From NCBI GenBank assembly GCA_017998385.1, contig JAGODE010000016.1:1-35241 (forward strand): DNA of 35,241 bases. The letters run 5' to 3'. Each line of letters starts with the position of its first letter. The first letter of the stretch is position 1. Of the stretch, positions 1 to 35,241 are shown one piece after another. A program made the position numbers and the translations under genes. Source of the stretch: Chitinophagaceae bacterium (GTDB lineage: Bacteria > Bacteroidota > Bacteroidia > Chitinophagales > Chitinophagaceae). The notes beneath the pieces are model-generated. The model saw only the letters and a list, made by a program, of their open reading frames with translations. It searched no databases and had not been told where the DNA came from.

Positions 1-726
1 CTCATATACTCTGCGCCCCTGCATTTTGATATACTGCGTATGCTGATCAATATCAGGATTAGCCGATGGGCCCATGCCGATATAATTCACTTCTTTGATG
101 GCGTGTGTCTGCGCCAGGCACCCGATGACACCCGGCCCGGTACCCTCCACCTCTTTATACTCCAGCACCACGGCGCCGGCACCATCGCTAAAAATCATAC
201 TATCGCGGTCGTAGCGGTCTATGACCCGCGAAAGAGCTTCTGTACCCACAATCAGCGCTTTTTTGGCCATGCCGGCTTTAAAAAATGCATCGGCCTGTAT
301 CAAGCCCTGCAGCCAGCCGGGACAACCAAATAAAATATCGTAGGCAATGCAGTTGGGATTCACTATCTGTAAATCATGTTTGATCAGACTGGCCAGCGAA
401 GGCACAGCCACCGACTGCACGGTATGCGCCGATACATTACCAAAATTGTGCGCCACAATGAGCTGATCAATTTCTTCTTTATTCACGCCGGCATCCTGCA
501 GGGCCGCAGCTGCAGCAAGACTACCAATGCCAGAGGCATTCTGGTCATCAGCAGCATATCGCCGCTCCTCTATACCTGTGATGGCCGCAAACTTGCGAAT
601 AATTTCGGCCCCTTCCTGGGGCAACTGTTTACCATCTGAATAAAATGACTGGTGGGCAAAAGCTTCGTTTGCCTGAACGTTGCCGGGGATATACGCCCCT
701 GTGCCGGTAATAACAGATTGAAACAT
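1..726 (-). CDS. Beta-ketoacyl-ACP synthase III (FabH-like), 3' end outside window
   Basis: The frame is open from an ATG at 726 down to base 1, giving the first 242 residues; the rest lies outside the window. The thiolase-fold synthase pattern is clear: an N-terminal VITGTGAYIPGN strand-loop, the ITGIEERRYA segment around residue 49, the nucleophile Cys135 in the setting FGCPGWLQG, and FSDGAGAVVLEY at 179-190. KAS III enzymes condense an acyl-CoA with malonyl-ACP to start fatty-acid synthesis. This branch, with FGCPGW instead of the AACSGF typical of housekeeping FabH, may serve a specialised lipid or secondary pathway; that is inference. The catalytic His and Asn of the family fall in the missing part. 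An AAAGG sequence lies about 14 bases before the ATG, rather far for a strong ribosome site. Confidence 0.9.
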   Translation of the reverse strand, partial: MFQSVITGTGAYIPGNVQANEAFAHQSFYSDGKQLPQEGAEIIRKFAAITGIEERRYAADDQNASGIGSLAAAAALQDAGVNKEEIDQLIVAHNFGNVSAHTVQSVAVPSLASLIKHDLQIVNPNCIAYDILFGCPGWLQGLIQADAFFKAGMAKKALIVGTEALSRVIDRYDRDSMIFSDGAGAVVLEYKEVEGTGPGVIGCLAQTHAIKEVNYIGMGPSANPDIDQHTQYIKMQGRRVYE

Positions 727-884
727 ATAGCTAAGTTAACCTTTTATGAAAATATACAGCCCATCTGCACAGCAGATAGCCGGACAATTGTATAGAATCA
801 TTGATCCCATACCAGCAATATAGTACAGTGTGGTTTTTGTTAGCCGTTGTGATCTGTAAACTGGATGCGCAAAGAGGTAGTTGA

Positions 885-892
885 TATCTTTG
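885..892 (+). promoter_or_regulatory. Candidate Bacteroidota -7 box upstream of the M50-TPR gene
   Basis: TATCTTTG matches TAnnTTTG exactly. It lies about 83 bases before the ATG at 976. No good TTG/TTTG -33 element was found at the expected distance, so this rests on the -7 box alone. Confidence 0.3.
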
Positions 893-975
893 AAAGCCAT
901 TTAGAAGACCGCTACGTAGTTGATGATTGCCTGATTAACCAACAACAAATTTAAGACAAATAGGGTTATCTTTTC

Positions 976-2208
976 ATGCGGCCAGCCACTAAGTTGTACC
1001 GTCATTTTTTTGTATACTGTGCCGTATTTACCATGATCGTCATCTACCTTCTTTCAGGTTTTGCCATCTGCGCATTAATAACACGGCCGTTTACGGTTTT
1101 CTTTCACGAATTGGGCCACGCACTGTCTTTTTTTCTGTTTACCGGCAGCGCTGCTGATATTTATATCGGCTCTTATGGCGATAAAGATCGGAGCTTCCGA
1201 ATTGCACTGGGGCGTACGAATATCTGGTTTCGGAAAAATCCGTTGCACTGGCAGTATGGGCTTTGCGATTCGCATGCCCATAAAATTTCACTAACGGGGA
1301 GCCTAGTTAGTACACTGGCCGGAGTTTTATTTTCTTTACTGGCCGCCAGCCTATTTGCCTGGCTTGCATTTACCTATGACTGGCACGGATTATTGAAACT
1401 CCTGTTGCTCTTCGCAGTTGGATCAGCTCTATTTGACATATTCGTCAATTTGTACCCGGGAAAAATTCATTTAAAAGACGGCCGGGTTCTCGATAATGAT
1501 GGTAAAATTCTGGCAGATATTCTCCGGTGGAAGAGATGGAGCCGCATGTACCAGAAGGGCATACAATTGTTTCAGAAAGAAAAATACGAGGAGGCAGAGC
1601 GCCTTTTTGAGTCGATCTGGACACAAGGCTTCAAAAATGAAGCCACGGCAAATATGATCGCCTATTCGCAAATCTTTGCCGGTGATCATGACAAAGCGAT
1701 GCAAACACTTCATGCGATAGAGCAACAATATGGACTTACTCTACAAACACATTTAACTTATAGTTTATTCTATCAAAAAACAAAAAATGTGTCGCAGGAG
1801 AAAACGCATCTTTTAAAAATAATTGAGCTTGAACCTTCCAATACTTTTGCACTAAATAATCTCGGATACCGACTTTTGTGCGAATCACGCTTCCAGGAAG
1901 CCATCCCTTATTTAGATAAAGCGATTGAATACCAGCCCGACTTTGCTTTTGCCCTCAACAACAGAGGACTTGCCAAAATAGCAATTGACCTTCCTGAAGA
2001 GGGTATTATTGACATCGAACATTCCATTAGCCTTGACAGCAGTAACAGCTACGGTTACCGCAACAAGGGCATTTACTTTCTTCAAAAAAAAGAACTGGAC
2101 AAAGCACTCGAATACCTTTTGAAAGCCCGCGAAATAGACCCCGAAACAGAAGACCTCGAATACTACCTTGCTCTTGTGCGGGCCGAAGCCGATTCGACAC
2201 AGACGTAA
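976..2208 (+). CDS. M50-type membrane metallopeptidase-like protein with C-terminal TPR repeats
   Basis: A 410-residue protein in two halves. The N-terminal half (about 1-165) is hydrophobic with several membrane segments and carries HELGH at 44-48 inside one of them, the zinc motif of site-2-protease (M50) enzymes. A second element, NLYP at 158-161 followed by the acidic run KDGRVLDNDG, resembles the Nx(x)P...D motif that supplies the third zinc ligand in M50 proteins. From about 190 to 405 there are tandem TPR-like helical pairs, for example EAIPYLDKAIEYQPDFAFAL and KALEYLLKAREIDPE. A predicted role is intramembrane cleavage of a partner docked on the TPR domain; no substrate can be read from the context. 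The gene stands alone between the divergent synthase gene and a long spacer. The ATG at 976 is the first in frame and begins the hydrophobic domain. Confidence 0.75.
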   Translation: MRPATKLYRHFFVYCAVFTMIVIYLLSGFAICALITRPFTVFFHELGHALSFFLFTGSAADIYIGSYGDKDRSFRIALGRTNIWFRKNPLHWQYGLCDSHAHKISLTGSLVSTLAGVLFSLLAASLFAWLAFTYDWHGLLKLLLLFAVGSALFDIFVNLYPGKIHLKDGRVLDNDGKILADILRWKRWSRMYQKGIQLFQKEKYEEAERLFESIWTQGFKNEATANMIAYSQIFAGDHDKAMQTLHAIEQQYGLTLQTHLTYSLFYQKTKNVSQEKTHLLKIIELEPSNTFALNNLGYRLLCESRFQEAIPYLDKAIEYQPDFAFALNNRGLAKIAIDLPEEGIIDIEHSISLDSSNSYGYRNKGIYFLQKKELDKALEYLLKAREIDPETEDLEYYLALVRAEADSTQT

Positions 2209-2872
2209 CAGCCGAAGTACTGAATACAAAACCCGGCTATTGATTCACGATCGTCCGGCGAAATGCTGAAAATGCTGTAGCGACTCTATTTAGATTTCAG
2301 CGTAATTAACTTCCATTAAAAGACTTTATCTGCGGTATTCTGCGTTTTCTGCGGGCAAAATTTCCTGCTAAGGCGCAGATCTGCTCAGATAAAAGCTTCC
2401 TGGCTGTTGAAACTGAATGACTGCAAGAATGCGCCTTTTTAGGGTAATTGCAGCAGCTGGTTATCCCGTCTTTTTGCCTCCATGGCTGGCGGGCATGCCT
2501 GCGAAGTACAAGAAAAAAATAAGATAATATGACAGGGAAATGGCCTAAAGGCGCCCTTGCCCTTTACACCCTCATCTAACAATTGTATAAGAGGCCTTAC
2601 TTTTATACCCTTTCAAAATCACCTGAAAATAGCTGATTAGAAGACACCCTTTTCAATATAAATCTTTCCCGGACAACAGTGATCCCCGACTCAACAATTG
2701 CGCGCAAACGCCGTACAAAAACAACGCACACAATACCAATGTTTTAAACTGTGTCAACTATTGCACTTCCTGGCAATTGCCGTTATCAGAATCTGACACA
2801 ACCTATTCCTGTATCAATCTATAACATGAGGCGGTTACGCCTGGCGGTGAGTCTAATTTTCCTAAAAAACAA
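2209..2872. other. Long intergenic spacer with clustered TCTGCG repeats
   Basis: I see no convincing coding frame in these 664 bases. Around 2329-2353 three copies of TCTGCG follow each other at 9-10 base spacing, and an inverted CGCAGA copy follows at 2374-2379, so the block could fold. The remainder is unremarkable and presumably holds the promoter of the outer-membrane gene at 2873. Confidence 0.5.
2329..2379. repeat. Short TCTGCG direct repeats with an inverted copy
   Basis: TCTGCG occurs at 2329, 2339 and 2348; the reverse complement CGCAGA lies at 2374-2379. I recall similar TCTGCG-rich intergenic elements in Bacteroidota genomes, but that comparison is from memory. The function is unknown. 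Confidence 0.4.
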
Positions 2873-5293
2873 ATGAAACGACTCACTGCTTTGAGCCTGC
2901 TATTGCTTCTCTTTATAACGGCCTCAAGCCGGCAGCAATCCGGTTTTTTGAAAGGAACGGTTATTGCAACCGACAGCACCCCACTGGCCGGCGCTACCAT
3001 TGCCCTGTACCGCATGCCCGATACCGTGCTGGTAAAAGCGGGGGTTGCAGAAAGCAACGGGGCATTTATACTGGAGGGCATTGTGCCCGCCAGCTACGCC
3101 ATCCGCATCAGCTTTGCCGGCTATAAAGATCATTGGCTCGATACCATTTATATACCCGCCAGCGGCCGCTTGCTGCCAGCCATCCTTGAAAAAGAAACAC
3201 AAATCCTGGCCGGGGTGACCGTCACTGCCAGCCGGCCCATACTTGAACGTAAGTTGGGCAGCACACTGATCAACATCACACCGCAGGTACTTAAAGCAGC
3301 CAACAATGCATTTGATATCCTCCGCTTTGCGCCCACCCTCTACCTTCCGGATAGTGAGGCGGATATTGAAATGAGTGGTAAAACCGATGTACAGGTTATG
3401 CTCAATGGCAAACTGGTGCGGATGTCAGGCAGAGATCTTATTAAACTGCTAAAGTCGATACCGGCAGGTACGGTCACGCAGGTCGAAGTGATGAGTACAC
3501 CATCATCTAAATATGATGTGCAGGGCAGTACCGGCATCATCCACATCAAAACACAAAAAACCATCACAGGCGGGCTGAACGGCAGCATCGATTATTCGCA
3601 CAGCAAAGCTGTCAACAACATGGGCGATCTGTCTAATTCACTGAACTATGGCCGCGGTCGGTTATACCTGTCAGGCTATCTCGCCTACCATTTTGGCAAA
3701 TACCGCACACTCACCGATGAAACCCGCTATGCCAACCCACTCACACAGCCTACACTCCTGATGCGCAGGAGCACTAGTATTGATCAGTGGAGTGATCCGG
3801 TAGTACGATTAGGCGCTGATTGGTTTATCCATAAAAAACATACACTCGGCGCGCTGGTAGAAACGGAACGAAGCACAAACAAAAGTGCTTACACTACTTT
3901 TACCGATATCATCACTTCGCCTGACCTGATCGATACATCACTGAGCGCCATCAGCCACGCACCCAACACACGCCTGTGGAGTACTGCCAATCTTAATTAC
4001 CGCTATGCCGATACGCTGGGTACCGAGTTGGATGCGGATATAGACCGGTCCTATTACAAAAAAAATAACGACAACACCGTCTCCACTGCCGGCAGCAAAG
4101 TCAACAGCACCTATATAGCAGGCCCGGAACTCTATTTTCACAACCGCGAAATAATCGACATTCTCACGTTCAAAACAGACTATTCCAAAACCCTGCCATC
4201 GAAACTGAAGCTGGAAGCCGGCCTCAAACTGTCTTTTGTCAACAATAAAAACGATAATCTGGCACAGTATACCATAAACAGTAACCGGTATACCGACAGC
4301 ACCCGTACCAATACCTTCCGCTACCGCGAGCGGATCCATGCTGCCTACTTTATTATCAGTAAAAAACTTTCACAATGGGCCTGGCAGGCCGGCCTACGGG
4401 CAGAAGACACGCGGTCTATTGGCAAAGCCATGCGGCCCGACCTGTCGATGGTGAATCAACCAGACCTGCACTACTTCAACCTGCTGCCCTCACTTGGTCT
4501 GTCTTTTTCACCTGCGCCGGCTCATCAGCTAAGCCTTTCTGCTGAGCAGCGGATCAAACGGCCCGACTATGCCGACCTGCAGCCACTCGATTATGCCATC
4601 GACCAGTTTATGTACCACCTGGGCAACCCGGCACTGGGTGTACAAAAGAATACCAATATGGAGCTTAACTATGTTTTAAACAACAAACTAAATATAACGG
4701 CTTCGTACAGCCGCGCCCGTAATTACTTTAGCGATATCCTGTTTCAAAAAAATGATACTTTCTATGAGATAAAACAAAATACCGGCCGGCTCAATAGCTT
4801 CAATACCATTTTCAGTTACCCGATAAAACCGGCGCCATGGTGGTCTGCCGAAAACAGGCTCAGCATTTCGCACAATCAGTTTACCGGCGCACTGCTGGAG
4901 GGATTTTTGAAGCAGTCGCAATGGAGCTACAGCATCTACACCAATCACCGCTTCGAAGTTTTCAAAGCCTGTATACTGCGTTTAAGCGCGTGGTATACTG
5001 CACCTCAGCAACAACTTTACGTATCGGAGTCGTCGAGTGCCAGCGTCAGTCTGTCGGTAGGGCGATCGCTTTTTAAGAAGCGTGGGTCTATACAAGTCAG
5101 ATATGCTGATATATTCAAGACACAGCGCAGGCAGAGCAGGGTTGATTTTGGCAACCTGAGATATCAGCAACTGAGCACCTGGGAAAGCCGCTCAATCTCT
5201 CTCAACTTTTCGCTTCGATTTGGAAATTCAAAAATCCGGGAAGGTCGCAATCGCCAGACGGGCAATACCGATGAAGTATCGCGTACCAAATAG
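2873..5293 (+). CDS. Outer-membrane beta-barrel protein, TonB-receptor-like
   Basis: An 806-residue exported protein. Residues 1-20 form a signal peptide. About 25-100 is a carboxypeptidase-regulatory-like beta-sandwich (GTVIATDSTPLAGATIAL start, YAIRISFAGYKD end). About 110-230 is a plug-like domain with VTVTASRP and VMLNGKLVRMSG. The rest is a long strand-rich barrel ending SLNFSLRFGN, followed by a charged tail. This architecture is the OMP_b-brl_3 type common in Bacteroidota. No clear TonB box and no SusD partner are seen, so a polysaccharide-uptake role cannot be claimed; ligand transport or signalling at the outer membrane is the safe reading. It converges with the AraC-type regulator gene (26 bases between stops), which may be a functional partner. 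The start is supported by the signal peptide; the upstream sequence is A-rich without a strong Shine-Dalgarno. Confidence 0.85.
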   Translation: MKRLTALSLLLLLFITASSRQQSGFLKGTVIATDSTPLAGATIALYRMPDTVLVKAGVAESNGAFILEGIVPASYAIRISFAGYKDHWLDTIYIPASGRLLPAILEKETQILAGVTVTASRPILERKLGSTLINITPQVLKAANNAFDILRFAPTLYLPDSEADIEMSGKTDVQVMLNGKLVRMSGRDLIKLLKSIPAGTVTQVEVMSTPSSKYDVQGSTGIIHIKTQKTITGGLNGSIDYSHSKAVNNMGDLSNSLNYGRGRLYLSGYLAYHFGKYRTLTDETRYANPLTQPTLLMRRSTSIDQWSDPVVRLGADWFIHKKHTLGALVETERSTNKSAYTTFTDIITSPDLIDTSLSAISHAPNTRLWSTANLNYRYADTLGTELDADIDRSYYKKNNDNTVSTAGSKVNSTYIAGPELYFHNREIIDILTFKTDYSKTLPSKLKLEAGLKLSFVNNKNDNLAQYTINSNRYTDSTRTNTFRYRERIHAAYFIISKKLSQWAWQAGLRAEDTRSIGKAMRPDLSMVNQPDLHYFNLLPSLGLSFSPAPAHQLSLSAEQRIKRPDYADLQPLDYAIDQFMYHLGNPALGVQKNTNMELNYVLNNKLNITASYSRARNYFSDILFQKNDTFYEIKQNTGRLNSFNTIFSYPIKPAPWWSAENRLSISHNQFTGALLEGFLKQSQWSYSIYTNHRFEVFKACILRLSAWYTAPQQQLYVSESSSASVSLSVGRSLFKKRGSIQVRYADIFKTQRRQSRVDFGNLRYQQLSTWESRSISLNFSLRFGNSKIREGRNRQTGNTDEVSRTK

Positions 5294-5319
5294 AAAACTG
5301 ATCCGGCTTTGCAATACGA

Positions 5320-6570
5320 CTACTGTGATCCGTTTTTTTCAAGTGCCGCTATATATTCCATGGGCGTAAGGCCGGTTACCTTTTTAAATGCGCGATTGAA
5401 GGTAGACTTGGAATTGAACCCGCAGTCATAAGCGATGCCGGGCAGGGTTTGAATCTTATACTCACCTGATTGCAGCTTGACTTTTACCTCATTAATCCGA
5501 TACTGGTTGATGAGGTCATTGAACTTGAGCCGAAAGCACCGGTTGATTGCACGCGATACGACTGTTACGTTTGTATTCAACTGTTTGGCTACCTGTGGCA
5601 AAGAAAGTTCGGGATCCCGATAGATTTTATCCTGCGTAAGCAGGGACTCTATCCGGACTTTCCATGTATCAAACTGGCCAGAGACTTCATTCGCTGCAGG
5701 CTCAGCATCGCCGATATCTATAATCTCTGCATCGATTATGTGCTGATCGGCCTCCCGCTGTACAACGGCTTCCAGCGGCAGAAGGGCCGGCTCATACGTA
5801 AGCAGGTTTAACCGGAAAGGCACTTTGGTCTCAATCGAATTGGAATAGCCTTTGATGGCTATATAATAAAGAATGATCGCAAAGGAAAAATACTGCCACC
5901 AGTAACCAAAGTATACTCCATTTCTAAATAAAGAAAAAGCAGACGCCAGCTGAAAAATAAGCCAGAGGATCAGCATGATCATAAAAGCATACAGAAAATT
6001 GCGCATCCATCTGAACAATACGGTATCGGCGTAGCTCACTACCTGTGCCATGAGTTTTTGATACAAACTAAAATACCGGATGGAAATAATAAAATAGATG
6101 AGCATAGACAGAAAGCCCGTGAGCTGGTACCATTCGTCAAAATCGCGATCGTGCCCATCGGCCAGGAAATAATAATCATGCAGCACCAGTTTATCTGTTA
6201 CATAAACCACGGCTGTGTATAAAAGATATAATATGCCGGGTACGAAATGAATCCACTGCTTTCGCCCAAACCGAAACGAAGGATTGAGGAGGCTTTGTAC
6301 ATAAAAAAATATTACGGGCCCCATAAAAAAGAGGTGCTGCAGCGGTGTATAAAACAGGATATCGCGGTAGGGCTGATTGTCGTACCAGCCGGCAAATCCC
6401 AGCATCCAGGGAGCTATATACAATGTACCGAGCAGGAGAAACAGGCTAAGCCATTTATCGGACCGGCTGTTTTCTGCCAAACCTCTTTTGTAAAGAAGCA
6501 CTGCATAGACTAGGCCATGAACAAAAAAAATGAGCAAAAGGGAGCTGTAAAAATTGAAGTCGAAACGCAT
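5320..6570 (-). CDS. Membrane-anchored AraC-family transcriptional regulator
   Basis: A 416-residue protein. The first 235 or so residues hold about seven hydrophobic helices, starting directly at the N-terminus. An acidic linker (about 260-300) leads to a C-terminal AraC/XylS double helix-turn-helix at about 303-410, with a second helix pair LPGIAYDCGFNSKSTFNRAFKKVTG that is nearly canonical. Proteins of this layout are thought to sense envelope signals through the membrane part and bind DNA in the cytoplasm. The only neighbour facing it is the outer-membrane barrel gene at 2873-5293. On the minus strand TATCTTTA (6584-6577) with a TTG 22 bases upstream resembles a Bacteroidota promoter, but it would give an almost leaderless message, so the start is slightly uncertain. 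Confidence 0.85.
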   Translation of the reverse strand: MRFDFNFYSSLLLIFFVHGLVYAVLLYKRGLAENSRSDKWLSLFLLLGTLYIAPWMLGFAGWYDNQPYRDILFYTPLQHLFFMGPVIFFYVQSLLNPSFRFGRKQWIHFVPGILYLLYTAVVYVTDKLVLHDYYFLADGHDRDFDEWYQLTGFLSMLIYFIISIRYFSLYQKLMAQVVSYADTVLFRWMRNFLYAFMIMLILWLIFQLASAFSLFRNGVYFGYWWQYFSFAIILYYIAIKGYSNSIETKVPFRLNLLTYEPALLPLEAVVQREADQHIIDAEIIDIGDAEPAANEVSGQFDTWKVRIESLLTQDKIYRDPELSLPQVAKQLNTNVTVVSRAINRCFRLKFNDLINQYRINEVKVKLQSGEYKIQTLPGIAYDCGFNSKSTFNRAFKKVTGLTPMEYIAALEKNGSQ

Positions 6571-6694
6571 GCATGCTAAAGATAGGAAAGCCCATCAAAG
6601 ATTGAACAACAGCTTCGGAGATGCGCCTGTAATTGTCTGACGGTCGCCTCCCCGTAACTGTGGCTGAAAACCCTGCCCCCTCTATTATTATGCA

Positions 6695-8629
6695 TCAAAC
6701 CGGCAGCGTTATATCTACACGGGTGCCAGGTGTAAGATTAGTGACCGTAACGGTTCCGCGGCCGTTGGCAGCTGGTGAAAGATGGTTAATACGGGCCTGG
6801 GTAATAGCCGTGCCAAGCGATATATGATCATTGGTTTTATGACCGGCGCCACGACCACTTCCATTATCATCGATCCGGCAATGCAATAAATCGCCTTCAC
6901 GGTATATATTAATACTGATTCTGCCCTGTGCACCCAGCATAGCCACCCCGTGTTTGAAACTGTTTTCAACAAATGGTTGCAGGAGCAGCGATGGCACGTA
7001 TACGCTATGCGGATCGAGTGTCGGGTCTACTGTAATCGTACAGCCTGGCGGATGTTCGAATCGCAGGCATTCGAGTTCCATATAAATTGACAGGGCTTCG
7101 AGGTCGTTGGCCAGCGGCACTTCCTTTTGTTCGGAATGCTCCAGGATCATACGCATGAGCCGGGCAAATTTGGTCAGGTAATCTCTTGCTTCCCTGACCC
7201 GGTTTTTGCCAATAAAATCGGTGATAGAGTTGAGGCTGTTAAAAATAAAATGCGGATTCATCTGTGCACGCAGCGCTTTCATCTCCAGGTCGGTTATCTC
7301 TGCTTTCATTTCCGACTGCAGCTGGAGTACCCGGCTACGCTGCAGACGCCGGTAAAACACAAAAACCACTGCGGCTACCAGCAACAACATTGCGGCAGCG
7401 ATTATAATCATATCGCGGATGCTGCGTTGATGGCGGAGTTCATCGAGATGTCCTGCTTTGAGGAGCGCTTCGGCACTGGCATGGTTAAACTCCGACTCTT
7501 TAAGAGCAATCTCCTGCCGGCGGTTTTCACCAGCAATGCTGTCATTGATACTGATGTAAGCGGTCTGATAGGCAAATCCCTCTTCGTAGCGATGCAGATA
7601 TTTGGATAAGGCAGCCAGCTCTTTGAGTGCCATACGCTGCAACAGTCTCTCGCCTATTGACTCACTTAATTTTAATCCCTGTTGTGCGTCCGCAAATCCA
7701 GCAATATAGTGCTGGCGAAGACCTGTACGTTCACCCATAAGCCGACCAGTCACCGCACGTACGATCAGGGTATTGGCAATGCTGAAGGTATTGCCACGTA
7801 TGCCGGCACTGGTCAGGGATTGATTGAGTAAACCCATCGCTTCATCCGTTTTTCCCTGCCGGGCATAGGTAAGTGCGAGTGCTGTCTGAATATCGGGCAT
7901 CACATCTACACGGCCCTTTGCCTGGAAAATATTGATAGCCTGCTGCTGATAGTCTTCTGCCTTGCTGTATTCGCCGAGGCGCTCATAAGATATACCAATA
8001 TTAGACAGCGCTGCAGCAATAAGAATAGAATCGCCGGTTTCGCGAAAAACGGTCAGTGCCTTTTCGTAATATTCGATAGCCCGCGGATAGATGCCGAAAT
8101 TGAGATAGATACTTCCGATATTACCATATGCTGAACCCAGGTTGTTTTTACTACCCGCCTCTGCGGCCTGCTGTATCACTTCATGAAAAATATCAATCGC
8201 TCCTGAATAGTTGCCCTGCGAAGAGTAGTTTTCTGCAATAAGGTTAAGAGCCGTGAGGCTGGCCGCCGGCATGCCCGCTTCGCGTAGCATATCCGCAGCC
8301 ATACGCCCGTATTTAATACAGGAGTCGTATTGATTTTGCTTTGAAAAAATCATGCTTTTAGTAGCCAGTACCTGCGCGATCCATGGCCGGCTCTTCAGCG
8401 TGGTAGCCATATCCAGCGCCTCCCGGGTTATGACCATGGCTGTGTCGGGATTGCTATGACGGGCCAGGCGTGCATAACGGTTGAGCAGCGAAACCCGTTG
8501 CGTATCCTGCTGCGGATGTGCTGACAGCAGCAGTCTGAGACTATCGAGTTTGACCTGGTTTACCTGAGCACTGACACCAAAAGATGTAAATATAAAAGTG
8601 ATGGAAAGGAAGGCGATACGTGCAGTCAT
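6695..8629 (-). CDS. LytS-type sensor histidine kinase with periplasmic TPR domain
   Basis: A 644-residue kinase. Residues 1-21 are a signal peptide (cleavage near VSA-QV). About 40-360 are tandem TPR helices, best seen at 165-240 (AYGNIGSIYLNFGIYPRAIE and ALSNIGISYERLGEYSKAED). A transmembrane helix lies at about 407-426, followed by a short coiled coil. The His_kinase domain has the phospho-acceptor His460 in QMNPHFIFNSLNS, the N-box PFVENSFKHG (Asn556) and the G-box DDNGSGRG near 588. Proteins of this class autophosphorylate and pass phosphate to a LytTR regulator. Its partner gene lies just upstream (8640-9383), only 10 bases away on the same strand, so they form an operon in the order regulator-kinase. 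The TPR region presumably reads a peptide or protein signal outside the inner membrane. Confidence 0.93.
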   Translation of the reverse strand: MTARIAFLSITFIFTSFGVSAQVNQVKLDSLRLLLSAHPQQDTQRVSLLNRYARLARHSNPDTAMVITREALDMATTLKSRPWIAQVLATKSMIFSKQNQYDSCIKYGRMAADMLREAGMPAASLTALNLIAENYSSQGNYSGAIDIFHEVIQQAAEAGSKNNLGSAYGNIGSIYLNFGIYPRAIEYYEKALTVFRETGDSILIAAALSNIGISYERLGEYSKAEDYQQQAINIFQAKGRVDVMPDIQTALALTYARQGKTDEAMGLLNQSLTSAGIRGNTFSIANTLIVRAVTGRLMGERTGLRQHYIAGFADAQQGLKLSESIGERLLQRMALKELAALSKYLHRYEEGFAYQTAYISINDSIAGENRRQEIALKESEFNHASAEALLKAGHLDELRHQRSIRDMIIIAAAMLLLVAAVVFVFYRRLQRSRVLQLQSEMKAEITDLEMKALRAQMNPHFIFNSLNSITDFIGKNRVREARDYLTKFARLMRMILEHSEQKEVPLANDLEALSIYMELECLRFEHPPGCTITVDPTLDPHSVYVPSLLLQPFVENSFKHGVAMLGAQGRISINIYREGDLLHCRIDDNGSGRGAGHKTNDHISLGTAITQARINHLSPAANGRGTVTVTNLTPGTRVDITLPV

Positions 8630-8639
8630 GAATAGCCGT

Positions 8640-9383
8640 TTAAAGATTCAGTTTTTTAAGAAATTCTTCTTTGCGACGGGTAGATACTTCTACCACTGTA
8701 CCATTTTTCAAAGTCACCGTTCCGCCCTTCCCCTTATTATAACTGCGCACATAGGTGAGGTTGATGAGTTGAGAATTATGTACACGAAAAAAATTATACT
8801 CAGCAAGCATGTCTTCAAATTCCTTGAGCGTTTTGGCCACTGTAAGCTTTTGCTGGTCATTCAGAAAGATAGTAGTGTAATTGCTATCTGATTCGCAACG
8901 TACAATATCTGCAATATTGAGAATCACCATACCGCTCATGACAGGCACACAGATACGACGGGTAGCATTATACAGGTTCCCAAGCAGCGTTTCCAGTTTC
9001 TGACTGATCTGCATGCCGGGCGTACGCTCCTGAATACGTTTGACAGCCTGACGCAAATCACCTGCATCTACGGGCTTGAGCAGGTAGTCTACAGCACTAA
9101 ACCGGAATGCCTGTACCGCATATTTTTCATACGCCGTGGTAAAGACGATTTGAGGGTAATAATCAGTAAGCTGTTTCAGCAACTCAAAACCCGTCTCTTC
9201 GTTACCCAGCTGTACATCCAGAAATACCAGGTCGGGACGGTATTTCCGGATACCCTCGAGACCGGCTGCCAGGCTGGTAAAGCTATCCATCAGATGTACA
9301 TCCTGTGCCAGCTCTTCGCGCAGCAGGCTGGACAGGTGGCTGATGCAATGCTGCTCGTCATCAATTATCAAACTCCTGATCAT
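8640..9383 (-). CDS. LytTR-family response regulator
   Basis: A 247-residue regulator. The receiver domain (about 1-120) has the acidic pair Asp8-Asp9, the phospho-acceptor Asp56 in VFLDVQL, a Thr in FTTAYEKYAVQAF and the conserved LLKPV. The LytTR DNA-binding domain (about 145-245) has VRCESDSNYTTIFL and FFRVHNSQLINLTYV, which are typical of the family. It is the first gene of an operon with the kinase at 6695-8629. The 133-base gap to the divergent gene at 9517 contains a repeat pair with LytTR geometry (9424-9454), suggesting that this regulator controls the divergent genes and perhaps itself. Confidence 0.95.
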   Translation of the reverse strand: MIRSLIIDDEQHCISHLSSLLREELAQDVHLMDSFTSLAAGLEGIRKYRPDLVFLDVQLGNEETGFELLKQLTDYYPQIVFTTAYEKYAVQAFRFSAVDYLLKPVDAGDLRQAVKRIQERTPGMQISQKLETLLGNLYNATRRICVPVMSGMVILNIADIVRCESDSNYTTIFLNDQQKLTVAKTLKEFEDMLAEYNFFRVHNSQLINLTYVRSYNKGKGGTVTLKNGTVVEVSTRRKEEFLKKLNL

Positions 9384-9423
9384 GCTTTAAAAATAAGGTG
9401 TATCTGCCGACAATAACGTTTCA

Positions 9424-9454
9424 AACTCTAAATGAAGTCCAGCGAATTCTAAAT
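9424..9454 (+). promoter_or_regulatory. Candidate LytTR operator: two direct repeats 21 bp apart
   Basis: AACTCTAAAT at 9424-9433 and AATTCTAAAT at 9445-9454 match at 9 of 10 positions and start 21 bases apart, two turns of the helix. LytTR proteins such as AgrA bind direct repeats of about 9 bp with that period. The downstream repeat ends five bases before the TTG of a promoter-like sequence for the gene at 9517, a position suited to activation. Confidence 0.5.
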
Positions 9455-9459
9455 CTGCC

Positions 9460-9491
9460 TTGCTGCACAGCGGCTTTTGCCGGTATGTTTA
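9460..9491 (+). promoter_or_regulatory. Candidate promoter for the gene at 9517
   Basis: TTG at 9460-9462 and TATGTTTA at 9484-9491 are separated by 21 bases. This fits the Bacteroidota pattern TTG-(about 20)-TAnnTTTG with one mismatch (final A instead of G). The ATG follows 25 bases later. Confidence 0.4.
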
Positions 9492-9516
9492 CTTCAGATT
9501 ATTAAAATAAATAAAA

Positions 9517-9825
9517 ATGAGGAAACTGTTACTGGTGGCAGCCCTTGTACTCGGCCTTTTTATCGTCAGCCGCATTTATGCGCAAAACGCTGCCACCAAT
9601 GGGTATCAGTATTGCGAATACATCTGGACGCATGAGTGGGGCACTTTCCGCAAACAAAACTCAGGAACGATCTATTTTGGTAATGGCAAAACGGAATCAT
9701 ACAATCAACCGATTGCAGATGCACTGAACTATCTGGGTAAAAAAGGATGGGAGCTGACTGCCGCCCAAACAGTCGAATATGAAGGCCTCAACGAACACCG
9801 GTATACATTCAAAAAGAAATTTTAA
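9517..9825 (+). CDS. Small secreted protein of unknown function
   Basis: A 102-residue protein with a signal peptide of about 22 residues (cleavage near IYAQ-NAAT). The mature part is short and strand-rich: YCEYIWTHEWGTFRKQNSG, then ALNYLGKKGWELTAAQTVEY, then HRYTFKKKF. The helix followed by KKGWEL resembles the DUF4177 family of tiny proteins, but that is only a likeness. It is 20 bases upstream of the WG-repeat gene, so the two are probably co-transcribed, and it lies right behind the candidate LytTR operator. No function can be assigned. Confidence 0.8.
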   Translation: MRKLLLVAALVLGLFIVSRIYAQNAATNGYQYCEYIWTHEWGTFRKQNSGTIYFGNGKTESYNQPIADALNYLGKKGWELTAAQTVEYEGLNEHRYTFKKKF

Positions 9826-9845
9826 TCACTCACAACTGCACTGGC

Positions 9846-11318
9846 ATGAAACGCATAAACGTACTCCTTCTCCTGCTTATTACAACAGGCGCCCCTTACG
9901 CACAATCTGGCAAGAAACCGCTTAAAGACGTAATCAATACAGTTGATTCTGCCGGAAAGAAACTGAAAAATGTTTTTTCTGGTAAGAAAAAAAAGAATGG
10001 CCCTGCGCAACAGGAGCAGGCTGGGAGCAGTGATGCGGCGGGTGGCAACAATAAAGACAACCCCGGTGTGGTGGCCGGTGAAGCCGGATCTGTATCGCCC
10101 AACGTAAAATGGATTGATGACATGCAGGTCAATCCTTTTATGGGAGGGACGGCCATTTTACGAAAAGGCGAAATAAGTATTCTGATCAATCCGCTTGCAG
10201 AATCAGTTGTACCGGCCACTAAAGTACAAATGACCACCCTGCGTGGTCTTACAACAACAGCCCGGGACTTTATATTTTGCCAGGATTTTGAAAAAAAAGA
10301 ACGATATCTACTCAATCGCCAGGGCAAAAAAGTGGTGAGCCTAACGGCAGCCGACCTGGAGCTGTGCGATATTGACTGCCTCGAGCCGGGTTATATCTGT
10401 CTGCGCGACAAGAATTATAAATACATCGCTGTAATAGATACCCTGGGACGCATCACCAAGATCAGTATGTCTACTCCTGCCAACTGTGAGGCAACGCACT
10501 TTTCGGAAGGGCTGCTGCTTACCGGCCAGGTTACGCCGGGACAGCCGGGGCAACCTTCACAGATAGCGTACGGATTCAAAAACCTGCAGGATCAATGGGC
10601 TGTAAAACCAGCATACCTATCGCTGGAGCCTTTCTCGGAAGGACTGGCTGTAGCCGCCAAAAAGGATATGTATGGTGTGATAAAGTATGGTTTTATCGAC
10701 AAACAGGGAAACGTGGTTATTCCATTTCAATACAGCGAACGCCCCAGTCCTTTCAAATCGGGCATTGCATTTATCAAACCGTCTCTGACAGGCACCTCTG
10801 ATATTCGCTATGCCGCTATCAACGCTAAAGGAGAGACGGTCTTCACCGTCACCAAAAAAAACGCCTCTAAATTCCCCATATTTTCAGACTTGAAATTTGC
10901 ATCCAATGGTTATTTTTTCAGCCCTGTTGGTGTGATGGATACACGGGGAAACGTGCAGGAGATAAAAACATTTCTGGCCCAGCGCGGCATTACCAGCCCT
11001 GCTAATAGCTTTGATATAGTGATGCCTCCTGAAAAAATCTCTGCCTACTCCTATACTGTAAGTAAACTGGCGCCCGATTACTTCATTTATCGGGTTACTG
11101 ACCGCAATGGCATGCAGCTCTATGGTATTTACTGGATGAAAACCGGCAAAATCGTTCCACCCGTATTTACCACCCTGCGCGATTTTGACCCGGTCAGTAA
11201 GCTGGCCCTGGCCTTGATAGAAACCAAAGAAGGTGGCAGAACTAAAGTTGTGCGTGAGGGATATATCAACGAAGCCGGCGTTTTTGTGATCCTTAAAAAA
11301 GCTCCGTCAGACTGGTAG
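9846..11318 (+). CDS. Secreted WG-repeat protein
   Basis: A 490-residue exported protein. Residues 1-20 are a signal peptide (APYAQ-SGKK). About 25-75 is a lysine-, glutamine- and glycine-rich linker. The rest contains WG/KWG-like beta repeats, such as YGFIDKQGNVVIPFQYSE preceded by LEPFSEGLAVAAKKDMYGVI, and a final EGYINEAGVFVI unit. WG repeats build beta-propeller-like binding surfaces; their ligands are mostly unknown. It is probably the second gene of an operon with 9517-9825 and a candidate output of the adjacent LytS/LytTR pair. Confidence 0.8.
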   Translation: MKRINVLLLLLITTGAPYAQSGKKPLKDVINTVDSAGKKLKNVFSGKKKKNGPAQQEQAGSSDAAGGNNKDNPGVVAGEAGSVSPNVKWIDDMQVNPFMGGTAILRKGEISILINPLAESVVPATKVQMTTLRGLTTTARDFIFCQDFEKKERYLLNRQGKKVVSLTAADLELCDIDCLEPGYICLRDKNYKYIAVIDTLGRITKISMSTPANCEATHFSEGLLLTGQVTPGQPGQPSQIAYGFKNLQDQWAVKPAYLSLEPFSEGLAVAAKKDMYGVIKYGFIDKQGNVVIPFQYSERPSPFKSGIAFIKPSLTGTSDIRYAAINAKGETVFTVTKKNASKFPIFSDLKFASNGYFFSPVGVMDTRGNVQEIKTFLAQRGITSPANSFDIVMPPEKISAYSYTVSKLAPDYFIYRVTDRNGMQLYGIYWMKTGKIVPPVFTTLRDFDPVSKLALALIETKEGGRTKVVREGYINEAGVFVILKKAPSDW

Positions 11319-11346
11319 TCAGCAGGGCGCTAAAGCTGGTCATTAA

Positions 11347-12219
11347 ATGTCGTATCTTACTGATCGTAATGCAGCGCCCATGTTATTAAATCATATACCT
11401 CCCAGTGCCCCGCTTTCGGCCTGGGTACGCTGCTATCGCATCATCGAATTTAAATTTGATACCAGCTTCCCCATTGCGCCTAAAATGTATTCGCCCCGCC
11501 CGGAGCACTGCCTGCAATTTTATCCGAGAGATACCGAGCAGGTAACCTATAGCAATGCCGCACAAAACATCTCCGGCAAAAGAGTGACCCTTTCGGGTCA
11601 GCATACCATACTGCAACACCGCAGTATTGGTCCTGATTTTCTGAGTGTACAGGTTGTGTTTCAGCCTGCGGGCCTCTATAAACTTACCGGCCTCCCTGCA
11701 GCTACGCTCACCAATATCTACACTGCTGCAGAAGACCTCCTGGGTAGTGGTGTCCATTTGGTCAACGAAGCCTTATCCGAAGCCAGCTCTTACCCCGAAA
11801 TGATCAGTATCATCGAACGGTTTCTGCATACCCTCATCAGGAAATATGAACGGGAAAAAAACAGCAACTCCGCTATCGACAGCTGTGCACAGCGAATGCT
11901 GCAGACCGAAGAGCGGTTTAGTCTCGATGGCTTCCTGCGCGAGGCCTGCCTTTCGCATCGCCAGTTTGACCGCCTCTTTACCGAACGTATAGGCCTTGCC
12001 CCCAAACAGTTTCTGCAACTCATTCGTTTCGATAAAACCTACCGGCTTAAAAACAGGCAGCCCTCACTTGACTGGTTGTCGGTAGCCGTACAAAGCGGCT
12101 ATCACGACTATCAGCATCTTTCCAAAGAATACAAAACCTTTACGGGTTATACTCCCACCCGGTTTTTCCTGCTCGATCAATCGGCGCCGGAAAGAAGTTT
12201 TGGCGAAGCCGAAACATAA
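11347..12219 (+). CDS. AraC-family transcriptional regulator (cytoplasmic)
   Basis: A protein of 290 residues from the ATG at 11347. An in-frame ATG at 11380 gives MLLNHIPPSAPLSAWVRCY, which begins where the conserved N-terminal effector-type domain of such regulators usually starts, so it may be the true start. The N-terminal 150 residues are a beta-rich sensing domain. The C-terminal part (about 185-275) has two helix-turn-helix units, FSLDGFLREACLSHRQFDRL and the canonical YHDYQHLSKEYKTFTGYTP. The gene lies 69 bases before the cupin gene start on the same strand, suggesting regulator plus target or an operon. Confidence 0.85.
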   Translation: MSYLTDRNAAPMLLNHIPPSAPLSAWVRCYRIIEFKFDTSFPIAPKMYSPRPEHCLQFYPRDTEQVTYSNAAQNISGKRVTLSGQHTILQHRSIGPDFLSVQVVFQPAGLYKLTGLPAATLTNIYTAAEDLLGSGVHLVNEALSEASSYPEMISIIERFLHTLIRKYEREKNSNSAIDSCAQRMLQTEERFSLDGFLREACLSHRQFDRLFTERIGLAPKQFLQLIRFDKTYRLKNRQPSLDWLSVAVQSGYHDYQHLSKEYKTFTGYTPTRFFLLDQSAPERSFGEAET

Positions 12220-12288
12220 TATGACCAGTTTTTACCACTAACTGATCCCGCGGCCGTCGGATGTTTGGGGTATAAAACAACTATACAC

Positions 12289-12837
12289 ATGCATCGAAAA
12301 AAATTTATGGCCACTGCATTTTCGTTTATCCCCGCACTGGCCTTTGCCCGCATGGCTCAAACAGGAGACGAAAACAATGAACCCTTTATTGTTCGCGCCG
12401 GCAAAGCGCGTTATGGCAAACCACTTTTTTACAAGGGCAAACACCCCAACAATGTAGTGATCGCCAAAACCGATACAGGTGGCGCTTTCAGCGTATTTTC
12501 CTATACCGGACTCGATAAGATTGGTCCATCGACTCACCTGCATGAGGAGCAGGACGAAATATTCTGGGTCACCGAAGGCTCCTATCGTTTTATGGCAGGC
12601 GGACAACTGCATGAACTTACTGCAGGCGACACCATCTTTTTACCCCGCAAAATTGCCCACAGCTGGATTCAGCTATCCGACCGCGGCAGCCTGCTCTATG
12701 CAGTACATCCTGCAGGCACCATGGAAGAGTTTTTTATTGAAATGAGTGAACGTACCACTCCGCCCACTGAAGAAGAGGCGAAGGCCATTCACCGGCGGCA
12801 CGGGATGCAGCTGATTGGGCCCGGATTGAAGTTGTAG
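12289..12837 (+). CDS. Exported cupin-domain protein
   Basis: A 182-residue protein. I chose the ATG at 12289 over an in-frame TTG at 12265 because the protein then begins MHRKKFMATAFSFIPALAFA, a signal peptide. The single cupin has motif 1 as HLHEEQDEIFWVTEG, with His83, His85 and Glu90, and motif 2 as GDTIFLPRKIAHSW with His124: a complete 3-His/1-Glu metal site. Such proteins range from dioxygenases to sugar-binding cupins; the substrate cannot be inferred. It follows the AraC regulator gene at 11347-12219 and is followed by an AT-rich spacer. Confidence 0.85.
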   Translation: MHRKKFMATAFSFIPALAFARMAQTGDENNEPFIVRAGKARYGKPLFYKGKHPNNVVIAKTDTGGAFSVFSYTGLDKIGPSTHLHEEQDEIFWVTEGSYRFMAGGQLHELTAGDTIFLPRKIAHSWIQLSDRGSLLYAVHPAGTMEEFFIEMSERTTPPTEEEAKAIHRRHGMQLIGPGLKL

Positions 12838-12941
12838 ACAATCCGGCAAATAATTCATTTACTATCAATCACTTATATAAATTGCTCTTTATAAAAATCA
12901 AAATGATATATAAATTGATTTATCAAGTAATCATTATTCTA

Positions 12942-12949
12942 TAATTTTG
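12942..12949 (+). promoter_or_regulatory. Candidate -7 box of the ATPase gene
   Basis: TAATTTTG matches TAnnTTTG exactly and lies 20 bases before the ATG at 12970, inside a conspicuously AT-rich spacer. The nearest TTG (12915-12917) is 24 bases upstream, slightly longer than the usual spacing. Confidence 0.4.
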
Positions 12950-12969
12950 CTTTTTGTAAAAAGCATTTT

Positions 12970-14160
12970 ATGGATCGTTTATTTGAAAAATCCTTTAAGA
13001 AGCTGGATCGGGTACCCACCGATTTTCGCAGGTACCTGCTTGATCAGGTAGATTTTTCGAGCCGGTTGATTGGGGTAAAGGGGGCGCGGGGAGCGGGCAA
13101 AACAACTTTACTATTGCAATATGCGCATCGCGACTTGCCGCTGGATCATCAGACATTGTATGTGAGCCTGGATGACCTCTGGTTTACGGAAAACAAACTG
13201 GCAGATCTGGCTGACACTTTTGTAAAGAGAGGCGGCCGTTATCTTTTGCTTGATGAAGTACATCGTTATAGTGGCTGGTCGCAGGAGCTGAAAAATATTT
13301 ACGACGACATGTCCGAGCTTTCAGTGGTTTTTACCGGATCATCGATGCTGCATCTTGATAAAGCCCGCGCCGATCTGAGTCGGCGTGCTATTATGTATGA
13401 ATTACGTGGTCTGTCCTTTCGCGAATACCTGCGGCTCATGACCAATGTACCTGTACAAAAAATAGAATGGGAAACCCTGCTTCGGGATCACGTTTCAATA
13501 GCACGAAGCATTGTTCAAACGCTGAAGCCGCTCGAACATTTTGGAAACTATCTGAAACACGGCTACTATCCTTACTTTCTTGAAAATACGGATTTGTATC
13601 CCCAGAAACTGGAGGAAACGATTTCGCTTGCGCTTACGACCGACCTGCCACCTTTACATGATCTTACACCGGCCAGCATCGAAAAAATCCGTCAGCTCTT
13701 ATACATCATTGCCGGGTCAGCCCCCTTTAAACCCAATATTTCCAAACTGAGTGAGCGTACGGGAGTATCCAGAAACACATTAATTCACTTTTTGCATCAT
13801 CTCGGCGATCTGAGGATTATCAACAGCCTTTACCATGCCAGTTCCGGTATAGGCGCGTTGCAAAAACCAGAAAAAGTATTCCTGCATCACCCCAACCTGC
13901 AATATGCTTTATCTAACCAGACGGCAGAAAAGGGCAGCATCAGAGAAAGTTTCTTCATCAACCAAGTGGAAGCACTGAAAACTGTCACATATACGACAGA
14001 AGGTGATTTTGCCGTAGATGAAGATGTTTTTGAAGTAGGAGGCAAAGACAAGCAACAGCCCCAGCAAAAAAGCAAGAAACGAATCTTTGTGGCTGCGGAC
14101 GATATCGAAATAGGCCACGATCATAAGATACCCTTATGGATGTTTGGATTGCTGTACTGA
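12970..14160 (+). CDS. AAA-family ATPase with DUF4143-type C-terminus
   Basis: A 396-residue protein. Walker A is GARGAGKTT (38-46, Lys44) and Walker B is YLLLDEVH (91-98, Asp96-Glu97). VVFTGSSMLHL is the sensor-like strand, and LRGLSFREYLRL is the typical start of the region after the ATPase core. A winged-helix-like stretch, ISKLSERTGVSRNTLIHFLHHL, lies near 259-280. The C-terminus contains TEGDFAVDEDVFEVGGKDK, which resembles the PD-(D/E)xK-like element of DUF4143 proteins. The family is widespread and poorly understood; it is often listed as a nucleotide-binding protein of unknown role. The gene is not in an operon and converges with the lipoprotein gene with only 9 bases between the stops. 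Confidence 0.88.
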   Translation: MDRLFEKSFKKLDRVPTDFRRYLLDQVDFSSRLIGVKGARGAGKTTLLLQYAHRDLPLDHQTLYVSLDDLWFTENKLADLADTFVKRGGRYLLLDEVHRYSGWSQELKNIYDDMSELSVVFTGSSMLHLDKARADLSRRAIMYELRGLSFREYLRLMTNVPVQKIEWETLLRDHVSIARSIVQTLKPLEHFGNYLKHGYYPYFLENTDLYPQKLEETISLALTTDLPPLHDLTPASIEKIRQLLYIIAGSAPFKPNISKLSERTGVSRNTLIHFLHHLGDLRIINSLYHASSGIGALQKPEKVFLHHPNLQYALSNQTAEKGSIRESFFINQVEALKTVTYTTEGDFAVDEDVFEVGGKDKQQPQQKSKKRIFVAADDIEIGHDHKIPLWMFGLLY

Positions 14161-14169
14161 AGTTGGCGA

Positions 14170-15240
14170 CTACTCTATTTGAGAAAAGCTGATTGACTTT
14201 GTCTGTCCATTGAGCATATAAAGCGTTTTGTCATCAGATGAAACGGCAAAATCAACAATATCATTCTTCAGGTTTAGTTGTTTTACGAGGTTGCCTTCCC
14301 AGTCATACACCAGTATTTTACTGCCAAAAAACTGGTGAGCCGACCGGAAATAATGTCCGGAAAATAATAAATAGAAAAACTGGTCCGTCACATGCCCCTT
14401 CAGGAAGCCGTACCGGGTTTCTTCATCGGGAGTGGCCCCTCTTTCGCCTGAATTGTCTCTGAAAGATGCCAGTTGAGGTGCAAAACCTGCCGGGCCGTGT
14501 CCTCTTTTATACTTTCCGTCTGCCAGGTTCAACAGCTCAAACTGATCGGTATACCTGCCTGCCAGTAAGACCTTTTGCTTATCCGGTTTCAGCAGCATAA
14601 AACTTTCGTACGACATCTTATTGAACCTTGATGCACCTATGGCACTATCCTTTGCATAAGACAAGAGCACTTTTGGGGCGCTGCCGTTGGCTAAATTGAT
14701 ATAAACCAGTTTCTCATCTGTATCATAATTGCCGCTCAGCAATGCTTCCTGCCGGTTTAAGAGAAGGGCATCATAATAAAAGACCTGTGGGGTTATGCGG
14801 TATTCGGAATAATACTCCACTCCCGCATTGCGTTGTAATACCGTATTCAGGCCGGCTGCTATAAATCCGTTTTTAGCCACATCGAAAACCCATACCAGGC
14901 TATCAGTAATACCGAAAGACATAAAGGCAAGCGTACCGCCCTTTTTCGAACTTGCCGGGAAAAGATCGTTGACTGCCTTTTTTTGCTTTATATCGAAAAC
15001 ACGCACATGACAAGGATTGCTGTTTAAATTATTTACTACCAGCAACAGCGAGTCGCGGTACAGGGTCATCAATTGCGGGGTGGGCAATTCTGTTGAGACC
15101 AGCCTGGTTTCTGCCTGAACCGAAACGGATGGGAACTTTTCGGAAGGCTTAATAACTTTTGCGTTTCGGCCGGCCGGAGAACAGGCATATACACCCGCTA
15201 AAATGCTGAAGAGATATAACAGTTTTGAAATTTTATACAT
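14170..15240 (-). CDS. Lipoprotein, probable beta-propeller (BF3164-like)
   Basis: A 356-residue protein. The N-terminus is a lipoprotein signal with Cys20 in LAGVYAC-SP, a slightly unusual lipobox because Tyr sits at -2. The mature part consists of repeated strand units with aspartates, for example VRVFDIKQKKAVNDL, KILVYDWEGNLVKQL and DIVDFAVSSDDKTLYMLNG. This fits the six-bladed TolB-like lipoproteins of Bacteroidota called BF3164; the family name is from overall likeness, not a search. It probably sits in the periplasm or on the surface and binds a ligand of unknown identity. It is monocistronic, as the nearest gene upstream on the same strand is 180 bases away. Confidence 0.75.
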   Translation of the reverse strand: MYKISKLLYLFSILAGVYACSPAGRNAKVIKPSEKFPSVSVQAETRLVSTELPTPQLMTLYRDSLLLVVNNLNSNPCHVRVFDIKQKKAVNDLFPASSKKGGTLAFMSFGITDSLVWVFDVAKNGFIAAGLNTVLQRNAGVEYYSEYRITPQVFYYDALLLNRQEALLSGNYDTDEKLVYINLANGSAPKVLLSYAKDSAIGASRFNKMSYESFMLLKPDKQKVLLAGRYTDQFELLNLADGKYKRGHGPAGFAPQLASFRDNSGERGATPDEETRYGFLKGHVTDQFFYLLFSGHYFRSAHQFFGSKILVYDWEGNLVKQLNLKNDIVDFAVSSDDKTLYMLNGQTKSISFSQIE

Positions 15241-15419
15241 GGTTTTTTTACAAAAGGAAACCTATTAAGTATGCATCAAGCCCGCAGGCACCTATTGGTT
15301 AAATATACAAAACTCTGTCCGGCCTGCATTTAAGCCAGTATTTCTAAAATATATTGAGTTAAGAGACATCTCACTCTCCCGATGGTTACCCTGCCTTTAT
15401 GAAAATTTAATGGTACAAT

Positions 15420-16937
15420 CTATAAGTTTCCCAAAATCCGCCTCAACGCTTCTTCGCTTTCAGCATTTTGAGGATTTATCTCCAGTGCTTTCCTGTACAT
15501 ATTAATAGCCTCCTCTTTGTACCCGTTTTTCATCAACGCCTCCCCATAGCTATCATATACATTATAGCTGAAAGGGAAAAGCAGGGTGTTTATCTTGAAC
15601 ACTTCAAGGGCAATTTGATGATGATTCTCAAAAGTGGCTTCATACAGCAATTGATAAGCCAGCAAATTCATTTGTCCTTCATCCATGTAATAATGTGCCG
15701 AGTCTGTCCTTAACTGAAACAGCCGGCAGAAGGCAGCATCCACCCCTCTTTTTACAAGACATGAACCGTAATCCTGTGTCAGCGATTTTTTCCGGGGAAA
15801 TACTGGCTGATGGTCAAGTATCCGCAGCGCGTTGACGCCGTTCTGATATATTCCTTCGCTGAAAGCATTATCCAACACAATCACGACCTGTCTTTGTGTG
15901 ATATTCCTTAGAAAAATAGCCACTGCACCTGGAACACCGCCCCCGTGCCACACTATTTTTCCAGCTGAGGTATCCGTAAAAATGAACCAGCCCAGGCCGT
16001 ACGATGCCTTACCGATACCAATATCTGCATTCACATTTTCACCATTGTTTAGTCGGGTGGGCGTAAATGCTTCTTCCAACGTAGCGACACTGATGAACTT
16101 GCCAGTATAAAGGGCCTGGTCAAAACTCAACATATCGCCTGCGCTTGTAATGATATTACCCTGACCAACAAATCCGCTAAGGTTATAGAGCCTCCAGCGA
16201 ACTTTTGGGATACCGCTTACCTCCTGTGGTTCGGATGCAAATAGCGTAGGATACTGGAAATTGCTCACCCTGTTTTTGTCTGACAGTTTCATTGTATCGG
16301 TAAGGAAGTAAGTGTCGCTCATTTTTGCCGGCCCGAAAATTTCTTTTTTCACATAGTCCTGGAAGCGCATTCGTGAAGCTTTTTCGACCAGGAGCGCCAG
16401 CAGGGAAAAATTGGTATTGGAGTACTGCCATTTTTCGCCCGGTTGAAAGTACAGCGGTTTCTCCCAAAGATTTAATGAAGGGAGAACATCTGTGTTGAAG
16501 AATACTTTATCGGGGTTTTCATCTACCAGTTTACCATAGAGCTCATAATCCGGAAGGCCGGAGGTATGAGACAGCAGGTGCCTGATGGTGATTTTGGGGT
16601 ACCGGAAAGCAGGCAAATATTTCACGAGTGGGTCGTCCAGCCTGAGCCTGCCCTTTTCCTTCAATTGCAGTACAGCGATCGATGTAAAGATTTTCGATAC
16701 GGAGCCGATTGAAAAACGGGAATCAGTTGCATTTGGCCTTTGGGCCGTAAAGTCGGCATACCCAAAAGATTGCCTGTATATGATATGTCCCTTTTCGGCT
16801 GCCAGCACATTCCCGTTTATCTGACCATGCCGGTAAAGAGATTGAAACAGACTGTCAAGCCGGCCTGCCCTATCTTCCTGTGCCGTTCCTTTAACATTTA
16901 CAACCAGCCAGAAAAGGATAAAAAGTATACCTTTCAT
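15420..16937 (-). CDS. Class C beta-lactamase-like serine hydrolase with C-terminal TPR
   Basis: 505 residues from the ATG at 16937. An in-frame TTG seven codons upstream is less likely because MKGILFILFWLVVNVKGTAQ is a clean signal peptide. Catalytic motifs of the PF00144 fold are complete: SVSK at 79-82 (nucleophile Ser79, Lys82), YSN at 172-174, and HGG at 331-333 in place of KTG. After the hydrolase domain (about 25-375) the tail from about 420 to 505 is TPR-like (YGEALMKNGYKEEAINMYRK, ALEINPQNAESEEAL). The family includes D-amino-acid peptidases, esterases and true beta-lactamases. Resistance cannot be inferred; peptidoglycan or peptide hydrolysis in the periplasm is plausible. It is divergent from the membrane winged-helix regulator at 17049, with phased repeats in between. 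Confidence 0.9.
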   Translation of the reverse strand: MKGILFILFWLVVNVKGTAQEDRAGRLDSLFQSLYRHGQINGNVLAAEKGHIIYRQSFGYADFTAQRPNATDSRFSIGSVSKIFTSIAVLQLKEKGRLRLDDPLVKYLPAFRYPKITIRHLLSHTSGLPDYELYGKLVDENPDKVFFNTDVLPSLNLWEKPLYFQPGEKWQYSNTNFSLLALLVEKASRMRFQDYVKKEIFGPAKMSDTYFLTDTMKLSDKNRVSNFQYPTLFASEPQEVSGIPKVRWRLYNLSGFVGQGNIITSAGDMLSFDQALYTGKFISVATLEEAFTPTRLNNGENVNADIGIGKASYGLGWFIFTDTSAGKIVWHGGGVPGAVAIFLRNITQRQVVIVLDNAFSEGIYQNGVNALRILDHQPVFPRKKSLTQDYGSCLVKRGVDAAFCRLFQLRTDSAHYYMDEGQMNLLAYQLLYEATFENHHQIALEVFKINTLLFPFSYNVYDSYGEALMKNGYKEEAINMYRKALEINPQNAESEEALRRILGNL

Positions 16938-16955
16938 ATGTATTATTATTTGAAA

Positions 16956-16963
16956 CAAACATA
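16956..16963 (-). promoter_or_regulatory. Candidate -7 box of the TPR-tailed serine hydrolase gene
   Basis: On the minus strand TATGTTTG matches TAnnTTTG exactly. It ends 18 bases before the ATG at 16937. The phased repeats at 16978-17018 begin 15 bases upstream of it, overlapping the expected -33 region. Confidence 0.45.
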
Positions 16964-16977
16964 GAGCGGTCTGGTGC

Positions 16978-17018
16978 GCTTTCCGCTGAAGAATGCTTTG
17001 GAAAAGCTGAATAAAGCT
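16978..17018 (-). promoter_or_regulatory. Phased direct repeats, candidate operator of the winged-helix regulator
   Basis: Read on the minus strand, four units begin with AGC at intervals of 10, 11 and 10 bases: AGCTTTATTC, AGCTTTTCCAA, AGCATTCTTC, AGCGGAAAGC. One-turn spacing of direct repeats is how OmpR/PhoB-type winged helices bind. The word AGCTTTTCCAAA (16997-17008) recurs in the second module at 32027-32038, in the same direction relative to the hydrolase side. Confidence 0.5.
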
Positions 17019-17048
17019 TTAGATTAGTCCATAAAGCCCATCAAAACC

Positions 17049-17591
17049 ATGAAAGAAGGCCTATTTCAAATAAACGATCGTTTTGTGGTTGACCGCAGCA
17101 AAAACGAAGTGAGCGATAAAGAAACTAATCAGGCAAGCCGGCTTGAGCCCCGACTGATGAAATTGCTATGCCTGCTGGCGGACCGGTGCGGAGAAGTGGT
17201 AACACGGGATTATATAATAAAAGAGATATGGAACGACTATCCAGGTGCCAGTGAAGGACTCAACCAGGCCATCTCCTTTCTGCGAAAACAACTGGCCGAT
17301 GACAGCAAAACCATTATTAAAACCCTGCCCAAAGAAGGATATATCCTTCATGCCAGCATTTCATGGGCAATCGAAAAAAGGGAGCCTATCCGAAAAAACG
17401 ACAATAAATGGTCCAGACTGGTTGCCATTGCTGGTCTTTCGCTGGCATTTATTTTATTTATCTTTTATTACGCCGACAGAAAAAAAGCCAGCATATCGGA
17501 TACAGATTTGAAAATAAAAGAGGCTGCCGAAACGGCAAGGCTCGACTCCATTCACCAGGCTGAAAGACTTAAGCAGTTAAACGGAAAGTAG
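17049..17591 (+). CDS. ToxR/CadC-like membrane-anchored winged-helix regulator
   Basis: A 180-residue protein. Residues about 5-107 form an OmpR-type winged-helix DNA-binding domain: LEPRLMKLLCLLADRCGEVV, TRDYIIKEIWNDYPGASEGL, QAISFLRKQLADDSK and the wing TLPKEGYILHASI. A single transmembrane helix follows at about 124-141, and only about 40 residues, mostly helical and charged, extend to the periplasmic side. There is no receiver domain, so it resembles ToxR/CadC rather than a two-component regulator. It is divergent from the serine hydrolase gene. A clear paralogue lies at 31379-31960, also next to a serine hydrolase locus; both share WNDY, QAISFLRK and GYILHA blocks. The short outer tail suggests that sensing needs a partner protein. 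Confidence 0.9.
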   Translation: MKEGLFQINDRFVVDRSKNEVSDKETNQASRLEPRLMKLLCLLADRCGEVVTRDYIIKEIWNDYPGASEGLNQAISFLRKQLADDSKTIIKTLPKEGYILHASISWAIEKREPIRKNDNKWSRLVAIAGLSLAFILFIFYYADRKKASISDTDLKIKEAAETARLDSIHQAERLKQLNGK

Positions 17592-17683
17592 GCGGTTACA
17601 GCCCCTCCTCCTTTTCCTGCAATAAAGCCGGTGAGTAAGATGCAACCAGCCTTGAAAGATCTCCGGAGCCACGTCCGTCTATG

Positions 17684-17711
17684 CCAGATTCCAGCCCAGC
17701 CAACCAGATTC
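17684..17711 (+). promoter_or_regulatory. Direct repeat CCAGATTC, weak LytTR-site candidate
   Basis: CCAGATTC occurs at 17684-17691 and again at 17704-17711, 20 bases start to start, about 77 bases before the gene at 17788. The period is close to the two-turn spacing of LytTR sites, and a LytTR gene is the last gene downstream. The sequence differs from the repeats at 9424, so this is only a candidate. Confidence 0.25.
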
Positions 17712-17787
17712 ACAGCAATCGGCACCGGATTCCATTTAGGTGTTTTTACAGGAAATCGTTGAGGAGATATTTGGCTAAATATTACTT

Positions 17788-19194
17788 ATGCCGAAAATCG
17801 CCCTGGCGCTGTTGATGCTCTGCTTGTCCGCAACACCAATTACAGCACAAAGAAGAATCGAAATTTCCATCCCGGAAACCTATGAGCTCTCCAATATTAT
17901 ACTCGCCCTGACCAGCTATGGCAGGTCCGATGATTGGGAGGTACAGAAAAACACGGATTATTATACGGATGTTATCCGTTTTTTTGAGCCGGTCAAAGCA
18001 CACCCTTTATTACAAAAGGTCAATTATTCAAGAACGCTCTGGGAAGACTATCTGAGCTTCCGCACAGACGCTGCTGCTTACAAATTTGACGACAGGGGGA
18101 AACTGGTGAGAACAACTGACTTTTATGCCAATAAAGGACACAATCCTTTCGATGTAAACCTTGCCCTGATCGATGACTTTGTGGAGCAATCAAAGTACCG
18201 CGAGTTTTATAATGCTCACCGTCCTCTTTATAATTCAATTGTTGCCAATTACTCCGGCTACTATATGCTGGACACTATGAGAATGTTCCTTGAAAATGAA
18301 AGCGGAATGGCAGCCACGACTACAGGAAAATACCAGGTCATCTTATCGCCGCTGGTAGGCAGAATGAATTGTCACCGAACTATCGACAGCATTACAACAG
18401 CTGATTTCCCGACCTTATCCACCGCTCTGGTCGATAATAATACTGCCGCAATCAGCAATCAGGCCCAGCGGGCTATCGAAATTCATACCCTTTTTACCGA
18501 AATGGATCATGGATATGTAAACCCCATCACGGATCATTTCAGCAAAGATGTTGCTCAAAAATTCAATCCGGCATACTGGGACAGGCAATCGGGCTACCAG
18601 GGACTGAACTCCTTCAATGAATATATGACCTGGGCCCTGTATGATATTTTTGTTGAAAAGTACTTTCCAGTTATTGCCGACAGTATCAGTACACAATGGC
18701 ATTATCAAAATGCGCAAAGAGGCTTCTTTGCTTCCAGTCTTTTTGCTACGCAACTAAGGAAACTGTACCGTCATAAAAAATCAACGGAAAGCCTTAAAGA
18801 TTTGTACCCCCGGTTGCTCGATTGGATAGGCAAACATCAGTCTAAGAATAAAGAACTTAAACTGCTGCTGCCTAAAGCCGATAGCTTATACCAGTTGCCA
18901 AACAACGGGGAGATTACACTCAGTTTCTCGACCGCGTTGAAAAGAAAGTTTGAGAAGATAAGCTGCATTATACTAAAATTAAATGACGGCAAAGCAACTA
19001 AAGAACGGAGCGTTGTAGAGATAACCCCGAAAGACATCATCAGATGGAACAGCGATCGCTCTTTTGTGCTAAAACTGAATATCCCACAAGATGAATTTGC
19101 TTTGATATTTAACTGGTGGGGTTGCCGGTACCCCCTTTTAAGCGACAGCGGCGTTATGCTGGCGAGCCAGACCTACATCATGCTAAAACGATGA
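17788..19194 (+). CDS. Secreted DUF4932-like protein with altered zinc motif
   Basis: A 468-residue protein with a signal peptide (cleavage near PITAQ-RR). The segment IEIHTLFTEMDHGYVNP (230-246) looks like the metallopeptidase-type motif of DUF4932 proteins, where HExxH is followed by xxVNP. Here it reads T237-E-M-D-H241, so the first zinc His appears to be Thr. If that alignment is right, the protein may have lost peptidase activity or uses other ligands; the nearby His233 may compensate. The second half has Ig-like strand character. It lies 56 bases upstream of the kinase gene start on the same strand and is probably the first gene of an operon with the LytS/LytTR pair, which suggests a sensor accessory or signal-processing role. 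The family name is from motif likeness. Confidence 0.7.
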   Translation: MPKIALALLMLCLSATPITAQRRIEISIPETYELSNIILALTSYGRSDDWEVQKNTDYYTDVIRFFEPVKAHPLLQKVNYSRTLWEDYLSFRTDAAAYKFDDRGKLVRTTDFYANKGHNPFDVNLALIDDFVEQSKYREFYNAHRPLYNSIVANYSGYYMLDTMRMFLENESGMAATTTGKYQVILSPLVGRMNCHRTIDSITTADFPTLSTALVDNNTAAISNQAQRAIEIHTLFTEMDHGYVNPITDHFSKDVAQKFNPAYWDRQSGYQGLNSFNEYMTWALYDIFVEKYFPVIADSISTQWHYQNAQRGFFASSLFATQLRKLYRHKKSTESLKDLYPRLLDWIGKHQSKNKELKLLLPKADSLYQLPNNGEITLSFSTALKRKFEKISCIILKLNDGKATKERSVVEITPKDIIRWNSDRSFVLKLNIPQDEFALIFNWWGCRYPLLSDSGVMLASQTYIMLKR

Positions 19195-19250
19195 AGCGCA
19201 GGCATAAAAAGTAAAAGACAACCGCATTAATGATTAATTTAGTTTACCGC

Positions 19251-20879
19251 ATGAAAATAGTTATCCTGTTCTCCCTGTTGTTGATCTATACCGGAGCGCA
19301 TTCACAGCCTGACTGGAAAAATTACTCCACCTCATTTAATGGTAGCAAAAATGCCACTTTAGGTGTAGCCATTCCCTATAATGGCCTATACGACAACACA
19401 GATGGAAATATTGCCGGCATAGCACACTGGAACCCTCAGTACAAAATCAACATCGACCCGGCGCTTAATGATTCAATTCCGCTAAACTTTATCTATGACA
19501 CCGCAGGCATCTATTTTTTAGCTCCGGGTATTACTAAAGAAAATGCCCGCCAGTTTGACTATTGTGTTTTATTGAATAATAAAACGCCCATCACTCCCTG
19601 GACTGTTATCAATCAGTTTACACAGACAGGTATTGGAGAGATGGATGCCGGAAGCGGGATGACGGGAAGCTACAGTATCAAACAGGGCGAATACCTGGTC
19701 GCTCACCTGCGGGCCAGGACCGGCAAACTGATCTCCTCCTGGATTGTGTATTTTAAAGAAAGGCAGCCGGCAATCGCCTCTTTATATACGTCTAACAACC
19801 CGCTGGAGTTTTCGCAGCTGATAAACAACAAAGATCTTTTTGGAAGCAGGCCCTCTGAGATCGGCTGGCACCGCCAGTACAATACTATTTCTCAAGGCGC
19901 CGGCCACATCCTACAATTACCTTATAATGAAAACTCTCTGTTGCTGAATATCGATGCTAAAATTTATAAACGGGAGGTGCTTGAATACACCCTTTTGCGC
20001 GACGGAAAAACAATAAGAGACTGGGCGTCGGGCGACTATGACAATAATTATATCCTCTTAAAAAAACTTGACCCCGGAGATTATACGGTTCACATCCGGT
20101 TTAAGCAGCAGCGGAATAATATCACCGAACTGCGATTTTTCATCGCTACGGTCTGGTATAAAACAGCAGCCTTCCGGATCATCCTGCTTACTTTGCTGGT
20201 TTTAGCGCTGATATTCCTGCTGTTTATTTTAAAATACCGCAAACAGAAAAAAGCGCTGCAGCATCTCCGCAAAAAAGCTGAGCAGTCTGCTGAAGAGGTA
20301 AAAAACATACACGCCCTTTTAAACCCCCATTTTACTTTTAACGCTCTTAGCTCTATACAGAGCCTGGTAAATAAAGGCGACCTGGCCGCTGCCAATAAAT
20401 ATTTATCCTCCTTTGGCGAGCTGTTGCGCGAAACGCTAAAAGAGAGTAAAGTTCAACACCTCTCCCTTCATAAGGAATTAGAAAACCTGGGCATTTATAT
20501 AGAGCTCGAGCAATTGAGAAACCCTTTTACGTATAATCTACAGATAGCCGAAAACATAGACCAGTACTCAACAACGATTCCGCCCTTCCTGCTGCAGCCA
20601 TTTGCAGAAAATGCTATAAAGCATGGATTAGCCGCAATGAATGGACAGGGAGAGCTGAACCTTATTGTTGAAAAGAATGGAGATTCCCTGCTGATCACGC
20701 TAAGCGACAATGGTAGTGGGTTTGATACGGCCCATTTTAAAGAGGGATATGGACTTAGTCTTTCAAAAAAACGGATCGACCTGTTAAATGACGAGTATGG
20801 GGAGGAACTGATTAAATTGCAGATAGAAAGCAAGAGTAACGGCACGTCCGTTTTACTGCTTTTCAAAAACTGGCTATAG
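19251..20879 (+). CDS. LytS-type sensor histidine kinase with beta-rich sensor domain
   Basis: 542 residues from the ATG at 19251, which gives a signal peptide (MKIVILFSLLLIYTGAHSQ); an in-frame ATG at 19230 would add seven residues ahead of it. The periplasmic part (about 20-305) is strand-rich and ends in a Y_Y_Y-like Ig module, with LDPGDYTVHIRF and WYKTAAFR just before the membrane helix at about 308-329. The kinase region has His360 in LNPHFTFNALSS, the N-box FAENAIKHG (Asn454) and the G-box SDNGSGF. It is an inner-membrane signal transducer paired with the LytTR regulator whose ATG directly follows its stop codon. The sensor half is unlike the TPR sensor of the kinase at 6695-8629, so the two systems sense different cues. 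Confidence 0.93.
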   Translation: MKIVILFSLLLIYTGAHSQPDWKNYSTSFNGSKNATLGVAIPYNGLYDNTDGNIAGIAHWNPQYKINIDPALNDSIPLNFIYDTAGIYFLAPGITKENARQFDYCVLLNNKTPITPWTVINQFTQTGIGEMDAGSGMTGSYSIKQGEYLVAHLRARTGKLISSWIVYFKERQPAIASLYTSNNPLEFSQLINNKDLFGSRPSEIGWHRQYNTISQGAGHILQLPYNENSLLLNIDAKIYKREVLEYTLLRDGKTIRDWASGDYDNNYILLKKLDPGDYTVHIRFKQQRNNITELRFFIATVWYKTAAFRIILLTLLVLALIFLLFILKYRKQKKALQHLRKKAEQSAEEVKNIHALLNPHFTFNALSSIQSLVNKGDLAAANKYLSSFGELLRETLKESKVQHLSLHKELENLGIYIELEQLRNPFTYNLQIAENIDQYSTTIPPFLLQPFAENAIKHGLAAMNGQGELNLIVEKNGDSLLITLSDNGSGFDTAHFKEGYGLSLSKKRIDLLNDEYGEELIKLQIESKSNGTSVLLLFKNWL

Positions 20880-21623
20880 ATGTTAACAGCTATTATAGTA
20901 GACGACGAGATCAGCAATATTGAGAACCTCACCATTTTGCTCAAAAAGTATTGCCCGGCCATATCCGTGGCAGGTACTGCCAGCAATGCGGAGCAGGCAC
21001 TGTTGCTCATCAGGGAAATAAAACCGGCTTTACTGTTTTTAGACATCCAGATGCCGGGCAAAAACGGCTTTGATCTGCTCAAAGAAATTTCAACGCCCGA
21101 TTTTGAAGTGATCTTTGTGACTGCGTACGACCAGTATGCCATCCAGGCTATAAAATTTTCCGCCATTGACTATTTGCTAAAACCTGTAAACATCAATGAA
21201 CTGGTAAATGCTGTTGACAGGGCGGTCGTTGCTGCCCAGAAGAAAAAACATAATGAACGGCTGGAAAATCTGATCCACTCCATCAGCAATAAAAATCAGT
21301 TACGGATTGCCATCGTTTCCAATAAAGAAACGATCTTCCTGAGTCCTGAAACAATTCTTTTCTGTAAATCTGACAATAACTACACCACCTTCTATTTAAA
21401 AGGCGGGCAAAAGTACATTTCATCTAAACCTATTTTCGAATACGAAGAACTGTTAAGTAACCATGGCTTTACCAGGTGCCATCAATCGTATCTCGTAAAC
21501 AGCCTGTTTATAAAAAGCTGGATAAAAGTGGATGGCGACCGGTTACTGATGGAAGACGATCACGAAATACCCGTTGCCCGAAACAGAAAAGAAAAGGTAA
21601 AGGAGGCTATTGGTATTAAGTAA
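20880..21623 (+). CDS. LytTR-family response regulator (second system)
   Basis: A 247-residue regulator. The receiver has Asp8-Asp9, the phospho-acceptor Asp55 in LLFLDIQMPG, the FVTAYDQYAIQA segment and LLKPV. The LytTR domain (about 140-245) carries FCKSDNNYTTFYLKGG and CHQSYLVNSLFI. The ATG is immediately after the kinase stop, so translation is almost certainly coupled. It belongs to the same family as the regulator at 8640-9383 and has identical length. It ends 27 bases before the convergent S41 peptidase gene. Confidence 0.95.
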   Translation: MLTAIIVDDEISNIENLTILLKKYCPAISVAGTASNAEQALLLIREIKPALLFLDIQMPGKNGFDLLKEISTPDFEVIFVTAYDQYAIQAIKFSAIDYLLKPVNINELVNAVDRAVVAAQKKKHNERLENLIHSISNKNQLRIAIVSNKETIFLSPETILFCKSDNNYTTFYLKGGQKYISSKPIFEYEELLSNHGFTRCHQSYLVNSLFIKSWIKVDGDRLLMEDDHEIPVARNRKEKVKEAIGIK

Positions 21624-21650
21624 CCTATTGCGGAGATGCGGCGAAAGGTT

Positions 21651-23090
21651 TTATTTTTCCAATTGCTGCCGGATATAATCTATCCATTTTGCAGGGTCTG
21701 TTTTGCTGAGGAGCACATCTGGTTTAAACCCTGTTTTGTCGATAGGGCTGCTGTCTGTCCAGCTTGATTTTACGATAGGGATGGCCAACCGGAATGCCGG
21801 AAAAGGCAGTGTGGTGGGTGAAGCGCCTTCATAATCCATCATCCCAAAGGTGTTTGACCCGTAGGTGACTGTTTTGGCACTTTTCTTAGAAAGAAAAAAG
21901 AAATACTCTGTAGAGCTTCCGCATAAGTTATCTACCACCAGCGCTATCTTTTTAGGATTTACTGTTATAGAATCGAGCGGAAACACAACGCCTGGTGCCG
22001 GATAAAATGCCGCGGTAGTAGTGGGCAATTCGGCATACGCTTTTTTGTAGCTATTAAGTATGGAATCGGGAAAATATTTCTGGTAATCGGGAGGTATCGG
22101 ATTTGTTACATACGGTTCTACATCTGCCAGTTTCAATTTTACATTTTCCGGCGATACTCTGACGTATCCGTTTTCCTGCATTACCGGGTTTGTCATAAAA
22201 TATCCGAGAAATGAGATCCAGCCCGTGCTGCCGCCGCCATTACCCGTCAGATCCACGATCAGGTTTTCGGTACTGCGGATGATAAAATCGTTGCGGGTTA
22301 TCAGGGCAGCGATCCGGTCATCATTGTTAGTAAAACTGGGGATCTTTAAAACCGCGGTTTTCTGAGATAACTTATAGAAATCGAGACCGTGGTTGCCGTT
22401 GCGCCATGTTTGCTGCTCCCTGAGTTCAGCAGCACTCATTGAAACCGGATATATTCTCCCAAACAACTCATCACTCCAGCCCTGTAAGAGATTGCCTTTT
22501 ATCTTAATGGGGTAGTCGGTTGACGATAAACCGTTATGATACTTTACTGTGAGGCCTCTTTTGCCTGCTGCGATAGTCATATATACGAGTCCTGGCTGTA
22601 TTTTCGGATTCTTTGACTCCAGAACAATAGCCTTGTATTCTTTATCCGGATACAAGAGTACAGCAACCTTTAAACTGCTATCCTGGTTGATCCAGATGCC
22701 TTCTGGCGGCGTGCCTCCTTTCTTCCTAAGTCTGTCTTTTGTCTCCTGCACTGACAAATTGATATATTCAGCATTTATGTCCTGTTCGTTGTAATACGAC
22801 AACTGAAAATGACTGTCGTAAAAAAATTTAACATACTCACGCAATACAGGGAAGCAGGTGACAGGCGTGTTGCTGACAACGGCTTTTTCTTTTAAGCGGG
22901 TTTTCAGTTGTTGGTAGGCCGCTTTTGTATCTGCGTTTACTTTGGCCGGAAAGCCCGCATAATTTAGTTCTGTCTTTGCGATCAGCGTATCTAAATTTTC
23001 GGAACAGTTGCAGGCGGGAGCCTGTGCATTTCCCTCAACAATCGCAGCAGCAAAAATGGATGCCAACAGCCATGTGCGATGAATAGCCAT
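21651..23090 (-). CDS. S41-family peptidase (C-terminal processing protease fold)
   Basis: A 479-residue exported protein with a signal peptide (about 1-23). The core has LIVDLTGNGGGSTGW at 277-291, a hallmark of S41/tail-specific proteases, and VVDNLCGSSTEYFFFL at 385-400, where Ser392 or Ser393 should be the nucleophile. The Lys of the dyad should follow about 25 residues later, but the segment there (KTVTYGSNTFGMMDY) has no obvious Lys at the classic distance, so catalysis may follow the tricorn-like arrangement. No PDZ domain is obvious. Two cysteines near the mature N-terminus (Cys27, Cys29) may form a disulfide or bind metal. It is convergent with the LytTR regulator and has no operon partner in view. 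Confidence 0.85.
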   Translation of the reverse strand: MAIHRTWLLASIFAAAIVEGNAQAPACNCSENLDTLIAKTELNYAGFPAKVNADTKAAYQQLKTRLKEKAVVSNTPVTCFPVLREYVKFFYDSHFQLSYYNEQDINAEYINLSVQETKDRLRKKGGTPPEGIWINQDSSLKVAVLLYPDKEYKAIVLESKNPKIQPGLVYMTIAAGKRGLTVKYHNGLSSTDYPIKIKGNLLQGWSDELFGRIYPVSMSAAELREQQTWRNGNHGLDFYKLSQKTAVLKIPSFTNNDDRIAALITRNDFIIRSTENLIVDLTGNGGGSTGWISFLGYFMTNPVMQENGYVRVSPENVKLKLADVEPYVTNPIPPDYQKYFPDSILNSYKKAYAELPTTTAAFYPAPGVVFPLDSITVNPKKIALVVDNLCGSSTEYFFFLSKKSAKTVTYGSNTFGMMDYEGASPTTLPFPAFRLAIPIVKSSWTDSSPIDKTGFKPDVLLSKTDPAKWIDYIRQQLEK

Positions 23091-23478
23091 TTCAGATTTT
23101 TTGCGGCTAATTTATTAAAAAATCAGTCTTTTTAAATCCGGAAGGAGTTTTAATTCAGGTGCAACAGGCTGTTGCCGGAATTCTGCAGCAGCACATACGG
23201 CATCCCTGCCTGGTTTGTATCAACCTTTACTCCATGTCGTAGGTTGTGCAGATGGCATTAACCTGTCACCATAAACAATCCGTCAGGCTTTTACGTGTCC
23301 AGGTGTTATAGATGATTGATTGCTGAGGCTGTCCATTATCGCAAAATCATTCTGTCAGTCCATCGATCCGTCAGGGCGCCGATATCCATCAGAGGAATGC
23401 GCTACACCCAAACGGTACTGCTATCAGACGTATTTGCTTTGTGATCCTTATATACGACTTCCTGGAAAAGTACCGGTA
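23091..23478. other. Intergenic spacer, no gene seen
   Basis: I see no convincing gene or strong repeat in these 388 bases. On the minus strand a short open stretch ending near 23147 reads like a protein tail, but it is about 35 codons with no start and no family likeness. Confidence 0.5.
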
Positions 23479-24144
23479 TCAACTTTCTTTTATTAAGAAA
23501 ATCGCAAGGAATAACAGGCAGAGCAGAAATATTGTACCTGCTATTATCATTATCGTATTACCATGTTTTCTATCACGCTCTCTATACGAAAAAACGAGTT
23601 GTCCGTTTGGCAAAATCTTCTTGCTATAAAACAAATGTCTCCCGATAAGAAAGCCCACAATCACACCAAACGGAATAAAGCAATACCCAAAAAACAGCAG
23701 CCACCCACCTGCTTTTTCCGGCTGAGCCAGGTCTTTGATCCTCTCTTCTTTTAACTTAGCCAACCGGTCTTCTTCTATTTCATGGCCCCTTTCTTTCAAA
23801 AGCTTTAGTGCCAGCTGATAGTCAAAATGTCCCCATTCATCTGGCCTGGCAATAACATCGTTTAATTCCTCATCCGAAAAGGATAACAGATAATAATCGG
23901 GATCAATATTGTTAAGCTGTGCTTTGTAATAATCCTCCAGTACCTGATTAGCTTTTTTAAAATCCTGCGGTTTTAACTTAATATGAATTCTCTGCTCAAT
24001 GGAGGTATCAACAAAGCCTGCATCCAAGAGAGCTTTGCTTTTTTCAACGACAAACTCAATATTGTTTTCCTTTAATTTTTCAGCCACAAAGACAGTGAGT
24101 TCTTCATCGTTAAAATTCATAAATGCTTCAAATTGATTCTCCAT
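23479..24144 (-). CDS. Membrane protein with DUF2007-like N-terminal domain
   Basis: A 221-residue protein without signal peptide. Residues about 10-75 alternate strand-helix-strand and end IHIKLKPQDFKKANQVLEDYY, the pattern of DUF2007 (putative signal-transducing protein, PII-like fold). A charged helical stretch follows, then two membrane helices at about 146-165 and 197-217 separated by a basic loop. The function is unknown; related proteins are found as small membrane regulators in Bacteroidota. It is monocistronic, and two palindromes sit 93-148 bases upstream of its start. Its codon and base use appear more AT-rich than the flanking two-component region. Confidence 0.75.
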   Translation of the reverse strand: MENQFEAFMNFNDEELTVFVAEKLKENNIEFVVEKSKALLDAGFVDTSIEQRIHIKLKPQDFKKANQVLEDYYKAQLNNIDPDYYLLSFSDEELNDVIARPDEWGHFDYQLALKLLKERGHEIEEDRLAKLKEERIKDLAQPEKAGGWLLFFGYCFIPFGVIVGFLIGRHLFYSKKILPNGQLVFSYRERDRKHGNTIMIIAGTIFLLCLLFLAIFLIKES

Positions 24145-24236
24145 TATCCAGCCGATATAAAATTAATTATTACGCAACGTTATTCTGTCTCAATATAATA
24201 AAATATACATAATTATCTCAAAGACAACAGTAACCC

Positions 24237-24285
24237 CTGACTATACCCAGTCAGTGATAAGGGAATAAAATCAGACTGATTTTAT
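24237..24285. promoter_or_regulatory. Two adjacent palindromes, operator candidates
   Basis: CTGACT (24237-24242) pairs with AGTCAG (24249-24254) around six bases. ATAAAATCAG (24265-24274) pairs perfectly with CTGATTTTAT (24276-24285) around a single A, a 21-base palindrome. Both carry TCAG/CTGA half-sites. They lie upstream of the DUF2007-like gene on the minus strand, at a distance where a regulator could act. Confidence 0.4.
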
Positions 24286-24371
24286 GTTCACATAAATAGG
24301 CTTAAAGATTCGCCGCGAAAAGATAGTTGGCGGATCACCAACATCTGAATAAACCATCTATTTTCAAAAAA

Positions 24372-24399
24372 AATTTGAAGTTCCCTGGGACTTCAAATT
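24372..24399. terminator. Terminator-like hairpin, possibly bidirectional
   Basis: AATTTGAAGT (24372-24381) pairs perfectly with ACTTCAAATT (24390-24399) over an eight-base loop. A T-run follows on the plus side (24404-24411), and an A-run precedes it, which gives a U-tract directly after the stem on the minus strand. No known gene ends nearby on either strand, which makes its transcript unclear. Confidence 0.5.
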
Positions 24400-24502
24400 G
24401 CTGATTTTTTTAACTTCAGAAATCAGCCGCCATCAGCATTAACATCACTAAGGCTTTGCTATTTCTGTATGCTTTGCCTGATGCAGATGCCCAACAATAG
24501 TT

Positions 24503-24868
24503 ATGCATTTTGAATTGAGCAATGACCAGGCAAACATACAAGGAGTCTGGTTGGCGCAATCAGAAAGCCAAAACGGCATTAAAAAAGATGTGGCCTACAT
24601 TTATGAATTCAAAGGAGATACAGTCACCTTCACAGACGAGACCGGAAAGGAGATGAAGTACTCGTTTAAGTTAGACACTAGTGGCAGTCTCAAATTGATT
24701 ACCATTCAGCCAGCAGACACACTTACTGATTCGACACCTGTCAGCGTAGCTTATGAGCTGCACGGAGATTTGCTGAAGATTGTAGTCGCTCCGCCTGGCT
24801 TACGCCCCACAGAAATATCAGACAAAAACAATCAGGAGTTAATTATCTGCAAGCGAAAGGGGTCATGA
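24503..24868 (+). CDS. Small TIGR03067-like protein
   Basis: A 121-residue protein, no signal peptide from the ATG at 24503. The N-terminal IQGVWLAQSESQNG, the middle VAYIYEFKGDTVTFTDETG and the end VAYELHGDLLKIVVAPPG, RPTEIS, ELIICKRKG follow the TIGR03067 pattern, a small lipocalin-like beta fold that is well known in Planctomycetes. Most relatives I know carry a secretion signal; here the frame upstream meets a TGA at 24479, so either the protein is cytoplasmic or its signal was lost. The function of the family is unknown. It stands alone. Confidence 0.6.
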   Translation: MHFELSNDQANIQGVWLAQSESQNGIKKDVAYIYEFKGDTVTFTDETGKEMKYSFKLDTSGSLKLITIQPADTLTDSTPVSVAYELHGDLLKIVVAPPGLRPTEISDKNNQELIICKRKGS

Positions 24869-25137
24869 AAACGGCTAATCCTAATGCCTGCGAAAAGGGG
24901 ATAGCTATTCATACCTTAGATTATTGAACCGGTTTTATTTCGTTTAGCATAGTAAACAACGGCTATGGCCTGGCCATGCGGCGGAGTTGTGTTCTGCCAA
25001 ACCGTGGTTCCTGCTTAAAGATATAAAAGTTCCTTGTTTATTTTATTGCTGGCCGTATTCGTATGCCAAAACAAAACTGAGTCGTGGACAAAAAATTGAG
25101 TATATATTCATCAAGCCACCACATCGCCAACCAAATG

Positions 25138-25647
25138 TTAGCGGCTATTTCTGTCCTCTGAGTATTGTTGTATAAAATCAATTTGATCTTTTAGTTGTCC
25201 ATTTGAGATTTTGCCGGCTAGTTCTAATAATGATTTAGCTCGGTGATCATACGGAATCTGCTGTGTCCAAAGCAATTGGTCTAAAACGCCAAGACCCAAT
25301 TGGATAACAGTTTTGTCTTTTAGAAAAACTTCCACCCAGTCTAATGAAATCGGATTTGCAAGATGCTTGATTAACCATACTGCTTGACCCACCCTTTCTC
25401 CACTAGAATTTTTGTAAATATAATAAGCATAATTTGCCGCTTTCGCTGAATGTAAATAACAAAGACAATTCATTGCAAGTTCTCCACCAGGTTTTAAATC
25501 AATGATATGTTCAACGGTGTTTTTAATCCATTCGTCCCCAAGTATTTCCTCAAGCGCTTGTTGCGAGAGACTCTCTCTACCACTTTCCGAACCATCCTCA
25601 TGCAATGAACCAATTAATCTTGCTAGTTGTTCCCAGTCTGTTATCAT
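25138..25647 (-). CDS. Helical-repeat protein of unknown function
   Basis: A 169-residue all-helical, acidic protein without signal or membrane segment. Helix pairs of HEAT-like character are visible, such as ELAMNCLCYLHSAKAANYAY, RVGQAVWLIKHLANPISLDW and VIQLGLGVLDQLLWTQQIPY. I do not recognise a family with certainty. Stand-alone proteins of this size and fold include immunity proteins of polymorphic toxins, but no toxin gene is adjacent, so that is only a possibility. The flanks are non-coding and AT-rich, and the gene appears isolated in a low-density region. Confidence 0.65.
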   Translation of the reverse strand: MITDWEQLARLIGSLHEDGSESGRESLSQQALEEILGDEWIKNTVEHIIDLKPGGELAMNCLCYLHSAKAANYAYYIYKNSSGERVGQAVWLIKHLANPISLDWVEVFLKDKTVIQLGLGVLDQLLWTQQIPYDHRAKSLLELAGKISNGQLKDQIDFIQQYSEDRNSR

Positions 25648-25982
25648 GTCTATAAAAGGTTGTTAACTGTCATACTTAATTGTGCTGAAAGTACCAGTTT
25701 GAATAGCCATTAACAATCGTGGCTTGTCGCAGGGTTGATGTCGTGCCAGTGGGTTACACTTATATATTTCATAGCCGCTTAAAGTCAGCATGGTATTTAG
25801 TACAACGTTCTAATTTAACTAAAACACATTGTTATACAAAATATATTACTATTGGGACTAGCTAAACAGAACGCTGGTTAATAGATCGAATTATGACAAT
25901 TCGAACAAGATTAGTTCATACTTATTGACGGTTAAAAGATGGTATACCTACTTCATCTTACAAAACCACTTCCCTTTTATTA
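25648..25982. other. AT-rich spacer with one small palindrome
   Basis: No gene is visible. TCGAATT (25886-25892) pairs with AATTCGA (25898-25904) around five bases. The expected 5' part of the gene starting at 25983 is not recognisable here. Confidence 0.45.
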
Positions 25983-26924
25983 ATGAATTTTGGATGTAAT
26001 ACTAATATCCTATCTGCAAAAATCTCAGTTACTTACCGAATATCCCTTCCGCAGATTGCCATTTATTCACACCGCAACAGCGAAGGCAACCTACAAACCG
26101 ATTTCGATAAAGACTGGAATGAACTGGTCGCAAACGGCAGGAATATTTCATCGCCGGAGAAAACTGAAACTCAATCGGTAGGAGGCTGGTCGGTAATGAA
26201 CGGTAGCGGTGTGTGGCAATACAATGGCAGTACGGTCACAAGTGTGCTTACAGTGTATAGCAATAATAAAATTTGCGTGGCAATATTGTGCAACTCAACT
26301 GCAACGTCTTTGTTGAACGAATATCAAACGCTCAAAAGCACTATTGATATAGATGCTGGTGATATCAACACAGACAATATACAACCATCTACGGGCAATA
26401 ATGGGCCAACTGCAAATAGTTCAACTGTGGTTGGACTTTGGGTAATTAATCAGCCTGAAACAAATGGCTTTATAAATGGACATCGTATGTACACCGGCGG
26501 ATACCTGCGCAAAGAATATCAACTACAACAAGACGGCACCTATATTTTCCGCGTAAAAAACTGGTCGGTTAATAATGAGGCAATATATTTTATTTACGAA
26601 TCCGGCATCTGGAAGGTCAATGGAAACCAGCTAACGCTAACTCCCGAAAAAGGCAAAGCCGGATGGTGGAATAAAGACAAACCGGGTAATCATGTAAATA
26701 AATGGGGAGCTTTTAAAAAATCTGCCGGGTACAAACTCCAGGCAGCAACGTATAGCTATGAGATAAAAGAAGACGCCAATTATGGCAATTCTATTGTGTT
26801 AAATACCAGCAAGCCGACAGAACGGGATGGCGGCCAGTTTAATAGTGGTCCGTACCGGTTTGTTTATACTTCGGCAAAGGATGCGTATATCAATTACCCG
26901 CCCGGGTTTAAAACCAGTTTTTGA
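25983..26924 (+). pseudogene. Probable 5'-truncated gene for a secreted two-domain protein
   Basis: The open frame is 313 codons, but the first 25 or so residues are not a signal peptide and do not resemble a protein start. From QIAIYSHRNSEGNLQTDFD onward it looks like the middle of a Bacteroidota family I recall as having a signal peptide and about 50 more residues ahead, then a DFDxxWxxLV helix and a GWxxxxG strand region. The second part (about 149-313) begins VVGLWVINQPETNGF and is a lipocalin-like beta domain, with KEYQLQQDGTYIFRVKNW and SGIWKVNGNQLTLTPEKGK. The upstream frame meets a TGA at 25926. A deletion or frameshift near 25983-26055 is the simplest explanation; a functional short protein cannot be excluded. 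Confidence 0.55.
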
Positions 26925-27254
26925 GAAAATATCTTTAAAAACAAGTACGGCAAAAAAGATGATGCCGGGTAAACACCTGCATAGCCGGGCTCACCAGATT
27001 TTCGGGTGCCTTATCGGGTTTTTTCGATACTGAACTCAATAATCCGGTATGCCAGGCAGAGTCCGTAACAGTGATAACCGCTTTGGTCTGCAGGTATTAT
27101 CATAACCACTTTTTCACTCTGTTGCAAAGCTGACACCTGCCCCCATAAAACCATTTATTGACATAAGCTTGCGCGCATCGGCTATTGAAGCCATGCTGAT
27201 CCGTGCAAGTATAAGCGGCTACTTTTATGATGGTGGTCACCTCTTCGGGCCGGG
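26925..27254. other. Intergenic spacer between convergent genes
   Basis: No gene or strong hairpin was found in these 330 bases between the stop of the truncated gene and the stop of the large exported-protein gene. Confidence 0.5.
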
Positions 27255-28976
27255 TCATTTCCGGGTCCAGGAGATTTTGGCAACGGCAATTTTGGTTTTG
27301 CCAAAGGCACGATCGTCTCTGCCAACTATATACATATCACGCCCCATCACCGATGCCATGCGTGGCATGGAGGTAGGTGTGTCTGAATTGGAGAAAAACA
27401 TCCTTCGCTCCACTTTGCCATCAGCCAGGCTGAAGTCGGCAATAAAGCAGTGTGACTTACCAAAATTCGTCGCCATTTTGACTTTTGAGCCGGGTTGAGT
27501 CACTGTGGCGTTTTTGGGGTTGTCATTAAACAGGAGCTGTACAGACGTTTCCGTTTGCATGGCACCAAAACCGGAATAAAAAGGCCGGTTTACGGCATCG
27601 AAGTAACCCGCATATACAAAGCCCGAGTACATACGTTCCGCAATCATTTCGCGCTGTGCTTTGGGTAGTACACGCATCCAGCCAATGTTGCCACCGGCAT
27701 CTACCTTAAACAGCAGCAAATCGCCATATTCATACACTGTATAGTAAGTCGTGGTGGTTTGCATCGGTGATGTGCCCGTGCCGCCGCGGGTGGTTTGCCT
27801 GATGTAAGAATACGCATGCACCTTTTCGGCCACCATTACCAGGCCATTGTCTGGGGTGTAAAAAATCCGCTGAAACCGCATATATCTCGAAAAGGCCTCT
27901 CCCTCATTTTTCATTTTCTCCAGGCTCTCCCGCTCCTTTCGCTCTGCTTTGGTTTCATTCTCATCCGGATCATCATCGGCCGCATCGTCTTCGCTGCCCA
28001 GCATAGAATAGTCAATGTTTTTTTCGCTGGTGCTGATTACGTCACCGGTCACCGGGTTGATGCGCTGGACCAGCATACCATCTGTAGTGCGGCCTTTTTT
28101 TGTATTACTATAAAAGGCGGCCAGTACCAGATCGTTATTTTTTTCCTGTATCAACCGTGTACTGTTAAGCCAGCGGCCGTTGATATTGGTATTGATCTCT
28201 TTTTGCTGCTTTCCTTTCTCGTCGTACAGGCGGATATTGTAATTGGCAAACTCCAGGAATTTTTCCTTTTTCTTTTTACCCTCCTCGTATTCGTATACCC
28301 GTCCAACCAAAATTATTTTCCTGCTGTTCGTGAAAAGCACATCCTGCAGCTGGAAGGTTTTGGGATCAAACTCATTGCTTATTTTAACCGGCCTTCCTAT
28401 AGGTTTGAGGGTTTTATCAAACTCACTTATCGTATACTCATTCTTTTCGCGGCCTCTTACCGTACTGATAAGAATCACATTCATACTGTCGGCGCTGAGG
28501 TCTATCTTAAAATCGATCTCGTCTTTTTTACCATCCTTGAAAAAGCTGGTCAGCAGGTTCCAGCTTCCGGCCATCTCACCGGAGTTTTTGTCCAACTCCG
28601 CTGCATACAGGTCCATTCTTCCTTCTTTTTTCTCGTAGTCGGTGGCAAAGACATACAGGCGATCCTGTACCACAAAAAACTGCTCAAACTCTTTCCCCTT
28701 TAGTTCCTTATTGAAATCGTTGCGATACAACTCCATCAGGTTCTTATCTAGTTTGACCAATGTAGCCGAGGAGCGTACAGTGCCGCCGATAACGAAATAG
28801 CTTTTTACCGCCAGGTGCCCTTCCTGCAGGTATACCCCGCTTTTATCTGCATAAATTACTTCCAGATCGGTGCTGCCTTTTCTGAGCTTAAATTCATCGC
28901 CCCAGGTAAGCTTTGGCTTTTGCGCAAATGCAATCAGACTAAACAGGATGGCAACAGCCAGCATTTTACATTTCAT
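27255..28976 (-). CDS. Large exported protein of unknown function
   Basis: 573 residues from the ATG at 28976. The frame stays open for 41 more codons upstream, but only this start gives a signal peptide (MKCKMLAVAILFSLIAFAQ). The mature protein is strand-rich with repeated units such as ATLVKLDKNLMELYRNDF, DLYAAELDKNSGEMAGSW and YTISEFDKTLKPIGRPVK, consistent with a beta-propeller. An acidic, lysine-rich insertion (DDAADDDPDENETKAERKER, about 336-355) interrupts it. I do not recognise a named family. It is probably periplasmic or surface-associated. A stem-loop (29061-29086) lies 85 bases upstream of the start on its transcribed side. Confidence 0.8.
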   Translation of the reverse strand: MKCKMLAVAILFSLIAFAQKPKLTWGDEFKLRKGSTDLEVIYADKSGVYLQEGHLAVKSYFVIGGTVRSSATLVKLDKNLMELYRNDFNKELKGKEFEQFFVVQDRLYVFATDYEKKEGRMDLYAAELDKNSGEMAGSWNLLTSFFKDGKKDEIDFKIDLSADSMNVILISTVRGREKNEYTISEFDKTLKPIGRPVKISNEFDPKTFQLQDVLFTNSRKIILVGRVYEYEEGKKKKEKFLEFANYNIRLYDEKGKQQKEINTNINGRWLNSTRLIQEKNNDLVLAAFYSNTKKGRTTDGMLVQRINPVTGDVISTSEKNIDYSMLGSEDDAADDDPDENETKAERKERESLEKMKNEGEAFSRYMRFQRIFYTPDNGLVMVAEKVHAYSYIRQTTRGGTGTSPMQTTTTYYTVYEYGDLLLFKVDAGGNIGWMRVLPKAQREMIAERMYSGFVYAGYFDAVNRPFYSGFGAMQTETSVQLLFNDNPKNATVTQPGSKVKMATNFGKSHCFIADFSLADGKVERRMFFSNSDTPTSMPRMASVMGRDMYIVGRDDRAFGKTKIAVAKISWTRK

Positions 28977-29060
28977 ACAACTGGTAAGATTTAATTGGCA
29001 GGTAAAATAGGAAAAATTATGGGGGAAACATAACCCGATTACTTTCACGGCCTTCGGTAA

Positions 29061-29086
29061 GCAGGTTGTTGGCCTGAACAACCTGC
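29061..29086. other. Perfect 10-bp stem-loop upstream of the exported-protein gene
   Basis: GCAGGTTGTT (29061-29070) pairs perfectly with AACAACCTGC (29077-29086) around six bases. There is no T-run next to it, so it is not a typical terminator. It could be a leader hairpin or a protein-binding site for the minus-strand gene starting at 28976. Confidence 0.4.
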
Positions 29087-29229
29087 GGCAACTGTACACT
29101 ATTCTGCAGTTCGGACTATTTTTTAAACCCGGAGTTAGATGATCCTATTAAAATCAATGCTATTCCTTTCAAATCGAAATGAGAAATATTATTGGGTTAC
29201 TTTCAACAGCAAAAAAGCAATACGGGTAA

Positions 29230-29457
29230 ACAAGCCCATTCCGCGATCAGGTTTCATTTTTTTCAGGTCGGTCGAAGCTGCTATGCAGTAGCAGGTATTA
29301 TAAATTAGCGACTAATGAAGTTGTAACTGATAAAATAGCAAATGCCTCATTCGCTAAATATTTTCACATTAAGCCTTCAAAAGGCATTTTCCGATTTGAT
29401 TGGCAAGAAGAACTGTTTCAAAGCCTGCTGCAGCTGACTTTGAAAGGGAAGTTGTAA
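29230..29457 (+). pseudogene. Possible gene remnant, C-terminal fragment
   Basis: After a TAA at 29227 the frame stays open for 75 codons to a TAA at 29455. It contains no ATG. The last 45 residues read like a protein tail (DKIANASFAKYFHIKPSK, then FRFDWQEELFQSLLQL). I do not recognise the family, and an open frame of this length can occur by chance. Confidence 0.25.
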
Positions 29458-29505
29458 ACAAGTACCCAGGCACCCAAAATGGCGGCTTTTGACACATGTT
29501 GGCGA

Positions 29506-29541
29506 AATATAAGTCAAAAATGGCTATTTTTGACTTATATT
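29506..29541. promoter_or_regulatory. Perfect 16-bp inverted repeat, candidate Fic operator
   Basis: AATATAAGTCAAAAAT (29506-29521) pairs perfectly with ATTTTTGACTTATATT (29526-29541) around GGCT. It ends 24 bases before the Fic ATG and includes a TTTTTGAC that could be a -33 region. A related imperfect copy (CAAAATGGCGGCTTTTGAC) lies at 29475-29493, about 40 bases upstream. The Fic protein has its own winged-helix tail, so autoregulation is a natural idea. Confidence 0.55.
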
Positions 29542-29565
29542 CTGCTTCATATAACCCAAAAAAAC

Positions 29566-30636
29566 ATGCCTTTACAGCCATTACCCATAGAGCAGGAGCT
29601 GGAAACCAGGGCCGTTTTAAAAAAACTTGCCCAGGCTCACCGGGCATTGGCAGAGTTAAAGGGCAGCATTACCAGCATACCGAACCAGTCAATTTTACTG
29701 GAAACACTTACTCTTCGGGAAGCCCGGGAAAGTTCCGCCATTGAAAATATCATCAGTACGTTTGATGAAGTATACCGGAGCAATTTGTTCAGCAACATTT
29801 TTGCCAGCCCCGCAGCCAAAGAAGTACACCAGTATGCCGCAGCATTAAAAAAAGGTTTTGAACTGGTGAAGCAACACCAGTTGCTTACCAACAATCATAT
29901 TCTTCAAATACAGGAAGTGGTGGAGCAAAACCAGGCGGGTTTTCGTAAACTGCCCGGCACCAAATTACTGAATGATAAAACCGGAGAAGTGATATATACC
30001 CCGCCACAGGAGTATGATACTGTTGTAAGCCTGATGAATAATTTGGAAGCTTTTATTAACGATGATGAAATGATGGATGTGGACCCATTAGTAAAAATGG
30101 CTATCATCCACCACCAGTTTGAAAGTATTCACCCCTTTTATGATGGCAACGGTCGCACCGGCCGCATTATTAATATTTTATACCTCGTGCAAAAAGGACT
30201 GCTACACCTGCCCGTTTTGTATTTGAGCCGTTATATCATTCAGCATAAAAATGATTATTACCGCTTGTTGCAAACAGTAAGGGATAATCAGCTATGGGAA
30301 GAATGGATTTTGTTTATGCTGGATGGTATAGAAAAAACAGCTACAGAAACAGTTTTGCTCATTGCCGCCATCAAAAGCCTGATGCAGCAGTATAAGCTGC
30401 AAATACGCAGTAATTATCCAAAACTATACAGCCAGGATTTGCTCAATAATTTGTTTAAATATCCTTATACCAAAATAGAGTTTTTGCAGGCGGATTTACG
30501 CATCAGCAGAAGTACCGCAATTCGCTATTTGGATACATTGGTAAAAGCCGGTATTCTAACCAAGCATAAAATTGGCAGAGATAATTTTTATTTGAACAAA
30601 GAGTTATTGGGGTTACTGACAATAGCAAACAACTGA
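29566..30636 (+). CDS. Fic-family protein with winged-helix C-terminus
   Basis: 357 residues from the ATG at 29566; a longer frame from 29479 would run through the perfect palindrome and is unlikely. The Fic motif HPFYDGNGRTGR (189-200) is complete, with the catalytic His and the GNGR phosphate loop, so nucleotidyl transfer (usually AMPylation) to a hydroxyl is expected. SSAIEN (56-61) fits the inhibitory-helix motif (S/T)xxxE(G/N), here placed N-terminal to the Fic core (class II), with Glu60 blocking ATP. About 290-350 is a winged-helix-like region (KIEFLQADLRISRSTAIRYL, AGILTKHKIGRDNFYL). The target is unknown. No antitoxin gene is adjacent, consistent with built-in inhibition. Confidence 0.92.
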   Translation: MPLQPLPIEQELETRAVLKKLAQAHRALAELKGSITSIPNQSILLETLTLREARESSAIENIISTFDEVYRSNLFSNIFASPAAKEVHQYAAALKKGFELVKQHQLLTNNHILQIQEVVEQNQAGFRKLPGTKLLNDKTGEVIYTPPQEYDTVVSLMNNLEAFINDDEMMDVDPLVKMAIIHHQFESIHPFYDGNGRTGRIINILYLVQKGLLHLPVLYLSRYIIQHKNDYYRLLQTVRDNQLWEEWILFMLDGIEKTATETVLLIAAIKSLMQQYKLQIRSNYPKLYSQDLLNNLFKYPYTKIEFLQADLRISRSTAIRYLDTLVKAGILTKHKIGRDNFYLNKELLGLLTIANN

Positions 30637-31378
30637 AACAAAGGAAATACGGGGGAATTCATGTAAAAAACACCTTACACCAGAAAACTATAGAAAGCCT
30701 GAGATTACCATACGGGCAACAAGTATAGCCTAACACGTTGCGTTCATGTGTTGGTCTGAAAGGTTTTAAGTGGTATGCTGGAATCTGAGCACAAATCTGA
30801 TAACAGGCCATTGACTGTTAAAAAACAACTACCAGAATAAAACAAAAAACAGCTACCCCCTTTGTCAAAAACTCGAAGATAAAATTGTTGAATTACAATT
30901 AAAAAAGGCGGAACTTCAAAAGGAGGTTGGCTCTTAAATACAACAACGAAAAATAAAACACCCGGCATCCTAAAACAAAAAAACACTCAAAAAACAAGAA
31001 AGATAATCTGATTGTTAAGATTAATTAGAATAACGATAAACGCAATCCCCCGCCGCATTTATTTTTGGGAAGTTAAGAAAAACTCATCCCCAGGCAGGCA
31101 TTTGTCGAACTCCAAAAAATAAATGATCATGATTTAAAAAAGTGCGAATTGTTTTTTTTCGGAAAATGAAGGCAAATTATTTCGTTTAATATAAAAAAGA
31201 GCCCCCTCAAGAGTTAAAACTCAAATCTGTTCGTAAAGGATTTAACGAGAAAGAACAACTCTCCAGGTGAAGTAGTTGCAAAAAATATAGGATTTTCGGC
31301 ATCTCCGGTTCGCCGTACAATGTTGGCTATTAGCTCTCCCGCCGCTGTATTTACATAGAAAAGAGAGTTTCTGTATGC
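30637..31378. other. Long AT-rich spacer, no gene seen
   Basis: 742 bases, strongly A-rich on the plus strand. A coiled-coil-like open stretch of about 40 codons on the plus strand (ending near 30938, motif KIVELQLKKAELQKE) has no start codon and may be a remnant or chance. A small GAGTT-AA-AACTC dyad lies near 31210. No terminator or RNA gene was identified. Confidence 0.45.
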
Positions 31379-31960
31379 CTAGCGCGCACCACCCCTTAGA
31401 GTGTCCTGTTGCTTCGGTAAATCAGGCCGGAGATCAGGGTTTCCTGAGCGGATGGTATCTTCTACACCGGAATTATCCCGATCGGGATATAAGATGTCTG
31501 GCGATTGTGGTTTTTCTCTTTTAATAAAGAGCCATAGGATACTGCATGCCAAAACCACGAGCAAAGCAATAACTGTATATTTTTTTCTTTTGGGCGGCCC
31601 GGTCTTCTTTTTATGCTCTTCAGGCGCTTCATCGCTTGGAGCGGCATAGGTAATGTCTGCATGAAGTATATACCCCTTTTTAGGAACCGTTTCTATCAGC
31701 GTTCGATCGGTATCATTTAAAAGCTTACGCAAAAAGGAAATTGCCTGTGTAAGCGCCTCGTCTCCGCCGCCGTAATCATTCCAGACTTCTTTAATCAGCC
31801 TGTCGCGGCTCACCACTTCATTGGGATGACCGGCCAGTAATGCCAGTACTCTTATCAGCCGTTGCTCAACCTTGCCGCCAGTGCTGGTTTGTTTATCAGA
31901 AATGGTATCCCTTGTTGTGTCTACAATATACCGGTTTGCGATGATGAATACTCTCTGCAT
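31379..31960 (-). CDS. ToxR/CadC-like membrane-anchored winged-helix regulator (second copy)
   Basis: A 193-residue paralogue of the protein at 17049-17591. The winged helix spans about 3-105, with VEQRLIRVLALLAGHPNEVV, SRDRLIKEVWNDYGGGDEAL, QAISFLRKLLNDTDR and TVPKKGYILHADI. Then come a basic, proline-containing linker (EEHKKKTGPPKRKK), one membrane helix at about 128-146 and a 45-residue hydrophilic outer tail. No receiver domain is present. It is divergent from the small lipoprotein gene at 32107 and the serine hydrolase at 32678, just as the first copy is divergent from a serine hydrolase. The outer tail differs in sequence from the first copy, so input signals may differ while DNA targets overlap. 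Confidence 0.9.
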   Translation of the reverse strand: MQRVFIIANRYIVDTTRDTISDKQTSTGGKVEQRLIRVLALLAGHPNEVVSRDRLIKEVWNDYGGGDEALTQAISFLRKLLNDTDRTLIETVPKKGYILHADITYAAPSDEAPEEHKKKTGPPKRKKYTVIALLVVLACSILWLFIKREKPQSPDILYPDRDNSGVEDTIRSGNPDLRPDLPKQQDTLRGGAR

Positions 31961-32026
31961 GTGATGACCTGTTTCGTATAAAAGTAAATAAATATCAGTT
32001 TTTCAACTGTTTACAAGAATAAATAA

Positions 32027-32047
32027 AGCTTTTCCAAACCTTTTCCC
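32027..32047 (+). promoter_or_regulatory. Phased direct repeats matching the operator of the first module
   Basis: AGCTTTTCCAA (32027-32037) is followed directly by ACCTTTTCCC (32038-32047), so two related units are phased at 11 bases. AGCTTTTCCAAA is identical to the word at 16997-17008 (minus strand) in the first module, and ATAAAGCTTT at 32023-32032 also recurs there (17011-17020). Confidence 0.5.
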
Positions 32048-32083
32048 AGGCGATACTCAACCTGCTTTGCCGCCGGATGCCGA

Positions 32084-32091
32084 TAGTTTTG
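32084..32091 (+). promoter_or_regulatory. Candidate -7 box of the lipoprotein-hydrolase operon
   Basis: TAGTTTTG matches TAnnTTTG exactly and lies 15 bases before the ATG at 32107. A TTTG at 32066-32069 is closer than usual for a -33 element, so only the -7 box is well supported. Confidence 0.45.
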
Positions 32092-32106
32092 GGCAAAATA
32101 ATTAAT

Positions 32107-32652
32107 ATGAAAAAAGAAATGCTGTTTATTCCCCTCCTGGCATTTTTGGCAGTGATGCCGGCATGCACCAGGGCACAAAACCCTGTCAGTAAACCAGGGA
32201 CCGACCATGCTGAACCTGCACTAAACGGGCAGAAAAATACACCGCCCAAAAATCACTTCAATACGGCCACTACAAAAATCGCCGGTAAGGAGTGCAGCCT
32301 TACACTTATCGGCGATATGCTGCCGGATTTTTCAGTGGATGGCAGGAAGGTGTCAACGTCCGATTTTGATGATTATGCCAGCGAAATAGACAGCCTGTCG
32401 CATATAATATGGGAAAGGCAAAGAAAGGAGGCCCAACGCCGGGAAGCTGCCATAGCCAAAATCAAACAGCAGATTTTAGGCGAACTGGTATCTGCAAAAC
32501 ATATTACGACCCAATCGCAGGTGCATTCCTTTTACCTCAGCAGCGAGGCATTTTTCATCAATAACAAACAGCAAAGCCCCGAAGTGTTTGCTTACTTCAA
32601 AAAAAAATATCTGAAAAGTGAGGATAAGGCTTTCTATTACGAAAACAGGTAA
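32107..32652 (+). CDS. Small lipoprotein resembling the C-terminal domain of BlaR1/M56 proteins
   Basis: 182 residues from the ATG at 32107; an in-frame ATG at 32077 lies upstream of the -7 box and is unlikely. The N-terminus MKKEMLFIPLLAFLAVMPAC is lipoprotein-like with Cys20. A proline/asparagine-rich linker follows. The last 60 residues (EAAIAKIKQQILGELVSAKH, then FYLSSEAFFINNKQQSPEVF, then FKKKYLKSED) resemble the short domain that, as I recall, ends Bacteroidota BlaR1/MecR1-type M56 membrane proteins, where a helix is followed by FxLxxxxxxxNxKxQxxxVF. Here that domain is free-standing, next to a penicillin-recognising-type hydrolase and a membrane regulator, so it may be the periplasmic partner in sensing. 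The first module has no such gene. Confidence 0.7.
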   Translation: MKKEMLFIPLLAFLAVMPACTRAQNPVSKPGTDHAEPALNGQKNTPPKNHFNTATTKIAGKECSLTLIGDMLPDFSVDGRKVSTSDFDDYASEIDSLSHIIWERQRKEAQRREAAIAKIKQQILGELVSAKHITTQSQVHSFYLSSEAFFINNKQQSPEVFAYFKKKYLKSEDKAFYYENR

Positions 32653-32677
32653 AATAAAATCTTATAAATACAAAGAC

Positions 32678-34144
32678 ATGAAAAAATATGTTGTTTCTGC
32701 TTTCCTATTGAGTACGCTGATCAGTAGCGGGCAGTCCGGAAAAGTTTTTACCCGAGATATCCAGACAAAGATCAACCAGGTAGAAAACAACCTTATCGCC
32801 TGGGTAAAACTCGACAGCTCTAAGAACTGGAATATATATGACCGTATGAGGGATTTACATATCAACGGCGTGAGCATTGCTGTGATTAATGATTACAAAA
32901 TCGAGTGGGTCAAATCTTATGGCTGGGCCGATACTGCTCAAAAAGTGCCGGTAACCAACAATACTTTATTCCAGATTGCGTCTATTGGTAAAACGTTGAA
33001 TGCATTCGGACAAATGATACTTGTACAAAATGGTAAAATAAATCCTGATCTTGATATTAATCAGTACCTCACCCGGTGGAAGTTTCCGTACGATTCTTTA
33101 TCGAAAGGCAAGAAGATCACCCTTGCCAACCTGCTAAGTCATACGGCCGGCTTATCTGTACACGGGTTTGACGGTTATGCCTGGAACCATCGTTTACCCA
33201 CCCTTATTCAAACAATAAATGGCGAACCGCCTGCCAATAATCCGCCTGTACGTTCTTTGTTTGAGCCGGGCATTAAATCGGAATACTCCGGCGGGGGAAT
33301 TATGATTTCGCAAGCAATGCTGGAAGATGTAACCGGGATGGATTACGGCGAATACATGAAAAAAAATGTTTTTCTGCCGCTTGGCATGAAACACACTTCT
33401 TTTTCGACCGATCCGATTTACAAAAATTTTGCAACCGGCTACCGGTTCGACGGGTTAGATATGGGAGGAAAATATATGAAGTTTTCCGAACAGGCCTGCG
33501 GAGGTGCTGCATGGTCAACCGCCAGTGATCTTGCAAAATTCGTTATAGAAGTGCAGCTGTCTTTAAAAGGAAAATCCAATAAAGTATTAAAAAAAGAAAC
33601 GGTTGAGAAAATGCTTTCTCCCTATTTAAAAGAGACCAATGTTGCACTTGGCTGTTTCATAGACAACAAAAGAGGTGAACTGTATTTTCAGCACAGTGGA
33701 TTGAATCCGGGTTACAGCAGTCAGTACTACGGCTCTCTTGAAGGAGGAAAAGGTGTAGTAGTGCTCGCAAATGGCGATATGACGGATTTTAAGGATGAGG
33801 TTGTAAATGCAGTTGCCACCGTGTACGGGTGGAAAAATTTTTACGATTATGCCCCAAAGAAAATTGTTTCACTACCACCCGATTCTTTAAAGAAATATGT
33901 GGGTATTTATAAGTTTGAGCATTCCGAAACCGGACCTACTATCAGCTACGAAAACGGTCAGCTCTATCTACAGAATCCGAATTCAACCAGCAAATGGCAG
34001 ATTTATTTTACCAGTAGCCAGGATTGTTTTATGCTGGAAGCCAGGTGGTGCAATCAACGATTTTTTATGGCCGAAAATAAGGTGGGCGGTTTTACAATTA
34101 CTACCGGTACTTACACCGACAGGGCGCTGAAAGTTTCGGACTGA
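32678..34144 (+). CDS. Class C beta-lactamase-like serine hydrolase (second copy)
   Basis: 488 residues from the ATG at 32678, 25 bases after the lipoprotein stop. An earlier in-frame ATG at 32618 would overlap that gene and bury the signal peptide (MKKYVVSAFLLSTLISSGQS). Catalytic motifs: SIGK at 102-105 (Ser102, Lys105), YSG at 203-205 where many relatives have YxN, and HSG at 339-341. From about 405 to 488 is a strand-rich domain (KKYVGIYKFEHSETG start) typical of the C-terminal lipocalin-like domain of these hydrolases, in place of the TPR tail seen in the copy at 15420-16937. Periplasmic peptide or ester hydrolysis is expected; the substrate is unknown. It is the last gene of its operon, followed by a strong terminator. 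Confidence 0.9.
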   Translation: MKKYVVSAFLLSTLISSGQSGKVFTRDIQTKINQVENNLIAWVKLDSSKNWNIYDRMRDLHINGVSIAVINDYKIEWVKSYGWADTAQKVPVTNNTLFQIASIGKTLNAFGQMILVQNGKINPDLDINQYLTRWKFPYDSLSKGKKITLANLLSHTAGLSVHGFDGYAWNHRLPTLIQTINGEPPANNPPVRSLFEPGIKSEYSGGGIMISQAMLEDVTGMDYGEYMKKNVFLPLGMKHTSFSTDPIYKNFATGYRFDGLDMGGKYMKFSEQACGGAAWSTASDLAKFVIEVQLSLKGKSNKVLKKETVEKMLSPYLKETNVALGCFIDNKRGELYFQHSGLNPGYSSQYYGSLEGGKGVVVLANGDMTDFKDEVVNAVATVYGWKNFYDYAPKKIVSLPPDSLKKYVGIYKFEHSETGPTISYENGQLYLQNPNSTSKWQIYFTSSQDCFMLEARWCNQRFFMAENKVGGFTITTGTYTDRALKVSD

Positions 34145-34173
34145 GCAGATGCCTGGAAGATTCAAACCAAAAG

Positions 34174-34213
34174 AACCCGGGACGCCGGCTTGACCTCAGT
34201 TGTCCCGGGTTTT
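34174..34213 (+). terminator. Intrinsic terminator of the lipoprotein-hydrolase operon
   Basis: AACCCGGGAC (34174-34183) pairs perfectly with GTCCCGGGTT (34202-34211) around 18 bases, and a short T-run follows. It lies 30 bases after the hydrolase stop. Confidence 0.75.
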
Positions 34214-34403
34214 GAGGTGCGGAAAATTTTGCGCATTATAGACTTTTACCTGTAAAGACATTTTACCATCTCCCCCATAGATACTGAAAGAAGTACCCCA
34301 TGGAACTTTCCCGGGTCGTTCAAAAAACTAATGACCAGTGATTAAAAAAGGACAATTTTGATATTGTCAAAAAATGCAGATAAAAAATATTTAAACTAAG
34401 TAA

Positions 34404-34709
34404 CTAGTAATAGTCCTACGCATTGCTTGTCTGAATCAAAGGTTGAAGGAATTGAATGTATTAACAATCAACCCGGAGTTGATTGGTTATACAAAATTCC
34501 ATCAATACGGGTTACGAAGTCACATGCACCGCACCTAACGATCGGCTTTCCGACTTTTAATCAATCATATATTACAAGACTATACGCTTCAACCGGTTTT
34601 GAATGACATATTGGATTATGTCTGTTTCGAGGGAAATGTGAAGCGCAACAAGATTGCCTGGTTCTATATGGGATATCCCTCCATCATCATCCAAACCAAG
34701 GCGACCTGA
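34404..34709 (+). pseudogene. Possible decayed gene with one in-frame stop
   Basis: One frame is open from 34404 to a TAA at 34536, then again to a TGA at 34707, 102 codons in all. Both halves look protein-like, with RLKELNVLTINPELIGY in the first and LQDYTLQPVLNDILDY and KIAWFYMGYPSIIIQTKAT in the second. There is no clear start and no family I recognise. Chance cannot be excluded. Confidence 0.25.
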
Positions 34710-34896
34710 TTGCCGAAATTATGGGCAAGCCCGACAACAAAAACTGATAAAGAGTACAGGAAGAAATTGGTCTGATACCTTTGGCTCTGCCTATAACTCC
34801 TCCGGTGCAAAAGCGAAAATTCAGGCAGATATCCTTATTTTCCCGATTTATTTTTTTATTATTGACGCTCATTACATGACTGGCACTGATTAGTGA

Positions 34897-35241
34897 ATGA
34901 ATTCCTACGCGGCATACTCTGATGAACAGTTGACCGCCCTTCTCAGGGACGGGCACCCGGAAGCCTTTGCCGAAATCTATAACCGCTATAAGGGTATACT
35001 TTTTGTGCACGCATTTAAAAGGCTGCATGATCGTTTTCAGGCCGAAGATGTGCTCCATGACCTTTTTGCAACTCTCTGGGCAACCAGGTCAGCACTTCAT
35101 ATTCATTCGGGAAATCTCTCGGGCTATCTCTACACAGCTGTCCGGAATAGGGTATTAAACATTTATGCCAGATCATCCACCGCAGATTCCTACCTGACCT
35201 CGATTGCGGGGGCCATGGAAAAAGAGGTTGCAAGTACAGAC
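34897..35241 (+). CDS. ECF-type RNA polymerase sigma factor, 3' end outside window
   Basis: The first 115 residues are present and the frame runs off the window. Region 2 of sigma-70 is clear: SDEQLTALLRDGHPEAFAEI, then YNRYKGILFVHAFKRL, then the core-binding and -10 recognition part RFQAEDVLHDLFATLW and LSGYLYTAVRNRVLNIYARS. This is the FecI/SigW-like ECF class that is abundant in Bacteroidota, where it usually works with a FecR-type anti-sigma factor and a SusC/SusD or receptor pair downstream. Those genes would lie outside the window. The ATG at 34897 starts the conserved region directly. Confidence 0.92.
   Translation, partial: MNSYAAYSDEQLTALLRDGHPEAFAEIYNRYKGILFVHAFKRLHDRFQAEDVLHDLFATLWATRSALHIHSGNLSGYLYTAVRNRVLNIYARSSTADSYLTSIAGAMEKEVASTD

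What the first reader, a model, noticed from the sequence alone, without database searches (positions are those of the whole stretch)
32023..32047. The same operator word occurs in the second module's divergent promoter region
AGCTTTTCCAAA at 32027-32038 equals the reverse complement of 16997-17008, so in both cases it reads toward the hydrolase side. A second related unit follows after 11 bp. ATAAAGCTTT is also shared. Two regions 15 kb apart sharing a 12-mer at the same relative place suggests cross-regulation by the paralogues.
Basis: seen in the sequence. Interest (0 to 1): 0.58.

Follow-up and report, generated by a model that had tools for sequence, protein, structure and literature searches.

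The report
Shared switch of paired membrane regulators
The repeated DNA word lies in an 11-base tandem repeat that probably binds a small family of membrane-anchored gene switches, each sitting between its own gene and a neighbouring gene for an exported enzyme; it marks a regulator family, and does not by itself show that the two switches control each other.

Summary
The word is real and not chance. AGCTTTTCCAAA occurs exactly twice in the 4.82-Mb genome, both times here. It is the junction of two units of an 11-bp tandem repeat, GAAAASSTTTR read toward the regulator. The repeat lies between a ToxR/CadC-like membrane regulator gene and a divergent exported-enzyme gene. A third paralogue in the genome carries the same array. 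A profile built only from other genera still ranks the three arrays first in the genome, the module-1 array weakly. Similar arrays precede most relatives found in Chitinophagaceae, Hymenobacteraceae, Flavobacteriaceae and Spirosomataceae. The array starts 26-27 bp upstream of the -7 element of the divergent gene in 12 of 21 non-redundant loci (shuffles: mean 0.39, maximum 3). It lies one turn further (38 bp) in module 2. I read it as the regulator's own operator, placed to activate the divergent gene. Cross-regulation is possible, but nothing here supports it specifically: arrays within a genome are no more alike than between genomes. In module 2 the first gene on the hydrolase side is an exported protein whose first domain resembles the periplasmic tail of related regulators. 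New variant of a known kind. Nothing was tested at the bench.

The parts
32024..32045 (-). Module-2 array, two 11-bp units: 32035-32045 GAAAAGGTTTG and 32024-32034 GAAAAGCTTTA (read toward the regulator)
   Evidence: Zero-mismatch match to GAAAASSTTTR x2; profile hits with and without own-genus training
16990..17021 (+). Module-1 array, three units: AGAATGCTTTG, GAAAAGCTGA (10 bp), ATAAAGCTTTA
   Evidence: profile E 1.8e-4 when in the training set, 0.125 when left out, still third in the genome
32084..32091 (+). Putative -7 element TAGTTTTG of the divergent operon, 38 bp from the array
   Evidence: 8/8 to TAnnTTTG
31979..31986 (-). Putative -7 element TACTTTTA of regulator 2, 37 bp from the array
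   Evidence: 7/8 to TAnnTTTG
16956..16963 (-). Putative -7 element TATGTTTG of hydrolase 1, 26 bp from the array
   Evidence: 8/8 to TAnnTTTG
17020..17027 (+). Putative -7 element TAGATTAG of regulator 1; overlaps the array by 2 bp
   Evidence: 7/8 to TAnnTTTG
17049..17591 (+). Regulator 1 (P0001, 180 aa): winged helix, one apparent membrane span, short C-terminal tail
   Evidence: Pfam Trans_reg_C 3.8e-14; membrane span read by eye
31379..31960 (-). Regulator 2 (P0002, 193 aa): same architecture
   Evidence: Pfam Trans_reg_C 1e-15; ToxR structures by sequence, E 1.7e-14; membrane span read by eye
15420..16937 (-). Hydrolase 1: beta-lactamase-fold serine hydrolase with C-terminal TPR
   Evidence: Pfam Beta-lactamase 1.6e-59; start by ORF reading
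32107..32652 (+). Exported 181-aa protein: D1 (about res 43-107) like the periplasmic tail of related regulators, then D2 (about 109-181)
   Evidence: no Pfam family above cut-off
32678..34144 (+). Hydrolase 2: beta-lactamase-fold serine hydrolase
   Evidence: Pfam Beta-lactamase 3.2e-50; 27% identity over 190 aa to hydrolase 1

Best explanation
The word is part of an operator made of head-to-tail 11-bp units, bound by the membrane-anchored winged-helix regulator encoded next to it. Two or three winged-helix domains would sit in tandem on one face of the DNA. The array lies about -40 (module 1) or -51 (module 2) from the predicted start of the divergent exported-enzyme transcript, where an activator touches RNA polymerase; no -33 TTG was found there, which fits a promoter that needs help. 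In module 2 and several relatives the array is also at an activating distance from the regulator's own -7 (two-way activation); in module 1 it overlaps that element (self-limiting). Each paralogue carries the same kind of operator because the family does. Shown: array, position, conservation, spacing. Inferred: who binds it, activation, autoregulation.
For: The only two exact copies in the genome are these two promoters. All 6 hits with 0-1 mismatch to the two-unit pattern in 24 genomes lie upstream of family regulators. Of 20 loci not used to define the unit, 12 beat all but at most 10 of 500 shuffles. Spacing to the divergent -7: 26-27 bp in 12 of 21 non-redundant loci, shuffles mean 0.39, maximum 3 in 2000 runs; 38 bp in two more, including module 2. 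Regulator-side -7 at 26-27 or 37-39 bp in 14 of 24 loci. No TTG in the 12 bp next to the array in 23 of 23 divergent promoters. Profile scans put the three regulator arrays first in the own genome. Winged helix like ToxR/CadC.
Against: No binding or expression data. Eight of 20 loci did not beat the shuffles clearly (L024, L026, L031, L019, L036, L051, L052, L056), some of them remote homologues. Three further remote homologues found later (L152-L154) have no full array. The 10- and 22-bp spacings and the 26-27-bp gap were noticed before they were tested. Left out of training, the module-1 array scores only E 0.125, weaker than one hit (0.101) in G002, where no regulator was found. In module 1 and its relatives the array overlaps the regulator's putative -7, which suits repression of that gene.
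Confidence: 0.75

Rival explanations
1. Cross-regulation: the paralogues bind each other's operators and form one network, and the shared 12-mer is kept for that reason.
For: Same 12-mer in register in both arrays; recognition helix nearly identical (SEGLNQAISFLRK and DEALTQAISFLRK).
Against: Within-genome arrays are not more alike than between-clade arrays; the 12-mer is not kept in the G001 module-1 orthologue; no module 2 was found in G001; the third paralogue uses different central bases (GG/CC/GG).
Confidence: 0.2
2. Mainly a repressor site: the regulator shuts both promoters until a periplasmic signal releases it.
For: In module 1 and its relatives the array overlaps the putative -7 of the regulator gene (-2, -3 or -8 bp).
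Against: On the enzyme side the array never overlaps the best-spaced -7 and sits at a fixed activating distance; no -33 TTG.
Confidence: 0.2
3. Site of an unrelated global regulator or a structural element.
For: AT-rich and quasi-palindromic unit; binder not identified.
Against: The best profile matches in the own genome are the three regulator promoters, and the next match lies inside a coding frame.
Confidence: 0.06
4. Chance sharing of an AT-rich 12-mer.
For: About 0.6 exact hits are expected per genome on uniform base composition (own arithmetic); the reversed control also has 2.
Against: Both hits fall in the same relative place and in register with a family-wide array.
Confidence: 0.02

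Closest known systems
ToxR / CadC-like transmembrane transcription regulators
   Same: N-terminal OmpR-type winged helix, then an apparent membrane span; ToxR also uses a direct repeat (tox-box TNAAA-N5-TNAAA, PMC8517210, passages seen).
   Different: Short C-terminal tail without a recognisable sensor domain; divergent exported enzyme; 11-bp units with a different sequence; best NCBIfam match (CadC) far below its cut-off. CadC sites are described as head-to-head (PMC5430869, passages).
PhoB/OmpR-type tandem operators (recalled; CadC-PhoB similarity in passages of PMC5430869)
   Same: Direct repeats at 11 bp next to a promoter lacking its upstream element.
   Different: No receiver domain or phosphorylation; membrane-anchored; Bacteroidota -7 type promoter.
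ToxR/ToxS and TcpP/TcpH co-component pairs (listings; recalled)
   Same: Membrane regulator with a separately encoded exported partner (module 2).
   Different: Partner is divergent, not an operon mate, and its domain resembles tails of sibling regulators; interaction untested.

Membership tests
ToxR/CadC-like transmembrane transcription regulators | N-terminal OmpR-type winged-helix DNA-binding domain | tested here: met
   Pfam Trans_reg_C above cut-off for both regulators; ToxR chains E 1.7e-14, CadC 7.4e-11 for P0002
ToxR/CadC-like transmembrane transcription regulators | One membrane span after the DNA-binding domain | tested here: inconclusive
   A hydrophobic stretch is plain to the eye in both; no topology program was run
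ToxR/CadC-like transmembrane transcription regulators | C-terminal periplasmic sensor domain | tested here: not met
   P0001 and P0002 end about 40-50 aa after the span; some relatives (L020, L022, L025, L028) have longer tails
CadC proper (NCBIfam NF007540) | Score above the family cut-off | tested here: not met
   65 and 71 bits against a cut-off of 400
OmpR/PhoB-type tandem operators | Direct repeats about one helical turn apart | tested here: met
   11 bp in module 2, 11 and 10 bp in module 1
OmpR/PhoB-type tandem operators | Bound by the regulator | not testable with these tools
   Needs footprinting
Bacteroidota sigma-A promoters | -7 element TAnnTTTG | tested here: met
   8/8 for both divergent promoters, 7/8 for both regulators; consensus and its position -12 to -5 from passages of PMC9723704
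Bacteroidota sigma-A promoters | -33 TTG (recalled) | tested here: not met
   None in the 12 bp next to the array in 23 of 23 divergent promoters

The most novel reading that the evidence does not exclude
Module 2 is a split sensor. The regulator lacks a sensing domain, and a domain that sibling regulators carry in their own periplasmic tail is instead secreted from the divergent gene, under the same operator, where it could act as a detachable sensor or feedback ligand controlling a cell-surface serine hydrolase. The same domain also resembles part of M56/BlaR1-like peptidases.
Probability: 0.25. Interest if true: 0.65.

Novelty: new variant of a known kind. Interest (0 to 1): 0.42.

Why it matters
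Few operators of membrane-bound regulators in Bacteroidota seem to be described: searches of the open library listed no account of this family, which is no proof that none exists. A short, phase-locked operator that predicts regulator, target and direction makes the circuit directly testable, and the moving sensor domain offers a way to ask how membrane-bound one-component regulators gain or lose their sensors.

Tried and rejected
Single-unit composite pattern (-7, gap, one unit): 86 of 394 genomes, no better than the reversed control; dropped as unspecific. Extra candidate sites: C328 lies inside a TonB-receptor-like frame; the C147 and G001 pair lie inside a coding frame. Wider regulon: not seen in the own genome at profile level, within the limits of the tool's first look (150 candidates scored per genome). 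Cross-regulation signature by array similarity: none. Class-level search for more members: 3 of 395 genomes, the only new one being G735 with three remote loci without full arrays. Before counting I dropped L038 (Vibrio) and, as duplicates of named loci, L044-L049; L016, L034 and L030 were dropped as near-duplicates in three of the four tests. In one search the script placed the L024 array one unit early (gap 16; 27 if placed at -70).

Paper searches: titles and abstract starts seen. Passages seen of PMC10269533, PMC9723704, PMC8517210 and PMC5430869; no paper read whole.

Full report
Observation. The 12-mer is at the stated places and has exactly two copies in the 4.82-Mb genome, both in this window. 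The reversed control also has two, so rarity alone proves little; the placement does. Read toward the regulator, the word is TTTGGAAAAGCT, the junction between two units of an 11-bp repeat, GAAAASSTTTR. Module 2 has two perfect units (32024-32045). Module 1 has three looser ones spaced 11 and 10 bp (16990-17021). The shared ATAAAGCTTT is inverted relative to the gene pair and out of register, hence incidental.

Genes. Both regulators have an OmpR-type winged helix, nearest by sequence among solved structures to ToxR and CadC for P0002, followed by a hydrophobic stretch and a short tail. They lie divergent to exported genes: a beta-lactamase-fold hydrolase in module 1, and a 181-aa exported protein followed by such a hydrolase in module 2. 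The two hydrolases are only 27% identical over 190 aa and the regulators 48% over the matched stretch, so this is no recent duplication. A third paralogue (contig C37) lies divergent to an exported 260-aa protein without a Pfam match.

Family. A profile of nine regulators finds the family in 14 of 394 genomes of the host's family and 3 of 395 drawn from the class; a scan of named genomes gave 23 loci, one of them Vibrio. Of 24 loci whose arrays were examined, by reading: 13 have a serine-hydrolase-like divergent gene, 6 the 260-aa exported protein, 1 an S41 peptidase, 1 a sulfatase-modifying-factor-like protein, 1 (module 2) the exported protein then hydrolase, and 2 none found. Pfam confirmed beta-lactamase fold in 6 of 6 of the relatives' hydrolases tested, S41 in L025, FGE-sulfatase in L035, and no family for 2 of 2 of the 260-aa proteins. 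The tree separates modules 1 and 3 into supported clades; module 2 is a long branch of unsure place.

Array. The unit was defined on nine loci. In 20 other loci the best unit pair beat all but at most 10 of 500 dinucleotide shuffles in 12, and all 500 in 7; in 8 it did not. The allowed spacings 10, 11 and 22 were chosen after those sequences had been seen. A five-locus clade (L020, L024, L026, L029, L030) and L028 use a variant with the second good unit two turns away. In 24 genomes all six hits with 0-1 mismatch are upstream of family regulators, and 3 of 11 with two mismatches; at three mismatches hits resemble background. A profile including own-genus arrays gives E 1.3e-5, 1.7e-5 and 1.8e-4 for the three own arrays, next 0.43, inside a coding frame. 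A profile without the genus still ranks them first to third (0.0013, 0.0048, 0.125; next 0.77), but a hit in G002, where no regulator was found, reaches 0.101.

Geometry. The Bacteroidota -7 element TAnnTTTG (position -12 to -5; PMC9723704, passages) of the divergent gene lies 26-27 bp from the array edge in 15 of 24 loci and 38 bp in 2, module 2 among them. After removing three near-duplicates, 12 of 21 lie at 26-27 bp against a shuffle mean of 0.39 and maximum of 3 in 2000 runs. The gap was noticed before it was tested. None of 23 divergent promoters has TTG in the 12 bp next to the array. On the regulator side a -7 candidate lies at 26-27 bp in 6 loci and 37-39 bp in 8, and overlaps the array in the module-1 group. 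The spacings differ by one helical turn, as expected of an activator touching polymerase. Activation itself is inferred.

Cross-regulation. Junction 12-mers are identical in 9 of 222 between-clade pairs; within-genome pairs (5) share 18-22 of 33 positions against a mean of 18.5 (sd 3.1). There is thus no sign of co-evolution within a genome. Recognition helices share QAISFLRK, so cross-binding stays possible.

Split sensor. The 181-aa protein's first domain matches the periplasmic tails of regulators L028 (33% over 64 aa, E 3e-9 in a 26-sequence set), L025 and L022, and its second domain matches secreted coiled-coil-like proteins and an M56-like peptidase. E-values from such tiny sets are rough. 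L022 and L028 pair directly with a beta-lactamase-fold hydrolase that resembles hydrolase 2 by eye. Among 244 family genomes only the host has the full-length protein; 14 others match only part of it, mostly D2. That the protein senses anything is conjecture.

Noticed in passing
window 32107-32652: Exported protein with a domain resembling the periplasmic tails of sibling regulators, plus a second domain found in secreted coiled-coil-like proteins and an M56-like peptidase.
   Followed up: partly
L003 2018-2800 (G000 contig C37) and L023, L032, L033, L034, L037: A 260-aa exported protein without a Pfam match is the divergent partner of a clade of these regulators.
   Followed up: partly
L027 (JADCRZ010000032.1): Record titled Williamsia (Actinomycetota MAG) carries a Bacteroidota-type regulator and array; probably a mis-binned contig.
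   Followed up: no
L154 and L025: Regulators divergent to S41-type peptidases (L154 by eye); the window also holds an S41 peptidase at 21651-23090.
   Followed up: no
L019: Family member directly downstream of another gene, without divergent partner and without array.
   Followed up: no
window 29479-30636: SoFic-type Fic protein (adenylyltransferase-like) upstream of module 2.
   Followed up: no
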